The notes under the pieces: generated by a model
Database searches by the model: none
The model's input: the letters and a program-made list of their open reading frames with translations, nothing else
What the model was told of the DNA's origin: nothing
Origin: Spirochaetaceae bacterium
GTDB taxonomy: Bacteria; Spirochaetota; Spirochaetia; Treponematales; Treponemataceae
Assembly (NCBI GenBank): GCA_017614995.1
Contig: JAGAAX010000011.1
Coordinates: 1 to 64,000 of the forward strand
Direction of reading: 5' to 3'
DNA length: 64,000 bases
Position numbers and translations under genes: made by a program
In this document: positions 1 to 64,000 of the stretch, in pieces
Layout: each line of letters opens with the position of its first letter
Numbering within the stretch: the stretch's first letter is position 1

Positions 1-162
1 CATGGCGCGCTTCGTCATTGCGAGGAGCATCGCGACGAAGCAATCTGCCTCAAATGGCTGTGCACATCGTTAGATTGCTTCGGCTTCGCCTCGCAATGAC
101 GGGGTTGGTGCACATGGGCGCGCTTCGTCATTGCGAGGAGCGCAGCGACGAAGCAATCTGCT
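1..162. repeat. Dispersed palindromic repeats (cattgcgaggagc type)
   Basis: Two direct copies of a repeat beginning cattgcgaggagc and ending gacgaagcaatctgc lie near 17-50 and 129-162, with an inverted partner (gattgcttcggcttcgcc...caatgacg) near 73-103. The arms can pair into long hairpins. Related short palindromic repeats are familiar intergenic elements in many bacterial genomes. Translated, they give short ORFs that are not genes. The stop codon of the kdgK gene on the minus strand abuts the end of the second copy. Confidence 0.85.
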
Positions 163-1194
163 TTACCGCTGTACTCTGCCAGAGCCGTCGCCGGCGCATA
201 GGGCTTCAACTTCTTTGCGTGTGGCAAGGTTAAAGTCGCCCGGAATTGAGTGTTTGAGGCAAGAGGCGGCAGTTGCAAAATTAAGTGCTTTTTCTTCATC
301 GCTGCCGAATTCCAGAAGCCCGAAAATCAGACCTGCTGCAAAGCTGTCGCCGCCGCCGACGCGGTCTACAATGTCTGTAATCTCGTACTTCTTAGAAAGA
401 TAAAAGCCTGTCTTGCCATGAAGTGCGGCGCTCCAGCCGTTGTAATCAGCCGAATGTGATTCTCTCAATGTAATTGCAACAACTGAAACATTCGGATATG
501 CGGCCTTTACCTTTTCAGCAAGTGCCTTATAAGCTTTTGTGTCAAGTTCGCCGCTGGTTACATCTACTGGAGAAGAAATACCCAAAGCCTTTTGTATATC
601 TTCTTCGTTGGCGATTATGACATCAGCATAAGGAACAAGTCCGCTCATTATTTCAGAAGCTTTTTTGCCGTAGTTCCAGAGTTTTTTGCGGTAGTTCAAG
701 TCAATAGATACACGACATTCTGCGGCTTTGGCAGCTTTTACAGCTTCAAGCGAAAGGGCTGCTGTAGATTCTGTTAATGCTGGTGTAATTCCTGTAATGT
801 GAAACCAGTTTGCTCCGGCAAAAATTGTATTCCAGTCAAAGTCGCCGGGTTTTGCCAAAGAAATGCTTGTGTATTCGCGGTCATAAACTACATTTGAAGC
901 TCTCTGGTTTGCGCCAGATTCAAGGTAATAGATTCCCATGCGTCCCTTAGTTTTTTTGATAAACGAAACATCAACGCCGTAAGAACGAAGTGCCGAAACA
1001 GCACCTGCGCCTATCGGGTTGTCTGGCAGTGCAGTAACAAAAACACCCTGTTTGCCAAGTATAGAAAGTGATACGGCTACGTTTGCTTCGCCGCCACCAA
1101 AAGTAGCTTCCAAACGTGGCTGCTGAAAGAAACGTTCGTGCTCCGGCGATTTAAGCCTTAACATAATTTCACCGAACGTAATAATTTTGTCCAT
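163..1194 (-). CDS. kdgK: 2-dehydro-3-deoxygluconokinase (PfkB family)
   Basis: Predicted to phosphorylate 2-keto-3-deoxygluconate to KDPG in the cytoplasm, the third step of the uxuB-uxuA-kdgK-eda hexuronate route; the other enzymes are in this window. The 343-residue protein has the PfkB N-terminal glycine-rich segment ([15 protein letters not shown], about residue 33) and the C-terminal signature [12 protein letters not shown] (about residues 277-288), where the Asp is the expected catalytic base. The ATG at 1194 follows GGAGGATTTCC on the minus strand, a good ribosome site. The protein is somewhat longer than many KdgK (about 310), and its last codons run up to a dispersed repeat. Another PfkB sugar kinase is possible, but context favours KdgK. 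Confidence 0.85.
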
Positions 1195-1254
1195 GGAAAT
1201 CCTCCCAAAGATACTCTAGACTTATACACTGCAATTGTCAATCAGAAGCATAAA

Positions 1255-1505
1255 ATTGTGTGCGAGGAGCGTGACGATGAAGCAATCCAGCTCTGTGCAG
1301 TCACTTCGACAGGCTCAGTGACCGCAAGCATAAACCGGTTGCTGAGCGAAGTCGAAGCAACCAAGCACAGCATCTATCGCTATGCGGTCACTTCGACAGG
1401 CTCAGTGACCGCGTAGCTTAAGCCCGATTGCTGAGCGAAGTCGAAGCAATCTGCTCGAAATGGCTGTTGCACATCTCTGGATTGCTTCGGCTTCGCCTCG
1501 CAATG
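1255..1505. repeat. Cluster of two palindromic repeat types
   Basis: This stretch holds a degenerate gcgaggagc...gatgaagcaatc copy (about 1262-1288). It also holds two copies of a second repeat in which cacttcgacaggctcagtgacc is followed by its near inverse ggttgctgagcgaagtcgaagcaa (about 1310-1362 and 1387-1450). An inverted attgcttcggcttcgcctcg copy sits near 1480-1507. All can form hairpins. There is no coding signal. Confidence 0.85.
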
Positions 1506-1510
1506 ACGGT

Positions 1511-1582
1511 GTTTCGCATTAGATAATCTACAATTTTAGAACCATCTGGCGAAACGCCCAAGTTTGCGCAAGGCGCAAACTC
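1511..1582 (+). repeat. Bipartite stem-loop repeat, copy 1
   Basis: Outer stem gtttcgc (1511-1517) pairs with gcgaaac (1549-1555) around a loop of about 31 nt containing an 'ataatctacaa' motif. A second hairpin, gtttgcgc/gcgcaaac (1562-1580), follows directly. It belongs to a dispersed family in this window in which stem sequences differ between copies but remain complementary. Confidence 0.7.
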
Positions 1583-1599
1583 GTAACTGGTGCACAATG

Positions 1600-1640
1600 C
1601 GCGTCATTGCGAGGAGCGCAGCGACGAAGCAATCTGCTTA
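1600..1640. repeat. cattgcgaggagc-type repeat copy
   Basis: Near-identical to the copy at 129-162 (cattgcgaggagcgcagcg then acgaagcaatctgctt). It lies just upstream of the KDPG aldolase gene, within about 70 bp of its start, so it may form part of the 5' region of that transcript. Confidence 0.85.
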
Positions 1641-1712
1641 AAACAGTCTGCACCTCTCAAGAAACACCCGCTATAATTGACAAGTGTGTCAAAAGGGGGT
1701 AAATTTTTGTTT

Positions 1713-2669
1713 ATGAATGAAGTATTGAAAAAGCTTGGCAATATCGGGCTTGTACCAGTTGTTAAAATTGATGATGTTTCGCGTGCTTGCGGACTTGCAC
1801 AGGCACTTATAGACGGCGGTCTGCCATGCGCAGAAATTACTTTTAGAACAGATGCTGCCGCTGATGCAATTTCTGCTATTACAAAGAAATTTCCTGAAAT
1901 GCTTGTAGGTGCAGGCACTGTAATCAATATTGAATATGCAAAGCATGCAAAAGAGGCAGGTGCAAGGTTCATTGTTGCGCCCGGCTTTTCGCCAGATGTT
2001 GTTGACTGGTGCATAGCCAATAATATGCCGGTTGTTCCCGGAATTAACAATCCGAGCGGGGTAGAAGCAGGGCTTGCAAAAGGGCTTGAAGTGCTCAAAT
2101 TTTTTCCGGCTGAAGCTTCTGGCGGTGTTCCAATGCTGTCTGCTCTTTCAGGGCCGTTTCCGCAGGTTAAGTTTATGCCTACAGGCGGAATAAGCATGAA
2201 AAATCTTGGCGATTATGCAAAATGCGCCAATGTTCATGCAATTGGCGGAAGCTGGATGGTAAAGTCTGACTTGATTGAAGCTGAAAACTGGGCAGAAATT
2301 ACCAGATTGTGCAAAGAAGCTGTTGTTGCTCTGCATGGTTTCGAGCTTGCCCATATCGGCATAAACACAGAAAACGCAGAAGAAGCCATGAAAGCTGCAA
2401 AGCTTTTCGCTTTATTCGGTTTTCCGATTAAAGACGGTAATTCTTCGGTCTTTAACGCTTCTTGTATTGAAGTGATGAAATCAAAAGGGCGCGGCACAAA
2501 CGGGCATATAGCCATAAAGTGCTGGAACATCGAAAGAGCGCTTGCATATCTTGAGCAGTTTGGCTTCAAAGGTATGGAAGAAACTGCAAAGTACAAGAAA
2601 GACAAGCTTTCTGTGATTTATCTTGATAAGGAAATCGCCGGTTTTGCGCTTCATCTAGTGCGGGCTTAA
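1713..2669 (+). CDS. eda: KDPG/KHG aldolase with C-terminal VOC-like domain
   Basis: Cleaves 2-keto-3-deoxy-6-phosphogluconate to pyruvate and glyceraldehyde-3-phosphate. About the first 205 residues are a class I KDPG aldolase: CAEITFRT carries the catalytic Glu, VGAGTV follows, and LKFFPAEASGG carries the Schiff-base Lys. The last ~110 residues (HIGINTENAEEAMKAAKLF...NGHIAIKC...IAGFALHLV) look like a glyoxalase/VOC-fold module, so the protein is about 100 residues longer than E. coli Eda. The ATG at 1713 is preceded by a GGGGG ribosome site 13 nt upstream; an in-frame TTG at 1707 is better spaced and cannot be excluded. It pairs functionally with kdgK, which is divergently transcribed across the repeat cluster. 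Whether the VOC part is catalytic or structural cannot be told. Confidence 0.88.
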   Translation: MNEVLKKLGNIGLVPVVKIDDVSRACGLAQALIDGGLPCAEITFRTDAAADAISAITKKFPEMLVGAGTVINIEYAKHAKEAGARFIVAPGFSPDVVDWCIANNMPVVPGINNPSGVEAGLAKGLEVLKFFPAEASGGVPMLSALSGPFPQVKFMPTGGISMKNLGDYAKCANVHAIGGSWMVKSDLIEAENWAEITRLCKEAVVALHGFELAHIGINTENAEEAMKAAKLFALFGFPIKDGNSSVFNASCIEVMKSKGRGTNGHIAIKCWNIERALAYLEQFGFKGMEETAKYKKDKLSVIYLDKEIAGFALHLVRA

Positions 2670-3553
2670 TCAAGCAAAAAGCCGAAGCTTAGCGCGACTT
2701 CTACATGCGGAAAAGTCTTTGAAATCTGTCTGCCGTTTATGATTAAAGAAGATGAACTTCCGCCGTCAAGCATAATTGCTTCTGTTGCACCAAGTTTCAG
2801 CAAAATAGAAGATGTTTCGTTAAAGGTTGCGCCTTTAGAAGTGCTTCCAGATTTATCAATAGCAAGCAAAATTAAAGTTTTTCCGTTGTCAAGAATACCG
2901 GCTGCTGTGCGCGGCTCTTTCTGCTGTGACTTGAACATGATTATTCTGCCGTCTTTTAGCAGTGTCCAGAAGCCGCCGAATGCAAATCTTGTTGTGCTGT
3001 CTGGCTCAAAGTCGTTTTGTGTGTCTAAAATGCCTGCGCTCAGGCTGCCGTCTTTGCCGGCGGCGAAAATGAGCGCGGCATAACGCCCGGCTCTTGGGGC
3101 TAAAATCTTATCGTTGACAGCATAAACGCCCGCGATTGTTCTTTTTTTTGAGGCGCGGCCAGAAGGGTAGTTGAACGGCGTAACATTTACAGCAACAATA
3201 GCGCTGTTTCTCTGCGCAAATTTTTTTGTTGTTTCAGCCTTAAAAATAGAAGTGCCGCCTTCTTCTGCTTCTTCAACCGGCATACTTGCAATAAGTTTCA
3301 GATTCGGCGTGTCTAGATTTATTCTTACGGCATTGCATCTGCTGTGGCTTGTTTCATCAAAGAATGAACAATGCTCAATGCCGTCTGCGATTTTTATCCA
3401 GTTAAAAGCATTTTCCGCTGTTTCTGGTTCGGCTTCAGCAGAAACAGCCTGTAATGTCCGGGCATCTTCCGCCGCAGCTTTTTGTTCCGCCGGTGATAAA
3501 ATCTCGCAATTTGAGAAAAGAATTGTAATGCATATAGACAAAAAAAGCTTCAA
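2666..3553 (-). CDS. Phosphodiester glycosidase/NAGPA-domain lipoprotein
   Basis: A probable exported lipoprotein with a NAGPA-type phosphodiester glycosidase domain. The core shows AIVAVNVTPFNYPSG, AGRYAALIFAAG and the family-typical C-terminal motif IMLDGGSSSSLIINGRQI. The N-terminal hydrophobic stretch ends in LFSNC, a plausible spirochaetal lipobox. The start is ambiguous: the frame stays open upstream to a TTG at 3592, but that would place codons through a terminator hairpin (3541-3577) belonging to rpsU. A TTG at 3553 gives a compact signal peptide. The gene converges with eda, overlapping it by 4 nt. The substrate is unknown; related proteins act on N-acetylglucosamine-1-phosphodiesters or exopolysaccharide. 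Confidence 0.75.
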   Translation of the reverse strand: MKLFLSICITILFSNCEILSPAEQKAAAEDARTLQAVSAEAEPETAENAFNWIKIADGIEHCSFFDETSHSRCNAVRINLDTPNLKLIASMPVEEAEEGGTSIFKAETTKKFAQRNSAIVAVNVTPFNYPSGRASKKRTIAGVYAVNDKILAPRAGRYAALIFAAGKDGSLSAGILDTQNDFEPDSTTRFAFGGFWTLLKDGRIIMFKSQQKEPRTAAGILDNGKTLILLAIDKSGSTSKGATFNETSSILLKLGATEAIMLDGGSSSSLIINGRQISKTFPHVEVALSFGFLLD

Positions 3554-3577
3554 GGAAAATCCTGAAGCTTTTTTATG
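3541..3577. terminator. Bidirectional terminator hairpin after rpsU
   Basis: Arms aagcttcaagga and tcctgaagctt enclose a short AA-rich loop, with T-runs on both strands. On the minus strand it sits about 16 nt after the rpsU stop and would end that transcript. It overlaps the possible 5' end of the downstream NAGPA gene. Confidence 0.75.
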
Positions 3578-3592
3578 AACCGAAAGTATCAA

Positions 3593-3805
3593 TTAATACG
3601 ATCCTTTAGAATCCTTTGATTTTCTTGACTTCTTCATCAGTTTGCGCTGAATTGTCTTATTCTTGCGGTTCTGAATGGTAGAAGGTTTTTCGTAATATTC
3701 GCGTTTTTTCCATTCGCGGATAATGCCTTCTTTTTCAACCATTCTCTTAAAGCGTTTAATTGCTTTTTCGAGGTTTTCTGAATCATCAACTACGATGCGT
3801 GCCAT
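3593..3805 (-). CDS. rpsU: 30S ribosomal protein S21
   Basis: A small basic protein starting [19 protein letters not shown] with a lysine/arginine-rich C-terminus, typical bS21 in sequence and length (70 residues). It binds the small subunit near the 16S 3' end. The ATG at 3805 was chosen over the longer frame (3817) because it is preceded by AAAGGAGGTGATTACACAC, an unusually strong Shine-Dalgarno. It appears monocistronic, ending at a hairpin terminator (3541-3577). Confidence 0.95.
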
Positions 3806-3905
3806 GTGTGTAATCACCTCCTTTCGGATAACCGTCAGCGTACAGACATTTTGCGGAAAAAACGCCTTTTTGTCAAGACGTTTTGCCCTGCACTTAACAC
3901 AGTCT

Positions 3906-3976
3906 GCAGCTTTTCGTAAGAAAAGCTGCGCATTTTGCCGGTTAAGCTTAAGTTGTAGATAATCTAATGCAAAATG
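3906..3976 (-). repeat. Bipartite stem-loop repeat, copy 2
   Basis: Read on the minus strand, cattttgc (from 3976) pairs with gcaaaatg (to 3931) around a loop with the 'attatctacaacttaagctta' theme; a second hairpin gcagctttt/aaaagctgc (3906-3929) follows. The first arm overlaps the stop and last codons of the ABC ATPase gene ending at 3964. Confidence 0.7.
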
Positions 3977-4755
3977 AGTTTGTCACTTACTATAGAAGAT
4001 TTGCGGATTTCTCTAAAGCGTCTGTTCAAGTCTTCCATTGTAAGATTTTCTTTTTCTTTGCCGCTAATGTCGAGAATTATCTCGCCGCCGTCCATCATCA
4101 AAAGACGGTTGCCGTAATCAAGAGCCTGCTGCATGTTGTGCGTTACCATCATTACGGTAAGATTATAGTTGTCGGCAAACTCTTTTGTCAGCTTCATTAC
4201 AATATCGGCGTTTGTCGGGTCAAGCGCGGCAGTATGTTCGTCAAGAAGCAGAATCTGCGGCTTTGAAAGAACAGCCATTAAAAGCGTAAGTGCCTGGCGC
4301 TGTCCGCCTGAAAACTGGTCAACATTGTCATTTAAGCGGTCTTCGAGACCCATGTTGAGCTTTTTAAGCTCTTCGCGGAAATATGCCTGCTTTTTCTTGT
4401 TCAGGCTGATTTTAAGCCCTTTCCAGCCTTTGTTGCTGCAAATCATCATATTGTCCTGTAGCGACATTTTGCCGGCTGTGCCTAAAAGTGGGTTCTGAAA
4501 GATGCGGCCCATGTATTTTGCGCGCTTGTATTCAGGCTCATTTGTAATGTCCTCTGAATCAAGCGTAATTGTTCCATGAGAAGGGTGCATGTTGCCTGAA
4601 ATGATGTTGTACAAAGTCGATTTACCGGCGCCGTTTGAGCCGATTACGGTGATAAAGTCACCGTCGTTAATCTTGAGGTTTATGTTCTTAAGCGCTTCGT
4701 TCTCGTCTGGCGTTCCGGCGTTAAAAGTAATTCCTATGTCTTTAAGCTCAAGCAT
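3964..4755 (-). CDS. ABC transporter ATP-binding protein
   Basis: A 263-residue nucleotide-binding subunit. Walker A is GSNGAGKST (about residue 38), the signature is SGGQRQALT, Walker B is [13 protein letters not shown], and the switch His is in MVTHNMQQ. It energises the importer formed with the permease (start overlaps the permease end by 8 nt) and the lipoprotein at 5723-6709, in the family annotated as ABC_sub_bind or putative tryptophan/amino-acid importers. The substrate cannot be read from the sequence. The final residues DKLILH are encoded inside a dispersed stem-loop repeat and resemble the unrelated MglB-like C-terminus (DKLILQ). Confidence 0.92.
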
Positions 4756-5635
4756 GTTTCTTCCCCTTTTTTGAAATGATAAGGCAGATAATAATAAGAA
4801 GACCTGTGATAAGTTTTAAGTCGTTGCTTGTAAGCCCGATGACAAAACCGTAGCTTCTGCCTATGTACATTATTCCGCGGTAAATAATTGAACCGATTAA
4901 AACGCAGAGTGTCTGCATTCCGATTTTGTTTGAGCGGATAATGAATTCGCCGAGCATGAGCGAAGCAAGACCGCTGACAATTACGCCTGTGCCGCTGCCG
5001 ACGTCTGCAAAGCCGTTGTACATTGCCGCAAATGCGCCTGAAAGTGCCGCGAGACCGTCGCCGACACAGACGCCGATTCCGCGTACAATCTGCGGATTAA
5101 CGCCCTGCGAGATAATCATCTGCTGGTTTGCGCCGAGCGCGCCCATTGTAAGTCCGAGGTCGGTGTGGTAAAAAATGTCCATTACCCATTTTAATGCAAT
5201 CACAAAAATAATCAGAAAAACACAAATACCAATCTCGGCAGGAAGTGCTGGAAAGTGAGCCTCGCAAAATGCGGTAATATTAGAAAATGGTGTCTTAATC
5301 TTAAGAAACGAAATATTTGCCTTGTTGCTCATTATGCGCAGGTTAATCGAATAAAGCATCGTCATTACAAGAATACCGGCAAGAAGATCAGGGATTTTAA
5401 GCTTTGTATAGATTACTGTGGTGCAGAGACCTGCAAAAGCACCGCCTATAAAAGCAAGCACAAGCGCTGCCAGCGGGTTCATTCCAACTGTAAGACAAGC
5501 CGCAAGAATACAGCCGCCCATCGGAAAAGCGCCGTCAACAGTCATGTCGCAAAAGTTTAGGACGCGGTAGGACATAAAAACGCCCAGAACCATAATTCCG
5601 TAAATCAAACCTTCAATAATAATATTGCAGAACAT
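4748..5635 (-). CDS. ABC transporter permease (BPD_transp_2 type)
   Basis: A 295-residue inner-membrane protein with roughly eight to nine hydrophobic segments and the branched-chain-amino-acid-type motif MSYRVLNFCDMTVDGAFPMGG near the N-terminus. The segment TDLGLTMGALGANQQMIISQG is the likely cytoplasmic coupling region. It forms the translocation path for the neighbouring ATPase and lipoprotein. It is separated from the upstream lipoprotein gene by an 87-bp gap containing a terminator-like hairpin, and overlaps the ATPase by 8 nt, so the two are probably translationally coupled. Confidence 0.9.
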   Translation of the reverse strand: MFCNIIIEGLIYGIMVLGVFMSYRVLNFCDMTVDGAFPMGGCILAACLTVGMNPLAALVLAFIGGAFAGLCTTVIYTKLKIPDLLAGILVMTMLYSINLRIMSNKANISFLKIKTPFSNITAFCEAHFPALPAEIGICVFLIIFVIALKWVMDIFYHTDLGLTMGALGANQQMIISQGVNPQIVRGIGVCVGDGLAALSGAFAAMYNGFADVGSGTGVIVSGLASLMLGEFIIRSNKIGMQTLCVLIGSIIYRGIMYIGRSYGFVIGLTSNDLKLITGLLIIICLIISKKGKKHA

Positions 5636-5660
5636 ATTGATAAAATCCTTAAATAAAAAA

Positions 5661-5703
5661 AGGGCTGTCTGATAAAGACTAAAGCCGTTATCAGATGCCC
5701 TTT
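5661..5703. terminator. Intercistronic hairpin between binding protein and permease
   Basis: Arms agggc(tg)tctgataa and ttatcaga(t)gccct give about 13 paired bases, with T-runs on both sides. Placed after the binding-protein gene, it would let most transcripts stop and make the lipoprotein in excess over the membrane subunits, a common arrangement in ABC importers. Confidence 0.75.
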
Positions 5704-5722
5704 TATTATAGAAAATTTTAAA

Positions 5723-6709
5723 CTATTTTTCTATCAATTTTCCGTTTTCAAATATCATATTTGCAGAATTTTTTAAATCTTCTGGAATTGAAATTCCGCA
5801 TGCTTTTGCTACATCAAGGTCAATCAGAAGGTCAGAGTCTGACGGTTCTGTCATAAAGCGGACTGGAATTGTGTCCGGCTTTGTGCCGTTAAGAATCTTT
5901 ACAACAATCTCGCCAGTAGCGCGGCCTGCTTTGTAGTAGTTGAATCCGCTTGCCATAAAAATGCCGCCCTCTTTAGCTGCTGTTACGTCGCCTGAGAAAA
6001 TCGGCTTTTTTGCTCTGCCGAAAACATCAACGAGAGAAGCAATTGCGCTGAATACTGTGTTGTCTGTTGTAAGGTAAATTCCGTCAACGCGGTTGATGAT
6101 TGTTTCTGCAGCCTGCTTAACTTCGCTAGACTGGCTGATTGCCTGTGTAACAAGCTCAAGACCTGCTTCTTTGCAGCCCTGCTTTACAAGCTCAAGTGCA
6201 GAAACAGAGTTTGCTTCGTTGCTTGTGTAGATATAGCCAAGTGTCTTAATGCCTGTAACTTTTGCAAAAAGCTTGATGTGCTCAACTGTAGGAATAGCAT
6301 CGCTCATGCCTGTTACATTGCCTTTGCCATGCTCAAGTGTGTCAACAAGACCTGCACCTACCGGGTCTGTAACAGTTCCGAAAACAATCGGAGTGTCTTT
6401 AAGTGTTGTAGAAAGCGCGATTGCTACAGGTGTTGCAATACCGACAGCAATGTCAACTTTCTTTACTTTGTACTGTGCGGCAATCTGTGCGGCTGTGTTT
6501 ACATCGCCGTTTGCATTCTGAAGGTCAAATTCTGCGTTAATTCCGTTCTCGTTGATTACATCGATAATGCCCTGTTCAGCTGCATCAAGAGCCGGGTGCT
6601 GAACGATTTTAGCGATACCGATTTTTACCTGCTTTGAGCCAGATTTTTTTGCGTTGCAGGAAGTAAAAATAAGACCTGCAATCATAGTTAAAAGAATAAG
6701 CTTTTTCAT
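5723..6709 (-). CDS. ABC transporter substrate-binding lipoprotein (ABC_sub_bind family)
   Basis: A 328-residue exported lipoprotein. The signal MKKLILLTMIAGLIFTSC ends in a clear lipobox (FTSC), and the mature part follows the PF04392 pattern: VKIGIAKIVQHPALDAAEQG, TPIVFGTVTDPVGAGLV, GIKTLGYIYTSNEANS, KPIFSGDVTAAKEGG. It should sit in the periplasm tethered to the inner membrane and deliver substrate to the permease encoded next. Relatives are often called tryptophan or amino-acid binding, without firm assignment here. The ATG at 6709 is preceded by TAGGAGTAAATT. Confidence 0.9.
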   Translation of the reverse strand: MKKLILLTMIAGLIFTSCNAKKSGSKQVKIGIAKIVQHPALDAAEQGIIDVINENGINAEFDLQNANGDVNTAAQIAAQYKVKKVDIAVGIATPVAIALSTTLKDTPIVFGTVTDPVGAGLVDTLEHGKGNVTGMSDAIPTVEHIKLFAKVTGIKTLGYIYTSNEANSVSALELVKQGCKEAGLELVTQAISQSSEVKQAAETIINRVDGIYLTTDNTVFSAIASLVDVFGRAKKPIFSGDVTAAKEGGIFMASGFNYYKAGRATGEIVVKILNGTKPDTIPVRFMTEPSDSDLLIDLDVAKACGISIPEDLKNSANMIFENGKLIEK

Positions 6710-6811
6710 AATTTACTCCTAAAGGTTTCTGTTTACAGTAACTATGGAATGAATATAGCTTTTTTTTGCATTTCTGTCAATAGAAATTGAAGATTTTTTA
6801 GAAACCTGATT

Positions 6812-6857
6812 CAAGGCAAACAGTTGTAGATTAAACTACTGCAAAATGAGCTTGTCC
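6812..6857 (-). repeat. Partial bipartite stem-loop repeat, copy 3
   Basis: The sequence cagttgtagattaaactac followed by tgcaaaatgagcttgtcc closely matches copy 2 (3945-3984), but the matching outer arm is lost. It covers the stop and final codons (DKLILQ) of the MglB-like gene. Confidence 0.6.
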
Positions 6858-8041
6858 GTATAGAGATGCGCGTTGTTTGTCTTTACAAGATTTATGGCGT
6901 AGGCGTCATAATAGCTAAGGTTTGTGAATTTTGAGAGACAACTGTTCTCGTTCTGACCGTCGCCGTAAATTATTGTTACGTCTATATTTAAAAGCGGCGC
7001 GTAATAGTTTATAGACGGAATGAAATTTTCGTTTAAAAAGTCGTTGTTGCTGTTGTAGACGGTCAGAAGCAGCTTGACCTTTGAGCCTTGAGTTTTTGTG
7101 ATTGTGCTGTTGTGAGCAGTTTTTTTGTATTCTTGCCAATTTTCTTTGTTGATTGCTGTATTAGAAACTAAAAGGGATCTGCTTTCCTCGTTGTATGCAA
7201 ACGGAGTTGAAATTTTGTTTCCGTATTTATCCCCATAAGAAAAGCCCTGCGTATAAACAGCAGCGTCTAAAAGACCGTCGCACATATTGCGCACAAGAAA
7301 AAGAAGGGCAAGAGCCTGTGAATCTGTGTTCTGGGTTACTGTGCCTGTAATTGCGCCTGAAGCTATTGCTTTTTCTACAGAGTCATTTGCGTCAAAGCCG
7401 AAAACGGGCAGTCCTTTCGGAAAATTTTCAGAAGATAGACACGCAAGAGCCATCTCGTCGTTGTTTGATATAACCAAGTCGATTGATTTGCCAAAAGAAT
7501 TTGTCCAGATTTTCATGGATTCGCGGGCTGTCGCAGCGTTCCATGTTGAGCCGTCGGCACCTGTCATTGATTTTGCCGCAAGTTCCACTGTCTTATAAGA
7601 TTTGTTCCCGATTTTTACGGTGCCTTCCTTTTTGATGTTAGGTTTTGTTGAATTGTTCCATGTGTCCAGGGCGCGGCGGACACCTTCAGTTCTGGCTTTT
7701 GAGTCGATGTGTCCTTCATCGCCGATAAGCAGAACATAGCCTATAATGCCGTCGCCGTTTCTGTCGATTTCTTCCGCATTTGAATTTTGCAGAAAATCGA
7801 GAATCTGCTGTCCCTGCGTCTCGCCGCCGTTCTGCGAGTCTGTTCCAAGGTAATATGTTCTGCTGTTCCATGAAACGGCTGAATAATCCAATTTGCCTGT
7901 AATCGGGTCAGACGGCTGCCTGTTGTAGAAAATTACCGGCTTGTTTTTGTTAAGCATTGTTGATTTGTTTTCTTTGCATGAAAACAAATTCAGGCTTAAA
8001 ACAGCCAAAAAGATGATTCCAACTTTATTAAATTTCTTCAT
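6836..8041 (-). CDS. Circularly permuted glucose/galactose-binding lipoprotein (MglB-like)
   Basis: A 401-residue lipoprotein (lipobox LFSC after MKKFNKVGIIFLAVLSLN) related to E. coli MglB but with its segments in a different order. Residues from about 30 match MglB from its middle: VIFYNRQPSDP, YYLGTDSQNGGETQG, IDRNGDGIIGYVLLIGDEGH, VISNNDEMALA, VFGFDANDS, GAITGTVTQN. After about residue 315 comes a stretch resembling the start of mature MglB (VKLLLTVYNSNNDF...DVTIIYGDGQNE...YDAYAINLVKTNN). This matches the divergent topology reported for T. pallidum Tp0684/MglB-2, a glucose binder. No mglA or mglC lies nearby. It lies 21 nt downstream of polA, with an AGGAAAG ribosome site. Confidence 0.85.
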   Translation of the reverse strand: MKKFNKVGIIFLAVLSLNLFSCKENKSTMLNKNKPVIFYNRQPSDPITGKLDYSAVSWNSRTYYLGTDSQNGGETQGQQILDFLQNSNAEEIDRNGDGIIGYVLLIGDEGHIDSKARTEGVRRALDTWNNSTKPNIKKEGTVKIGNKSYKTVELAAKSMTGADGSTWNAATARESMKIWTNSFGKSIDLVISNNDEMALACLSSENFPKGLPVFGFDANDSVEKAIASGAITGTVTQNTDSQALALLFLVRNMCDGLLDAAVYTQGFSYGDKYGNKISTPFAYNEESRSLLVSNTAINKENWQEYKKTAHNSTITKTQGSKVKLLLTVYNSNNDFLNENFIPSINYYAPLLNIDVTIIYGDGQNENSCLSKFTNLSYYDAYAINLVKTNNAHLYTDKLILQ

Positions 8042-8062
8042 TTTCTTTCCTGTTTGTGTAAT

Positions 8063-10864
8063 TTAATGGAACATTCCCCAGTTTTCGCCGCTTTCAACGC
8101 TGACTTTAAGCGGAACGTTCAGTTTTGCGACGCTTTCCATTTTAGTTTTGAGAAGCGTCTTTACTGTTTCACATTCTTCGAGCGGACATTCCAAAATCAA
8201 TTCGTCATGCACTTGAAGAAGAAGTTTTGCCTTGAGTTTTTGCGCCTCAATTTCGTTCTGCACAGCAATCATAGCCTTTTTTACTATGTCGGCGGCAGAA
8301 CCTTGAATCGGCGTGTTTACAGCCATGCGCTCTGCGGCAGATTTTTCGGTTTTGTTTTTGGCGTTAATTGTGCGTATAAAACGCTTGCGCTTAAAGATTG
8401 TCTCCACATAGCCCGAAGTTTCGCATTTTTCGATAACCGCGCGAATAAAATCTTGAATGCCTGAATATGTCGCAAAGTACGAGTCGATGAACTCTTTTGC
8501 GGTTGTTCTTGAAATGCCAAGCTCGTTTGAGAGCCGGAAGGCACTCATTCCGTACATTACGCCGAAATTGATTGTCTTTGCCGTTCTGCGCTGTTCGGGC
8601 GTTACCTGCTCCGGCGCTACACCGAAAATCAGGCTTGCAGTTGCTTTGTGTACGTCTACGCCCTCGTTAAAAGCTTTCTGCAAGTTTTTGTCGCCAGAAA
8701 GGTGCGCAAGAAGCACAAGCTCAATCTGCGAGTAGTCAGCCGAAACAAGCACTTTGCCCGGCTCGGCGGTAAACGCGCTTCTTATGCGCCTGCCGGCTTC
8801 TTCCCTTACAGGAATGTTCTGCAAATTCGGGTCTTTGCTCGAAAGGCGGCCTGTCGCTGTGCCTGTCTGCATAAAGCTCGTGTGTATACGCCCGTTTTTG
8901 TCTGCAAGCGAGGGCAGCGTATCTACATAAGTTGAAAGCAGTTTTGTAAGACTGCGGTATTCGAGAATTTTCTTCGGCACAGGGTCAAGCTGCGCAAGTT
9001 CCTCTAAAACTGAAGTGTCTGTTGAGTATCCAGTTTTTGTCTTTTTTGCAGCTGGAAGCTTCCGCTCTTCAAATAAGACCTGCTGAAGCTGCTTTGTCGA
9101 AGAAATATTGAAATCGTGTCCTACAATGTCAAAAATTTCAGCCTGTGTTTTGTCTATGTCCTGCACAAGCTCAATGCGGTAATCCGCAAGTTTCTGCGTA
9201 TCAACGTGAATGCCCTCAATTTCCATTTCAGCAAGAATGGGCAGAACCGGCATTTCAACCGACCAGAAAAGCTCGTACAAGTCTGTTTTTTTGAGTTCAG
9301 GCTCAAGTTTCTGCCAGAGCTTCAGCGTCAAATCTGCGTCTTCTGCGGCGTAGGGCAGTGCGTCTTTTAGCGGAACATCGGCAAAAGTCTTGCCTTTTGC
9401 GTTGTCGGCCTTTGAAACCAAAGACTCAAAACTGATTGTCTCCAAGTTCAAAATGGTCTTTGACAGCGATTCAAGCGAAAACGAGCTGTATTCGGGATTA
9501 AGAAGCCACGCCGCAATCATTGTGTCTGCAAAACGGCATTTGGGCTTTTCAAGTCCGTTTGAGCGCAAAACCTGATAGTCGAATTTGCCGTTGTGGGTTA
9601 CAACAGTCATGTTTTGGTCTGAAAAGATTTTGCCAAGCTCTTGAAGTGCGGTCTGCTTTTCGATGTATGGCGGCGCTTCAAATGTGCCTTTTTCTGCGCT
9701 CGTAAACGGAATATAGAAAGACTTTCCGGCTTTGCAGCTTATCGAGAAACCGACCATTTTTGCCTGGTGCGGGTTCAAGCCGTCTGTCTCCAAATCGAAG
9801 GCACAGAGCGAATTCTGCTTGATTTCTTCTATAATAGTGCGAAGTTCTTCGGCAGAATGAACTGAAGTGTAGTCGCCGGTGTTCTGCACCGCCGGTGCTG
9901 AAGCGCCTTCAAACAATGTGCCCTCTGCCTGTGCCGGAGCAGGTTGTGCCGCGTCCGTCTGCGCCGTTATCGCGCCTTTTATAGCTGTTTCGTCTGCTGC
10001 ATAGCTTTTTGCAACGGCATAAGCGCCCGCATGTTCAAGGATTCGTGCCGCGCTTTGATAGTCCGGCGACACAAGCTTAAAATCCTCTATTGAGGCATTG
10101 ACCTGTACGTTGTAGCACAGCTCTACAAGCTTCTGTGAAAAATAAGCCGAATCTCTGCCTTCTATCAGTTTTTTCTGTGTTGCGCCTTTTATGCTGTCAA
10201 TGTTTCCGTAAATTCCGTCAAGAGTTTTATAATCTGCAAGAAGTTTCTGCGCGGTTTTTTCGCCTATGCCTTTTACGCCGGGTATGTTGTCGGCTGTGTC
10301 GCCTATCAGCGAAAGCATGTCGCGCATTTGCTCCGGCTTTACGCCCCATTCTGATTCAACACCCTGCCTGTCGATTAGAACCCAGCCGCCACCTGCTTTG
10401 TCCGGCTTAAGCATGAGTGTTGTGTCCGTTACAAGCTGCATTAGGTCTTTGTCGCCCGAAAGTATGCGGCATGGTCTGCCTGTGCTTTCACATTCAGCGG
10501 CAAGTGTCGCGATAATGTCGTCTGCCTCGTAACCGTCGCAGCGCAAAATAGGAACGCCCAATGCTGTAAGAATTTCTTCGATTATCGGAATCTGTGCGTG
10601 CAAATCTTCCGGCGTTTTCTGCCGCGTTGCCTTGTACTGGTCAAAAAGCTGGTGTCTGAATGTCGGTGTCCTTGAGTCAAGCGCGGCGAGAATGTACTGC
10701 GGTTTATAGTCTTTTAAAATGCGGTGAAAATTCCTGAAAAAGCCGAAAACTGCGGAAATGTTCTGTCCGTCTTTGTTTATGAGCGGCCGGTTTATAAAAG
10801 CATAATATGCCCTGTAAATAAGCCCGTAAGAGTCAAGAATATATAAAGTGTTGTTGTCCGGCAT
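8063..10864 (-). CDS. polA: DNA polymerase I
   Basis: A 933-residue Pol I with all three domains. The N-terminal 5' nuclease has LYILDSYGLIYRAYYAF and YEADDIIATLA. The 3'-5' exonuclease keeps the acidic residues (CAFDLETDGLNP, about residue 350), so proofreading should be active. The polymerase domain has SADYSQIELVLLAHLSGD (motif A), RRTAKTINFGVMYG (motif B) and LQVHDELILECP (motif C). It fills gaps and removes RNA primers. The ATG at 10864 follows TGGAGCTATT. A roughly 40-residue Ala/Pro/Gln-rich linker sits between nuclease and exonuclease domains. It may be co-transcribed with the MglB-like gene downstream. Confidence 0.97.
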   Translation of the reverse strand: MPDNNTLYILDSYGLIYRAYYAFINRPLINKDGQNISAVFGFFRNFHRILKDYKPQYILAALDSRTPTFRHQLFDQYKATRQKTPEDLHAQIPIIEEILTALGVPILRCDGYEADDIIATLAAECESTGRPCRILSGDKDLMQLVTDTTLMLKPDKAGGGWVLIDRQGVESEWGVKPEQMRDMLSLIGDTADNIPGVKGIGEKTAQKLLADYKTLDGIYGNIDSIKGATQKKLIEGRDSAYFSQKLVELCYNVQVNASIEDFKLVSPDYQSAARILEHAGAYAVAKSYAADETAIKGAITAQTDAAQPAPAQAEGTLFEGASAPAVQNTGDYTSVHSAEELRTIIEEIKQNSLCAFDLETDGLNPHQAKMVGFSISCKAGKSFYIPFTSAEKGTFEAPPYIEKQTALQELGKIFSDQNMTVVTHNGKFDYQVLRSNGLEKPKCRFADTMIAAWLLNPEYSSFSLESLSKTILNLETISFESLVSKADNAKGKTFADVPLKDALPYAAEDADLTLKLWQKLEPELKKTDLYELFWSVEMPVLPILAEMEIEGIHVDTQKLADYRIELVQDIDKTQAEIFDIVGHDFNISSTKQLQQVLFEERKLPAAKKTKTGYSTDTSVLEELAQLDPVPKKILEYRSLTKLLSTYVDTLPSLADKNGRIHTSFMQTGTATGRLSSKDPNLQNIPVREEAGRRIRSAFTAEPGKVLVSADYSQIELVLLAHLSGDKNLQKAFNEGVDVHKATASLIFGVAPEQVTPEQRRTAKTINFGVMYGMSAFRLSNELGISRTTAKEFIDSYFATYSGIQDFIRAVIEKCETSGYVETIFKRKRFIRTINAKNKTEKSAAERMAVNTPIQGSAADIVKKAMIAVQNEIEAQKLKAKLLLQVHDELILECPLEECETVKTLLKTKMESVAKLNVPLKVSVESGENWGMFH

Positions 10865-10912
10865 AATAGCTCCAGAATTGCGTTTGCTCTAATCATAACA
10901 GATAAAGTCCGT

Positions 10913-10951
10913 ATTCGCAAATCTGGAATTTTTCCTATGGTTAAGGCGAAT
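10913..10951 (+). repeat. Short stem-loop repeat, copy 4 (partial)
   Basis: attcgc (10913-10918) pairs with gcgaat (10946-10951) around a loop resembling the other copies (aatctggaatttttcctatgg then ttaag). The second hairpin is not recognisable. It sits between polA and hicA. Confidence 0.45.
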
Positions 10952-10992
10952 TTTCATTTGTTTTTAGTACCAATATGTAGTATCATTTATTT

Positions 10993-11256
10993 ATGAATGC
11001 AAAGCAGCGGAAAGTGTATGAGCAGATTTTCAAAAATCCTGTGCAGTCAAATATAGACTGGCAGGAAATAGAAAATCTGCTCAAATCACTTGGTGCAAAA
11101 ATTTCAGAAGGAAATGGCTCTCGTGTCCGCATTGAATTAAACGGCGAACGGGCTGTGTTTCACCGTCCTCATCCAGATCGTGAAACAGACAAAGGAGCTG
11201 TAAAATCAATGCGCAGATTCTTGGAGAATGCAGGAGTAAAAAATGATGACTTATAA
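10993..11256 (+). CDS. hicA: HicA-type toxin (mRNA interferase)
   Basis: An 87-residue protein with the HicA double-stranded-RNA-binding-like pattern: DWQEIENLLKSLGAKISEGNGSRVRIEL then AVFHRPHPDRETDKGAVKSMRRFLENAG. The His in FHRPHP is the expected catalytic residue. HicA proteins cleave mRNA and are neutralised by HicB, encoded next with a 14-nt overlap. The toxin-first gene order is typical of hicAB. No strong ribosome site is visible, consistent with low toxin translation. Confidence 0.85.
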   Translation: MNAKQRKVYEQIFKNPVQSNIDWQEIENLLKSLGAKISEGNGSRVRIELNGERAVFHRPHPDRETDKGAVKSMRRFLENAGVKNDDL

Positions 11257-11578
11257 AGGTTTTATCGGTTCTGTTGAATATGATGACGAAGCTCATGTTT
11301 TTTCTGGTGAAGTTATAAACACGCGGACTGTAATTACTTTTCAAGGTACTACGGTTGATGAAATCGAAAATGCATTTCATGATTCTGTAGATGACTATCT
11401 TGAATGGTGTAAAGAGGACGGTATTGAGCCGGAGAAACCGTATTCAGGCAAATTCAATGTGCGGCTCACACCACTTTTTCATAGTCAGGTTGCAATTGCC
11501 GCCAGAAAAATGAATATGTCTTTAAACAGCTTTGTGGAAAAATCTCTCCATGATGAGATTGCCGCAATGAAGATGTGA
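11243..11578 (+). CDS. hicB: HicB-type antitoxin
   Basis: A 111-residue protein. The partial RNase H-like HicB fold spans residues 1-70 (YKGFIGSVEYDDEAHVFSGEVI, FQGTTVDEIENAFHDSVDDYLEWC) and is followed by a ribbon-helix-helix-like DNA-binding end (KFNVRLTPLFHSQVAIAARKMNMSLNSFVEKSL). It should bind HicA and autoregulate the operon. It overlaps hicA by 14 nt and ends at a strong terminator (11608-11636). Confidence 0.88.
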   Translation: MMTYKGFIGSVEYDDEAHVFSGEVINTRTVITFQGTTVDEIENAFHDSVDDYLEWCKEDGIEPEKPYSGKFNVRLTPLFHSQVAIAARKMNMSLNSFVEKSLHDEIAAMKM

Positions 11579-11607
11579 TTGTGGTTCTAATTCTGCTTGT
11601 GGTTATA

Positions 11608-11636
11608 AAAAAACCGGTGGCTGATGCACCGGTTTT
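11608..11636. terminator. Bidirectional terminator between hicB and the flgN-like gene
   Basis: Perfect 10-bp stem aaaaccggtg/caccggtttt with a 6-7 nt loop, and A/T runs on both sides. It can end hicAB on the plus strand and the flagellar chaperone transcript on the minus strand. Confidence 0.85.
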
Positions 11637-11640
11637 GCTA

Positions 11641-12117
11641 TTATTGCTGAATATCAACGTAGCTTGCAGTGTGAAGCTCTCCTGCATAGATGCTCTTGCG
11701 GTTTTTGTACGGGTTCTTGAATTTGGCAATTTGATTGCGGATATGAACAATATTGTTTTTCAGCAGATTGCGGTTGCGCTCGTTCTGGGCAAGCACCTGT
11801 GTCTGAAGCTTGTACAAATCAGTTTTAAGCTGCGGAATTTCAGTCTCTCCATGCGGATAGACTGAACGGTACAAATCTTCCATTGGCTTTATAACGCGCT
11901 GAAGATTGTTTATGTTCGATACAATCTGTTCTTCAATTTCTGCCTGAGTAGAAATAGCATTTACATTGTCAGATTTTATGCTTACTTCCTGTTTTTCAAG
12001 CACAAGAAGATATTCCTGAAATTTGGACCGCTGCTGTTCAAGCAAGTGACGTAGACGCTTCAAAATTGCAACACGTTCATCAATTTCTGTCTGTGTAAGA
12101 GTCAAAGTCTCCGTCAT
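11641..12117 (-). CDS. FlgN-like flagellar export chaperone
   Basis: A 158-residue, mostly helical, charged protein with long coiled-coil potential (ILKRLRHLLEQQRSKFQEYL, QAEIEEQIVSNINNLQRVI) and a C-terminal segment NPYKNRKSIYAGE. The size, helical profile and location just after fliS suggest the FlgN family, which escorts hook-associated proteins to the export gate. The match is by pattern and context rather than a diagnostic motif. It ends at the terminator shared with hicAB; the gap from fliS is 71 bp. Confidence 0.6.
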   Translation of the reverse strand: MTETLTLTQTEIDERVAILKRLRHLLEQQRSKFQEYLLVLEKQEVSIKSDNVNAISTQAEIEEQIVSNINNLQRVIKPMEDLYRSVYPHGETEIPQLKTDLYKLQTQVLAQNERNRNLLKNNIVHIRNQIAKFKNPYKNRKSIYAGELHTASYVDIQQ

Positions 12118-12188
12118 GAATAACCCCTTAAGGTTTGATTAAAATCAAAAAAATGCGCATTTTAATTGCATGCGCTGCAAATAACCGA

Positions 12189-12632
12189 TTAACCCGAAAT
12201 ATTTATTCCTGTATGCTGTACCGGGTGATTTTCAACAGGAACAGAATTTACAATTGCGGTTGCCCATGAATCACGTAGCTGGCTCATCATGCTGCGTACA
12301 AACGTAATTTTTTCGGGCTTTGTGCCGACGTTGGCTTCCAATAATTCCTGATTAAAGAACATATAAAGATTAAGAAGATTCTGGGCAATTTCGCCGCCTG
12401 CTTCCATGTCAAGAGAAACCATCAGTTCTGTGATAATTTCCTGTGCTTTAATGATGTTGCGGCTGAATTTTTCGATGTCTTTTGGTGCAATTTTTGTATC
12501 GGTACCAAATTTTTCTAAGGCTAAATTTAGCTGTCGTACACATTCATCATAAAGCATAATGATAAGTTTGCCCTGGCTTGCTGTTTTTACACTTGCTTCT
12601 TTATATGCACTATAAGCTTGGTTATATCCCAC
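12189..12632 (-). CDS. fliS: Flagellin export chaperone FliS
   Basis: A typical FliS of about 147 residues: YNQAYSAYKEASVKTASQGKLIIMLYDECVRQL, then ISTELMV-like TELMVSLDMEAGGEIAQNLLNLYMF. It binds the flagellin C-terminus to prevent premature polymerisation. The GTG at 12632 is preferred because GGGGGAATC lies just upstream; the open frame extends to a TTG at 12665 without a ribosome site. An FlgN-like gene follows. Confidence 0.92.
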   Translation of the reverse strand: MGYNQAYSAYKEASVKTASQGKLIIMLYDECVRQLNLALEKFGTDTKIAPKDIEKFSRNIIKAQEIITELMVSLDMEAGGEIAQNLLNLYMFFNQELLEANVGTKPEKITFVRSMMSQLRDSWATAIVNSVPVENHPVQHTGINISG

Positions 12633-12931
12633 CGATTCCCCCTGTATTTGACAAACAGAATACAATACACTCTAATTCGTTTAAATATCGGCGTTGAAAA
12701 AAGCAACTTTAACAAAAAAGTGAATTTTTTTTGGAAAAATATGTAAATTTTCAGTTTTTTCGGTAATAAAGGGCTGTAAAGGACAGAACCGCCGTTTTGC
12801 GCCATGTAATGACAGCAATTTTTGTTACTTTTTAAGAAGTTTTCTATAGCCTAATGTCGTTTATTTTCGTATATTTAATGTAGCTGCTGAATATATGCTT
12901 TAATGATATGGCTTTCAATATGGGGTAAATA
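12633..12931. other. Divergent AT-rich intergenic region fliS/ftsH
   Basis: About 300 bp between divergently transcribed fliS and ftsH. It is AT-rich with several T-runs and presumably carries both promoters, but no consensus -35/-10 pair is convincing, so flagellar or alternative sigma factors cannot be excluded. No ORF or RNA is recognisable. Confidence 0.5.
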
Positions 12932-14962
12932 ATGAGCGAAAACAAAAAAGATGACAAGAAAAATGAAAATGACCCATACGATTTTTTCAAATTGTCAAAC
13001 GAGCCTTCAAATAACGGCGATAAAAAGCCAAAATGGTCTTTGTGGGTTCTTGTTGCTGTTGGTATCGCAGTAATTCTGCTTGTAAATATGATGGGTATGT
13101 CCAGAGCGGACACGACAATTCCTTTTTCTGAGTTTAAGAAACTTATTGAAAACGGAACAATTGTCCGCGTTGATTTAGGACAAAACTATTTTATAGGTTA
13201 TAGTTCTCAGCAAAACGCAGCTTCTCAATATTCATCTGAAAATGCATTTTCTGCTTTGCTCCGCAGTGCAAATATGACACCTGAATATAAGACAGTTGCA
13301 ATCTACACAGAAGATTTCCTCAAGTTTCTTGATGAAAAGAAGGTAACTTATAAGGCTGTTGCAAAACAGAACAATTATATTCTTGAGATTATTCTTAACT
13401 GGGTTGTTCCGTTCGGGCTGCTTTTCTTAGTATGGCGTATGCTCTTTAAAAAGATGGGCGGCGGTTACGGCGGCGGCATGGGGCTTTTCTCTGCCGGACA
13501 GAGCCGCAACAGCGCTGTAGAAGAGGGCAAGGTTACCACCCGCTTTAAAGACGTTGCCGGCGTTGATGAGGCAAAAGAAGAGCTTGTTGAAGTTGTAGAC
13601 TTTTTGAAATCACCAAAGAAATATACAGACATCGGCGGAAAGATTCCGAAAGGCGTGCTTTTGGTCGGGCCTCCGGGAACAGGTAAAACGCTTCTTGCGC
13701 GCGCCGTAGCCGGAGAAGCCGGTGTGCCGTTCTTTAGAATCAGCGGTTCAGACTTTGTAGAGATGTTTGTCGGTGTTGGTGCAAGCCGCGTCCGCGACCT
13801 TTTCAGACAGGCACGCGAAAAAGCGCCGTGTATCATTTTTATTGATGAGCTTGACGCCATTGGAAAGAGCCGCGTAAACGGCTTTGGCGGCGGCAATGAC
13901 GAGCGCGAGCAGACATTGAACCAGCTTCTTGTTGAAATGGACGGCTTTGACAACGAGAAAGGACTGATTATTCTTGCCGCTACAAACCGCGCAGATGTTC
14001 TTGACTCTGCTTTGCTCCGTCCTGGACGTTTTGACCGTCAGGTTCCAGTTGAATGCCCTGATGTAAAAGGCCGCGAAGAAATTCTTAAGATTCATGCAAA
14101 GAATGTCAAAATCGACGATGACGTTGATTTTAATTCAATTGCTCATGGAACTGTCGGCTTTGCCGGTGCAGACCTTGCAAACGTTGTAAACGAAGCCGCT
14201 CTGCTCGCCGTCCGTAACGGCAGAAAGAAAGTATCTATGGTAGATTTTAACGATGCCATAGACAAAGTAAGCATGGGCTTAAAAAAGAAGAACAAGCGCG
14301 AGAACGAAAAAGAGCACAAGCTTATTGCGTTTCACGAGACAGGTCATGCGCTCATTGCGGCGTTTACGCCAGATTTTCCGCCGGTCAACAAGATTACGGT
14401 TGTTCCGCGCTCACATGGAATCGGCGGCTTTACGCAGTACCGCGAGCAGGAAGAGCACAACTGCCTTACAAAGCGCGATATGCTCAATGAGGTTGACAGC
14501 TGTCTTGGCGGCCGCGCTGCTGAAGAGATTATGCTCGGCGAAGTTTCGACTGGTGCTTCAAACGATATTGCCCGCGCCACAGACATTATAAAGCGCATGA
14601 TTACCGACTACGGTATGAGCGACAAGTTCAAGAACATTACGCTTGGCAAAGGCGTGCTTGGCAACCGCGGCGGCGAGCCGACAATTGTGCGCGAATTCAG
14701 CGAAGAAACGCAGAAGTTCATTGACGAAGAAATGGCGCGTATAATGGAAGAACGCTATCAGCATGTTCTTTCTGTTTTGCGCGAACATAAGCAGCTTCTT
14801 GAATATATTGCGAACCGTCTTATTGAAATTGAAACAATGGACGGCAAGGAGTTTGCAGATATTATAAAGGCAGAAGCTGATTTGTCACAGAAAGTTATCG
14901 CGCAGAGTGCAGAAGCCTCTGCTGAAGAAAAAACAGAGCAGACAGAGAATCCTGTAATCTGA
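12932..14962 (+). CDS. ftsH: ATP-dependent zinc metalloprotease FtsH
   Basis: A 676-residue membrane-bound AAA+ protease. The N-terminus is charged, with transmembrane segments near residues 35-53 ([19 protein letters not shown]) and 150-170 flanking a periplasmic domain. The AAA module has Walker A GPPGTGKT (about residue 247), Walker [13 protein letters not shown], and the second region of homology [20 protein letters not shown]. The zinc site HETGH is near residue 467. It degrades misassembled membrane proteins and regulators. The C-terminus is a short Glu-rich tail. It stands alone and ends at a hairpin terminator. Confidence 0.97.
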
Positions 14963-14991
14963 ACTCTTCCTTTAATTTGAAAATAAAATAG

Positions 14992-15027
14992 AACCCGGAA
15001 CTGTGAAATGCAGTCCGGGTTTTTTAT
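14992..15027 (+). terminator. Rho-independent terminator of ftsH
   Basis: Arms aacccggaactg and cagtccgggtt around a 7-nt loop, followed by six T residues. It lies 30 nt after the ftsH stop. Confidence 0.88.
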
Positions 15028-15058
15028 TCGTGCGGAAGTATGTTGATTTTGCACCTTG

Positions 15059-15781
15059 TCAGAAAGAAGCTATAGTACGCTTCTTTTTGACTACAAAATA
15101 ATCTGGATATTGAAGCTTAAGATAGTGAATGTCATCGATGACCCTTGTAAGGTGCCTGTCGATTACTTCAAGCGATTTCGTTTCGTCTTTGGCTTCTATT
15201 GCATCTGTCAGTTCAGTGTGGTCATTAACCAGCCTGTCCATGTCCATGCGTTCAATATTGAGGTTGCGTACTCTGTCAAAATGAACGCGGAGCCGCTTTA
15301 AGAAATTATGAACCGATTCTTTCTGGCAGAATCTGAACAACAGCTTATGGAAGGTGTTGTCAATTTCAAGAAGCTGGGCTGCGTCATTGCTTTCTATGCA
15401 CATTCTCTGCTGCTCGATGTTATTGCGGAGTTCAACAATATCATAGTCTGTGCGTGTCTGTGAAAGCTGCTGCACAATGCAGCGCTCTATAGCCCAGCGT
15501 GCAAAGCGGGCTTCTTCTACTAAGTCCAAGTCTATGTGGGACACTCTTGTGCCGCGCTGAGGCATTATTTTCAATAAACCCGATTTTGAAAGGTCAAAAA
15601 AGGCTTCACGCACAGGTGTCCGGCTAAGTTCAAGCTGTTCACTGATGATAGATTCACTTACAAGCTGACCCGGTTTTAGGTGGAGGTTGACAATGTTATA
15701 AGACAAACAGCGGATTGCATAATCGCGTGTTGATTCATACCGTTCACGTTCAAGAACAACCAAATTTGTTTCTGCTTCCAT
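15059..15781 (-). CDS. GntR-family (FCD subclass) transcriptional regulator
   Basis: A 240-residue regulator. The winged HTH spans about residues 20-80 (SYNIVNLHLKPGQLVSESI, QLELSRTPVREAFFDLSKSG, IMPQRGTRVSHI). An all-helical FCD ligand domain follows, with metal-binding-type histidines (NTFHKLLFRFC, DRHLTRVIDDIH). It lies 101 bp downstream of uxuA in the same direction and is the likely hexuronate-responsive repressor of uxuBA, analogous to UxuR/ExuR. Two TAGTRTACTA-like palindromes in the uxuB promoter are candidate targets. Confidence 0.85.
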   Translation of the reverse strand: MEAETNLVVLERERYESTRDYAIRCLSYNIVNLHLKPGQLVSESIISEQLELSRTPVREAFFDLSKSGLLKIMPQRGTRVSHIDLDLVEEARFARWAIERCIVQQLSQTRTDYDIVELRNNIEQQRMCIESNDAAQLLEIDNTFHKLLFRFCQKESVHNFLKRLRVHFDRVRNLNIERMDMDRLVNDHTELTDAIEAKDETKSLEVIDRHLTRVIDDIHYLKLQYPDYFVVKKKRTIASF

Positions 15782-15882
15782 TATTGCTCCAATTTATCAG
15801 CTGGTGGTGAAGTGCCGGTTAATAACTGATGTATAACCGGCATTTTCCGCTGTTTCCTATAAAATGAATTATTCAGTACTTT

Positions 15883-16944
15883 TTAACTTTTTTCAATGGC
15901 TTCCCAAAGACCGTTTAGATAAGCCGCACCGAGCGCCCTGTCGTAAAGACCGTAACCCGGCATTGAGACTTCTCCCCAGATTGTGCGTCCGTGGTCAGGT
16001 CTTATAATTCCGTCAAAGCCGGTGTCATGCAGAGTCTTCATTATAGCATACATATCGAATGAGCCGTCTGCCGAAAGGTGTGCGGCTTCTTCAAATTTTC
16101 CCGGTGCTTCGTGATAAAGGTTTCTGACATGGGCAAAGTGTATGCGTCCTTTTGCTGCGCGGATTATTCCGCATAAGTCGTTTTTCGGGTTTGTGCCGAG
16201 CGAGCCTGTGCAGAAGGTGAGTCCGTTGTGCTTGTTGTCAACAGCCTTGAGCATTTTCACAATCTGTTCTTCGTTTGTAATTATGCGCGGAAGGTTGAAC
16301 ACAGGCCATGCCGGGTCGTCCGGGTGAATTGCCATGTTGATGTCGTATTTGTCACAGACCGGCATAATTGCCTTCAAAAAGTAAACGAGGTTGTCAAAGA
16401 GCTTTTCTTTTGTTACAGGCTTGTATGCTTCAAAAAGCTCTTTTATGTGAGCCATACGTTCAGGCTCCCAGCCTGGAAGAACAAAACCGTTTGAATTTGC
16501 ATCAAGAGAGGCAAACATTTTTTCGGGATTAATTTTGTCTATAACAGACTGGTCGTAGGCAAGAACAGTTGAGCCGTCTTTGCGTGGTTTTGCAAGATCG
16601 CTCCGCGTCCAGTCGAAAACCGGCATAAAGTTGTAGCAGACCATGTGGATGTCTGCTTTGCCGAGAACTTCGAGCGTCTTAATGTAGTTTTCTATATACT
16701 TGTCGCGTGAAGCAGCGCCTGTCTTTATGTCATCGTGAATGTTTACGCTTTCAATTCCGGCGATTTTCAAGCCTGCCTGCTCAACTTCTGTTTTGAGGGC
16801 ATTGACTTCTTCTTGAGCCCATGCTTCTCCGGGTTTGCTTCCGTAAAGTGTTGTGATTACACCATTAACTCCGGGAATCTGGCGGATCTGTTCGAGTGTA
16901 ATTGAATCATATTTGCTGCCGAACCATCTGAATGTCATTTCCAT
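15883..16944 (-). CDS. uxuA: Mannonate dehydratase
   Basis: Dehydrates D-mannonate to 2-keto-3-deoxygluconate. The 353-residue protein has the classic N-terminus MTFRWFGSKYDSITLEQIRQIPGV, the central motifs MAIHPDDPAWPVF and LTFCTGSLG, and C-terminal FDGIIRPDHGR, with the metal-binding Cys/His/Asp residues retained. Length matches the UxuA family. The ATG at 16944 follows GGAGAAACGCAA; an internal ATG two codons on is also possible. It lies 11 bp after uxuB, so the two form an operon. Confidence 0.95.
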   Translation of the reverse strand: MEMTFRWFGSKYDSITLEQIRQIPGVNGVITTLYGSKPGEAWAQEEVNALKTEVEQAGLKIAGIESVNIHDDIKTGAASRDKYIENYIKTLEVLGKADIHMVCYNFMPVFDWTRSDLAKPRKDGSTVLAYDQSVIDKINPEKMFASLDANSNGFVLPGWEPERMAHIKELFEAYKPVTKEKLFDNLVYFLKAIMPVCDKYDINMAIHPDDPAWPVFNLPRIITNEEQIVKMLKAVDNKHNGLTFCTGSLGTNPKNDLCGIIRAAKGRIHFAHVRNLYHEAPGKFEEAAHLSADGSFDMYAIMKTLHDTGFDGIIRPDHGRTIWGEVSMPGYGLYDRALGAAYLNGLWEAIEKS

Positions 16945-16955
16945 TTGCGTTTCTC

Positions 16956-18575
16956 CTATAAATATTTCTGCAATACAGTTTCAACCGCTGAAGCGTCTGC
17001 AACCAAGTCTTCAAAAATGGCTGTGATTTTTGCTGCGAGCGGTGTCTTTGTCAAGTCTGTACCGAACAAAGTTTCATTGGCAAGAATCGGCTCAAGAACG
17101 CCGTTTACTGTTGTTCTGTCGCCAAGCTTTACATTTTTCAGTTTTTCCTGTATTTCTTTGAGCATCGGGTCGCTTGAAGGCTCAAAGCTTCTGCCTTTTG
17201 AGTCAACTGCAAGCAGATAGCGGAGCCAGCCTGCAATGGCAAGCGGAATGCCTTTTAGTGTGGCAAGGTCTTTGCCCTGCTGAATGTACGATTTGATTGT
17301 TTCGCCGAAACGCACTGGAATTTTCTGCGAAGTGTCTGTCGCAATTCTCTGCGGTGTGTCTGGAATATTCGGATTTACAAGCCGTCCGTTGATTACTTCG
17401 TCAATAAAAGCTTTTGGGCTTAAAATGCCGGGGTCTTCTACAACCGGCAGGCCTTCTTTGTAGCCAATCTGCTTAATCAGAGACACAAGCAGCGGGTTTT
17501 TCATTTCTTCTGCAATTGAAGTGTAGCCGAGAATGCAGCCGTAAACCGCAAGAGCCGTATGCAGAGGATTAAGACAGGCTGTAACTTTCATGCGCTCACT
17601 TTTGCTTACAGAAGCTCTGTCTGTGAGAAATACACCCGAATCTTTGAGATTTTCAAAAGCAGGGCGGCCTGCCGGAAAAGTGTCTTCTATAACAAGGTAC
17701 TGCGGTTTTTCAGCATTTACAAACGGCGCGATGAATGTGCCTTTTGAAGTTGTAATCGGCGCAATGTTGCTTATTCCGTCTTTTTCAAGCTGTTCCTGCA
17801 CGTTTTTGGCAGGGCGCGGCGTTATCTTGTCAATCATTGTCCATGGAAAAGCGACTTTGCTTGTGTCTTTTAAATATGAAACAAATTCTTTTGGCACGAA
17901 GCCGTTTTTCAGCCAGATTTCAGCGGTTTCAAGCACTGCACTCTGAAGTTTTTCGCCGTTCTGCGAGCAATTGTCCATGCTTACAAGCGAAATTGGCTTT
18001 GCACCGGCGTTAAAACGTTCAAGCATAAGCGCAGTGATAATGCTCATTGCATGTACCGGTGCTGAAGGACCTTCTGCAAAATCTTTCTGCACAACCGGCA
18101 GAATTTCGCCGTTCATGCCGCGGAGGGCGTAGCCTTTCTCAGTTATTGTAAAGCTGACCATCTTAAGCGAAGATGAGGCAAAAATGGCTTTTAGCCGCGC
18201 CCAGTGCGCCTGATTCTGCGGTGTTGCCTGATATGCTTCTGCAGCAGAAGCTATTACGCTTTTTTCAAGGCTTCCGTCTGCACACATTGTGACAAGCAGG
18301 GCAAGATTATCAAAAGGTTTGTAGATTTTTTCTATTATTTCGCCGTCAAATGTGTCGGCTGCAATAATTCCAGTTTTGGCAAGGTTTTGCTCTAAGAGTT
18401 TCTGCTGTAGCGGTGCAATAAAACCGCGGAAAATATTGCCCGCTCCGAAATGAATCCATTCAGGTGCTTCCGCTGTATTTGCTTTCATAAGTTCAATGTC
18501 AAATTGCGGAAGGGCAGTGCCGGTTTTCTGCCATCCGGCAGTGTCTTTTAATGAAGAGCGGGTTAATGTAAGCAT
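16956..18575 (-). CDS. uxuB: Fructuronate reductase (mannonate oxidoreductase)
   Basis: An NAD-dependent mannitol-dehydrogenase-family enzyme reducing fructuronate to mannonate. In 539 residues it shows the Rossmann segment IHFGAGNIFRGFIAPLQQKLL, VSMDNCSQNGEKLQ, FPWTMIDKITPRP and the catalytic-region motif RMKVTACLNPLHTALAVYG, where the Lys equivalent and N-P-L-H are typical. Tagaturonate reductase (UxaB) is the main alternative, but adjacency to uxuA favours UxuB. The ATG at 18575 follows GGAGTTTTT. The promoter upstream overlaps two palindromes. Confidence 0.92.
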   Translation of the reverse strand: MLTLTRSSLKDTAGWQKTGTALPQFDIELMKANTAEAPEWIHFGAGNIFRGFIAPLQQKLLEQNLAKTGIIAADTFDGEIIEKIYKPFDNLALLVTMCADGSLEKSVIASAAEAYQATPQNQAHWARLKAIFASSSLKMVSFTITEKGYALRGMNGEILPVVQKDFAEGPSAPVHAMSIITALMLERFNAGAKPISLVSMDNCSQNGEKLQSAVLETAEIWLKNGFVPKEFVSYLKDTSKVAFPWTMIDKITPRPAKNVQEQLEKDGISNIAPITTSKGTFIAPFVNAEKPQYLVIEDTFPAGRPAFENLKDSGVFLTDRASVSKSERMKVTACLNPLHTALAVYGCILGYTSIAEEMKNPLLVSLIKQIGYKEGLPVVEDPGILSPKAFIDEVINGRLVNPNIPDTPQRIATDTSQKIPVRFGETIKSYIQQGKDLATLKGIPLAIAGWLRYLLAVDSKGRSFEPSSDPMLKEIQEKLKNVKLGDRTTVNGVLEPILANETLFGTDLTKTPLAAKITAIFEDLVADASAVETVLQKYL

Positions 18576-18591
18576 AAAAACTCCAACAAAA

Positions 18592-18617
18592 TAGTGTACT
18601 AGTATGTTAGTATACTA
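18592..18617 (-). promoter_or_regulatory. Operator-like palindromes in the uxuB promoter
   Basis: TAGTGTACTA (18592-18601) and the perfect palindrome TAGTATACTA (18608-18617) are spaced 16 bp start to start, and a further ACTACTA follows. They cover the -10 region. GntR/FCD proteins bind short palindromes of the TNGTNNNACNA kind, so these are good candidates for the regulator encoded at 15059-15781. Confidence 0.65.
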
Positions 18618-18632
18618 CTAGGCATTTGTCAA
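18604..18632 (-). promoter_or_regulatory. Promoter of uxuB-uxuA
   Basis: On the minus strand a perfect -35 TTGACA (18632-18627) is followed by a 17-bp spacer and TAACAT (18609-18604). Transcription would begin near 18597, giving a leader of about 20 nt before the uxuB ATG. The -10 overlaps both palindromes. Confidence 0.7.
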
Positions 18633-18718
18633 TCTTTAGTTATGCACTAAGCCTATTTACCTACCTTGACTGTTAGGGCGGTTTCTGCTTTACTTATAGA
18701 TTAGAGGTACTCTTTAAT

Positions 18719-19390
18719 ATGAAAAAAATTATTTCATTTGGTTGTATTTTTCTTTTAACTGCTGTCATGCTTTCTGCACAGATTATGACAGCCGGTGATT
18801 TTTTTCAGTCTATAAATGAATTTTATGGAACGATTAAAGATTTTGAAGCCAACGTAACTATCACAGATTCAAAATCTGTTTCAACTGCAAAGGTATCTTT
18901 TAAGCGCCCAAACTTGCTCCGTTTTGATTTTTCAAACCCAGACACACAGGTAATCTGCTTTAATGCAGAAACCCTTACGATTTATGTACCCCGCACACGC
19001 GCTATTATGACTCAGACTGTTTCAGGTGCAGGAAGATCTTCTGGTGCTGGTATTGCAACGCCAGAAGGTTTGTCGCTTATGCGCCGCTATTATTCAATTT
19101 CTTATGAAACAGGTCAGAACGCCGAGCCGCTCGATGAAGGTTCTTCGGAAAAAGTGGTAAAGCTCATTCTTGTGCCGAAAACTTCGTCTGAGGGCTACCG
19201 CCGCATACGTCTGTCTGTAAACCCAGAGACAAAGCTTATCCGCAGAGTTGAAGGCTACGCAAAATCAGGCGAGACATTCATTTTTGACTTTAAGAATTAC
19301 GCGCTGAACAAAGGCATTCCAGATACGCGCTTTATTTATGATCCGCCTTCTTCTGCAAACAGTTATGACAACTTTTTGTATGCTGAATAA
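18719..19390 (+). CDS. LolA-like outer-membrane lipoprotein carrier
   Basis: A 223-residue exported protein (signal MKKIISFGCIFLLTAVMLSA, cleavage near SAQ) with a LolA-like unclosed beta-barrel pattern: DFEANVTITDSKSVSTAKVSFKRPNLLRFDF, VICFNAETLTIYVPRTRAIM, VKLILVPKTSSEGYRRIRLS, TFIFDFKNYALNKGIPDTRF. The role would be periplasmic lipoprotein shuttling. It is followed by a RodZ-like gene and rimO on the same strand. Confidence 0.8.
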   Translation: MKKIISFGCIFLLTAVMLSAQIMTAGDFFQSINEFYGTIKDFEANVTITDSKSVSTAKVSFKRPNLLRFDFSNPDTQVICFNAETLTIYVPRTRAIMTQTVSGAGRSSGAGIATPEGLSLMRRYYSISYETGQNAEPLDEGSSEKVVKLILVPKTSSEGYRRIRLSVNPETKLIRRVEGYAKSGETFIFDFKNYALNKGIPDTRFIYDPPSSANSYDNFLYAE

Positions 19391-19520
19391 AACATAAAAA
19401 TTCGGAATTTTTTCGGATTGATAGCTTTATTTGAAAATTTTAGACTTAATAAATAGCTTTTATTAAGTTGTTTATAGATAACGAGTTGAGAATAATTTCA
19501 GCTCAAAGGATTTTTTTATT

Positions 19521-20636
19521 ATGGAAAGTTTTGGTGCTACACTAAGACAAGCACGGGAAGCCCGCGGAATAGATTTGGAAAGAGCTTCTCTAGAAACTAA
19601 CATTACAGCTTCATATCTTGATGCACTTGAAAAAGAGCTGATTTCGTCTTTTCCATGTGATACCTATTTGATTGGCTTTTTGAAGAATTATGCTGAATAT
19701 TTGAATCTTGACTCTGAAGAATTGGTGACAATGTACAAAGCCGTAAAGACACAGATTGAACCTGCGCCTTTGGAGCTGCTGCTTGCACCAAAAAAGAAAG
19801 TTCCTGTTTATGCGGTTGTTGGTGCTGTAGTTGGTGTCGCAATTATTTCGCTGGCTGCTTTCCTTATCATACGCCTCAACTCAAGAAAAGATGAAAAACG
19901 CGAGAACGTTATCTCTGCTGCTCCTCAGCACAGTGTCTATCAGCTTGGAAATGTTCCTATGGAGAAACGCGTTTATCAAGATGATCAGATTGAAGTAGCT
20001 TTTGATAATGAAGTAGTAACATTAAAAGTAGCTGATACTATCGGAATGCTCACGCTGGACACACCGTTCGGTTCTCAGGTTGTTGAACTTGGCGAAGAAT
20101 CAGAAATTGATTTGGACGGTCAGCCTGGCGGAGAAATTTCGGTTTACCTTTCTGATATTTCAAAGACAGATTCAACCCGTGGTGCAGAAATTCAGATTGT
20201 CAGAATTGTTCCTGAAGGAGAGCTTGCTGTTGTTGCTCCTGCTGAAGCAAACCAAGAAGAAGAATTTTCTTCAAATGAGCTTGTTTCTGAAACAACAGAA
20301 GCTGGTATTAAAAGAACCGTCGTTTTTGAATCGGCAACTGCTTATCCTGTAACACTCAATGCAAATTTCAGAAACCAGTGTCTGTTCCGCTATCAGATTG
20401 ACCGCAAAGATGTTGTAGAAGATTTCTATACTTCAAACCAGACTGTAAGTATTAACGCAAATAACGGTTTCCGTTTGTGGATGTCGAATGCCAATGCTGT
20501 AAAAATGCAGATTGTCGGCGGCGGTCGTGTTGTAGATCTTGATATCGGACGCCCGGGACAGGTTTTGGTAGAAGATGTTAAATGGATAAAAGACGAAGAC
20601 GGTCGATTTAAATTGGTGGTTATGGAAGTTGAATAA
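19521..20636 (+). CDS. RodZ-like helix-turn-helix membrane protein
   Basis: A 371-residue protein with a cytoplasmic HTH_25 domain (SFGATLRQAREARGIDLERA, TNITASYLDALEKELISSFP, TYLIGFLKNYAEYLNL), a single transmembrane segment near residues 95-116 (YAVVGAVVGVAIISLAAFLI), and a large extracytoplasmic beta-rich part. RodZ links MreB to the elongation machinery. The C-terminal region is longer than in E. coli, as in other spirochaetes. The last codons TTG-AAT-AA overlap the likely TTG start of rimO. Confidence 0.82.
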   Translation: MESFGATLRQAREARGIDLERASLETNITASYLDALEKELISSFPCDTYLIGFLKNYAEYLNLDSEELVTMYKAVKTQIEPAPLELLLAPKKKVPVYAVVGAVVGVAIISLAAFLIIRLNSRKDEKRENVISAAPQHSVYQLGNVPMEKRVYQDDQIEVAFDNEVVTLKVADTIGMLTLDTPFGSQVVELGEESEIDLDGQPGGEISVYLSDISKTDSTRGAEIQIVRIVPEGELAVVAPAEANQEEEFSSNELVSETTEAGIKRTVVFESATAYPVTLNANFRNQCLFRYQIDRKDVVEDFYTSNQTVSINANNGFRLWMSNANAVKMQIVGGGRVVDLDIGRPGQVLVEDVKWIKDEDGRFKLVVMEVE

Positions 20637-22002
20637 CAAGCTTTTTTTTCTTGATCAGCATGGATGTGCGAAAAATCAAGTAGACGGTGAATTAATTATC
20701 GGACACCTCGCTGAAGACGGATGGGTTCGTACTGACGAGCCGGAAAAAGCTTCTTTAATTATTGTAAATTCCTGCGGATTTATAGAATCTGCAAAAGCTG
20801 AATCAATCAATTCTGTTATACAGGCAAGGGCGCAATACCCTAATGCAAAGATTTTGCTTGCCGGCTGCCTTGCAGAAAGATACCACAAAGAATTCTCTGA
20901 TTCCTTTGAAGAGGTTGACGGCATTTTGGGCAACGGCGACATTTCGCTTGTGCGCAAGGCTGTAAAAGAACTTGAACAGGGCAAAAGACCGAATATTGCA
21001 CCAGCCCAGAACGGTGTTTGTGCAGGCGAGCGCCCGGAGTTCTTGTCTTTTGCAGGCAGCGCGTTTGTCAAAATTACAGAAGGCTGCAATAACCGCTGTT
21101 CTTTCTGTGCTATTCCGCTTATACGCGGCAATCTCCGCAGCCGTTCAATTAACGAGATTGTATCTGAAATAAGAACGCTTCTGCTCCGCGGAATCTTTGA
21201 GATAAATCTGATAGGTCAGGATTTGGCGTCTTACGGCAAAGACTTTGGAAGCGGTGATAATGGCGGCGAGAGCCAGCTTGTAAAGCTGCTCAGCGAGATA
21301 AGCGCGCTTAAGGGCCATTTCTGGTTAAGGCTTTTGTATATTCACCCCGACAATTTTCCGCGCGGTTTAACCGGCGCAATCAAAAAAGATTCAAGAATCC
21401 TTCCATATTTTGACATTCCGTTTCAGTCTGGCGACAATGACATAATTTTGCGCATGAACAGGCATGGCAATGCTGAAGCTTACAAGGCACTTGTCGCGGA
21501 AATCAGAAAAGAGCTGCCGCAGGCAGTTTTGCGAACCACGTTTTTGACCGGCTTTCCGGGAGAGGATGAAGCCAAATTTGAGAACACACTTGCTTTCTTA
21601 AAAGACATTGAGCCTGACTGGTCTGGCTGCTTTGCCTATAGCCCGGAAGAAGGAACGCCTGCCGAAAAATTTAAGGAAAAACGCGCGCCGCAGCGCACCG
21701 CAAAAAAACGCTGCGAAAAACTGACTGAGATTCAGCAGGCTATAACAGAGAAAAGGCTCGTGCGCCATTGTGGCGAAAAATGCGACGTGCTTATAGAAGA
21801 GATTGTGCCTTTTAAAGAAGGCGAGGAAACCGGCTTTGTAATCGGGCGCGCATGGTTTCAGGCGCCGGAAGTTGATGGCGCGGCAGTTATATCGTATGAT
21901 GTTACTAATCCAAAGCAGGTTGCGCAGATTTCAGTTGGAGCAAGAATTCCGGTTAGAATCAGTTCTGTGCGCGGCGTAGATATTGAAGGGTTCATGCTTT
22001 AG
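20629..22002 (+). CDS. rimO: Ribosomal protein S12 methylthiotransferase
   Basis: A radical-SAM enzyme that methylthiolates the conserved Asp of S12. The N-terminal UPF0004 domain starts LFFLDQHGCAKNQVDGE with further cluster cysteines in IIVNSCGF and LLAGCLAE. The radical-SAM motif is EGCNNRCSFCAIPLIRG, and a C-terminal TRAM domain ends the 457 residues. The TTG start at 20629 overlaps the preceding stop by 8 nt, with GGAAG just upstream, suggesting coupling. 'DQHGCAKN' points to RimO rather than MiaB. Confidence 0.92.
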   Translation: MNNKLFFLDQHGCAKNQVDGELIIGHLAEDGWVRTDEPEKASLIIVNSCGFIESAKAESINSVIQARAQYPNAKILLAGCLAERYHKEFSDSFEEVDGILGNGDISLVRKAVKELEQGKRPNIAPAQNGVCAGERPEFLSFAGSAFVKITEGCNNRCSFCAIPLIRGNLRSRSINEIVSEIRTLLLRGIFEINLIGQDLASYGKDFGSGDNGGESQLVKLLSEISALKGHFWLRLLYIHPDNFPRGLTGAIKKDSRILPYFDIPFQSGDNDIILRMNRHGNAEAYKALVAEIRKELPQAVLRTTFLTGFPGEDEAKFENTLAFLKDIEPDWSGCFAYSPEEGTPAEKFKEKRAPQRTAKKRCEKLTEIQQAITEKRLVRHCGEKCDVLIEEIVPFKEGEETGFVIGRAWFQAPEVDGAAVISYDVTNPKQVAQISVGARIPVRISSVRGVDIEGFML

Positions 22003-22089
22003 CGCAAGACGCTTTGCAAGTCTCTTGAATTTATATGCAAAATGATTTAATAAGTTTATGTAAACATAAAAAGTTTTAGGAGAATAAAA

Positions 22090-22557
22090 ATGGAGCAGTC
22101 ACAATCAGAAGAGAGACCTGTTATCTTAACAGTAGACGACGATTCAGTAATGAATGTTCACGTTATGTCCTCATTGAAGGCACAATATAGGGTTGTGACA
22201 TTGAATTCCGGTAAAGCTGCCTTAAAATTTTTGTCAGAAAATGTAGTTGATCTTGTTATTCTTGATATAAATATGCCCGAAGTTTCAGGCTTTCAGGTTT
22301 ACGAAGCTATGCAGCAGAGACGCGAAACAAAGGACATTCCTGTTATTTTCTTAACAGGCATAGAAAAAGAGGATATTGTCTCTCAGATTATCAAATCTGG
22401 CGCAAACGATTATATCTTAAAACCGATTGCTCCGGCTGAACTTTTGCAGCATGTACAGAACCAGCTTGTCTTGAGCAAGAAGCGCAAAATGCTTGAAAAT
22501 CTGAAAGTTGAAAAGCAGAAAACTGTAAGAAAATCAAAAATCAATGCAGGCAGATAA
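22090..22557 (+). CDS. Single-domain response regulator
   Basis: A 155-residue receiver: acidic pocket LTVDDDS, phospho-acceptor Asp in LVILDINMPEVSG, switch Thr in VIFLTGIE, Lys in ILKPIAPAEL, and a short basic tail (KRKMLENLKVEKQKTVRKSK). No output domain is present. TTTTAGGAGAATAAAA precedes the ATG. The stop overlaps the helicase start by 14 nt, an odd pairing of signalling and repair genes. No partner kinase is nearby. Confidence 0.88.
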   Translation: MEQSQSEERPVILTVDDDSVMNVHVMSSLKAQYRVVTLNSGKAALKFLSENVVDLVILDINMPEVSGFQVYEAMQQRRETKDIPVIFLTGIEKEDIVSQIIKSGANDYILKPIAPAELLQHVQNQLVLSKKRKMLENLKVEKQKTVRKSKINAGR

Positions 22558-24850
22558 TTATTTAAGTCTTTTAAATCCCGAACAGTGTCAGGCTGTTATG
22601 CACGAAGGTTCTCCGCTGCTGATTCTTGCAGGCGCAGGTTCGGGCAAAACGCGTGTTATAACGACCAAAATTGCATGGCTTATAGAGCAGGGCGTAGACC
22701 CGCGCACAATTCTGGCTGTAACTTTTACCAAAAAAGCCGCAAACGAAATGCGCGAGCGTGCCTGCCGTCTTAACGAACACGCCCAATTTGCACAAATCAG
22801 AACATTCCATTCTTTCGGTTCATGGTTTCTGCGCGTTTATGCTGAATACGCAGGGCTTGCCCCGAATTTTACCATTTATGACGACACTGACATGCTGACG
22901 CTTTTGAGCAAGGCTGCGCCGGAACTGACCCACAACCAGTGCGCGCATTACACTCATTTGATTTCGCGTGCAAAAGACTATTGCCTGCTGCCCGAAAGCA
23001 AAGAACTTTCTGAAATTGACGAAGACATTAATTTTGCAGATTATTACCAGAAATATGAGGAAAGGCTGCGCGAGACCGGCAACGTCGATTTTGGCGATTT
23101 GATTAATCTGCCTGTACGTATTTTGAAAGACAACCCCGAAATTGCGGCACAGATGCACCGCCGTTTTCAGGTTATAATGATTGACGAGTACCAGGATTCT
23201 AACGTTGCGCAGTTTGAGCTTTTAAAAGTGCTTGCCGGGTCGGAAACTTATGTCTGTGTTGTCGGCGATGATGACCAGTCGATTTACAGTTTCCGCGGAG
23301 CAGAAGTTAAGAATATCCTTTCATTTCAGGATAATTTTAAGGGCGCGCAGCTTATAAAGCTTGAGCGGAACTACCGTTCAGTTGCGCCCGTCTTAAAAAT
23401 AGCAGACGAGGTTATCGGCAACAATAAAGACAGACTTGGCAAAACGCTGAAAGCCGAGCGTGGCGACGGCAAAAAGCCGGTCGCGGTATTTTTGGCAAAT
23501 CAGGATGAGGAAACTGCATTTTGCGCGGAAATGATTAAGACCGCTTACAAGAAAGGCTGCCCGTACAGCGACTGGGCTGTGCTCTATAGAACAAACGCGC
23601 AGTCTCTGGGCTTTGAAACAGAATTCCTTAACAGAAAAATCCCGTACCGGGTTGTCGGTTCGCTTAAATTTTACGACAGAGAAGAAATCAAAGATGTGCT
23701 TGCCTATCTTGCTCTTGTGATGAATTCAAGAGACGAGATAAGCTTTGCGCGCGTTGTAAACAAGCCCTTGCGCGGTGTCGGCAGCTCAAGCCAGCAGAAA
23801 ATCGTAGATTTTGCGCGTGCAACTTACGGCACTATTGACCCTTCTCCAGAAAAGCGCAGCGTTTTGCGCGGAAGCATTTTAGACGCTTGTGCTGATGAAC
23901 GGCTTTCGCTGCCGGCAAAAGCAAAGAAGGGCGTGCACACTTTTATAGATATAATGCTCAGTCTTGCAGCCGAACTTGACAAAAACAGCGGAAACGGTGA
24001 GCCGGCTGTTTCAAAAGAAGTTGCCGACATGGCGCAGATTGCGGTTGAAGAGCAGCTTCTTTCAAATGTTCCGCTTGAAAAAGAAAAGACGCTTGCTTCT
24101 TTTATTGAAAAAGTCATATCGGCTTCTGGCTTGGGCGAGTACCATTCTGCGCAGGACGAAATTGCAGGAACACAGCGCGTGGCGAACATGCAGGAACTTG
24201 CGAACAGCGCGGCACTATACCCGAAAACTAGGGCAGGGCTTGCACTGTTTTTTGACCATATCGAGCTTGACCGCGCGGTAACACAGGCTGAAGACACAAG
24301 CGATGCAGTTACGCTTATTACGCTGCACAACACAAAAGGCCTTGAATTTCCGCGTGTGATTATTACCGGCATTGAAAGCGGCATTTTTCCGCGTGAAGAC
24401 AAAGTTGATTTTGAGCTTGAAGAAGAGCGGCGGCTCTTTTACGTTGGTATTACGCGCGCACGCGACGAGCTTTATCTTACGACAACAGCTTCTCGCCGCC
24501 TTTACGGCCGCACTGAATTTATGAGCCCGAGTCCGTTTTTGGCTGAAATTAGCCGCGAGTCTGTAGAAGTGCTCGGGCGTAAGCCTGCAAGATTCAGTTT
24601 TGCCGGTGAGCGTAAGCTGAACACCGGTGCAGGCAAGTCTGACGCCGCCGCAAAAGCCAAAGCAGACCCGCTGTATGAAAAATGGAAGCCCGGCACAAAG
24701 GTTTATCACGACGATTTCGGCTACGGCCTTGTATGCCAGACAACCTACGTTGAGGGCGATTTGACCATTTTTGTCGCATTTGAGTCCGGCGCAAAAAAAC
24801 AGTTTCTGCCCGAATACTGCACCAGCGCTCTAATGCGCGTAAAAGATTAA
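22544..24850 (+). CDS. UvrD/PcrA-type ATP-dependent DNA helicase
   Basis: A 768-residue SF1A helicase. Motifs in order: Q motif LNPEQCQAV, Walker A LAGAGSGKTRVI (about residue 30), Ia TFTKKAANEMRER, II MIDEYQDSN, III GDDDQSIYSFRGA, IV LERNYRS, V TLHNTKGLEFPRVI, VI RRLFYVGITRARDEL. The C-terminal segment WKPGTKVYHDDFGYGLV is the Tudor-like PcrA/UvrD tail. It acts in excision repair or replication restart. PcrA and UvrD cannot be separated by sequence alone. Confidence 0.92.
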   Translation: MQADNYLSLLNPEQCQAVMHEGSPLLILAGAGSGKTRVITTKIAWLIEQGVDPRTILAVTFTKKAANEMRERACRLNEHAQFAQIRTFHSFGSWFLRVYAEYAGLAPNFTIYDDTDMLTLLSKAAPELTHNQCAHYTHLISRAKDYCLLPESKELSEIDEDINFADYYQKYEERLRETGNVDFGDLINLPVRILKDNPEIAAQMHRRFQVIMIDEYQDSNVAQFELLKVLAGSETYVCVVGDDDQSIYSFRGAEVKNILSFQDNFKGAQLIKLERNYRSVAPVLKIADEVIGNNKDRLGKTLKAERGDGKKPVAVFLANQDEETAFCAEMIKTAYKKGCPYSDWAVLYRTNAQSLGFETEFLNRKIPYRVVGSLKFYDREEIKDVLAYLALVMNSRDEISFARVVNKPLRGVGSSSQQKIVDFARATYGTIDPSPEKRSVLRGSILDACADERLSLPAKAKKGVHTFIDIMLSLAAELDKNSGNGEPAVSKEVADMAQIAVEEQLLSNVPLEKEKTLASFIEKVISASGLGEYHSAQDEIAGTQRVANMQELANSAALYPKTRAGLALFFDHIELDRAVTQAEDTSDAVTLITLHNTKGLEFPRVIITGIESGIFPREDKVDFELEEERRLFYVGITRARDELYLTTTASRRLYGRTEFMSPSPFLAEISRESVEVLGRKPARFSFAGERKLNTGAGKSDAAAKAKADPLYEKWKPGTKVYHDDFGYGLVCQTTYVEGDLTIFVAFESGAKKQFLPEYCTSALMRVKD

Positions 24851-24895
24851 GATCACATAATTACTGCCGATTTAATGCGTGGCGTTGTAATTGAA

Positions 24896-25303
24896 TTAAA
24901 CCGGCATTATGCATGACTCATTGTAATATGGAATCAGTGAATCGTGTGTAATAAATGTAAGACCGTCTGATTTAGCTTGTGAAATAAGCAGACGGTCAAA
25001 TGGGTCATAATGTTCTGGTGCGTTTGCAGGTCGTGTAAGTGTGTCAATCATAAAGATATGCTGTTGATTCAGCGGATATTCTATAAATCCCTGTTCGTCG
25101 CAGAAATTAGTAAATTCTTGAGCTGAAAGTGTTAGTTTGTCAGGTTTCCGGTTGTGTTTTATGGAAACTTCCCAAATTGAAACTATGCTGAAATAAATTG
25201 TATTGCGTTCGTCATCGATAAGTTCACGCGCTTTTTGCGAAAGCCTGTTATCGCCTGTAAGATACCAAATAATAATATGTGTATCACAGAGTATTTTCAT
25301 CAT
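24896..25303 (-). CDS. PIN-domain toxin (VapC-like)
   Basis: A 135-residue PIN ribonuclease with its acidic set visible: ILCDTHIIIWYL (first Asp), SIVSIWEVSIKHN (Glu), HYDPFDRLLISQAKSDGLTFITHDSLIPYY (Asp pair). It likely cleaves RNA and is held in check by the product of the upstream gene, which it overlaps by 4 nt. The antitoxin-first order is usual for VapBC-like modules. Confidence 0.88.
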   Translation of the reverse strand: MMKILCDTHIIIWYLTGDNRLSQKARELIDDERNTIYFSIVSIWEVSIKHNRKPDKLTLSAQEFTNFCDEQGFIEYPLNQQHIFMIDTLTRPANAPEHYDPFDRLLISQAKSDGLTFITHDSLIPYYNESCIMPV

Positions 25304-25539
25304 ACAGCTCCGAAAAGCTGTGCTATTTCTTCGTTGTCTTCATCAAAATCCTGTGGATAAATAAATTTACCTTTTGCGCTTCCAAACTGGCGTTTTTTGG
25401 GGCGGTCTTGCAGTGGTGTATGTTGTGTTTTCTGATTGCGCTGCATTAACTTTGCAAGATATTCCATAATAGAAAGCTGTTCTGCAAAAGAGAGAAGTTC
25501 AAGCTGTTCTTCAAAATTCTTAAGTTCCATTGCTGACAT
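25300..25539 (-). CDS. Antitoxin of the PIN-domain module
   Basis: A 79-residue protein: SAMELKNFEEQLELLSFAEQLSIMEYLAKL, then a basic linker (RPKKRQFGSAKGKF) and an acidic end DFDEDNEEIAQLFGAV. This layout is like DUF2281-type antitoxins that wrap around PIN toxins. The ATG at 25539 was chosen because GGGGGCGCATA lies directly upstream; the frame extends to 25578. It overlaps the toxin gene by 4 nt (ATGA). Confidence 0.78.
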   Translation of the reverse strand: MSAMELKNFEEQLELLSFAEQLSIMEYLAKLMQRNQKTQHTPLQDRPKKRQFGSAKGKFIYPQDFDEDNEEIAQLFGAV

Positions 25540-25739
25540 TATGCGCCCCCTGTTTATAGGATAATCATAGTATAGCACATAATTTGATTTTTGTATGCTA
25601 TGATACTACCACTTGTTGTGATTTTCATGTCTTTGGTTCTTTCCCCTTATGTTGAAACAAATACTAAAATATTCTAATATGAAGTGCTGTGTGCGGTCTT
25701 TTGTCTGCACTGACCTCATTTTATAATGTCGAGGAAATT

Positions 25740-26051
25740 ATGAATTCTGAATCACACAAAATAGATTCAACAACACTTGATGCGTTGCTGTATCTTTCCC
25801 GCCTTTCACCGGAAAGTACAAATATGGAAGTGCTTAAATCGCAGGTTGACCAAATTGTTAAGTATTTCGATATATTGTCAGCATATAACGACAACGAAAA
25901 CCCTTATGATGCATATCCTTCAACAACGGCTGATGCACTGCGTAAAGATGAAGTTGTGCCCGGTTTGCAGATGAAAGACGTTAAGAAGATTACGCCAGAG
26001 TTTTTGGACGGTTATTTCCGCGTTCCAAAAGTGCTTGGCGGTGGCGCTTAA
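25740..26051 (+). CDS. gatC: Asp/Glu-tRNA amidotransferase subunit C
   Basis: A 103-residue small subunit of the GatCAB amidotransferase, starting MNSESHKIDSTTLDALLYLSRL and ending with the GatC-like LQMKDVKKITPEFLDGYFRVPKVLGG. It stabilises the A-B complex. The ATG at 25740 follows GAGGAAATT; the longer frame from 25689 lacks a ribosome site. It leads the gatC-gatA-gatB operon, 47 bp before gatA. Confidence 0.9.
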   Translation: MNSESHKIDSTTLDALLYLSRLSPESTNMEVLKSQVDQIVKYFDILSAYNDNENPYDAYPSTTADALRKDEVVPGLQMKDVKKITPEFLDGYFRVPKVLGGGA

Positions 26052-26098
26052 TTTCTGCTATATGAAACTGAAAAATAAATAGATTGCGGAGTTTATTG

Positions 26099-27637
26099 AT
26101 GAACTTTAGTACACTTACACTGATGCAGGTGCGCGACATGCTGATTTCTGGCAAGGTAACAAGCGCGGCACTTGTTGAAGAATATACAAAAATTGTTACA
26201 GACGACAACAAAAGCAAAGAACCATTAAAAGGTTTTATAGAACTTTACGGCGACGCAGCTGAAAAAGCCGCCGCCTGTGATGCGGAAATTGCCGAAGCAA
26301 GAAAGAACGGCGCTGAAGCGGTCAAAGCCCTGTTTGAGAAAAAGCCGCTTCTCGGCATTCCTTTCGGCGTAAAGGACAATATTTCTGTTCAGGGCAAAGC
26401 CTGTACTTGCGGAAGTAAAATCCTTGAAAGCTATGTTACTCCTTATAACGCAACTGTCATTCAGCGCCTTATCAACGCCGGTGCAGTTCCATTCGGCCGC
26501 ACAAACATGGACGAATTCGCGATGGGCTCTTCTACAGAGTATTCATGCTACGGTGCAAGCCGCAACCCTGTAAACCGCGCGTACACACCGGGCGGAAGTT
26601 CGGGCGGTTCTGCGGCTGTTGTTGCAGGCGGTCAGGTTCCGTTTGCACTCGGAACTGAAACAGGCGGTTCAGTCCGTCTGCCGGCTGCATATTGCGGCAT
26701 TTACGGCTATAAACCGACTTACGGCACATTGAGCCGCTGGGGTGTTGTCGCATTCGGTTCGTCTTTAGATCAGGTTGGCCTTTTGGGAAAAGAGCCTGCC
26801 GATATTGCGCTTCCGCTTGCTGTAATGGCTGGCGAAGACTTTTACGACGACACTTCGGCTGACACAGATGTAAAGCCATGTTCAGATATACTGAAAAACG
26901 GAAAATTTGAAGCCGCTTCGATTAAAGGCCTGAAAGTAGCAATTCCGAAGCAGTTTCTTGAAACAAACGGTCTTGACAGCCAAATCATGGAACGGTTTGA
27001 AGAAACCAAAAAGTGGTTTGTCTCTCAGGGCGCAACTGTAGAAACTGTAGAGATTCCTGTTTTAGACGCGGCAATCGCATGTTATTACGTTATTGCTCTT
27101 TCAGAAGCTGCTTCTAACTTGAGTCGCTTTGACGGCATACGCTACGGCGCGCGCAAAGACCCGGGCGAAGGCTACGACGAGCTTTATGTAAAGACCCGAA
27201 GCGAAGGCTTCGGTGCTGAAGTAAAGCGCCGCATCATAATCGGCAACTACGTGCTTTCTTCTAACTTTTCGGGCGACTGCTACAAAAAGGCAATGACCGT
27301 CCGCGCGCGTATTCAGCGCGACATAAGCGAAGTTTTCAAGAAATATGACATAATTCTTTGTCCTACAAGCCCGACAAGCGCATTTAAGCTTGGCGCAAAG
27401 GTAGACGACCCTATGGCAATGTACCTTTCAGACTTGTTTACGACATTCGTAAACCTTGCACGCGTTCCTTCTGTGTCTGTTCCGGCAGGTCTGACAAAAG
27501 AAGGGCTTCCGATTGGCATTCAAATTACGGGCGCACATTTCAAAGATGCAGGTCTTTTGCAGATTGCTCAAGCCTGGCACGAAGCACATCCTGAAGTTGC
27601 TTCTGAAATCGCAAAAGTTGCGGGGTTATCAAAATGA
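26099..27637 (+). CDS. gatA: Glu-tRNA(Gln) amidotransferase subunit A
   Basis: The amidase subunit releases ammonia from glutamine for transamidation of misacylated Glu-tRNA(Gln). About 512 residues carry the amidase signature with its Ser-cisSer-Lys triad: GVKDNISVQGK (Lys), YTPGGSSGGSAAVVAGGQVP and TETGGSVRLPAAYCG (Ser residues). The ATG at 26099 is preceded by GCGGAGTTTATTG. It overlaps gatB by 4 nt. Confidence 0.95.
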   Translation: MNFSTLTLMQVRDMLISGKVTSAALVEEYTKIVTDDNKSKEPLKGFIELYGDAAEKAAACDAEIAEARKNGAEAVKALFEKKPLLGIPFGVKDNISVQGKACTCGSKILESYVTPYNATVIQRLINAGAVPFGRTNMDEFAMGSSTEYSCYGASRNPVNRAYTPGGSSGGSAAVVAGGQVPFALGTETGGSVRLPAAYCGIYGYKPTYGTLSRWGVVAFGSSLDQVGLLGKEPADIALPLAVMAGEDFYDDTSADTDVKPCSDILKNGKFEAASIKGLKVAIPKQFLETNGLDSQIMERFEETKKWFVSQGATVETVEIPVLDAAIACYYVIALSEAASNLSRFDGIRYGARKDPGEGYDELYVKTRSEGFGAEVKRRIIIGNYVLSSNFSGDCYKKAMTVRARIQRDISEVFKKYDIILCPTSPTSAFKLGAKVDDPMAMYLSDLFTTFVNLARVPSVSVPAGLTKEGLPIGIQITGAHFKDAGLLQIAQAWHEAHPEVASEIAKVAGLSK

Positions 27638-29091
27638 GTGTAGATAAATACGAAGTAATTATTGGCTGCGAAATTCACTGTCAGCTTTTGACAAAGACAA
27701 AAGCATTCTGTTCTTGCGAAAACCGCTACGGCGGAATGCCTGATACAAGGGTTTGCCCTGTCTGTTTAGGCTTGCCGGGCGCAATGCCTAGAATCAGCAA
27801 AGGCTATGTAGAGCTTGGTGCGGTTGCCGGTCTTGCGCTTAACTGCAATATCGCAGAATTCACTAAATTTGACCGCAAGCACTATTTTTACCCTGACTTG
27901 GTAAAAGGCTATCAGATTACGCAGTACGACGTGCCGCTCTGCACAGACGGCTATGTAGATTTGCCGCAGAACGGCAGCTACAAGCGCGTGCGCATTGAGC
28001 GCATTCACCTTGAGGAAGACGTAGGCAAGAGCCTTCACCTTGAGGGAGCACACAGTTACATCGACTATAACCGAAGTGGCACACCGCTTATCGAAATTGT
28101 TACAAAGCCTGACATGAATGCGCCGGAAGAAGCCGCGCTTTTTATGCAGACCGTTCAGGAAATTTTGCGCTACGTAAGTGTTACAGAAGGCAACCTTGAA
28201 GAAGGGAACATGCGCTGTGACGCTAACATCAACCTTAAAATTTGGGAAAACGGCAAGGAATTCAGAACACCGATTTCAGAAATAAAGAACCTGAACTCGT
28301 TCCGTTCAATCCGTGACGCATGTACTTACGAAGTTAAGCGCCAGCTTGAAGAATTTGACACCGACAGACAGGAATTTGTGCTCGGCTTTAAGCGCACAAT
28401 GGGTTGGGACGAAGTAAAGGGTGAGACCGTCATTCAGAGAACCAAAAACTCGTTTGTTGACTACCGCTTTACCACAGAGCCTGACATCAAGCCGTTTACA
28501 GTTTCAAGGGAACTTGTTGAAGAGGCTAGAAAAAAGGTCGGCGAGCTGCCTGAAGCAAAACGCCAGCGCTTAAAGAAAGAGTACGGACTTTCAGATTTTG
28601 ACGTTCAGACTTTGACTTCATCGCGCAATCTTGTGCTTTGGTTTGAAGAAGCCGCAAAAAAGTCAAAAGACCCGAAAAAAGCCGCAAACTGGATTCTCGC
28701 GGAACTTCTTGCAGTGCTTAACGAAAAAGAGCAGGACATTACAGAAATTGCCATTAAGCCTGACCACATTGCGGATTTGGTCAACATTGTCTGTGCCGGT
28801 ACAATTACCTCTAAGCAGGCAAAAGATGTTTTTGCTGAAATGATTGCAACTGCAAAAATGCCTTCTGACATCGTAAAAGAGAAGGGGCTTGCAGCCACAA
28901 CAAATACAGATGAAATTGCCGCATTCGTAAAAGAAGTAATTGCCGAAAATCCGAAAGCAATTGCCGACTATAAGTCTGGCAAGTCTAATGTTGTCGGCTG
29001 GCTTATGGGGCAGGTTATGAAAAAGTCTAAAGGAAAGGCTACGCCTGCAACCGCGACAAAGCTTTTGAACGAAGAGCTTGCAAAACTGTAA
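27634..29091 (+). CDS. gatB: Asp/Glu-tRNA amidotransferase subunit B
   Basis: The 485-residue kinase/tRNA-binding subunit. It begins YEVIIGCEIHCQLLTKTKAFCSC and retains the zinc cysteines (CSC...CPVCLGLPG), HLEEDVGKS and YNRSGTPLIEIVT, plus the C-terminal YqeY-like helical tail ending TKLLNEELAKL. It activates the glutamyl side chain with ATP. Together with gatCA it allows Gln-tRNA synthesis without GlnRS; a tRNA-Gln gene lies at 53054. Confidence 0.96.
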   Translation: MSVDKYEVIIGCEIHCQLLTKTKAFCSCENRYGGMPDTRVCPVCLGLPGAMPRISKGYVELGAVAGLALNCNIAEFTKFDRKHYFYPDLVKGYQITQYDVPLCTDGYVDLPQNGSYKRVRIERIHLEEDVGKSLHLEGAHSYIDYNRSGTPLIEIVTKPDMNAPEEAALFMQTVQEILRYVSVTEGNLEEGNMRCDANINLKIWENGKEFRTPISEIKNLNSFRSIRDACTYEVKRQLEEFDTDRQEFVLGFKRTMGWDEVKGETVIQRTKNSFVDYRFTTEPDIKPFTVSRELVEEARKKVGELPEAKRQRLKKEYGLSDFDVQTLTSSRNLVLWFEEAAKKSKDPKKAANWILAELLAVLNEKEQDITEIAIKPDHIADLVNIVCAGTITSKQAKDVFAEMIATAKMPSDIVKEKGLAATTNTDEIAAFVKEVIAENPKAIADYKSGKSNVVGWLMGQVMKKSKGKATPATATKLLNEELAKL

Positions 29092-29945
29092 TGAACGGGC
29101 ACTTCGGTTTACTTGAAGAATTAACGAAACGCTACGGCGCAATTAAACGCGCCCGCGGCTGCTTTCTTTATACGCAGAGTGGAACGCGTATAACAGACTT
29201 GTGGCAGGACGGCGGACGTGCCATTTTAGGCTGGGGTGCCGGAAAATCGCGCCTGTATTTTAAGAACAGCATTGACCGCGGCTTTTTTGGCATTTACGGC
29301 ACAAAATTGCCGCAGCCGCTTGAAAAAGCTCTGCGCTCAATCTGCGGCGGCTTTGCGTTTTTTGCTTTTTATACAGACGGCTCAAAAGTTGCCGAAGTCT
29401 TGCGCTCTGCCGGTTTAAGCGGCAAGGCTCCGCTTTATCTGCCCTGGCTTGACTACGGCTTAGATTTGCCGCCGCTTTCACATACAAAGGCGCGGAAACC
29501 TGCGTTATACTGCACAGATGAATCTTTAAAAGAAGAACTTGCCTCAAAAGCAAAAGCTGCCTGCGTAGAGATTGTGCTGCCTTTTAGCTGGCAGCCTGCA
29601 ACCGTGCTTGCATTCAGAGATGCGGCGTTGCAGCAGAAAGTGCCTGAAAGCGACGGTATGCCTGCGCCTTTATGTGAAGCTCTTTGCCGCGCGCTCTACG
29701 ATTTGCGCCTTGCGCTTCCGGCACGCTCTGCCGAAGACTGGGCATTATTCGACAAAGAAATCATGCAGTACTGGCACCGCATCGGGCCTTATCTTAAGTA
29801 CAAAGGCTCAAAAGAAAGCTACAGCGCATTTTTTATGAAGTGTCTTGAACAGAAGCTTCTCATTTCTCCGTCTTACGACGCATTTTCGGTTGTGCCGTTC
29901 GGCGCAAACCCAGGCGTCTTTTCTCAATTAAAGAACAATTCTTAA
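29091..29945 (+). CDS. Aminotransferase-like hypothetical protein
   Basis: A 284-residue protein whose stop/start junction with gatB is TAATG. The N-terminal segment (TKRYGAIKRARGCFLYTQSGTRITDLWQDGGRAILGWG) resembles the N-terminal substrate-loop region of class III/glutamate-semialdehyde aminotransferases. However, the protein is much shorter than that family (about 420) and shows no clear PLP-binding Lys motif. It may be a degenerate or specialised relative. The tight junction implies co-expression with gatCAB. Function unknown. Confidence 0.6.
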   Translation: MNGHFGLLEELTKRYGAIKRARGCFLYTQSGTRITDLWQDGGRAILGWGAGKSRLYFKNSIDRGFFGIYGTKLPQPLEKALRSICGGFAFFAFYTDGSKVAEVLRSAGLSGKAPLYLPWLDYGLDLPPLSHTKARKPALYCTDESLKEELASKAKAACVEIVLPFSWQPATVLAFRDAALQQKVPESDGMPAPLCEALCRALYDLRLALPARSAEDWALFDKEIMQYWHRIGPYLKYKGSKESYSAFFMKCLEQKLLISPSYDAFSVVPFGANPGVFSQLKNNS

Positions 29946-29969
29946 TTGTTATTACAGTGCTTGCCGTCC

Positions 29970-30048
29970 GTTGTCATTGTCGATACCGTCCATTGTCATT
30001 GTCGGGCTTTCTATCCGTTGTCATTGTCGGGCGTGACCCGACAATCTT
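29970..30048. repeat. Triplicated ccgttgtcattgtcg repeat
   Basis: ccgttgtcattgtcg (or ccattgtcattgtcg) occurs three times with about 26-nt periodicity, and the last copy continues into an inverted gggcgtgacccgacaat. It lies between convergent genes. It may be a degenerate relative of the cattgcgaggagc repeats. Confidence 0.6.
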
Positions 30049-30073
30049 TTAAATGCTTAAAAAGACAAAAAAA

Positions 30074-30116
30074 ATGCATTTTCAGATTCAGATAAAATCT
30101 GCCTCTGAAAATGCAT
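30074..30116 (-). terminator. Terminator of the rubredoxin gene
   Basis: A 13-bp stem atgcattttcaga/tctgaaaatgcat encloses a smaller inner hairpin. On the minus strand it is followed by a long T-run. It lies 27 nt after the rubredoxin stop. Confidence 0.85.
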
Positions 30117-30142
30117 GTTCAATGAAGTTGGAAAAACTAGAA

Positions 30143-30304
30143 TTATTCAGTAATGAATTTGTCTTTTCCTGCGCCGCACTGAGGACATTTATAGTCAGCC
30201 GGAACGTCAGCCCATTTTGTGCCTGGAGCTACGTTTGCTTTTGGATCGCCGTCGTTTGCGTCATAAACATAGCCGCAGCTGTCACATTGCATTCTCTCTA
30301 TCAT
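30143..30304 (-). CDS. Rubredoxin
   Basis: A 53-residue one-iron electron carrier with the two CxxC knuckles MQCDSCGYVYD and YKCPQCGAGKD, and the conserved aromatic/Pro core (PGTKWADVPADYKCP). Length is typical. The ATG at 30304 follows AAAGGAGATAATT. In anaerobic spirochaetes it usually serves oxygen or superoxide detoxification. It is monocistronic with its own terminator. Confidence 0.95.
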   Translation of the reverse strand: MIERMQCDSCGYVYDANDGDPKANVAPGTKWADVPADYKCPQCGAGKDKFITE

Positions 30305-30470
30305 AATTATCTCCTTTAAGTTAGATATTTTCATTCATCAAGTGACTGTAAATCATGTAGCTGTAAAAAATCAGCTATTAATATTATAAGCAGTTTATAA
30401 AATATCGCAAGTCAATTTCAACGAATTTCTTAGCGATTTTTGGTATAATAAAACTCCAATATGTAAAATT

Positions 30471-32072
30471 TTACTTAGTGAACTCTATCTCCTTAAGTTT
30501 TATGCCTGTAAGTGAGTGAATGTCAGCCGGATTTGCGTACCAGCCCTGCCACATTTCAGTGTTAATAAGCTGATAAGATTTTTCAAAATACAGCGGAAGA
30601 ACTGCGGCGTCTTCGGCAACGGCAACATATTCAGCCTGATGCAGAAGTGCTGTGCGCTCGGCGTTGTCTGCTGTTCTGCATGCGCTTCTCATAAGTGAAT
30701 CAAATGCCGGATTGTTGTATCTTCCGGCATTTTCTTTGTCTGTTGAAACAAGCTGAAGCAGAAAGGCTGTAGGCTCGTTTAGAGAGCTGCGCCAGCCGCC
30801 GCGCGCCATATCAAAGCCGTTGGCACGCCGTTTTTCGGCAAAAGTCTCCCAGTCAGCAGACTGAACTGAAACAGTCAGATTCAGGTTCTTTTTAAGCTGG
30901 TCTGCAATAAATTCGGCTGTTGCTTTATAAGCCGCGTTCCCGTCGTTGTAGGCGAGTATAATCTCGTCTGTGTTCTTGCTTTTTGAGAAGCCGCTTTCAG
31001 CCAGAAGCTCTTTTGCTTTTTCCGGGTTAAATTCTACAGCCTGAACTTCTTTCCAGCCTTTGCGCGGCGCAATTAGCGAAGCTGCCGGCTCTCCGTTTCC
31101 GTCAAGGATTTTTTCGACAAGCTCTGCGCGGTCAACTGCAAGGTTTAAAGCCTGTCTTGCCTTTGCGCTGCACAGCACCTTGTTGTTTATGTTCAGATAA
31201 TAGTAGTGCACCGCCGGTTTCGGCGAGCTTACAAAAAATTTGTTGTCTTTTACGTCTTTTATTTTGTCAAACGGAATGTCTGGAATCCATGAGATTTTTC
31301 CGTCTTTAAAGTCTTTGAATGTGTCAGCCGAAGCCCCGCGCTTCAAGAAAATAACTCGTGCAAGAGAAACAGCGTCTTTGTTCCAGTATTTGTTGTTTGC
31401 AACAAGCGTAAGCGTTCCGTCTGCGGCAAGACCCGAAACCCTGAAAGCTCCGCTTGTAACAATGTTTGCAGGTTCTGCCCAGCTGCTGCCTTTTTCGTTT
31501 ACAACATGCATAGGAAGCACTGCAAACGCACTGCTTAGCAATAACTGAACGGCATTTGCCTCTGGAACAACAAAGCTGATTTGGAGCGTCTGGCTGTCTA
31601 AAGCTTTTAAGCCCACATCTTCTTTTGAGGCGGCTTTGTTCATATAAGCCTGTGCGCCAGAGATAAGCTCGCACATAAGGCTTAAGTGCTCCTCGTTTTT
31701 GCTGTTTTCCATAAGGTAAAACCACGAATCAACAACATTTTGAGCTGTAACCGGCTTTCCGTCGCTCCATTTTGCCTGTCTAAGTGTAATGACAATCTGC
31801 CTTGCGTTTTTGTCAAAAGTCCATGATTCTGCAAGAGCTGAAACCGCGTCGCCTGTAACCGGGTCTGGCGAAACAAGACCGTCAAATAAAGCCCTGTAAA
31901 CACGCTCGTCAGCCGCTGTGCTGATTTCAGCCGGATTGAGCACCGGCTTTTCTGTACCGTTAGCGATGATAAATGTATTAGCGTTTGTGTTTTTTATACA
32001 GCCGGCAAACATGAGCGCACAAAACCCAGCACCCACTGCCGCAATAATCTTAGAAAAGTTTTTCATACGCAT
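30471..32072 (-). CDS. Oligopeptide-binding lipoprotein (SBP family 5)
   Basis: A 533-residue OppA/DppA-type solute-binding lipoprotein: signal MKNFSKIIAAVGAGFCALMF with lipobox FAGC, then EKPVLNPAEISTAADERVYRALFDGL, WSDGKPVTAQNVVDSWFYLM and LNLAVDRAELVEKIL, typical of PF00496. It would bind peptides in the periplasm for an ABC importer whose other subunits are not nearby. Start uncertain: ATG at 32072 or 32066, neither with a strong ribosome site. Confidence 0.88.
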   Translation of the reverse strand: MRMKNFSKIIAAVGAGFCALMFAGCIKNTNANTFIIANGTEKPVLNPAEISTAADERVYRALFDGLVSPDPVTGDAVSALAESWTFDKNARQIVITLRQAKWSDGKPVTAQNVVDSWFYLMENSKNEEHLSLMCELISGAQAYMNKAASKEDVGLKALDSQTLQISFVVPEANAVQLLLSSAFAVLPMHVVNEKGSSWAEPANIVTSGAFRVSGLAADGTLTLVANNKYWNKDAVSLARVIFLKRGASADTFKDFKDGKISWIPDIPFDKIKDVKDNKFFVSSPKPAVHYYYLNINNKVLCSAKARQALNLAVDRAELVEKILDGNGEPAASLIAPRKGWKEVQAVEFNPEKAKELLAESGFSKSKNTDEIILAYNDGNAAYKATAEFIADQLKKNLNLTVSVQSADWETFAEKRRANGFDMARGGWRSSLNEPTAFLLQLVSTDKENAGRYNNPAFDSLMRSACRTADNAERTALLHQAEYVAVAEDAAVLPLYFEKSYQLINTEMWQGWYANPADIHSLTGIKLKEIEFTK

Positions 32073-32188
32073 ATTTTAGCAAAAACTTTGACGTTTTGCA
32101 AACTCGGAGAGTACAACAGCTATGCATCATTTTTTGTATCTTCAAAAATTCTCCGTCCTGTGTTATTATTTATGCGAGGAGGAATCCT

Positions 32189-32440
32189 ATGCCGAAATAT
32201 AAGATTTCTGACATTTCAAAAGGAATGAAAGTTTATAAAGAACAGCTTTCGGAAATTTTTGATACATGGATTATTCTCTACCGTCCAAAAGATTCTGATA
32301 TGCAGGAAGATGGTATCATTGGATTCATCGGAACAGAACCAAATGCAGAATCAGATGCACTATACTCAAAAGATAATATAATCACTCCTGTTTACAACGA
32401 CAGCATTGAACAAGAAGAAGATATCTTTTATGAAGAATAA
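32189..32440 (+). CDS. Small hypothetical protein paired with retropepsin-like gene
   Basis: An 83-residue acidic protein (MPKYKISDISKGMKVYKEQL...FDTWIILYRP...GFIGTEPNAES) of unknown family. Its N-terminal 'ISDISKGMKV' resembles a short beta-barrel module, and the tail is Asp/Glu-rich. The ATG at 32189 follows GAGGAGGAATCCT, a strong site. The next gene starts 11 nt before its stop, so the two form a coupled cassette. Confidence 0.7.
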   Translation: MPKYKISDISKGMKVYKEQLSEIFDTWIILYRPKDSDMQEDGIIGFIGTEPNAESDALYSKDNIITPVYNDSIEQEEDIFYEE

Positions 32441-32978
32441 TACTTTTCTTGTAATCAAGCTAAATCAGAAAAATGAATTCCGTACCACAGCTTCTTTTGA
32501 AATCAATGGAATGAGATTTGCTGCGGTTGATGTGAAAATTGATACTGGATGCCCTCATACTTCGTTTCCAATGCTAAAACTTGGACTTTCTGAAGAATCA
32601 GCTTATAAATTCAAGGAAAAAGATTGCCAGAACGAGAGTATTGCTAAAACTATTTCTTTTGGCGTGAATGATACTAAAGTAAAACGAGATGAGGATAAGC
32701 GAAAGTTTAAGAACAGACGTTTTATGGAACTGAATAGTATTTCATTCAAACATACTGCAAAAGATTTTTCTCTTGGTTGTTTATCACTTGGCGATTTTCC
32801 GGTTTCTGTAAGTTATGACCGGACAGGAAATACATTGATAGGAATGGATATTCTTAAGAAGCTTAAGATTTTTATAGGAAAGAATAATCTTGGAGAAACA
32901 GTTCTAATTGCCTGTCAGCAGGAAACCAACTCATTTGTTGCAGTATTATCAGAATTAGTCGATGTAAGAAAAATTTAA
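32430..32978 (+). CDS. Retropepsin-like aspartyl protease-fold protein
   Basis: A 182-residue protein with the single-domain aspartic protease motif DVKIDTGCPHTSFPMLKLGL (D-T-G, then S/T after a short gap) and a second conserved strand SYDRTGNTLIGMDILKKLKIF, matching the 'xxLIGxDxL' end of retropepsin-like domains. Such proteins act as homodimers. No signal peptide is visible, so it is probably cytoplasmic. Unlike a polyprotein protease it follows a small acidic gene, which could be its substrate or partner (inference). Function unknown. Confidence 0.65.
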   Translation: MKNNTFLVIKLNQKNEFRTTASFEINGMRFAAVDVKIDTGCPHTSFPMLKLGLSEESAYKFKEKDCQNESIAKTISFGVNDTKVKRDEDKRKFKNRRFMELNSISFKHTAKDFSLGCLSLGDFPVSVSYDRTGNTLIGMDILKKLKIFIGKNNLGETVLIACQQETNSFVAVLSELVDVRKI

Positions 32979-33002
32979 AACATTTTTGCGTATTTCTGAA
33001 AA

Positions 33003-33081
33003 CCGGGTGCGCATTTAGGCTTATTTTGCAGAATAAGCTTAATTTGGCGCACCGCTGCAAGTTTCCGCTTGCGGAAACTTG
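33003..33081 (+). repeat. Bipartite stem-loop repeat, copy 5
   Basis: cgggtgcgca (33004-33013) pairs with ggcgcaccg (33046-33054) around a loop containing ttattttgcagaataagctt. The second hairpin is aagtttccgc/gcggaaactt (33059-33080). One of the most complete family members; it lies just after the retropepsin-like gene. Confidence 0.8.
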
Positions 33082-33111
33082 AAAGATTTGCGCTTTTCTG
33101 AAAATCGGGTG

Positions 33112-33236
33112 TATAATCGTTTTATTCGTGCGGAAGGTTTAATACCTCGCCCCTTGGGGCGAAATAAAAGGTATTAAACCTGACTGCAATACCTTTTGAG
33201 AACAACATACCTCGTTGCTTGCGGCGAGGCATGTTG
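33112..33236 (+). promoter_or_regulatory. Possible promoter and two-hairpin leader of the GH5 gene
   Basis: A perfect -10 TATAAT (33112-33117) has only a weak -35 (TTGCGC, 18-bp spacer). Downstream come two strong hairpins. The first is ggtttaatacc/ggtattaaacc (33136-33180) with an inner cgcccc/ggggcg. The second is caacatacctcg/cgaggcatgttg (33203-33236). The leader to the ATG would be about 140 nt. The hairpins could regulate transcription or be repeats; no known riboswitch class is recognised. Confidence 0.5.
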
Positions 33237-33262
33237 ATACAAACAACCTTATAGGAGGAAAT

Positions 33263-34974
33263 ATGAAAGATACTATGTATAGAATGGGGGGGGTAAAAAG
33301 CTTTTTGTAATTATAGCCCTCCTTTTTTTATCAGCTTCAATATTCAGCCAGAGCACAGAACTGCCGTTCAAGAAAGGCATTGACATGCTTACCTTTTTTG
33401 AGTCATGGCAAGCGGGAGACCTTCCGGATCTTAACAAATACGACGAAACTGATTTTGCCATGCTCAAAAGTATGGGCGTGGAGATAATCAGGCTTCCCAT
33501 TCACTTTGCAAATTTAATGGAGCCTGTCAACACCGGCAAAGTTTATGATATAGTTTTTGAAAAACTTGACCAGGTATGCGACTGGGCGGAAAAATATCAG
33601 ATTTATCTTGTTATAGACGACCATTCTTTTAATTCTCAAGAAGAACAAAAAAATCCGCCTAATGCAGAAAGCTATAAAAAGCATTTGCAGGCTGTATGGC
33701 CTCAAATTGCCCAGCGCTATAAAGACCGAAGCGAATACATCATTTATGAAATTGCGAATGAACCAATGGGAAATGGCGATATTCCTGCAAAATGGTATAA
33801 AATTCAGCAGGATATGATTAACCTTATAAGAAAATATGATACAAAGCGCGCAATTGTCGTAACTTCGCCAAATTGGTCAAGTATTGATACGCTTGTAAAA
33901 ATGAAGCCTTATAAAGATTCCAATCTTATCTATACCTTCCATTTTTATGAACCGGGATTATTCTGTACGCAAGGCACGACTTGGAGTGCTGGAACTGATG
34001 TCAAAAATGTTCCGTTTCCTTATGACAAATCTCGTGCTTCAGAAATTCAATATAGCGACAAAAATGAATGGGCAAAATGGGCATTTAGTTCAGAAGGAGA
34101 TTACCAGCGGCAGGGAAATGCCGAATGGGTAAATCAAAGAATTAAGCAGGCGGCTGACTGGGGTAAGAAGAACAAGGTCAGGGTTTGGGCAGGTGAAATG
34201 GGATCGGCTTACTGGATTAACAAAACTGACCGCCTTGCCTGGATTAATGCGGCTGTTGCTGCATTCAAAGCCAATAACATTCCTTATTGTGTATGGGGAA
34301 TTGACGGCGACACAGGCTTTTTAAAAACAGGAACAGGACGATTCCCTGAGGACATTGATAAAGACGCTCTGGAAGCTTATGGATTTAAAATGCCGGACGA
34401 AAGTCTTGTGGCAAAGAAAAAAGCTTCTTATAATGACTTTCCGCAGAAACCGTATATTGTTTTTGACGGCATTTGTGGAAAGGGATCATATATACAGTAT
34501 GGTCGCTGGAAAACAACATCAGTAAAAGATGATGATGTCCACCAATATTGTGAAAAACCATTAGACTTGCAAGATGCTTCTTTAAGAATTTATCTTCCAA
34601 AGCCAATTATCTCTAAAGTTGTAGATAACCGCGACAACCTTGTCTTAAGCTTTTCTGTAAAGTTTACAGACGCAAAGCAGACCTTTAAAGTTCATCTTGC
34701 AGATTCAGACGGCGGAGAGGAACTTCCTCCATGGAGAAACACAGCTTATATAAACGCTTCTGACTATAAGGTTGGAGAATGGGTAACTGTAAAAATTCCC
34801 TTGTCACAGTTAAAAGAAGACTATGCATGGTCAGACAAGGCGCAGAAAAGTTTCAGTCCACAGGGCAAATTTGACTGGAATCGCTTTGCATCCGTTTGTT
34901 TTGATTTCTGGCATGAAAAGAACGACCAAAAAGGCGACATCTACTTCGACGACGTAATGTTCAAGCTGAAATAA
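33263..34974 (+). CDS. Secreted GH5 endoglucanase, frame-shifted at a G8 tract
   Basis: The enzyme domain is open from 33385. Glycoside hydrolase family 5 features: VEIIRLPIHF, YIIYEIANEPMG (acid/base Glu), NLIYTFHFYEPGLF and RVWAGEMGSAYW (nucleophile Glu). A C-terminal jelly-roll domain (about the last 150 residues, ending GDIYFDDVMFKLK) resembles a carbohydrate-binding module. A strong ribosome site (TAGGAGGAAAT) precedes ATG 33263, which reads MKDTMYRMGGVKSFL and stops. Adding one G, or removing two, from the eight-G run at 33286-33293 joins it to a signal peptide (KKLFVIIALLFLSASIFSQS) in frame with the enzyme. So as written the secreted form is off: phase variation or a homopolymer sequencing error. 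Confidence 0.85.
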
Positions 34975-34992
34975 AAAATGCAAATAAACTTG

Positions 34993-35020
34993 TTGACAGC
35001 CCAAGTAAATCCAGTATAAT
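34993..35020 (+). promoter_or_regulatory. Strong promoter upstream of the DUF3800 RNA
   Basis: Perfect TTGACA (34993-34998) and TATAAT (35015-35020) with a 16-bp spacer. This is the best sigma-70-type promoter in the window. Transcription should begin near 35027, directly at the structured RNA. Confidence 0.85.
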
Positions 35021-35026
35021 GAATTA

Positions 35027-35106
35027 TGTAGTCGCAAGATTACTGGGCTGGTCAACATGCGACCCAGGTCCATCGAAAGGCGGGGATTTACCCCGCCATT
35101 TTTTTA
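35027..35106 (+). ncRNA. Pseudoknot-like RNA with terminator upstream of a DUF3800 gene
   Basis: A roughly 80-nt transcript is predicted between the promoter and a T-tailed terminator (ggcgggg/ccccgcc, 35079-35105). GTCGCA (35031-35036) can pair with TGCGAC (35058-35063), while CTGG (35043-35046) can pair with CCAG (35064-35067). These pairings cross, as in an H-type pseudoknot. Families of structured RNAs named DUF3800 motifs have been described upstream of DUF3800 genes; I recall this but cannot match a specific class. It could be a stand-alone RNA or a leader with attenuation. Confidence 0.65.
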
Positions 35107-35119
35107 TCTGGAGAGAGTT

Positions 35120-35794
35120 TTGAAGAAAAAAGTACTGAGTGTTTTTATCGATGAATCTGGTGATTTTGGCAATTTTAATGCCAGTTCGCCTTACTATTAT
35201 GTAGCAATGGTATTACATGACCAATCAATCGATATTTCAGATAATATAAAGAATCTGGAAGAACATCTTGAACGCGTTGGTTATCCTCAACATGCAATAC
35301 ATACAGGACCAATAATCAGAAAAGAACTGTTCTATAAGAATGATTTAATGGAAACCCGAAAAGCGCTGTTTAATTCACTTTTTCATTTTATGCGAAAAAT
35401 AGACTTACATTACATTTGCCCAAAAATCAACAAAGCTGAATGCAAAAATGATAGAATTGATTATATTGCAAAGCTTTCTAAGGCAATTTCAGATGAGCTA
35501 AAAAAACACTTTGATTATTTTGATTTAATCATCAATTACTATGATAATGGTCAGAACGAACTAACAAAAATACTGACTTCGGTTTTTACAACACTTTTTT
35601 CAAATGTAGAAATGCGAAAAGTAAGACCTGTTGATTATAAGCTGTTTCAAGTTGCAGACTTAATCTGTACAATGGAACTTACAAATGATAAAGCAGAACG
35701 CAATGCTTTTTCAAAATCAGAATTGGAATTTTTCCATTCTCCGCATGATTTTAAGAAAAATCTTTATAAGCAGCTGGCTAAGAAAAAGTTATAA
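35120..35794 (+). CDS. DUF3800 family protein
   Basis: A 224-residue RNase H-like protein typical of DUF3800: N-terminal SVFIDESGDFG, central LIINYYDNGQ, and the C-terminal hallmark YKLFQVADLICTMEL, placing three Asp residues as in a nuclease site. The TTG at 35120 is chosen because GGAGAGAG lies upstream and codons before it run through the terminator of the RNA. The biological role of the family is not settled; members occur in mobile and defence-rich DNA. It lies in an accessory region between the GH5 gene and glyA. Confidence 0.85.
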   Translation: MKKKVLSVFIDESGDFGNFNASSPYYYVAMVLHDQSIDISDNIKNLEEHLERVGYPQHAIHTGPIIRKELFYKNDLMETRKALFNSLFHFMRKIDLHYICPKINKAECKNDRIDYIAKLSKAISDELKKHFDYFDLIINYYDNGQNELTKILTSVFTTLFSNVEMRKVRPVDYKLFQVADLICTMELTNDKAERNAFSKSELEFFHSPHDFKKNLYKQLAKKKL

Positions 35795-35844
35795 AAACTG
35801 CCTTTAAGATACACTTGTAACATTCCGCAATAAATAGTAGTATT

Positions 35845-35935
35845 CATTCAAACCTTCGGGTTTCCCTTCTGGCGCTCAGATGAGTTTCCATCATGAAGTC
35901 TTGCAATTGCAGCCGCGCGCCTGGACTGCAAAATA
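35845..35935 (+). promoter_or_regulatory. Structured leader upstream of glyA
   Basis: Between DUF3800 and glyA a compact fold is visible. A UUCG-capped hairpin aaacc/ggttt sits at 35849-35863. Then GGCGC and GCGCC form a closing stem (about 35873-35926) around gatg/catc and ttgcaattgca hairpins, a three-way-junction layout. The position suggests cis-regulation. It does not match the glycine or THF riboswitch consensus I know. Confidence 0.45.
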
Positions 35936-35955
35936 ATCCTTTTCAAGGAGTGTTT

Positions 35956-37455
35956 ATGTCAACACCATTAGAAAATTATCTTGCTTCATGCAACGGCAAG
36001 CCGAATGTTGCTATGACCGCCTATGTAGCAAATCTTCAGCAGGTTGCAGCTGTCGGTCCGGATATTGCAGCTTCAATCGTAAACGAAATCGACAACCAGC
36101 GCAGTCACTTAAAGCTTGTTGCAAGCGAAAACTACTGTTCGCTTAATGTTCAGGCTGCAATGGGAAACCTTTTGACAGACAAATATGCAGAAGGCTACCC
36201 GGAACACCGCTATTACGGCGGCTGTGTCAACGTAGATGCAGTTGAAAATGTTGCCGCACGCGAAGCTGAAAAGCTTTTCGGTGCAGATTATGCTTATGTT
36301 CAGCCGCACTCTGGTGCAGATACAAACCTTGTTGCCTATTGGGCAATTCTTTCTGCAAAAGTTGAAACACCTACACTCGAAGAGCTCGGCGTTAAGTCTT
36401 TGAACGATTTGACAGATGCACAGTTCGATATGCTCCGCAAAAAGTTCGGAAACCAGAAACTTATGGGTCTTGACTATTCTTGCGGCGGCCACCTTACACA
36501 TGGCTATAAAATGAACGTTTCAGCACGTATGTTTGAATCTCATCCTTATGGTGTTGATAAAGAAACAGGCCTGCTCGACTATGACGCAATCGAAAAGCAG
36601 GCAATGGAAGTTAAGCCGCTCATTCTTTTGACAGGCTTCTCAGCTTACCCTCGCAAAATCAATTTCAAGAGATTCCGCGAAATTGCAGACAAGTGTGGAG
36701 CAGTATTGATGGTCGATATGGCTCACTTTGCAGGTCTTGTTGCAGGCAAAGTCTTTGAAGGCGATTTTGATCCGGTAAAATGGGCTGACATCGTTACAAC
36801 AACAACACACAAGACTTTGCGCGGTCCTCGCGGTGCAATTATTCTCTGCAAAAAAGAATATGCTGAATATGTAAACAAAGGCTGCCCGATGGTTCTCGGT
36901 GGCCCGCTCGCTCATGTTATGGCTGCAAAAGCAATCGCCTTCAAAGAGGCTGCTACACCGGCTTACAGAGAATGGGCTCACAATGTTGTCAAGAACGCAC
37001 AGGCTCTTGCTGAAGCACTTAAAGGCTACGGCATTCCGCTTCAGACAGGCGGAACAGACAACCACCTTATGCTTTGTGATGTAACTGTTTACGGCTTGAC
37101 CGGCAAGCAGGCAGAAGCTGCTTTGTTTGAATGCGGCATTACTGCAAATGCAAATGCCCTTCCTTATGACAAGAACGGCGCATGGTGGACAAGCGGCGTC
37201 CGTCTTGGAACTCCGGCATTGACAACACTCGGCATGAACGAGAACGACATGAAAGAAGTTGCTTCTATTCTTGATTTTGTACTTAAAGGCACAAAGCCTG
37301 GCGTTGCAAAAGACGGAAAACCGGCAAAAGGCAAGATTGAGCTTGATCCGGCTGTAAAAGAAGCTGCAAGAAAGCGCGTAAACGCACTGCTTTCTGCTCA
37401 TGTTCTTTATCCAGAACTTGACCTCGACTTCTTGAAGAAAGAATTCGTAAAATAA
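35956..37455 (+). CDS. glyA: Serine hydroxymethyltransferase
   Basis: A PLP enzyme interconverting serine and glycine with transfer of a one-carbon unit to tetrahydrofolate. About 499 residues, longer than the usual ~420 because of an insertion after PHSGADTNLVAYWAIL (TLEELGVKSLNDLTDAQFDM...), as in other spirochaetes and chlamydiae. It retains YAEGYPEHRYYGGC, MVDMAHFAGL and the PLP-lysine motif TTTTHKTLRGPRG. The ATG at 35956 follows AAGGAGTGTTT. It ends at a strong terminator and has a structured leader. Confidence 0.96.
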   Translation: MSTPLENYLASCNGKPNVAMTAYVANLQQVAAVGPDIAASIVNEIDNQRSHLKLVASENYCSLNVQAAMGNLLTDKYAEGYPEHRYYGGCVNVDAVENVAAREAEKLFGADYAYVQPHSGADTNLVAYWAILSAKVETPTLEELGVKSLNDLTDAQFDMLRKKFGNQKLMGLDYSCGGHLTHGYKMNVSARMFESHPYGVDKETGLLDYDAIEKQAMEVKPLILLTGFSAYPRKINFKRFREIADKCGAVLMVDMAHFAGLVAGKVFEGDFDPVKWADIVTTTTHKTLRGPRGAIILCKKEYAEYVNKGCPMVLGGPLAHVMAAKAIAFKEAATPAYREWAHNVVKNAQALAEALKGYGIPLQTGGTDNHLMLCDVTVYGLTGKQAEAALFECGITANANALPYDKNGAWWTSGVRLGTPALTTLGMNENDMKEVASILDFVLKGTKPGVAKDGKPAKGKIELDPAVKEAARKRVNALLSAHVLYPELDLDFLKKEFVK

Positions 37456-37480
37456 AGCTGAACTGAATTAGTTCAAACCG

Positions 37481-37520
37481 AAAAGCGGGCTGTCGAAGCA
37501 TTGGCAGCCCGCTTTTTTTG
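37481..37520 (+). terminator. Rho-independent terminator of glyA
   Basis: Stem aaagcgggctg/cagcccgcttt around a 12-nt loop, followed by a T-run. It lies 26 nt after the glyA stop. Confidence 0.9.
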
Positions 37521-37607
37521 TCTGCTGACGGGTGTCATTATCGGGTTTGAGCAGATTGTTTCCGACATTATAATATGTATAAAGTTTTGTAGTGTTTCGG
37601 AGTGTGT

Positions 37608-39185
37608 ATGCGTAAGCTGTTGAAATTATTGATGAGCCGCTTTTCTGTCGTTTCTGTGCTCATTTTGTTTCAGCTTTTTGTCCTGCTTTTCAGTGTCTTT
37701 GCAATAAGCCGGAACTACGCATTTATTTCCGCCATATTCTGGCTTTTAAGCTTTGTAATGATTCTTGGCATTATCAACAAGCACGCAAACCCTGCGGTAA
37801 AGCTGACCTGGGCGCTGCTGATTGCGCTTGTGCCGGTTTTCGGCTGTATGCTTTACATCGTGTTCGGCTCGGCAAAGCTGCGCCGCAAAGAGCAGGCTGT
37901 TTTGCTTAAGCACGCCGAGCTTACAGGCAAAATCTACGAAACCGAAGATTCCGCTATAGACAAGCTTGAAAAAATCGACATTCATGGCGCTTCTCAGTCT
38001 TTTTATATAACGAACGCTACCGCAATTCCGCTTTACGAAGAAGAAATCACGCAATATTTCAGTTCCGGCGAAAGTTTTTTTGAGACGCTTGTTCAGGAGC
38101 TTAAAAAGGCTGAAAAATACATTTTCATAGAATATTTTATTATTCAGCATGGAATTATGTGGGATACCATTTTAGATATTCTGCATAGCAAAGTTGATGA
38201 CGGCGTAGACGTGCGTGTTATCTACGATGATGTGGGAAGCGTCGCTGCGCTGCCTTACGGTTATGCCGAAAAATTGAGCAAGTCGGGCATTCCATGTGTT
38301 TCATTCAACCCTTACAGACCCGCTTTGCGCACAATTCTGCACAACCGCGACCATAGAAAAATCTGTGTTATTGACGGGCGCACTGCATTTACAGGCGGCA
38401 TAAATCTTGCAGACGAGTACATAAACTGCGTGAACAGGTTCGGACACTGGAAAGACAGCGCAATAATGCTGAAGGGCAGGGCGGCTTTCTGCTTTACGCT
38501 TGCCTTTCTTGAATTGTGGAACTTGTACCGTAATTCTGACAGCGATTACAATGTCTTTAGACCTGATTTGGGCGGTGCGGCTTCAGCAGTCTCTACAAGT
38601 TCGGCGTTCCTCGCAAATCATGCGGATTCCAAGGCTTGCGCATTTGTTCAGCCTTATATAGATTCGCCGCTTGACGATGAGCTGACCGGTGAGCAGGTGT
38701 TCTTGAACATAATCAACCAGAGCGCGGAGTATCTTTACATAACGACGCCCTATCTCATCATTGACAATGAGCTTTCTACGGCGCTGTGCCTTGCTGCAAA
38801 GCGCAATGTTGATGTGCGCATAATTACGCCGTTTATTCCAGATAAATGGCTTGTGCATGAAATGACGCGCTCTTATTATTACGAGCTTGTGGCAGGCGGC
38901 GTGCGCATCTACGAGTACACGCCGGGCTTTATGCACGCCAAGAACATGGTTTCAGACGATTTGACCGCGACAGTAGGCACTTTCAACATGGATTACCGCA
39001 GCCTTTACCATCATTTTGAGTGCGGCGTGTGGCTTTATAATTCTTCGGTTATAAAGGACATAAAAACCGATTTTTTAAAGACGCTTGATGTCTGCCGCGA
39101 GATTACGCCCGAGTATTTAGACCAGACCAATGTCGCCAAGCGGCTTGTGCGGAGTCTTTTCAAGATATTTGCGCCGCTTTTGTAA
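37608..39185 (+). CDS. cls: Cardiolipin synthase
   Basis: A 525-residue membrane phospholipase-D superfamily enzyme. Two N-terminal transmembrane segments (FSVVSVLILFQLFVLLFSVF and AFISAIFWLLSFVMILGII) precede two HKD motifs: HNRDHRKICVIDGRTAFTGG (about residue 245) and HAKNMVSDDLTATVGTFNMD (near residue 442). It condenses two phosphatidylglycerols, or uses another phosphatidyl donor. The ATG at 37608 follows GGAG. An acyltransferase gene lies next, so the two may form a lipid-synthesis pair. Confidence 0.92.
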   Translation: MRKLLKLLMSRFSVVSVLILFQLFVLLFSVFAISRNYAFISAIFWLLSFVMILGIINKHANPAVKLTWALLIALVPVFGCMLYIVFGSAKLRRKEQAVLLKHAELTGKIYETEDSAIDKLEKIDIHGASQSFYITNATAIPLYEEEITQYFSSGESFFETLVQELKKAEKYIFIEYFIIQHGIMWDTILDILHSKVDDGVDVRVIYDDVGSVAALPYGYAEKLSKSGIPCVSFNPYRPALRTILHNRDHRKICVIDGRTAFTGGINLADEYINCVNRFGHWKDSAIMLKGRAAFCFTLAFLELWNLYRNSDSDYNVFRPDLGGAASAVSTSSAFLANHADSKACAFVQPYIDSPLDDELTGEQVFLNIINQSAEYLYITTPYLIIDNELSTALCLAAKRNVDVRIITPFIPDKWLVHEMTRSYYYELVAGGVRIYEYTPGFMHAKNMVSDDLTATVGTFNMDYRSLYHHFECGVWLYNSSVIKDIKTDFLKTLDVCREITPEYLDQTNVAKRLVRSLFKIFAPLL

Positions 39186-39257
39186 AGTGCCGGAAAAGCA
39201 CTTTAAAGTGCCGGGAAAGTGTGCCCCAAATTTTTACTTGACGATTTAGATTTTTTT

Positions 39258-40583
39258 ATGGAAAATCTGTTTTGTATGAGTAGAAGAACAAAAACAAAAC
39301 GTCCGAATCCATTTGTATATTATTTCTTTGGTTTTATTGTTTCATTCTTGTCTTTTGCTAAAAGGCGGGTGCTTTTCACTTACAGAACGCCTGACGGCAG
39401 AGAGGTGCACGGCAGCAAAGTCCGCGAAGAGCTTGTAAAGGTAAAGCCGCCGTACATAATCGTGGGCAACCACCACAGCCTTTACGACTACGTTTTTGCA
39501 ATCCGCGCGTTTTACCCTAGAAGAATCACTTTTATTGTAGCAAGAAAGCTTTACCTTGCCTCAAAGTTCCATTTTTTTGTAAAGATGGCGCGCGCAATAC
39601 CCAAAAACCTGTTTCAGCCTGACATTCAGACTATAAGACAGTCTTTTGACATTCTCGGCAACGAGGGCATTCTCGCGCTTTACCCGGAAGGACAGATTGT
39701 CATAAACGGCATCTCTAAAGACATGCCAGAAAGCTGCGCAAAGCTCATCAAAAAGATGAAGCTGCCGGTTTTTGCAATCCGCACTTCGGGTGCGTATTTC
39801 TGTGATTCAACCTGGCGCAAATATTTGAAGCACGGCATTATAGACATAGACATTTCTGTAGCGCTTACGCCTGAAAGAATAAAAGAAATGACTGTTGAAG
39901 AAATTGATGAAGCTATCGGCAAGGCTATATATGTTGACAATTTCGCCGAGCAGGAAAAAAGCGGCTATCTCTATAAGGGAAGCAACAGGGCGAAAGGGCT
40001 TGAGAACATTCTTTACAGGTGTCCTTCGTGCGGCATCGAATTTGAGATTGCAACGCACAAAAACAGCATAATCTGCAAGTATTGCGGCTGCACTGCCGAA
40101 TACACAGAGTCTGCGCATTTGATGTGGAACAAGAGCGAGAACTATTACCCGCATATCGGCGAATGGTATAACGCTCAGAGACTTGCAGAGCGCAAGGCTA
40201 TTGATGCTGATTCAGACTATGAGATTTTTATTCCGGTAGAGCTCCGCATTCTTTCTGAAACCAATACAGTGATTCCGTCTGGCGGCGTTGAACTGGCTGT
40301 AAAAAAGACGCGCGGCATAGAAAAATGCGGAAAAGGTGTGCTTCACATAAGAAAATGCGGCTACACTTATAGTGGCGACTTTTTCGGCGAGCAGAAAGAA
40401 ATTGAGTTTGACGTTATGAAGGTGCGCTATGTGCCGTACACGCCCGGCGACAATTTTCAGATTTATGTGCAGGACGTAATGTTTGCTTTCTATACAATTG
40501 ACCGGCGTTATTGCGCAAAAGCCGCCCTCGTAATGGAAAGCATTTACGCGAGCCAGTCTGAAAAACAGCAGCCCGCTATTTGA
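39258..40583 (+). CDS. PlsC-like acyltransferase with C-terminal zinc ribbon
   Basis: A 441-residue protein. The N-terminal half is a lysophospholipid acyltransferase fold: catalytic IIVGNHHSLYDYVF (HX4D) and ILALYPEGQIVING (substrate Glu). The second half holds a four-cysteine zinc ribbon, YRCPSCGIEFE...IICKYCGCTAEY (about residues 258-285), then a beta-rich domain of unknown type. The zinc ribbon is unusual for this family and may mediate protein contacts. The start is uncertain (ATG 39258; an ATG six codons on is possible). It converges with hslO with an 8-nt overlap. Confidence 0.78.
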   Translation: MENLFCMSRRTKTKRPNPFVYYFFGFIVSFLSFAKRRVLFTYRTPDGREVHGSKVREELVKVKPPYIIVGNHHSLYDYVFAIRAFYPRRITFIVARKLYLASKFHFFVKMARAIPKNLFQPDIQTIRQSFDILGNEGILALYPEGQIVINGISKDMPESCAKLIKKMKLPVFAIRTSGAYFCDSTWRKYLKHGIIDIDISVALTPERIKEMTVEEIDEAIGKAIYVDNFAEQEKSGYLYKGSNRAKGLENILYRCPSCGIEFEIATHKNSIICKYCGCTAEYTESAHLMWNKSENYYPHIGEWYNAQRLAERKAIDADSDYEIFIPVELRILSETNTVIPSGGVELAVKKTRGIEKCGKGVLHIRKCGYTYSGDFFGEQKEIEFDVMKVRYVPYTPGDNFQIYVQDVMFAFYTIDRRYCAKAALVMESIYASQSEKQQPAI

Positions 40584-41502
40584 GCAACTTTAAAAGCTCT
40601 TTTTTATCGTAATTATAGACACTTCCGCAATAATGGCAGATAAGCTCAAGCGGCTCGTCCTGTTTTTCGGTGCACATTTCTTCAAGCTCTTTCCGGGGCA
40701 GGTTAAGCAGATGATTTTTGAAAAGCTCTTTTGTGCAGTGGCAGTCAAATACAATGCTGCGCTCTAAAGCTACAGACGGCTTGAATTCCCTGAAAAGTCC
40801 GTAGATTATGTCGTTGCGGTTGCCTTTTTCAGCAAACCACTGACCGTAAGACGGCGCGGCGCTGAAAGCTGCCTCGACACGTTCTATAGTTTCTTCTTCT
40901 GCGCCGGGCAGCATTTGAATAAACATGCCGCCTGCACCAATGACGCGCCCTTTTTTGTCGAGCTGAATACTTGTGTTGAATGCTGTATGAATCTGTTCAG
41001 ACTGAAGATAATACCACGCGAGGTCTTGCGCAATATTCTTGTACATAATCTCGACTGTGCCGCTGACCGGCTCGGTTTTTCCCTCAAGAAAGTGCGTAAC
41101 TGTTACAGTGCCGTCTCCTAAAAACGGCGTCAAATCCCAGCTCTCTAAAGGCTCAAATACAGGAATCGGATTTTGCAGCAGCATTCCGTTTACAGTGCCT
41201 TCGCTTCCGGCATTAACTACAAAACCTGCCGCCGGTCCGTCTGTGTCATATCTAAAGCTTAGGCGCGAATGTCCTTTTATTGTCGGAATCATCAGCGCGC
41301 CGCAAAGACATGCCTGACCCAAAACCATAGTTTCAAGAATTCCGAGATTCTGGTTTGCGCGCATTTGATTTACAAAGCGCGTTCCATGAAAGAATGCACC
41401 GCGGAACTGGCCGTCTGCCATAACAAAGATGCTCATTCCGTCTTTTTCTAAGCTGTCTAAATGCGCGTTAAGTTCGCTGTCTTTTATTTCTGCTTTTATC
41501 AT
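40576..41502 (-). CDS. hslO: Redox-regulated chaperone Hsp33
   Basis: A 308-residue cytoplasmic holdase activated by oxidation. The C-terminal zinc switch is intact: FDCHCTKELF (CxC) and ICHYCGSVYNY (CxxC). The N-terminal domain has the family segments GQACLCGALM and GPAAGFVVNA. It protects unfolded proteins during oxidative heat stress. The ATG lies at 41502; the 3' end overlaps the convergent acyltransferase gene. Confidence 0.95.
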   Translation of the reverse strand: MIKAEIKDSELNAHLDSLEKDGMSIFVMADGQFRGAFFHGTRFVNQMRANQNLGILETMVLGQACLCGALMIPTIKGHSRLSFRYDTDGPAAGFVVNAGSEGTVNGMLLQNPIPVFEPLESWDLTPFLGDGTVTVTHFLEGKTEPVSGTVEIMYKNIAQDLAWYYLQSEQIHTAFNTSIQLDKKGRVIGAGGMFIQMLPGAEEETIERVEAAFSAAPSYGQWFAEKGNRNDIIYGLFREFKPSVALERSIVFDCHCTKELFKNHLLNLPRKELEEMCTEKQDEPLELICHYCGSVYNYDKKELLKLLK

Positions 41503-41561
41503 GGAAACCTTCTGATGAAAAGTGTTTGCTGCCTGTGTGCAGTGCGGTGTGGCTTATTAGG

Positions 41562-42665
41562 CTAAATAAAATCGAGAAGCGTCGTGTCTTTTTCCTCTTG
41601 AAATTTATCAGCCACAGACTTGAAAACTTCAACTAAAGTAGGGTCAAAGTGTGTGCCGCTGCCTTCTATTATAATTTTGCTTGCTTCTTCGTGAGTAAAC
41701 GGCTTTTTATAAGGGCGTGTCGAAACAAGAGCGTCATAAACATCGGCAATTGCCATTATGCGCCCAGGCAGCGGAATATCTGTACCTTTAAGCTTGTTCG
41801 GGTAGCCTGTGCCGTCCCATTTTTCGTGGTGGTGTTGGGCTAAAATTTCGGCGTAATTCAAAAATTCTGTGCCGTAAGCCGAAATCGAGATTTTCCTTAT
41901 AATTTCAGCCCCGAAAGATGTATGCTTCATCATTATTTCAGTTTCTTCCGGTGTCAGGCGGCCTTCTTTTTTCAAGATTGTGTCTGAAATGGCAATTTTG
42001 CCTACATCATGCAGCTGCGCTGACTGTATCAGGAGCGGAATCTTCCATGTAGAAACTTCTTCTTCGTAGGTTTTCTGTTCCTTCATGGCTTTTAAAAGCA
42101 CAGAAAGATAATGCTGTGTGCGCTCAATGTGACCGCCTGTGTTTACGTCGCGGAATTCTACAAGGTTTGCAATTGTGCTCAATATAGCATACTGAAGCTG
42201 TAAGATGGTCTCGGTTTTTTCGCGCACCATGTTGTTGAGGTTCTTGTTGAAAGCCTGAAGCTCTTTTTTCTGCTCAACCATGGCAAGATAATGCTGAATA
42301 CGTTTAAGCAGCAGCGGCGGAGAAAAAGGCTTGTTGATGTAGTCCAAAGCACCGAGTGTAAGTCCCCGAAGTTCGCTTTCTACATCGTTTTTGGCAGTCA
42401 GAAAAATAACAGGAATATCCTTGAGCTGCTGATCCTGCTGAATTTTTTCTATAACTTCAAAGCCGCTCATTGAGGGCATTTCAATGTCGAGAAGCAGCAG
42501 ATCTGGCTTTGTTCTGCGGATTATCTGTAAAAGCTCTTTGCCTGAAGTAAGCAGTGTAAGCTGAAAATAATTGCGGAGCACATTTTCGGCAACTTTTAAA
42601 TTTGTAGCTTCATCATCAACAATAAAAATGTGCTGCTTTTTTTCAGAATTACTGCTTAAACTCAT
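41562..42665 (-). CDS. HD-GYP response regulator (c-di-GMP phosphodiesterase)
   Basis: A 367-residue two-domain protein. The receiver (residues 1-125) has FIVDDEATN, LLLLDIEMPSMSG (phospho-Asp) and VIFLTAK...YINKPF. A coiled linker (QKKELQAFNKNLNNMVREKTETILQL) leads to an HD-GYP domain with HDVGKIAISD, KHTSFGAE and HHEKWDGTGYPNKLKG. Predicted to hydrolyse cyclic di-GMP under control of a sensor kinase that is not nearby. The ATG at 42665 gives the natural receiver start; no strong ribosome site is visible. Confidence 0.92.
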   Translation of the reverse strand: MSLSSNSEKKQHIFIVDDEATNLKVAENVLRNYFQLTLLTSGKELLQIIRRTKPDLLLLDIEMPSMSGFEVIEKIQQDQQLKDIPVIFLTAKNDVESELRGLTLGALDYINKPFSPPLLLKRIQHYLAMVEQKKELQAFNKNLNNMVREKTETILQLQYAILSTIANLVEFRDVNTGGHIERTQHYLSVLLKAMKEQKTYEEEVSTWKIPLLIQSAQLHDVGKIAISDTILKKEGRLTPEETEIMMKHTSFGAEIIRKISISAYGTEFLNYAEILAQHHHEKWDGTGYPNKLKGTDIPLPGRIMAIADVYDALVSTRPYKKPFTHEEASKIIIEGSGTHFDPTLVEVFKSVADKFQEEKDTTLLDFI

Positions 42666-42857
42666 AGGATGAGTATAGCATAAAAAAGAAAAGATATTCA
42701 ATTTTAAAACTGTAATTGTAATATTGTTAACATGAAATATTTAATAGTTTTTACTTGTTATTGATTCAGTAATATGATATTATATTTTCTGCTAATACGT
42801 TAAATTGTGTAATACTGGGTTATTCAGTAATAAAGTGATAATTAAAGGAATAATGAT

Positions 42858-43373
42858 ATGAAAAAAATAATGTTTAGTGTTGTATCAGTTGTAACTGCCC
42901 TTTTAATTTCAGTTGTAATGATTAGCTGCGGTGGCGGCGGTGGCGGCGGCGGTAGTGGTGTTTTCGGTGGAGATCAGGGTCAGCCTAGTGGAACTTCTGT
43001 TTATTCATCTACGCAGGCTTTCCCGAATGGCTTCTTTACTACAGTGTCTCCTTCTACTAGAGCAGGTGCTCTTTGGGTTTTGTATGGCGATTCGAACCAT
43101 GCTCTATATTTTCAGAATGCTACACATGCAAGAACAGTTACTCGTGTTGGTACTTCAAATGAGTGGGAAACTGGAGCTACTGATGCAAGTTATGAGGTTG
43201 AAATAACAAACGGTGCTAATGGTTATTTGAGATTTAGTGCTTCCGGATATACTCCGGCACAATATACATATAATATCACAGATAATGAGCTTGTTATTTC
43301 GAATACATATCATGGAACAAAAAGATATACTAGATGCCCAAACAGTGCTTCTAATCCATGGATAATTCGATAA
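42858..43373 (+). CDS. Small lipoprotein with poly-glycine linker
   Basis: A 171-residue predicted lipoprotein: signal MKKIMFSVVSVVTALLISVV, lipobox MISC, immediately followed by eight glycines and SG. The mature domain (ALWVLYGDSNHALYFQ...YTYNITDNELVISN) looks like a small beta-barrel or lipocalin-like fold with no recognised family. The GGN-rich segment (42930-42960) is a potential slippage site. A clear terminator follows. Function unknown. Confidence 0.75.
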   Translation: MKKIMFSVVSVVTALLISVVMISCGGGGGGGGSGVFGGDQGQPSGTSVYSSTQAFPNGFFTTVSPSTRAGALWVLYGDSNHALYFQNATHARTVTRVGTSNEWETGATDASYEVEITNGANGYLRFSASGYTPAQYTYNITDNELVISNTYHGTKRYTRCPNSASNPWIIR

Positions 43374-43394
43374 TTCTAAATTATTGATTATGCA

Positions 43395-43433
43395 ATCCTG
43401 ATTAGAGATCTTCTAATCAGGATTTTTTTTGCC
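43395..43433 (+). terminator. Terminator after the small lipoprotein gene
   Basis: Stem aatcctgattag/ctaatcaggatt with a 7-nt loop, followed by eight T residues. Confidence 0.9.
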
Positions 43434-43474
43434 CGGAAGTGCAGAGTCTGTTCTGTTTGGCAGAAAACTAAAAC

Positions 43475-43503
43475 TTGACAGCGCAATTTTTACAATGTAG
43501 ACT
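43475..43503 (+). promoter_or_regulatory. Promoter of the RRM-protein gene
   Basis: Perfect TTGACA (43475-43480), 17-bp spacer, TAGACT (43498-43503). Transcription would start near 43510, leaving a leader of about 220 nt before the RRM gene. That leader ends in a hairpin tttgctgcgg/ccgtaagcaaa just before the ribosome site TTGGAGGAATTGT. Long structured leaders are typical of cold-regulated RNA-binding-protein genes; this is inference. Confidence 0.6.
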
Positions 43504-43728
43504 GAATTTAATCAACGTTCTCTTAAAGTCTTGATTTCCCAGAATGATGAGATCCTGCAAGTATTCCGCATAAAGTCGGTATAGAATAATTCGAGTGCGA
43601 TTTTTTCTGCATTGACTTTCACCCAAGATTCCTTTCCAGTATTTTTTTGTTTTCGGTTTGAATGATAAGCACCAGTAGATGACGATGGTTTGCTGCGGTA
43701 AATCCGTAAGCAAAATTGGAGGAATTGT

Positions 43729-44076
43729 ATGTCTCAGAAAATTTATGTTGGAAATTTGAACTACGCGACAACAGATGAAGGTCTTTCAAATTGTTTTTCT
43801 CAGTTTGGCGAAGTTTTGTCTTCGGTTGTGATTAAAGACAGGGCAACAGGTCAGTCAAAGGGTTTCGGCTTTGTTGAATTTGCTGAAGCCCAGTCATCTG
43901 ATGCCGCTATTGAAGGCATGAACGGCAAGGAACTGGACGGCCGCCGTCTCCGCGTCAACATGGCAGAAGACAAGCCACGCAGAGACAGACCGCGCGGAAA
44001 TTTTAGCCGTAACCACTCTTTTGACGGCGAAAGACGCGAACCGCACCGCTTTGGTGATGAATCTTATAAATACTAG
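43729..44076 (+). CDS. RRM RNA-binding protein
   Basis: A 115-residue protein with one RNA recognition motif (residues 3-80): RNP2 is KIYVGNLNY, RNP1 is KGFGFVEF, then the basic tail DKPRRDRPRGNFSRNHS. This is the glycine/arginine-tailed RBP type common in cyanobacteria and spirochaetes, thought to bind mRNA. A 220-nt leader precedes it. ATG at 43729 with GGAGGAATTGT upstream. Confidence 0.92.
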   Translation: MSQKIYVGNLNYATTDEGLSNCFSQFGEVLSSVVIKDRATGQSKGFGFVEFAEAQSSDAAIEGMNGKELDGRRLRVNMAEDKPRRDRPRGNFSRNHSFDGERREPHRFGDESYKY

Positions 44077-44139
44077 ATGAAATGCAAAAACGTCGCGCCG
44101 GCCTGAAACAGCCGGAACTGCGGCGGTGTAAACTGGATG

Positions 44140-44262
44140 TGTTCGGAAATTTCAGTTTTCCGAACACAAACATTAGTAATTCGCAATTTTGTAAGGCTTT
44201 AGCCTGAAAAATTGCTGACCTGTTCGAAAACTGACCGAGTTTCCGAACAGGTCCACTCTGTG
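44140..44262. repeat. Three consecutive hairpins after the RRM gene
   Basis: gtgttcggaaa/ttttccgaacac (44149-44178), gcaatttt/aaaattgc with an inner aggct/agcct (44182-44216), and cctgttcg/cgaacagg with inner aaact/agttt (44218-44252). None carries a clear T-tail. They resemble the dispersed stem-loop style of this genome and may be a diverged family member. Confidence 0.5.
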
Positions 44263-44310
44263 CAAAAACAAATGTCTATAAAATAAGCTTATCGGCCGAT
44301 AATTCCATTA

Positions 44311-45177
44311 ATGTCGTTTTTGTTGCCTGAATTTTATGATTTTGTAGCCGGAAATGCAGACCGCTTCAGTCTGCTTACAAACTGGCTTGAAGCCCATAAT
44401 ATCCGTTTTTCTGTAATACCGATTGACGGTTCAAAACATATATATATCAATTTTTTGCCGCAGGCTTATGACCCCCGTTTTAGAATGAAGACCATACTGG
44501 TGCACTATGACCGCGCCCCGAATTCGCCGGGTGCAAACGACAACAGTGCCGCCGTCTTTCAGGTTCTGGCTTTTCTTGAGCGTCTTAAAAATTTTAGAAC
44601 AGCCCACAATATGCGCGTATTCTTTACAGACGGCGAGGAAATGGGCGCAATGGGCGGCGTGTCTGACCAGGGCGCGTATGGAATAGCCGCGCGCTTCAAG
44701 AAAATCGGCATAATGAATGACGACGTAATGGCGATTGACGGCTGCGGCAGAGGCGACGTGCTTGTAATTTCAACTACGGGAAGAAAATCGCCAGGCTCGG
44801 AGATTTTCAAAAAGCGGTTCAACAACCTTTATGAGCGGACAATCGATTTGGCGCGCGAAGTTTCGCCGCAAAAGTGGGTTACAGCGCCAGTACCTTACAG
44901 CGACAACGCAGCGTTTATAGCTTCAGGTATTCCGGCAGTGGCGGTTACAATGCTGCCGCGCGAAGAAGCAACCGCTCTGATGCGCAACGTGCAGCGCGAC
45001 AAGTCCTTTGAGAATGCGCTGCTGAACCATTCTGTTGCAAACACCGACCTGTTGCCGATGACATGGCGCTTTATGCACACCCCCTTCGACACCCCCGAAA
45101 GCCTCACCCCCGAATCCTTTGACTTAATGGAAAAATTCCTAGACACCCTAGCCCGCCAAAAAACGGTAGCACTATGA
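44311..45177 (+). CDS. M28-type metallopeptidase-like protein
   Basis: A 288-residue protein with co-catalytic zinc aminopeptidase features: ILVHYDRAPNSPGANDNSAAV (His and Asp ligands), VFFTDGEEMGAMG (Glu pair), DVMAIDGCGRGD (Asp) and a C-terminal MHTPFDTPESL with the last His. No signal peptide, so probably a cytosolic peptidase. The stop overlaps the start of a small membrane protein gene (ATGA). Confidence 0.8.
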   Translation: MSFLLPEFYDFVAGNADRFSLLTNWLEAHNIRFSVIPIDGSKHIYINFLPQAYDPRFRMKTILVHYDRAPNSPGANDNSAAVFQVLAFLERLKNFRTAHNMRVFFTDGEEMGAMGGVSDQGAYGIAARFKKIGIMNDDVMAIDGCGRGDVLVISTTGRKSPGSEIFKKRFNNLYERTIDLAREVSPQKWVTAPVPYSDNAAFIASGIPAVAVTMLPREEATALMRNVQRDKSFENALLNHSVANTDLLPMTWRFMHTPFDTPESLTPESFDLMEKFLDTLARQKTVAL

Positions 45178-45452
45178 AAAGAATATTATCTTATTTGACT
45201 TATGTGTTTTTTCTTTTGGGTGTTTTAAATATTTATTTTTTTGTTGAATTGTCTGATTTTTCAATGAGCATAAGCTTTTTTTTGATGTGTATTGGTTGTA
45301 TCGTTGCAATTCCAAAACTTATTGAAGATTTAAAAAAAAGTTCCAGTAAAGGTTCTATGGTTATGTGTAGACGGACTATAGCCATAATGATTATGGGTGC
45401 AATTTTTTGTTTTGTATTATCAATTCAATTCTTACCATGTTTTGATTCTTGA
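45174..45452 (+). CDS. Small membrane protein
   Basis: A 92-residue protein with three predicted transmembrane segments (ILSYLTYVFFLLGVLNIYFF, SISFFLMCIGCIVAIPKLI, TIAIMIMGAIFCFVLSIQFL) and a short basic loop. It overlaps the peptidase gene by 4 nt. No family recognised. Base composition is more AT-rich than its neighbour. Confidence 0.6.
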   Translation: MKRILSYLTYVFFLLGVLNIYFFVELSDFSMSISFFLMCIGCIVAIPKLIEDLKKSSSKGSMVMCRRTIAIMIMGAIFCFVLSIQFLPCFDS

Positions 45453-45493
45453 TTATATATTGGCATTGTTTACAGACTGAACGTGTGAGCAAA

Positions 45494-45540
45494 AAGATTA
45501 TCCTGCGAAAAGTGCCGCTTTCGCTCCGCAAAACCGGCAG
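45494..45540 (+). repeat. Partial bipartite repeat, copy 6
   Basis: The sequence gattatcctgcgaaaagtgc then cgctttcgctccgcaaaaccggc matches the 3' half of copies 8 and 13. The upstream arm is absent. Confidence 0.6.
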
Positions 45541-45583
45541 CCTGTATGCGTCAGCCCAAAAGTACAAGTTGTGCACCAGCTTT

Positions 45584-45661
45584 CAAGTTTTGCGCGGAGC
45601 GCGAAACTTGCAGCGGTGCGCCGATTAAGCTGTTTCGTAGAATAGGCTTATGCGCACCCGG
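45584..45661 (-). repeat. Bipartite stem-loop repeat, copy 7
   Basis: On the minus strand, cgggtgcgca pairs with ggcgcaccg around a loop taagcctattctacgaaa then cagcttaatc. The second hairpin aagtttcgcgc/gcgcaaaactt occupies 45584-45610. Same stem sequence as copies 5 and 11, and directly upstream of rsgA. Confidence 0.8.
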
Positions 45662-45697
45662 TTTGCAAAACAGCTTGTTTTAAGATACACTGCTTAT

Positions 45698-46654
45698 ATG
45701 CAGGGAACCGTAATCGGCGGCTCAAACAATATCTTTTCGATTGAGTGCCAGGACAAAATTACAAGACAATGCACAATAAAAGGCAAAAAACTCAAATCAG
45801 ACGGCCGCTTCTACAATCCGCTTGCACCGGGCGATTTGGTCAATATTGAACCAGATGAGAAAAACGGCGGCGCAGGGCAGATTGTCTCGCTTGAGCCGCG
45901 CAAAAACGCCTTTGTCCGCTGGAACGTAAAAGGACGTGCCCCCCAGCTTCTTGCGGCAAATATTGATTACATATTCTGCGTTACAACACCAGACGAGCCG
46001 CCGTTCAGACCGCGCTTTGTAGACCGCATGATTGTTCAGGCTGAAGCGGCAAACATTGAGCCGGTAATTATCTGCAATAAATGCGATCTTCCGCTTGATG
46101 CAGACATAGATTTCAGACTTGCGGAATGGGAAAGAATTGGCTATACAGTGCTGCGTGTTTCAGCACGGACAGGCGAGGGCATGAGCCAGCTTGCCGCAAT
46201 GCTCGAAGGAAAACGCAGCGTCTTTTCCGGTCAGTCTGGCGTGGGCAAGTCAAGCATTGTAAATGTTCTTGATTCGTCGGTTGTGCTTAAAACAGGCAGC
46301 CTTTCAGAAAAATACGGAAAAGGCACGCACACAACTACACGCGGAATGCTCTATCATTTAAGACTGAATGAATCGCTGATGGACGGCCGCTTTGGTGCTA
46401 CGGCAGACATAATTGACACACCTGGAGTGCGCCGCTTTGTTTTAGACGGAATTGACGCAAGCGACGTAATTCTTTATTTCCGAGAAATTGCCCCAATTGT
46501 AGGAACATGTACATTCGGAATGTCTTGTACACATACACACGAAGCCGGCTGCAGAGTGCTTGAAGCCGTACACGCCGGTGTAATTTCAGAAGAACGGTTC
46601 GAGAGTTATCAGCGCATAAAAGAGGAAATTCTCACGGGAAGCTGGGAAGACTGA
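45698..46654 (+). CDS. rsgA: Small-subunit-maturation GTPase RsgA
   Basis: A circularly permuted GTPase acting late in 30S assembly. About 318 residues: OB-fold (MQGTVIGGSNNIFSIEC), then G4 ICNKCDLP before G1 FSGQSGVGKSSIVN, G3 DTPGVRRF, and the C-terminal zinc finger CTFGMSCTHTHEAGC. The ATG at 45698 fits the family start; upstream codons run through a stem-loop repeat. The stop overlaps the mutS2 start (TGATG). Confidence 0.94.
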   Translation: MQGTVIGGSNNIFSIECQDKITRQCTIKGKKLKSDGRFYNPLAPGDLVNIEPDEKNGGAGQIVSLEPRKNAFVRWNVKGRAPQLLAANIDYIFCVTTPDEPPFRPRFVDRMIVQAEAANIEPVIICNKCDLPLDADIDFRLAEWERIGYTVLRVSARTGEGMSQLAAMLEGKRSVFSGQSGVGKSSIVNVLDSSVVLKTGSLSEKYGKGTHTTTRGMLYHLRLNESLMDGRFGATADIIDTPGVRRFVLDGIDASDVILYFREIAPIVGTCTFGMSCTHTHEAGCRVLEAVHAGVISEERFESYQRIKEEILTGSWED

Positions 46655-49170
46655 TGGACAGACAAACTTTAGAAATTCTTGAATACTATAGAATTAGAAA
46701 TTCAATTGCAGGTTATGCCTCAAGCGCAGAAGGCAGGGCTTTTATTGAATCAAAAGAGCCTTCTGTAAATAAAGACCAGATTGATGCAGAGAAAAAACTG
46801 ACCGCAGACTGGATGAAATCGCTTATTTCGCCGAATCCGGTGAAATTAACAGGCTTTAATGAATGTGCGCCACTTTTTCAGATGCTGAATGTTGAAGGTT
46901 CTGTGCTTGAGCTTGAACAGATTGCGTCTTTAGGCGGTTTCTGCCGGAGTGCAGTTCAATTCAAAACCCAGCTTGAAAACGAAGCTATACGCGTGCAGTT
47001 TCCTGTGCTTGCAGAAAAGGCCTCGCTTATCCCGGATTTGTCGGCGGCAAGTTCTAAGATTTTCCGCATAATTGATGAAACAGGCATTTTACGCGATTTG
47101 CCCGAACTCCGCGAAATACGCAAGTCTATAGCGCATATTAAGCGCGAGGTTGCCGCACTTTTTAAGAGCTACACTTCAGACCAGTCGCTTAAAGACGCGC
47201 TTCAGTCAGATATGCCGGTTCTCCGCTCAGACAGGCAGGTGCTTGCTGTTAAGGCTAATTTCCGCGGCCGCATAAAAGGAATTGTACACGAGTTTTCGCA
47301 GACAGGGCAGACTGTCTACATAGAGCCGGACGACATTGTTCAAAAGAATAATTCGCTTGTGCAGGAAGAATACCGGCTTTCGCTAGAAATCCGGCGCATT
47401 TTGCGCGAGCTTACCGCTTCTTTGGGCGAAAATTACGCTGATTTTGCAGCGGCTCATGCTGTAATGGTGAGCCTTGATGCTTCTTATGCCGCGGCAAGAT
47501 GGGGCGTTGAAATGCGCTGTGCCTTTGCCGGCGACCCTGACGGCGAGAGAGAGCTTGTGCTAAAAGAAGCGCGGCATCCGCTTTTGGGTGCAAAAGCTGT
47601 GCCGATAAGCCTTTCGTTTTTGCCGAACCGCCGCGTGCTTATTATTACGGGCCCGAATACAGGTGGAAAAACTGTTTCGCTTAAGACAGTTGCACTTTTT
47701 GCAGCGTTAAATCAAAGCGGCTTTCCACTGCCCTGTGCCGAAGGTTCAATTCTTCCGCTGTTTGACAATATTTTTGCGGACATCGGTGACGAGCAGTCTA
47801 TGGACCAGTCGCTTTCTACCTTCAGCGGACACATGAAAAACATTGCGAAAATGACGCAGGAAGCTACAGACCGTACGCTTGTTTTGCTTGATGAGCTTGG
47901 CGGCGGCACAGACCCCGAAGAGGGCGGTGCTATTGCAATGGCAGTGCTTGACTTCTTTATAGAAAGAAAATCCTGGGTGCTGGTAACAACTCATCATGGA
48001 AGTCTGAAAAATTACGGTTATACAAGAGTGCAGTGTTCAAATGCGTCTGTTGAATTTGACGAGACAACGCTTGCACCTGCTTATAGAATAATAATGGGCG
48101 TACCGGGCGAAAGCCATGCGCTTGAGATTGCACGACGTAACGGCTTATCTGAAGACATTGCGCTGAAAGCTGAAGGTTATCTCACCGGCGCGCAGGCTGA
48201 TATTTCTGCGCTTATAAAAGGCTTAACCGCAAAATACGAAGAACTCAACGAGCTTGAGAAAAACCGGCGGCAGGAGGAACAATTCCTGCATGAGAAGCGC
48301 CGTTCTGTTGATTTGAAAGAACTGCGCCTGCGCCAGAAAGAGCTTGAGCTTAGAGAGCAGGGCTACCGCAAGCTTGCCTCTTTTGCTGATGAGAGCCGCA
48401 AAAAGCTTGAAAACCTTGTGCGCGTTTTGCGCGAGGGCGAAATAACAAAAGACAAGACAAAAGCCGTAAAAGATTTTATTGCTGATTTGTCAGATTCTAT
48501 AGAAGAAGAAAAGCTTAATATTGAAAAAGAAAGCGAGGCGCTCACGCTTGCTGTAAGCGAAAGTCAGAAACAGCTTGAAGCCGAAAAGAGAAAAACCGCA
48601 GAAAGCGGCGATGATTCAAAGTCTGAGAACATGAAGAAGCGCCTTGCCGATTTTGCGTCTGCGCCTGAAGAAACACAGATTCCTACAGAATTTGCAGAAG
48701 GGCTTGATGTGTTTTACAAAGACCGGCGCGGCACTCTGCTGAGAGAGCAGCGCAAAGGCACCTGGATTGTAGCGTTCGGTACTCTTAAGATGACGCTGAA
48801 GCAGAAAGAGCTTGTGCTTGCGCCTGTGGTTAAAAAGACTGCAAGCGTTTCGCTTGAGCTTGCACCGCAGGTTGTAGACGACGGCGGAATAAAAGGCGCG
48901 TCTTTTGGTGCACCGCCGCCAGTTGCCTCATTTGAGCTGCGTCTTATAGGCATGCGCTACGAAGAAGCAATGAAAGCCTTGGAAAAGCAGATAGACCTTG
49001 CGGTTTTGCAGCATCTCAAAAGTTTTTCTGTTGTGCACGGCAAAGGCCACGGCATTTTGCAGCAGGGCGTGCAAAATTATCTGAAGGCCAGCCCCGTTGT
49101 AGAAAGCTACAGCTTTGCCCCCGCCGAAGACGGCGGCGCCGGCAAGACATACGTAACGCTGAAAGAATAA
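46654..49170 (+). CDS. mutS2: Endonuclease MutS2
   Basis: An 838-residue MutS2: clamp/core helices, Walker A IITGPNTGGKTVSLKT (about residue 332), ABC signature DQSLSTFSGHM, Walker B LVLLDELGGGTDP, a long coiled coil (residues 520-640), and a C-terminal Smr nuclease domain (RYEEAMKALEKQIDLAVLQH...VVHGKGHGILQQGV). Linked in other bacteria to suppression of recombination and ribosome-collision rescue. The latter fits its coupling to rsgA. A stem-loop repeat begins 2 nt after the stop. Confidence 0.95.
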   Translation: MDRQTLEILEYYRIRNSIAGYASSAEGRAFIESKEPSVNKDQIDAEKKLTADWMKSLISPNPVKLTGFNECAPLFQMLNVEGSVLELEQIASLGGFCRSAVQFKTQLENEAIRVQFPVLAEKASLIPDLSAASSKIFRIIDETGILRDLPELREIRKSIAHIKREVAALFKSYTSDQSLKDALQSDMPVLRSDRQVLAVKANFRGRIKGIVHEFSQTGQTVYIEPDDIVQKNNSLVQEEYRLSLEIRRILRELTASLGENYADFAAAHAVMVSLDASYAAARWGVEMRCAFAGDPDGERELVLKEARHPLLGAKAVPISLSFLPNRRVLIITGPNTGGKTVSLKTVALFAALNQSGFPLPCAEGSILPLFDNIFADIGDEQSMDQSLSTFSGHMKNIAKMTQEATDRTLVLLDELGGGTDPEEGGAIAMAVLDFFIERKSWVLVTTHHGSLKNYGYTRVQCSNASVEFDETTLAPAYRIIMGVPGESHALEIARRNGLSEDIALKAEGYLTGAQADISALIKGLTAKYEELNELEKNRRQEEQFLHEKRRSVDLKELRLRQKELELREQGYRKLASFADESRKKLENLVRVLREGEITKDKTKAVKDFIADLSDSIEEEKLNIEKESEALTLAVSESQKQLEAEKRKTAESGDDSKSENMKKRLADFASAPEETQIPTEFAEGLDVFYKDRRGTLLREQRKGTWIVAFGTLKMTLKQKELVLAPVVKKTASVSLELAPQVVDDGGIKGASFGAPPPVASFELRLIGMRYEEAMKALEKQIDLAVLQHLKSFSVVHGKGHGILQQGVQNYLKASPVVESYSFAPAEDGGAGKTYVTLKE

Positions 49171-49172
49171 AG

Positions 49173-49247
49173 CTTTTCGCAACAGCTTAACCTACGAATA
49201 AGGATTATCCGGCGAAAAGTGCCACTTTCGCTTCGCAAAACCGGCAG
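49173..49247 (+). repeat. Bipartite stem-loop repeat, copy 8
   Basis: cttttcgc (49173-49180) pairs with gcgaaaag (49212-49219) around loop aacagcttaacctacgaata then aggattatccg; a cgcttcgcaaaaccggcag segment follows. It abuts the mutS2 stop codon. Confidence 0.75.
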
Positions 49248-49283
49248 TTTTTAGTCGCCTGGAAAAGGAGAGGATTTCTTAAA

Positions 49284-49925
49284 ATGAAAAAAGTAATATT
49301 GATTTTAGTTTCTTTGTTTTTAGTTAGTTTCTGCTACGCGAATGGCAGATGTGAAAAACTCGAAAAAGAAATACTGAAAAATCCAAATGTCATAGAAGTT
49401 AAAGTTGGTCAATATGATAAATGGACTCAAGAAATTTATTGGGCAGATATTTATTTGAAAAATGGAGGTTATCTAGAACTTACAGAATTTAATAGATATT
49501 TATCTGGTAAACAATTGGGTGTTGAAAAAATAGGCAGAAATCCTGATGGAACACCAGAATATGAATTCCTGTTAGGAAGGTACGTAGAAAAAAAGCCTGA
49601 TAAAAACGGTTTTATCTATACTTATAGAATGAATGCTGTGAAAACAGAAGCTTTATCTTTAGTGTTAAAAAAAGACATAAATAATGTTGGTGATATAATC
49701 AATAATTATGATGAAATTTATGCTTTGGCAGAAAAGCTTGCAAAAGAAACACCAGAAGAACGTACAAACCGGCGAAAAGACGGCGAAATTCAAGATGATC
49801 CAAATTTTTCAACTACATTCGGGAATTTTGAATCCGATAAATGCTGGGGACAAGTCTTTTCGCGAGAATATTCTTCAGAACGTACTTACGACAAATATTT
49901 TGATTCAATGTTTGCTGATGAATAG
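49284..49925 (+). CDS. Secreted hypothetical protein
   Basis: A 213-residue protein with signal peptide MKKVILILVSLFLVSFCYA (cleavage near YAN). The mature part is charged and has no recognised domain; YDKWTQEIYWADIYLKNGG and FLLGRYVEKKPDKNGFIYTYRM suggest beta strands. GGAGAGG lies upstream of the ATG. Low GC compared with neighbours, perhaps acquired. Function unknown. Confidence 0.6.
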   Translation: MKKVILILVSLFLVSFCYANGRCEKLEKEILKNPNVIEVKVGQYDKWTQEIYWADIYLKNGGYLELTEFNRYLSGKQLGVEKIGRNPDGTPEYEFLLGRYVEKKPDKNGFIYTYRMNAVKTEALSLVLKKDINNVGDIINNYDEIYALAEKLAKETPEERTNRRKDGEIQDDPNFSTTFGNFESDKCWGQVFSREYSSERTYDKYFDSMFADE

Positions 49926-49954
49926 CAGATTTTCCTTAAACAGTTTTAATTATT

Positions 49955-49997
49955 TGGGGATTTTCAAGGGGTATCCCCTTGAACGGTGCTGGAAAAG
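49955..49997 (+). repeat. Double-hairpin element, copy 1 (first hairpin only)
   Basis: ggggattttcaagggg pairs internally with ccccttgaac, followed by ggtgctgg. This is the first half of the element seen complete at 50500 and 52886. The second half is replaced by a bipartite stem-loop (copy 9). Confidence 0.6.
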
Positions 49998-49999
49998 CT

Positions 50000-50071
50000 C
50001 TTTTCGCATGAGGTTATTCCAAAAACAAAGATTATTCGGCGAAAAGTGTCGATTTTGCATTCGCAAAATCT
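50000..50071 (+). repeat. Bipartite stem-loop repeat, copy 9
   Basis: cttttcgc (50000-50007) pairs with gcgaaaag (50039-50046) around loop atgaggttattcc then aaaaacaaagattattcg. The second hairpin gattttgc/gcaaaatc lies at 50051-50070. Confidence 0.75.
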
Positions 50072-50089
50072 CAAGAAGCAGCAAATTCA

Positions 50090-50309
50090 TCTGGAATATT
50101 GAATATTCCATCTGGAATGGGACTTTTCCGTGACAGAATGAGGTGATTCTGTCATGGAAAAAGAATATTCCATCAAGAATGGAGTGTTTCCATGACAGAA
50201 TGGACTGTTTCTGTCATGGAAGGAGGTTTTTCCGTGACAGAATGAGGTGATTCTGTCATAGAAAAAGAATATTCCATCAAGAATGGACTGCTTCCGTGAC
50301 AGAATAACT
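50090..50309. repeat. 21-bp palindromic-unit tandem array 1
   Basis: About ten degenerate 21-bp units such as gtttttccgtgacagaatgag alternate with near-inverse units (gtgattctgtcatggaa). Neighbouring units can therefore pair, for example ttccgtgacagaat with attctgtcatggaa. There are no unique spacers, so it is not a CRISPR. It ends where a bipartite stem-loop begins. Confidence 0.8.
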
Positions 50310-50434
50310 CTTTTCGCATGAGCTTAGTCTAAGAACAAAGATTATTCGGCGAAAACCGGGTTTGCGATTGGGCTTTTACTACGGAATAAGTAAATTCGGC
50401 AAACCCTGCTAGTTTACGCTTCGCGAAAACTAGC
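50310..50434 (+). repeat. Bipartite stem-loop repeats, copy 10 (tandem pair)
   Basis: A cttttcgc/gcgaaaa stem-loop (50310-50355) is followed directly by a complete cgggtttgc/ggcaaaccc element (50357-50406) with its second hairpin ctagttt/aaactag (50409-50433). The first copy has lost its own second hairpin to the newcomer. Confidence 0.75.
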
Positions 50435-50499
50435 GACAGCTTTGTACAAAGGGCAAAACCGGCAGCTTATGTACACACGCCAAATCATTGTAGATTAAT

Positions 50500-50597
50500 C
50501 CGGGTTCTTAGGGCAGAGCCCTAAGCCGTGGCCAAGGAAGGTGGGTTCAAGGGAGGAAACCAGCGGCCTTCGGACTCTGAGCTGGTGTCCTCCCTTT
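50500..50597 (+). repeat. Double-hairpin element, copy 2
   Basis: First hairpin cttagggc/gccctaag, spacer ccgtggccaaggaaggtggg, then a long hairpin aagggaggaaaccagc/gctggtgtcctccctt. Nearly identical to the copy at 59032. The end of the element runs directly into the argR promoter. Confidence 0.8.
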
Positions 50598-50601
50598 CAG
50601 C

Positions 50602-50636
50602 TTGACAATTTTGAATATTTTTTGCATATTTATGCA
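50602..50636 (+). promoter_or_regulatory. argR promoter with overlapping ARG box
   Basis: TTGACA (50602-50607), 17-bp spacer, CATATT (50625-50630). Over the -10 lies TGCATATTTATGCA (50623-50636), a perfect palindrome that fits the TGMATWWWWATKCA pattern of ARG boxes. ArgR binding here would block its own promoter. Confidence 0.75.
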
Positions 50637-50658
50637 AATTCCTCAAAGAAGGCAAGTT

Positions 50659-51132
50659 GTGAAAGAACGCCTGTCCCGGCTCAAGGTTATAAGAAAAGTA
50701 ATCAAAACTTATAGAATAGAATCTCAGGAAGAACTGCTCGGTTATCTTCAGAAAGAAAATTTCGATGTAACGCAGGCAACGCTTTCAAGAGATTTAAAGC
50801 TTTTGAAAGTTGGCAAAGTTTCAGACGGCCACAACGGCTATGTTTATACGCTGCCGGGAGAAGATGAACGTCAGGAATCTGAGCAGACCGTTGTTCAAGA
50901 TTTTCTGCGCGGTTATATTTCAATTGAATATTCAGGCAACATGGTAGTAATCAAGACATATTCAGGCCATGCTGATGCGGTTTCTCTTGCCGTAGACAGC
51001 CTGGCTTTTGATGAAGTGCTCGGCACAATTACCGGCAGAGACAACTGTGTTTTCTGCTGTCTTAGAGAGGGCGTAACAGGCGAAGATTTTCTCGATGCCC
51101 TCAAACTGAAAATCCCGGAACTTGACGAATAG
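50659..51132 (+). CDS. argR: Arginine repressor ArgR
   Basis: A 157-residue regulator with an N-terminal winged HTH (RLKVIRKVIKTYRIESQEEL, FDVTQATLSRDLKLLKVGKV) and a C-terminal hexamerisation/arginine domain (VIKTYSGHADAVSLAVDSL, GTITGRDNCVFCCL, where the TGRDN motif binds arginine). The GTG at 50659 is favoured by GAAGG upstream and by the promoter/ARG box covering earlier ATG codons. No arg biosynthesis genes are nearby; argS lies 8 kb downstream. Confidence 0.93.
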   Translation: MKERLSRLKVIRKVIKTYRIESQEELLGYLQKENFDVTQATLSRDLKLLKVGKVSDGHNGYVYTLPGEDERQESEQTVVQDFLRGYISIEYSGNMVVIKTYSGHADAVSLAVDSLAFDEVLGTITGRDNCVFCCLREGVTGEDFLDALKLKIPELDE

Positions 51133-51207
51133 TTCAGCAAAATTGAATTTTCAACCGCTGGTTTAACTTAGAATAATCAGCTTAATAATCGATAGATAGA
51201 GGTTTTT

Positions 51208-52779
51208 ATGGCTAATTGGGGAAATGCTGATACGCTCGCTGCGTATAAAAAAATGCTCTCGCTCAAAGGACAGGTTTCTTTGAAAGATGTTCTTGATGCA
51301 AAACGCGTAAAGGAATTTTCTGTTCCGATGGCAGCTGGTCTTACATATAACTATGCTGCAAAAGAAGTGAACGCACAGATTCTTTCTGTTTTGCAGGAAC
51401 TTGCAGACGAGGCAGAGCTAGTTGCAAAGTTCAAGGAACTTTATGAAGGCGAAGTAATCAATACAGGCGAAAACCGCAAGGTTCTGCACCATCTTTTGCG
51501 CGGTCAGCTTGGCGCAGATGTAATCTACGAAGGCAACAACCTCCGCACATTCTACCAGACACAGCAGGACAATATCGCTGCATTTGCAGAAAAAGTTCAT
51601 TCTGGCAAAATTACAAATGCCAAAGGCGAAAAATTTGACACTGTAGTTCAGATTGGCATCGGCGGTTCAGACTTGGGGCCAAGAGCAATGTATCTTGCAC
51701 TTGAAGGCTGGGCACGAAAAAACGGCTGTCTCAAAATGAACGCAAAATTCATCTCGAATGTTGACCCGGACGACGGCGCAGCTGTTATGCAGAGCATTAA
51801 CCCTGCAAAAACATTGTTCGTGCTTGTCTCAAAAAGCGGAACAACACAGGAAACGCTTGCAAACGAACTTTTTGTAAAAGATTATCTTAAAAAAGCAGGC
51901 CTCGACGCTTCTAAGCACATGGTTGCCGTAACAAGCGAAACAAGCCCGCTTGCAAATAACCCGGGTTATCTTGCTTCTTTCTATATTGACAATTTTATCG
52001 GCGGAAGATTCTCTTCAACATCTGCTGTAGGCGGAACAGTAATGTCGCTTGCTTTTGGCGCAGATGTTTTCGCACAGTTTCTTGAAGGTGCACACGAAGC
52101 TGACGTAACAGCTACAAACGCAGACATCAAGAAGAACCCTTCTTTGCTTGATGCGCTCATCGGTGTTTATGAACGCAATGCACAGGGCTATCCTTCAACA
52201 GCAATTCTGCCTTACAGCCAGGCTTTGAGCCGTCTGCCTGCACATCTTCAGCAGGCTGATATGGAATCAAACGGCAAGCAGGTCAACCGCTTTGGCGAGA
52301 AAGTCAATTATGTTACCGGTCCTGCAATTTTTGGTGAACCTGGAACAAACGGACAGCACTCATTCTATCAGCTTCTGCATCAGGGAACTGACATTATACC
52401 GCTTCAGTTTATCGGTTTTAAAGACAGCCAGTCTGGCGAAGACGTTGTGGTTGACGGCTCGACAAGCCAGAAAAAGCTCTGCGCAAATCTTGCAGCCCAA
52501 ATCGTAGCTTTTGCCTGCGGCAAGTCTGACGAAAACCCGAACAAGAACTTCCCTGGCGGCAGACCTTCAAGCCTTATCTACGGCAAGCAGCTTACACCAA
52601 AATCTTTGGGCGCGCTTCTTGCACACTACGAGAACAAGATTATGTTCCAGGGCTTTGTATGGAACTTGAACAGCTTCGATCAGGAAGGCGTTCAGCTCGG
52701 CAAAGTTCTTACCAAAAAAGTTCTCGCCGGTCAAATTGAAGGCGCATTAAAAGAATACGCCTCAATCTTCGGCATCTAA
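51208..52779 (+). CDS. pgi: Glucose-6-phosphate isomerase
   Basis: A 523-residue glycolytic enzyme. Motifs: VVQIGIGGSDLGPRAMYLAL, FVLVSKSGTTQETLANEL, FSSTSAVGGTVMSLAFG, GTNGQHSFYQLLHQGT (catalytic Glu/His region) and a C-terminal FDQEGVQLGKVL with the conserved Lys following. Monocistronic, 75 bp after argR. Length is close to the spirochaetal type. Confidence 0.96.
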   Translation: MANWGNADTLAAYKKMLSLKGQVSLKDVLDAKRVKEFSVPMAAGLTYNYAAKEVNAQILSVLQELADEAELVAKFKELYEGEVINTGENRKVLHHLLRGQLGADVIYEGNNLRTFYQTQQDNIAAFAEKVHSGKITNAKGEKFDTVVQIGIGGSDLGPRAMYLALEGWARKNGCLKMNAKFISNVDPDDGAAVMQSINPAKTLFVLVSKSGTTQETLANELFVKDYLKKAGLDASKHMVAVTSETSPLANNPGYLASFYIDNFIGGRFSSTSAVGGTVMSLAFGADVFAQFLEGAHEADVTATNADIKKNPSLLDALIGVYERNAQGYPSTAILPYSQALSRLPAHLQQADMESNGKQVNRFGEKVNYVTGPAIFGEPGTNGQHSFYQLLHQGTDIIPLQFIGFKDSQSGEDVVVDGSTSQKKLCANLAAQIVAFACGKSDENPNKNFPGGRPSSLIYGKQLTPKSLGALLAHYENKIMFQGFVWNLNSFDQEGVQLGKVLTKKVLAGQIEGALKEYASIFGI

Positions 52780-52885
52780 GCACTAGTCCGTCGTCATTGC
52801 TTTGTTATTGCGAGGCGAAAAGCATCGCTTTTTGCTTACGCAAAAACTGACAGCATATGTACTGGACAGCTATTTAACAGCTAAT

Positions 52886-52989
52886 CCGGGGTTCTTAGGG
52901 GCGGTAAGCCCCTAAGCGGTGCTGGGGAAGATAGGGGTTTGGGGAAAGAAACCCCCGCCTCCGAGAAGAGGGGTGTCTTTCCCCAAAAA
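52886..52989 (+). repeat. Double-hairpin element, copy 3
   Basis: First hairpin cttaggggc/gcccctaag, spacer ggtgctggggaagatagggg, then hairpin tttggggaaagaaacccc/ggggtgtctttccccaaa. Same architecture as copy 2 but with different, still complementary arms. The tRNA-Gln promoter begins 18 nt downstream. Confidence 0.8.
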
Positions 52990-53007
52990 GATTTTTCTGA
53001 AAGTGGC

Positions 53008-53036
53008 TTGACATTTTTTGCAAAAGCATATATGTT
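53008..53036 (+). promoter_or_regulatory. Promoter of tRNA-Gln
   Basis: TTGACA (53008-53013), 17-bp spacer, TATGTT (53031-53036). Start expected near 53043, about 11 nt before the mature tRNA. Confidence 0.8.
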
Positions 53037-53053
53037 ATTTCACGTTCCAACAT

Positions 53054-53124
53054 TCCCCGATTGTGTAATGGTAGCACCTCAGATTCTGGTTCTGATTGTG
53101 GGGGTTCGAATCCTCCTTGGGGAA
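53054..53124 (+). tRNA. tRNA-Gln (anticodon CTG)
   Basis: Cloverleaf: acceptor TCCCCGA/TTGGGGA, D arm GTGTAATGGTAGCAC, anticodon stem TCAGA/TCTGA with loop TTCTGGT (anticodon CTG), T arm GGGGG-TTCGAAT-CCTCC, discriminator A. CCA is not encoded. In an organism with GatCAB it would be charged with Glu and then amidated. Confidence 0.95.
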
Positions 53125-53126
53125 CT

Positions 53127-53157
53127 AAAGCTGAACCAAAGCGTTCAGCTTTTTTTA
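53127..53157 (+). terminator. Terminator between the two tRNA genes
   Basis: Stem aaagctgaac/gttcagcttt followed by a T-run. It begins 2 nt after tRNA-Gln. Confidence 0.85.
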
Positions 53158-53165
53158 TATGCCGT

Positions 53166-53237
53166 GGTCCCTTCGTCTATCGGCTAGGACGTGACCCTCT
53201 CAAGGTCGAAAGACGGGTTCGATTCCCGTAGGGACCG
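53166..53237 (+). tRNA. tRNA-Glu (anticodon CTC)
   Basis: Acceptor GGTCCCT/AGGGACC, anticodon stem TGACC/GGTCG with loop CTCTCAA (anticodon CTC), T arm ACGGG-TTCGATT-CCCGT. CCA is not encoded. It presumably depends on read-through from the tRNA-Gln promoter or an unseen one. Confidence 0.95.
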
Positions 53238-53245
53238 CAAATGCG

Positions 53246-53277
53246 AAAAGCTTGTGTATTTTTCACAAGCTTTTTTT
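53246..53277 (+). terminator. Terminator after tRNA-Glu
   Basis: Stem aaaagcttgtg/cacaagctttt with a 7-nt loop and a T-run. Confidence 0.88.
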
Positions 53278-53461
53278 ATGTCCCAGTGTTTCAGCATAAA
53301 AGGTATTAGAATGAGATTTGGCTTGGCGGAAATCCGTTCCTTGCGTCCGACGTCCTGCTCGCATGGCAAAGCCATGAGGCAGTCCTCGTCCGCCAGTCAC
53401 TGCTTTCCGCCAGAAAAATGCAATCTATACAGATGAACACATAAAAGAACTTGCGTAGGCG
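53278..53461. other. Hairpin-rich intergenic DNA
   Basis: No gene is supported. A long imperfect hairpin occupies about 53322-53416: tggcggaaa pairs with tttccgcca, gacgtcctgc with ggcagtcctcgtc, and catggc with gccatg at the tip. No T-tail or promoter is visible. Confidence 0.5.
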
Positions 53462-53533
53462 CGTTTTCCTTTGGGATTAATCTTTGTTTTTGTAACAATC
53501 CTGCAAAACGGCCGAGTTTGCAAAGCAAACTCG
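53462..53533 (+). repeat. Bipartite stem-loop repeat, divergent copy
   Basis: cgtttt.. (53462) pairs with gcaaaacg (53503-53510) across a loop with gattaatc; the second hairpin cgagtttgc/gcaaactcg lies at 53513-53533. Nothing further is recognised up to the next gene at 53709. Confidence 0.6.
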
Positions 53534-53708
53534 TAGCGAAACGCAGATTAAACTATCATTGTAAAGCCGACTATGTGCGTTCCCGATTCGCGGAACGGAA
53601 TCCGACGAGACAGGTTCTTACATGGTACAATTTCTAGATTGATTTTTCATGCTGAAGCCGTAGTTTATGCACTTGACCTTGTAAAATACCTGCTTTACAA
53701 TAGATACT

Positions 53709-55400
53709 ATGGAGAAAATGGATACCTTTGACCGCATGGTAATCGGCATGTCTCATGCAGAACGTATGTGTCTTTACGACAAGCTGTGCGCGTCCATAAG
53801 CTCAGAAGAACAGACAATACAGCCTCCAGTAGATACTCAGGACATTTCTTCCGGACAGGATATTCAGACCCGGTTGAAAACAGAGTCGTCATTGTTCCGC
53901 TTTTTCTTGTTTTTGCGTTCTATTTTTTCTGGTGTAGATATTTCCAAAATATACAATAATATTTTATTAAGCCGGCTCGCTCACCGCATAGAAAAATCAA
54001 GACCCGGACTTTTGATGTACAAGAAGGGCATGATTGGCGGTGCTTTTTACGAGCAGGTAAGACAGCTTAAAAATGTCGCGGATTTTTTCAAGCCTGCTGT
54101 AAGTCTTTACGAAGAAGACCCCGGCCGCTTTTACGTGTTTTTAAGTTCTCTGCTCCTTGCAGATTATTACGCCTATGTTGAGCGCGAGATTGACCCGTTT
54201 CTGCTCGGTGACAACAAAGAGCCAGTGCCCGAAGTGAAGCAGTCACTTGTCCGCAGAATGGACGAAGTTTTTCAGGAACTTACGATAGCGCAGCGCAATT
54301 CCCTTTATCAGTCTGTAATAAACATTGACTGGCTCAGACAGTTTGTCCGCCTGCCTTACGAAAAAATGCTCGCGCGCTTTTTGCCGAATTCAGACGGAAA
54401 TTACGTTGCGCAGCTTGAGCTTATAAGCAACGATTTGTCGCATTTCTGCAAAGTGCTCTGCAACGCAAAAAGCGTCACAGTTGAAATACTTCAGGCTTTG
54501 TGCCTTTTTTCTACGAACAGCCAGCTTGAACAGCAGCAGGTTGATGTTGAGGCTGTAACAGCTGATTATGTAACAAAAAGCCTTGCACAGGTAGCAACAA
54601 TCAAAAACTTTCTGAAGGCAATTCCTATAAAGCAGCTTGCATGTCTGGCGTTTAAATCTGCAAACTGGACGCCCGGCCAGCCTGAAGGTGCAGAAGACTG
54701 GTTTGTGAAATACAAAGCAGAATGGCGCAAACTGCTTGAAGCGCGCTGGAATGAATGGACAAAGTCAAAGAAAAAGCAGCTTGTCGAGCAGAAAGTCTTT
54801 AATATGTTCAAGTGCATGAAACTGCCTGAACTTCCGTATCAGCCGTGGAATGTTGAATGGTGCGATATTAAGTTTACGCGCAACAAGGCAATGGGCTTTA
54901 TGTACGCATTTTTCAGCACGCTTTTTGGCGATATAAGCAAGCTGCTGAAGATTCTTGCTATGGACGGCGATTTCAGAGTGCGCGAGAACAAAATTGAATT
55001 TGTAGAAGCTTTCAACGAATATGCTAAGCTTGCAGGCGATGTAGACGCCTTTGTCCGCAAGTTCTCGCCTGAAGGTGAAATCGGGCAGTTCTTTGCTAAT
55101 GTTGCTGAAAGCGAAGACCGCTCTGTAAAAATTCATGCGCGCCTTGAGTCTGCAATTCAGTCGGCTTATTCTGAATCTACCGCGCTTTCTATGCGTTTTA
55201 CTCAGATTACAACCACAATTGTCAATGTGCTTGCCGGCGTCAATTCAGAAAACAAAGTAGGAAAATACGACTCTATAAACAACCTCTCTTCAATTGCCGG
55301 AAGATTCAACCAGCGTTACCGCCAGCAGCTTGTTGAAGTTCACGACACTCTTGCTGATGCGGTGAACTGCCTTAGAGAGCTTGAATCCTTTGAAAATTGA
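53709..55400 (+). CDS. Spirochaete conserved protein (probably DUF5312)
   Basis: A 563-residue, largely helical cytoplasmic protein with no signal peptide. Features: LFRFFLFLRSIFSGVDISKIYNNILLSRLAHRIE near residue 62, FYVFLSSLLLADYYAYVEREIDPFLLG, and QQVDVEAVTADYVTKSLAQV. The pattern matches the DUF5312 proteins of treponemes as I remember them; function unknown. It overlaps or abuts pgeF. Confidence 0.65.
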   Translation: MEKMDTFDRMVIGMSHAERMCLYDKLCASISSEEQTIQPPVDTQDISSGQDIQTRLKTESSLFRFFLFLRSIFSGVDISKIYNNILLSRLAHRIEKSRPGLLMYKKGMIGGAFYEQVRQLKNVADFFKPAVSLYEEDPGRFYVFLSSLLLADYYAYVEREIDPFLLGDNKEPVPEVKQSLVRRMDEVFQELTIAQRNSLYQSVINIDWLRQFVRLPYEKMLARFLPNSDGNYVAQLELISNDLSHFCKVLCNAKSVTVEILQALCLFSTNSQLEQQQVDVEAVTADYVTKSLAQVATIKNFLKAIPIKQLACLAFKSANWTPGQPEGAEDWFVKYKAEWRKLLEARWNEWTKSKKKQLVEQKVFNMFKCMKLPELPYQPWNVEWCDIKFTRNKAMGFMYAFFSTLFGDISKLLKILAMDGDFRVRENKIEFVEAFNEYAKLAGDVDAFVRKFSPEGEIGQFFANVAESEDRSVKIHARLESAIQSAYSESTALSMRFTQITTTIVNVLAGVNSENKVGKYDSINNLSSIAGRFNQRYRQQLVEVHDTLADAVNCLRELESFEN

Positions 55401-55405
55401 AAAAT

Positions 55406-56239
55406 ATGAGCGCTTCTGTTATTAATTTTTCAGCCCTGCAATCTGAACCTCTTCTTAAAGACAAAGACGGCACTGTGCTGGCTGTTGCTTTTCCATTTAT
55501 TAAAGACGGAAAACCACTTGAAGGCGCGCCTTTGTGCTGCCTGTCTTTAAAAGCTGCCGGTTCTATGCGCTTCAGGTGGAACGAACCGAATGAAACCCGC
55601 GGTAACTTTTTCAAAAGCCTCGGCGTTGACTATGATTCTGTGGTTGCGCCTGAGCTGATTCACTCAAAAACGGTTTTCTGCGTAGACAATGCTGATGAGC
55701 TTGCCGTTTTCAGGGCACTGCGCTCAGAAGGTGATGCTGTTCTTTCCGTTAATCCTGCTTATGTTCCGGCTGTAACGGTTGCAGACTGTGTGCCTATTTA
55801 TTTATACGCTTCTGAAAAAAAGGTGATCGGCATGGTTCATTCCGGCTGGAAGGGCACAGGCATTATAAAAGAAGCCGTTGAGCGGCTGGTGAACTTTTAT
55901 AAGTGCACGCCGTCCGAGATTTGCGCAGTCATAGGCCCGCACATCAAAGACTGCTGCTATTCGGTAGATGCTGAAAGGGCGGCATATTTCAGAGAAAGAT
56001 TCTCGGAAGGTTGCGTAACCGAGGCTGACGGCGCATTTATGCTGTCTTTAGAAAGAGCAAACTTAAAGCTGCTTCTAGACATCGGCGTAAGACATGAAAA
56101 TATCGCCGTCGCCGCAGAATGCACAAGCTGCACCAAAGAGCTCGGCTCTCACCGCCGCGAAACCGCCGGTCTGCCCGACGATATGCCCATAGAAGAGCGC
56201 AGCCGCCTCTTCACTGTAATGACGGCTTTTATAAAGTAA
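55406..56239 (+). CDS. pgeF: Peptidoglycan editing factor PgeF (YfiH/laccase-domain family)
   Basis: A 277-residue multicopper-oxidase-like fold enzyme. Conserved metal-site motifs are APELIHSKTV, TVADCVPIYLY, GMVHSGWKGTG and AVIGPHIKDCCYSV. E. coli YfiH hydrolyses misincorporated L-Ser from UDP-MurNAc-dipeptide analogues; others report purine-nucleoside activity. ATG at 55406; a TTG at 55397 would overlap the preceding stop. Confidence 0.88.
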   Translation: MSASVINFSALQSEPLLKDKDGTVLAVAFPFIKDGKPLEGAPLCCLSLKAAGSMRFRWNEPNETRGNFFKSLGVDYDSVVAPELIHSKTVFCVDNADELAVFRALRSEGDAVLSVNPAYVPAVTVADCVPIYLYASEKKVIGMVHSGWKGTGIIKEAVERLVNFYKCTPSEICAVIGPHIKDCCYSVDAERAAYFRERFSEGCVTEADGAFMLSLERANLKLLLDIGVRHENIAVAAECTSCTKELGSHRRETAGLPDDMPIEERSRLFTVMTAFIK

Positions 56240-56267
56240 ACAGAAAGCCGTATGTTGCAAAATCTTA

Positions 56268-56345
56268 CAAGTTTTCACTTGTGAAAACTTGCTGCGGTGC
56301 GCTAAATTGAGCTTGTTTTGTAGATTTATCCTGTTGCGCACCCGG
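56268..56345 (-). repeat. Bipartite stem-loop repeat, copy 11
   Basis: On the minus strand cgggtgcgca pairs with gcgcaccg around loop acaggataaatctacaaaac then aagctcaattta. The second hairpin caagttttca/tgaaaacttg lies at 56268-56291. Confidence 0.8.
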
Positions 56346-56667
56346 AATGAAGCATTTTCATCAAGGAATGAAGTATTTTCGTCATGGAATGGGGTGCTTC
56401 CGTGACAGAATCGGGTTTGCGTTGGGCTGATTCTACCGAATTAGCTTATCGGCAAACCCTGCAAGTTTTCGCAAAGCGAAAACTTGAAAGACTGTGCATG
56501 GAACGAGTACATTCCGTCAAAGAATGGGGCTTTTCCGTGACAGAATGGGTGCATTCCGTCAGAGAATGGGTTTCTTCCATGACAGAATGGGTTGATTCTG
56601 TCAGTGAATGGACTGATTCCTTCAAGAATGAGGCATATTCCGGCAAGAATAGAAGCTTTCGCAAATA
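56346..56667. repeat. 21-bp palindromic-unit tandem array 2, interrupted
   Basis: About a dozen 21-bp units (for example ttccgtgacagaatgggtgca) related to array 1 occupy 56346-56411 and 56487-56667. Because the period is 21, frames stay open on both strands and give 7-residue repeats such as EWVHSVR. The lack of a ribosome site and the double-strand openness argue against a gene. A bipartite stem-loop interrupts the array. Confidence 0.8.
56412..56486 (+). repeat. Bipartite stem-loop repeat, copy 12, inside array 2
   Basis: cgggtttgc (56412-56420) pairs with ggcaaaccc (56451-56459); the second hairpin caagttttcgc/gcgaaaacttg lies at 56462-56486. It splits the 21-bp array, indicating insertion after the array formed. 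Confidence 0.8.
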
Positions 56668-56734
56668 GCCCTGTTGAAACTTTTGAAAATAAAAGTATAA
56701 TTTTGTTAATTTCAAGTAACATTAGGAGAAAAAA

Positions 56735-57442
56735 GTGAATACTAGAGTGAATACAATTATTGAATTGTTACAGGACAGAGAAAAGTTCATAAAAGAAATT
56801 GCAGATGATTTTGATATAGAATCTAAACTGATGGATCTGTTTGCGATAAGTCTTGCAGGTTTTGCTGCCTATGGATTTATAATGGGCTTGTCAAACAGCT
56901 TTATTCAAGGTTTATCATCAATGGTAAAACTTCCGCTTTTGTATATTGCCACAACGCTTATCTGTTTTCCGACGTTCTTTATTTTTTACAGTCTGTTTGG
57001 CTCAAAAACGACTTTTATGAAAAGCCTGACTTATCTTATGACTGCTGTTTGTGTTATGAGCATAATATTGCTTGCATTTGCTCCGGTGACATTGTTTTTT
57101 CTTTTGACAAGCAAAAATTATGTATTCTATAAGTTGCTGAATGTTCTTTTCTTTTCAGTTTCCGGCATTGTCGGAATAAGCTTTTTCTATAAAATAATAG
57201 TTTCAGTTGATTTAAAAGGTTCTGAATCAATGGCTTCGACAATAGCTTCTATGCCAACAGTCAAAACAAGAAATAAGATTCTCTTTTTCTGGATGGTTTT
57301 GTATTCATTTGTTGGTACACAGCTTGCATGGACTTTACGACCATTCGTTGGTGCGCCTAATATGCCGTTCCAGTTGCTTAGAAAACTTGGCGGCAATTTC
57401 TATGTTGATGTATTCAGTTCGTTCTTAAAACTGTTTAGCTGA
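56735..57442 (+). CDS. Multi-pass membrane protein (Yip1-like pattern)
   Basis: A 235-residue protein with an N-terminal amphipathic segment (TRVNTIIELLQDREKFIKEI) and about six hydrophobic segments, including FAISLAGFAAYGFIMGLSNS and VKLPLLYIATTLICFPTFF. This arrangement resembles Yip1-type or 'actin-binding WH2-annotated' bacterial membrane proteins. Function unknown. The GTG at 56735 follows AGGAGAAAAAA. The TatT-like gene starts 30 bp downstream. Confidence 0.65.
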   Translation: MNTRVNTIIELLQDREKFIKEIADDFDIESKLMDLFAISLAGFAAYGFIMGLSNSFIQGLSSMVKLPLLYIATTLICFPTFFIFYSLFGSKTTFMKSLTYLMTAVCVMSIILLAFAPVTLFFLLTSKNYVFYKLLNVLFFSVSGIVGISFFYKIIVSVDLKGSESMASTIASMPTVKTRNKILFFWMVLYSFVGTQLAWTLRPFVGAPNMPFQLLRKLGGNFYVDVFSSFLKLFS

Positions 57443-57472
57443 ATTTCGTAAGCTTTATAAAGCCAGGTAAAA

Positions 57473-58330
57473 ATGAAAATAATAAAACAGTGTGTGTTGC
57501 TTATGCTGGTAGCCGTCTGTTCTGGTTCTGCTTTTGCGGCGCAGACAATGTCTTCATTTACCATGCAGAAATACCGGGACTTTACCGAATGCCGCGCACA
57601 GGCTTCTAAAACAATAGACAGCAACGCAATTATAGAAAGCTACAGCAAATTTGAAGAAGAAGTTCTTGCCGGGCTGCAAGGTCAGGCGGTAGACCTTGAT
57701 CAGGAAAAGCTCTTTTGGGAAAGCTGCGTGCGCCTTGCTAAGTTTGAATATATCTTTAACATAAAGACAGACATAAAGCAGGAAAGGCTTTTGATGAAAG
57801 ACCAGATGGTGCGTAACGAAAACTACATAAGCGCGCACAAAAAAACGGACGGTGTCGCGCCGCTCTTTTATATGATTACGGCAGACACTACTTCATGCTA
57901 TATGAGCTTTTCTGTGGCTTCCGCAATGTTTCATGGAATGAGGGTAAAGACACTTTACGAGAATGCGGCTTCAGGCGGAACAGACATGTGGGCTGCAAAT
58001 CTTGGGCTTGCCCAGTGGATGTTCTACGCGCCGGGTGTTCTTGGTGGAGGAAACAAAAAAGCGGAAAAGCATTTTCTTGCTGCAATAGAAGCATCACAAA
58101 CGGATGCGGAAAAATTCTACACTTACACCTATTATGCCCAGTTTCTCTTTGAAATCGGCAAAGAGGACGAATGTTCCGCATACATGGAAAAAGCAGCCGC
58201 ACTCTACCCGGGAAGCAACTACATTGCACAAATCAAAAAGCTGAACAACAGCGGAACAGGACTTTTTACCTACAACAGAACCCACTCCGGCGTAGACAAA
58301 AACACCGACCCCGAAGCAAAGGATTTGTAG
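57473..58330 (+). CDS. Secreted helical-repeat protein (TatT-like)
   Basis: A 285-residue exported protein: signal MKIIKQCVLLMLVAVCSGSAFA, then TPR-like helices. WAANLGLAQWMFYAPGVLGGGNKKAEKHFLAAIEA and YAQFLFEIGKEDECSAYMEKAAALYPGS are typical TPR pairs. The layout recalls the TatT component of spirochaetal TRAP systems or related periplasmic TPR proteins, but no TRAP genes are adjacent. Ends KDL. Confidence 0.6.
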   Translation: MKIIKQCVLLMLVAVCSGSAFAAQTMSSFTMQKYRDFTECRAQASKTIDSNAIIESYSKFEEEVLAGLQGQAVDLDQEKLFWESCVRLAKFEYIFNIKTDIKQERLLMKDQMVRNENYISAHKKTDGVAPLFYMITADTTSCYMSFSVASAMFHGMRVKTLYENAASGGTDMWAANLGLAQWMFYAPGVLGGGNKKAEKHFLAAIEASQTDAEKFYTYTYYAQFLFEIGKEDECSAYMEKAAALYPGSNYIAQIKKLNNSGTGLFTYNRTHSGVDKNTDPEAKDL

Positions 58331-58351
58331 TCAAAATCGAGGGAGAAGATT

Positions 58352-58699
58352 ATGGAAGAAGAGCTTGTTGAAAAAGAAGAACCGTCAAAATATGGAAAAG
58401 CTTCGATTATTCTTTTTGTGGCTGGACAGATTCTGTTTTGGATTTGGGCGGGCTGTTTCCTTTTATCCAGTATTCTTTATATGTACAAAGTGGCATCAAA
58501 AATTTTGGAATATACTGCCTACTCTTTATGTGTTGTGTCGTTTTTGGTTGCTATTGCTATTTTTCCGGTTTCTATAATAGGAATTATAAAAGGCTTAAAA
58601 GCCAAAACTAAAATAACGATTTGTCTGTTTTTTCTTGTTGTTCAAACGTTTATAATCGTTTTATTCATTCTCTGCCTTTATCTAGCTAATAGAATGTAA
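58352..58699 (+). CDS. Small membrane protein
   Basis: A 115-residue protein with an acidic N-terminus (MEEELVEKEEPSKYGK) and three hydrophobic segments (ASIILFVAGQILFWIWAGCF, AYSLCVVSFLVAIAIFPVSI, ITICLFFLVVQTFIIVLFIL). GAGGGAGAAGATT precedes the ATG. No family recognised. It follows the TatT-like gene by 21 bp. Confidence 0.6.
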   Translation: MEEELVEKEEPSKYGKASIILFVAGQILFWIWAGCFLLSSILYMYKVASKILEYTAYSLCVVSFLVAIAIFPVSIIGIIKGLKAKTKITICLFFLVVQTFIIVLFILCLYLANRM

Positions 58700-58721
58700 T
58701 AATCGCCGGTTCTTAGGGCAT

Positions 58722-58792
58722 GTTTTGCAAAAGCTTATTATTCAATTTTAGTCCAATCTTGCAAAACCCCAAGTTTCCGTTCGGAAACTTGC
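58722..58792 (+). repeat. Bipartite stem-loop repeat, further copy
   Basis: gttttgc (58722-58728) pairs with gcaaaac (58761-58767) around loop aaaagcttattattc then aattttagtccaatctt; the second hairpin aagtttccg/cggaaactt lies at 58771-58790. It is preceded by a fragment of the double-hairpin element (ccggttcttagggca). Confidence 0.75.
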
Positions 58793-58827
58793 AAGCTTGC
58801 TGATAAACGTAAAAAAATGTACTAATA

Positions 58828-58920
58828 CGGGGATTTTCAAGGGGCAGATTATCGCCCCTTGAACGCTGCTGGGGAAGATAGGGGTTTGGGGAAAGAAACC
58901 CCCGCTTGCGAGTAGAGGTT
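58828..58920 (+). repeat. Double-hairpin element, copy 4 (truncated)
   Basis: ggggattttcaaggggc pairs with gccccttgaac; spacer gctgctggggaagatagggg; then only the 5' arm of the second hairpin (tttggggaaagaaacccc). The 3' arm is replaced by the next bipartite stem-loop. Confidence 0.75.
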
Positions 58921-58998
58921 CTTTTCGCATCAGCTTGTTCTACGGTTAAAGTTTATCCGGCGAAAAGCGCCGCTTTTTGTTGACACAAAAACCGGCAG
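58921..58998 (+). repeat. Bipartite stem-loop repeat, copy 13
   Basis: cttttcgc (58921-58928) pairs with gcgaaaag (58960-58967) around loop atcagcttgttctacggtt then aaagtttatccg; a ctttttgttgacacaaaaa hairpin follows. Confidence 0.75.
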
Positions 58999-59031
58999 CG
59001 GTTGTACAAAAGCAAATTATCGCAGATTAAT

Positions 59032-59131
59032 CCGGGATTCCTAAGGGCAGAGCCCTTAGGCCGTGGCCAAGGAAAGTGGGTTCAAGGGAGGAAACCAGCG
59101 GCCTTCGGACTCTGAGCTGGTGTCCTCCCTT
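59032..59131 (+). repeat. Double-hairpin element, copy 5
   Basis: First hairpin cctaagggc/gcccttagg, spacer ccgtggccaaggaaagtggg, second hairpin aagggaggaaaccagc/gctggtgtcctccctt. Nearly identical to copy 2. It ends about 75 bp before argS. Confidence 0.8.
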
Positions 59132-59204
59132 GCATAAGTTCCGGCACTTCCAAGTGCCAAAATCGCTTATATACAAAAATTGTGGTTTTTGGTATTATTC
59201 CCTC

Positions 59205-61022
59205 ATGGCTGATTTAAAACAAGAAAGCCGTGCGCTTATTGCGGCGGCAGTTAATTTACTCAAGAATACAAAAAATGCTGATTCACCGGATATTTCTGCT
59301 GAATCTGTTACTGCCGAAGTGCCGCCGAACCCGGAAATGGGCGACGTCGGCTTTCCTATGTTTCCGTTTGCACGCGTTTTAAGAATTGCGCCGCCTGTAA
59401 TTGCGCAGGAAGTTGCAAAACTTTTGAATGAAGACGCGGCTTTGAAAGAAAAGGCTGCTAAAACCGGCACATTTACCGCGGTTGGGCCTTATGTCAATGT
59501 AAAGCTTCAGAAAGGCGACATTGTGCGCACAACACTCGAAGCAATTATTTCGCAGAAAGAGAATTACGGCGCTTTTGACCAGACCGGCAAAAAGCCGCTT
59601 GACGGCCGCCGCGTAATGATTGAATTTTCAAGCCCGAATACGAATAAACCGCTTCACCTCGGTCATCTTAGAAATGACGCGCTCGGCGAGTCGGTTTCGC
59701 GCATCTTGAAGGCAGCCGGTGCAGAAGTCTATAAAGTCAACATCATCAATAACCGCGGCGTGCACATCTGCAAGTCTATGCGCGCCTATCAGCTTTTCCA
59801 CGAAGGCCAGACACCGGAACAGCTTGGTGTAAAGAGCGACCGCTTTGTAGGCGACTGCTACGTTGAATTTGAAAAATACCGCAAAGCAAACGGCGAAAAA
59901 GCCGAAAACGAAGCACAGTCTATGCTCGTTGAGTGGGAAAAAGGCAACCCAGAAATTCACAAGCTCTGGAAGCAGATGAACGAATGGGCTGTAAACGGCA
60001 TTATGCAGACTTACAAAAGAACCGGCGTTTCTTTTGATAAATTCTATTACGAAAGCGAAACCTACCTTAAGGGCAAAGAGCTGATTCAGCAGGGTCTTGA
60101 AAAAGGTCTTTTCTTTAAGGCAGAAGACGGCTCTGTGCGCGTAGATGTTTCAGAAGTCGTCGGCAAAAACAAAGACGGCGAAGACCAGCAGAAAGTGCTT
60201 CTCCGCAAAGACGGAACTTCGGTCTACATTACGCAGGACATCGGTACTGCCGTAAGCCGCCACGATGACTGGTCTTTTAACCAGCTTGTTTACGTTGTCG
60301 GCAACGAGCAGAACTATCACTTTAAGGTTCTTTTCTATATTTTGAAGAAGCTCGGCTTTGAGTGGGCAAACCAGCTTTTCCATTTGTCTTACGGTATGGT
60401 GAATCTGCCGGAAGGCAAGATGAAGAGCCGCGAGGGTACAGTTGTAGACGCTGATGATTTGATTAATCAGCTTAGAGACGGTGCTCTTGAAGAAATTGCC
60501 GCAAAGGGTAGAGAAGAAGCTGTCGGCAGCCCTGAAGAAGTCGCCGAAAAGATTGCGCTCGGTGCGCTTCATTACTTCCTGCTTCAGGCTACACCGGCAA
60601 AAGACATGATGTTCAATCCTAAAGAGTCACTCTCTTTTAACGGAAATACCGGTCCTTATTTGCAGTACATGGGCGCGCGCATCTGTTCTATCTTGCGCAA
60701 GGCTGAAGAATCTGGCGTAAAGGCCGATTCTGCCGTAGATTTTTCAGTGCTTACACACCCTGCAGAATGGGCGCTCATCAAGGCTTTGGGCGAATATCCG
60801 GCAACTTTGAAGAAAGCCGCAGAAAAGCTTGACCCGTCAGAGATTGCAGCCCTGCTTTACGAGGTTGCAAAGCTTTTCGGCTCGTTCTATCACGACTGTC
60901 CGATTCTAGGCACAGACAATTCGGCTCTGACAAACGCGCGCCTTGCGCTTGTCCGCTGTGTAAAGACGGTGCTTGAAAACGGCATGAACCTGATACTTGT
61001 GCCGTTCTTAGAGACAATGTAA
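59205..61022 (+). CDS. argS: Arginyl-tRNA synthetase
   Basis: A class I synthetase of 605 residues: N-terminal Arg-tRNA-binding domain, HIGH-type motif SSPNTNKPLHLGHLRND (about residue 145), SYGMVNLPEGKMKSREGTV (the KMSKS-equivalent), and a C-terminal DALR domain (SFYHDCPIL...). The ATG at 59205 starts MADLKQESRAL, the natural N-terminus; the frame is open further up into a repeat. TATTAT at 59193 sits about 7 nt before the ATG, so the mRNA may be nearly leaderless. A stem-loop repeat begins 1 nt after the stop. Confidence 0.95.
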   Translation: MADLKQESRALIAAAVNLLKNTKNADSPDISAESVTAEVPPNPEMGDVGFPMFPFARVLRIAPPVIAQEVAKLLNEDAALKEKAAKTGTFTAVGPYVNVKLQKGDIVRTTLEAIISQKENYGAFDQTGKKPLDGRRVMIEFSSPNTNKPLHLGHLRNDALGESVSRILKAAGAEVYKVNIINNRGVHICKSMRAYQLFHEGQTPEQLGVKSDRFVGDCYVEFEKYRKANGEKAENEAQSMLVEWEKGNPEIHKLWKQMNEWAVNGIMQTYKRTGVSFDKFYYESETYLKGKELIQQGLEKGLFFKAEDGSVRVDVSEVVGKNKDGEDQQKVLLRKDGTSVYITQDIGTAVSRHDDWSFNQLVYVVGNEQNYHFKVLFYILKKLGFEWANQLFHLSYGMVNLPEGKMKSREGTVVDADDLINQLRDGALEEIAAKGREEAVGSPEEVAEKIALGALHYFLLQATPAKDMMFNPKESLSFNGNTGPYLQYMGARICSILRKAEESGVKADSAVDFSVLTHPAEWALIKALGEYPATLKKAAEKLDPSEIAALLYEVAKLFGSFYHDCPILGTDNSALTNARLALVRCVKTVLENGMNLILVPFLETM

Positions 61023-61098
61023 CGGGTTTGCGATTGGCTTTAGCTACGGAAAGAGCTTAATCGGCAAACCCTGCAAGTTTCCGCTGCGCGAAAACTTG
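61023..61098 (+). repeat. Bipartite stem-loop repeat, copy 14
   Basis: cgggtttgc (61023-61031) pairs with ggcaaaccc (61063-61071); the second hairpin caagtttccgc/gcgaaaacttg lies at 61074-61098. It abuts the argS stop. Confidence 0.8.
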
Positions 61099-61138
61099 TG
61101 AAGCTATACACATGGTAGGCTTGTGTACATTGTCTTGA

Positions 61139-61209
61139 GATTTTAATTTATGAAAATCGTCACGTTTTGCCGAAAAAGCTCTTATTGTAGATTAAGCTGT
61201 TGCAAAACG
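61139..61209 (-). repeat. Bipartite stem-loop repeat, further copy (inverted)
   Basis: On the minus strand cgttttgc pairs with gcaaaacg (61202-61209 and 61163-61170) around a loop with aacagcttaatctacaa; the second hairpin gatttt/aaaatc lies at 61139-61158. It lies just upstream of the rplU promoter. Confidence 0.7.
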
Positions 61210-61212
61210 ATA

Positions 61213-61240
61213 TTGACTTACTTGCCTAAAATATTGTAAT
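61213..61240 (+). promoter_or_regulatory. Promoter of the rplU operon
   Basis: TTGACT (61213-61218), 16-bp spacer, TGTAAT (61235-61240). Transcription would start near 61247, giving a leader of about 110 nt. Confidence 0.65.
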
Positions 61241-61246
61241 CTGAAG

Positions 61247-61336
61247 CACTTGCGGAATCTTGCTCGTTTTGCAAGTGTTTTCATTATTTTGGAAAGAATC
61301 TCCGGCGCTTCCCCGTTATTGCACCGGAGGACGAAC
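61247..61336 (+). promoter_or_regulatory. Possible L21 leader RNA
   Basis: Two hairpins lie between promoter and rplU: cacttgc/gcaagtg (about 61247-61279) and ctccgg/ccggag (about 61309-61330). Ribosomal-protein operons often carry autoregulatory leaders here. No specific L21 leader consensus was checked. Confidence 0.4.
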
Positions 61337-61358
61337 TATAACGTTTAGAGGTATAAAT

Positions 61359-61673
61359 ATGTACGCATTGGTTGAGTACAAGGGAAAACAGTACAAGGCT
61401 GAAAAAGGCGCCGTTTTGACAGTTGATAAGATTGACGCTGAAGCCGGTTCTACTGTTACAATTGATACAGTTGTTCTTGTAAGTGACGATGGAAAAGTTA
61501 GTGTCGGTGCTCCTTATGTAAACGGTGCAAAAGTTACTGTAAAAGTAGGAGATACTTTCAAAGACGACAAAGTAATCGTTTTCAAATACAAGAGTAAGAA
61601 AGACTATCACCGCACAATCGGTCATCGCCAGCAGTATACACGCGTAACTGTTGAAGATATCGTTGTTGCATAA
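61359..61673 (+). CDS. rplU: 50S ribosomal protein L21
   Basis: A 104-residue bL21: MYALVEYKGKQYKAEKGAVLTVDK, APYVNGAKVTVKV, and the C-terminal signature VFKYKSKKDYHRTIGHRQQYTRVTVEDI. Normal length. The ATG at 61359 follows TAGAGGTATAAAT. First gene of rplU-prp-rpmA-obgE-nadD. Confidence 0.97.
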   Translation: MYALVEYKGKQYKAEKGAVLTVDKIDAEAGSTVTIDTVVLVSDDGKVSVGAPYVNGAKVTVKVGDTFKDDKVIVFKYKSKKDYHRTIGHRQQYTRVTVEDIVVA

Positions 61674-61685
61674 CGGCAAAAAACA

Positions 61686-62024
61686 GTGATAACTGCTGTT
61701 CTGTGCAGAAACAGTGACGGTACATTTGCTTCATGCGAAGTTACAGGTCATTCTGGTTTTGCACCAAGAGGAGCAGATATTGTCTGTGCGGCAGTATCAA
61801 CAGTTGTGAGGACTACAGTTGCCGTTCTTCAGGTATCTGATTCAGCACAGCTTGTTACTTGCGATTCTTCGGAACACGGGCAGCTCGCATTCCGTGCTAC
61901 TGAAATGAGTTCTGCTTTTGCAGAACGGATGGTGTTTGCGGCAGATTATCTGCAGAAAGGATTGGAAATTATCGCTGCAGAGTACCCCGAATATCTAAAA
62001 TTGCGGGTTAAAACAGTCAAATAG
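61686..62024 (+). CDS. prp: Ribosomal-processing cysteine protease Prp (YsxB family)
   Basis: A 112-residue protein with the Prp active-site arrangement: CEVTGHSGFAPRGADIVCAAVSTVV (His about 22, Cys about 34). In Firmicutes Prp removes an N-terminal extension of L27. Here it lies between rplU and rpmA as usual, but L27 has no such extension, so the natural target is unclear. GTG start at 61686, 12 nt after rplU; the ribosome site is weak. Confidence 0.85.
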   Translation: MITAVLCRNSDGTFASCEVTGHSGFAPRGADIVCAAVSTVVRTTVAVLQVSDSAQLVTCDSSEHGQLAFRATEMSSAFAERMVFAADYLQKGLEIIAAEYPEYLKLRVKTVK

Positions 62025-62039
62025 CAGTGGAGGCATAAA

Positions 62040-62291
62040 ATGGGACGCAAAAAAGGCGGAAGCGGTGCTAAAAACGGTCGCGATTCAAACCCAAAATATC
62101 TTGGTATCAAAGCTTATGGTGGAACAGAAGTAACAGCAGGTTCAATCATTGTCCGCCAGAGAGGAACAAAAATCCATCCGGGCGTAAATGTTGGACGCGG
62201 TAAGGATGATACTTTGTTTGCAACAGCAGACGGAAAAGTTGTGTTCCACGAGCGCAAAGGCAGAAAGCTTGCTTCTGTAGAAGCAAACTAA
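62040..62291 (+). CDS. rpmA: 50S ribosomal protein L27
   Basis: An 83-residue bL27 beginning [22 protein letters not shown], the mature-type N-terminus that reaches toward the peptidyl-transferase centre. It lacks the cleavable NLQFFA-type extension found with Prp in Firmicutes. GTGGAGGCATAAA precedes the ATG. A terminator-like hairpin follows. Confidence 0.97.
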
Positions 62292-62332
62292 TGCGTTTGT
62301 TTTATTAATTTTGCGATTCTTGTCGCAGATGA

Positions 62333-62376
62333 TACCCGGATTAGGCATTGCTGTGCTTAGTGCGGGTATTTTTTTT
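62333..62376 (+). terminator. Hairpin between rpmA and obgE
   Basis: atacccg (62333-62339) pairs with cgggtat, followed by a T-run (62368-62376), just before the obgE ribosome site. It may attenuate read-through so that the ribosomal proteins are made in excess. Confidence 0.6.
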
Positions 62377-62388
62377 AGGTAGTTCAAC

Positions 62389-63492
62389 GTGATAAAATTT
62401 GCAGATGAAGCAATAATTGAAGTTTGTTCCGGCAAGGGCGGCAACGGCTGCATTGCGTTCAGACGTGAAAAGTATGTGCCTCATGGCGGCCCTGCGGGCG
62501 GCGACGGCGGACGCGGCGGCGACGTAATTTTTGTGGTTAAGCGGAATTTGCGCACGCTCGCACATTTGCGCTATAAGCAGAAATTTAAGGCAAGAAACGG
62601 CGGTGACGGCGAGGGCAGAAACAGATTCGGCAAAGACGGTGAGGACGTAATAATTCCGCTGCCGCCCGGCTCTATTATCCGCGATGCTGAAACCGGCACA
62701 TTAATCCGCGAATTTACGACGGAAAGCGAGGACGAGCGTTTTGTCTTTCTTGAAGGCGGCAAAGGCGGCTGGGGTAATGTGCATTTCAAGACTTCGACAA
62801 ATCAGGCTCCGCAGTATGCACACGAAGGCAAACCGGGCGAATCCAGAATGCTTTCGGTTGAGCTTAATATAATGGCTGATGTCGGGCTTGTCGGCTTTCC
62901 GAATGCGGGCAAGTCTTCTTTGCTTGACTTTTTTACCAATGCAAGACCGAAAATCGCGCCTTATCCGTTTACGACAAAAATCCCGAATCTTGGGGTTCTT
63001 CATGTTGACAGCGAGCGCGACATAATTATTGCCGATATTCCAGGCATTATCGAAGGCGCTTCTGACGGCGCGGGTCTTGGCTTTAAGTTTTTGAAGCACA
63101 TTTCAAGAACAGCAGGTCTTGTGTTCATCATAGACTGCTCAGATGATGAGTGTTTCGGCGCATTTGAAAAGCTCAAGCTTGAGCTTGAGAGCTACTCAAA
63201 GGAACTTGCTTCAAAGCCACGCATTGTGCTCTGTAACAAGCTTGATGTTGAGGGCGCAGGAGAGCGCTTTAAAGAGATAAAAAAGCAGCTTAAAGACGAG
63301 ACGGTTTTCGGTATGTCGGTTTTTGAGCGTACCGGCATGAATGATGTGCGCAAAGCTATAATTGCTCTTGTTGATGCGGTTGAGCTTCAGGACGACAGGC
63401 AGAAAACAGCCGCAAAACCGCAGAAAAGCGCGTTCATGGCGGAGCGTTCGGTCTGTGACGCAATGGAAGTTCAGTATCCGGGGCAGGAATAG
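62389..63492 (+). CDS. obgE: GTPase ObgE/CgtA
   Basis: A 367-residue ribosome-associated GTPase. The glycine-rich Obg fold (CSGKGGNGCIAFRREKYVP, GPAGGDGGRGGDVIFV) precedes the G domain: GFPNAGKSSLLD (G1), DIPGIIEGA (G3), VLCNKLDV (G4). It acts in 50S assembly and stress control. GTG start at 62389 with AGGTAG upstream. nadD starts 3 nt after its stop. Confidence 0.95.
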   Translation: MIKFADEAIIEVCSGKGGNGCIAFRREKYVPHGGPAGGDGGRGGDVIFVVKRNLRTLAHLRYKQKFKARNGGDGEGRNRFGKDGEDVIIPLPPGSIIRDAETGTLIREFTTESEDERFVFLEGGKGGWGNVHFKTSTNQAPQYAHEGKPGESRMLSVELNIMADVGLVGFPNAGKSSLLDFFTNARPKIAPYPFTTKIPNLGVLHVDSERDIIIADIPGIIEGASDGAGLGFKFLKHISRTAGLVFIIDCSDDECFGAFEKLKLELESYSKELASKPRIVLCNKLDVEGAGERFKEIKKQLKDETVFGMSVFERTGMNDVRKAIIALVDAVELQDDRQKTAAKPQKSAFMAERSVCDAMEVQYPGQE

Positions 63493-63495
63493 CGT

Positions 63496-64000
63496 ATGAA
63501 GCTTGCTGTTCTCGGCGGCTCGTTTAATCCGCCGCATATCGGGCATCTGGCTTTGGCAGAAGATGTCCGCATTACGTTCGGCTATGACAAGATTTTGTTC
63601 ATTCCGGTGCATGTGCCGCCGCATAAACAGCTTGCTTTAGGCGCAACAGACGAAGACCGTCTTGAAATGGTTTTGCGCTCTATAAAAGACAACAGCTTTT
63701 TTGATGTTGACGACTGCGAGATAAAGAGGGGCGGCATTTCTTATACAATTGACACGCTAAGAATGTTGAAAAACCGGTACAAAGATGTGCTTGAAGGCAA
63801 AATCGGCTTTATAATAGGAGATGACCTTGTGGCAGGTTTTTCAACTTGGCATTGTGCTGAACAGATTCCGCTTGAGGCAGATTTGATTCTTGCATGCAGA
63901 AATCATGCCGATGTTACCGGACTTGATTTTCCGTATAAGCACAAGACCATTTTGAACGACGTTGTTTCAGTCTCGTCGTCTGAAATAAGAGAGAAAATAT
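63496..64000 (+). CDS. nadD: Nicotinate-nucleotide adenylyltransferase (cut by window end)
   Basis: Joins ATP and nicotinate mononucleotide in NAD synthesis. The visible 168 residues show the nucleotidyltransferase motifs GGSFNPPHIGHLAL (HIGH) and, near the edge, SVSSSEIREKI (SSSxIR). The fold is typical: FIPVHVPPHKQ, FIIGDDLVAGFSTWH. The ATG at 63496 follows obgE by 3 nt. The 3' end lies outside the window. Confidence 0.95.
   Translation, partial: MKLAVLGGSFNPPHIGHLALAEDVRITFGYDKILFIPVHVPPHKQLALGATDEDRLEMVLRSIKDNSFFDVDDCEIKRGGISYTIDTLRMLKNRYKDVLEGKIGFIIGDDLVAGFSTWHCAEQIPLEADLILACRNHADVTGLDFPYKHKTILNDVVSVSSSEIREKI

Follow-up and report, generated by a model that had tools for sequence, protein, structure and literature searches.

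A G8 tract in a shared leader suggests phase variation of a secreted GH5 glycanase family in a spirochaete

Results

Structure of the locus

The window, by which we mean the whole 64,000 nt stretch of DNA analysed here, is part of contig C49 of a draft assembly (genome of 3.05 Mb, 64 contigs). On its + strand a Shine-Dalgarno sequence, AGGAGG (33253..33258), precedes an ATG at 33263. The frame opened by this ATG reads MKDTMYRMGGVKSFL and ends after 15 codons at TAA 33308-33310, and as assembled this leader ORF (33263..33310) represents the OFF state. A second frame on the same strand is open from directly after TAG 33280 to 34974 (33283..34974, 563 codons plus stop). It starts with a putative signal peptide region, (N)GGGKKLFVIIALLFLSASIFSQ, where the predicted peptide GGGKKLFVIIALLFLSASIFS (33286..33348) is similar in the copies on C41 and C43 and in G007:C164, and it encodes KKLFVIIALLFLSASIFSQ... 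followed by a GH5 domain. Between the Shine-Dalgarno/ATG and the signal peptide, 23 nt downstream of the ATG, lies a run of eight Gs (33286..33293), the proposed switch and the only + strand G run of at least 6 in the window. The length of this homopolymer sets the reading frame of the 5' coding region. An earlier note on this DNA had placed the tract at exactly these coordinates between a strong ribosome site and the signal peptide, with the ATG frame stopping after 15 codons and the GH5 frame out of phase, and our reading of the sequence confirms this; its statement that the gain of one G or the loss of two would connect leader and enzyme frames agrees with the reading frames. From TAG 33280 up to 33385 the enzyme frame contains no ATG, GTG or TTG; initiation at 33385 was discarded, as the signal peptide would be lost.

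Further upstream we read a promoter-like element with an extended -10, TTGCGC-18-(TG)TATAAT (33088..33117, + strand), which was not reported by a stricter promoter consensus scan. The TGTATAATCGTTTT block with the TATAAT at 33112 is conserved in the paralogue on C41 and in the orthologue G007:C164. As the tract lies inside the coding region and not in the promoter, where Treponema pallidum-type poly-G tracts act, an effect of the window tract on promoter spacing was excluded. The putative 5' untranslated region holds a 113-bp insert with two strong hairpins (33124..33236, + strand), present in the window copy alone of the three; C41 and G007:C164 lack it between TATAATCGTTTT and TACAAACAACC. 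The insert region folds at -60 kcal/mol (z -4.9), and an 80% identical copy lies upstream of another GH5 gene on contig C32 (L001 2692-2806). Judged from sequence and folding, this insert may affect expression.

The encoded enzyme

The GH5 catalytic domain (PF00150, 33442..34302, + strand) was matched with an E-value of 8.5e-38 and 130.8 bits against a cut-off of 23.5. Both catalytic glutamates are in place: Glu160 of the enzyme-frame protein P0001, in an NEP motif (33760..33762), is near-invariant in the alignment of relatives and Glu305, in an AGE motif (34195..34197), is invariant. We take the former to be the acid/base and the latter the nucleophile, as established for GH5. An AlphaFold2 model built from 11 relatives (pLDDT 86.5) matches GH5 barrels such as Thermotoga maritima Cel5A and C. 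thermocellum CelC. The window enzyme has the catalytic fold and glutamates in common with these two, but at only ~21-25% identity and with an additional C-terminal beta-rich domain (34435..34971, + strand), strand-rich in the model. This domain is possibly carbohydrate-binding; a sequence comparison of it with solved structures gave no match below E 0.5. The protein had been described as a GH5 endoglucanase, of which the GH5 assignment stands, while "endoglucanase" comes from the annotation of the nearest, remote solved relatives. The GH5 family is polyspecific.

G runs and leader copies in the genome

The genome holds 18 G runs of at least 8 on both strands, all of which we read in context, against ~0.7 expected by extrapolation from the 6- and 7-G runs. 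Exact run lengths, derived from overlapping-match counts, were 16 runs of 6 Gs, 3 of 7, 10 of 8, 7 of 9 and 1 of 10. Long tracts are thus commoner than chance, and as the distribution is inverted at 8-9 G we conclude that tracts of this length are maintained. Seven runs precede GH5 genes, five lie in lipoprotein genes, one is a G10 in a gene for a secreted protein and five are elsewhere.

The seven GH5 runs all sit in one leader, aggaggaaatATGAAAGATACTATGTATAGAAT-Gn-TAAAA, and leave three genes in frame and four out. We distinguish type A genes, which resemble the window gene, from type B genes, which have ~200 residues ahead of the GH5 domain. The copies in frame (ON) are C16:172824 (G9, type B), C43:10335 (G8, type A) and C47:3078 (G9, type B); those out of frame (OFF) are C41:84306 (G8, type A; abutting a contig edge), C43:20845 (G9, type B), the window copy C49:33286 (G8, type A) and C56:41309 (G8, type B). 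Counted from the ATG, C16, C41, C47 and C49 share the same first 24 nt despite their unlike type A and type B enzymes, and GGAGGAAATATG, covering the Shine-Dalgarno region, is common to five leader copies. Other GH5 genes of the genome, among them those on C9, C27, C37 and C60, have plain starts without a tract. Assuming ~2,700 genes, the 14 GH5 genes have far more of the 18 runs (7) than random placement would give, with the reservation that the leader is shared by descent and the seven copies are not seven independent events.

Leader copies in sister species

Of 274 genomes of the family searched for the leader, only three, each from the genus, carry it with its tract. Four matches in viral contigs were rejected as chance. 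The two sister species (G007, MAG SRR12081303_bin.21; G006, RUG14308; one genome per species was compared) hold five GH5 leader copies, including one with an interrupted tract. The window gene's orthologue, G007:C164 (82% identity), is OFF with G7. A type B GH5 gene in G007 has the leader with G9 and is ON, and a further type B gene of G007 has the interrupted tract CGGGAGGG in frame; from its sequence this copy is locked in frame. Both leader copies of G006 are G9 and ON, even though the leader coding sequence of G006:C262 is one base shorter and that of G006:C179 is in a different frame; both remain in frame through the tract. The 11 uninterrupted copies in the three genomes thus comprise 6 ON and 5 OFF. 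Homologues thus have tracts of G7, G8 or G9, along with one interrupted tract.

In G007, type A and type B genes have one and the same 24-nt leader, and it differs from that of the window species at 4 of 24 nt, which in this small sample suggests that the leader is exchanged among copies within a genome. L110, a leaderless G007 GH5 gene of the same type, has a plain MKKLL start, hence the leader appears to have been added to a signal peptide of the ordinary kind.

Other poly-G loci

A lipoprotein family carries poly-G directly after the lipobox cysteine (...ITSC-Gn), with five runs of at least 8 and one of 7 in this genome (G000 C49:84635, C39:7207, C15:3763, C50:15927, C52:21327 and C60:48833). 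Four G8 copies are in frame, and one G9 and one G7 copy are out of frame, as is a G9 copy in G007. This is an apparent second contingency family, and the same length-dependent frame pattern supports the reading of the GH5 leaders given below.

Several further tracts were observed. The G10 mentioned above (G000:C3:25803-25812, - strand) lies in the signal peptide of a predicted secreted protein and is, as read from the sequence, out of frame. In G004 (C99 and C146; L142, L143) lipoproteins with the leader NTIQLTRGGV are ON with G9, OFF with G8 and ON with G9. In G001, G005 and G006, too, poly-G is preceded by a motif similar to ACTATACAA(A/T)TG. Poly-G also lies beside signalling genes (L135, G005 C7:1218; L012, G000 C9:54272; L138, G005 C125:11568), where a G10 leaves a GGDEF-like protein out of frame and a G9 run precedes the start of an HD_5-domain membrane protein, which has a similar-looking counterpart in G005. 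In G007 (L123, C230:2879) a DNA methyltransferase gene has poly-G just past DPPY; its G10 is out of frame and one G fewer would be in frame, making it a possible phase-variable methyltransferase. Two lipoprotein-gene promoters in G005 (L136, C112:23372; L139, C139:17572) read TTGACA-(10/9 nt)-GGGGGGGGG-TATAAT and have poly-G in a spacer of 19 and 18 nt, respectively, an arrangement like that of T. pallidum tp0126 and Neisseria porA.

Selection on the enzyme frame

Between the window gene and G007:C164 dN/dS was 0.21 over 557 codons from tract to stop, with both genes OFF and both intact; other comparisons gave 0.16-0.27, and for the window gene against relatives the values were 0.16-0.24. The window gene has no internal stop and no other lesion over its 563 codons. 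Since a permanently OFF gene would not be kept in this way, we conclude that the window enzyme is in use, an argument that is independent of the exact tract call in either assembly. A fixed tract with decay elsewhere in the gene, which had been named as an outcome that would speak against phase variation, was not borne out, as there is no decay and tract length varies across related species. The type B gene on C47 (L023), with its tract ON, has a second frameshift mid-gene, ~780 nt after the tract, which may be decay or assembly error.

Discussion

We consider it probable that the GH5 family is subject to slipped-strand translational phase variation through a portable leader cassette. The candidate phase-variable enzyme of the earlier note is thereby supported, because the leader is shared by seven genes in mixed frames, homologues have G7, G8 or G9, the enzyme frame is intact and under purifying selection and the interrupted copy is in frame. 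The cassette would consist of Shine-Dalgarno sequence, 24-nt leader and tract, on seven GH5 genes here and five in the two sister species. Slipped-strand mispairing in replication would add Gs to the tract or remove them. A tract of 9 (or 6) Gs would let ribosomes that start at ATG 33263 read MKDTMYRM-GGG-KK and continue into the signal peptide, giving an exported GH5 enzyme; at the 8 Gs of the assembly they would stop after 15 codons and no enzyme would be exported. The exported GH5 set would then vary from cell to cell. We infer that tract length changes reversibly in a growing population and that the enzyme is exported, active and of benefit. In favour of this, tracts in the same length range vary in vivo in T. 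pallidum, as set out below. The presence of MutS in the genome counts against frequent switching, as does the shortness of tracts with 8-9 G.

It seems unlikely to us that every tract is truly in frame and that the difference between 8 and 9 Gs is a consensus miscall or other assembly or sequencing error. It is a draft assembly and homopolymers are the usual site of error; C41 lies at a contig edge, C47 has its further frameshift, and single 8 versus 9 G calls may indeed be wrong in such assemblies. Error would however have to strike 5 of 11 copies in two assemblies, plus the lipoprotein family, and would leave the upkeep and local concentration of 8-9 G tracts unexplained; further, 15 A/T runs of at least 7 lie inside intact ORFs of the window, though only one of them is 8 long. 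Transcriptional slippage, by which RNA polymerase slips on the G run and an 8-G gene constantly yields some in-frame mRNA without genetic switching, is in our judgement decidedly unlikely. It would account for the purifying selection on OFF copies and can serve either shift direction, but it leaves unexplained why tract length varies from copy to copy and from species to species, and why many leaders are in frame to begin with; such slippage is best documented on A/T runs.

It is very improbable that duplication carried the tract along with the leader and that the OFF copies are decaying pseudogenes. Some copies may be decaying or misassembled, given the second frameshift in C47, and the comparison covered one genome of the species; the window gene on the other hand is without other lesion over its whole length, retains its catalytic glutamates and has the dN/dS of 0.16-0.24 against relatives given above. 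Programmed ribosomal frameshifting at G GGG GGG, which would make the enzyme from the sequence as assembled, deserves hardly any credence. The ATG GGG GGG GTA of the window copy does offer a possible -1 slippery heptamer, yet a -1 shift is needed in the window, C41 and C56, +1 in C43:20845 and G007:C164, and none in the remaining six copies; as the homologues do not share one direction of shift, a single programmed frameshift was rejected.

Returning to phase variation, we speculate, more tentatively and with somewhat less than even confidence, that a portable cassette has come to precede many secreted glycanases and is held uniform inside any one genome, so that each cell would export its own random combination of fibre-degrading enzymes as a form of bet-hedging or division of labour for public-good enzymes. 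This uniformity is suggested by the leader being identical between unlike enzymes and 4 of 24 nt different between species. Clonal fibre degraders would then be mixtures of enzyme producers and non-producers, and would offer a direct test case for bet-hedging and the sharing of secreted enzymes. The cargo here is predicted exported glycanases, several together through one leader, in a relative of rumen spirochaetes. For such tract-bearing enzymes automatic annotation will, depending on the assembled tract length, miss the start and signal peptide or call a pseudogene. To our knowledge, discussions of phase variation nearly always concern surface antigens that face the host.

Comparison with known systems

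The poly-G/poly-C contingency loci of Neisseria, Campylobacter and Helicobacter likewise have a homopolymer close to the 5' end of a gene for a surface or secreted product, which is ON or OFF by reading frame with mixed states in one genome, as here. Their cargoes are mostly adhesins, LPS/capsule enzymes and methyltransferases, whereas here a secreted GH5 family shares one leader cassette. In Gardnerella, tract instability was found at 9-10 bp in colonies and pullulanases are among the tract-associated ORFs (PMC11287997). The tracts reported for P. acnes belong to putative adhesins and not to the secreted GH5 proteins of that species (PMC3224659). Homopolymer tracts in these two organisms are likewise on secreted or surface proteins; unlike here, neither paper describes a tract-bearing leader common to a GH family (PMC11287997, PMC3224659). 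In the open-licence literature we found no simple-repeat phase variation of glycoside hydrolases beyond the Gardnerella pullulanase listing. The mechanism is known; the cargo and the sharing of a cassette appear to be new. Another spirochaete, T. pallidum, has poly-G genes (tprE/G/J, tp0126 and tprL) with G tracts of ~7-11, which vary in vivo between 7 and 11 G and are mostly 9 (PMC7864442). The T. pallidum tracts work in promoters by spacing or length, whereas the window tract, in an enzyme gene of a gut-type relative, would act on the reading frame.
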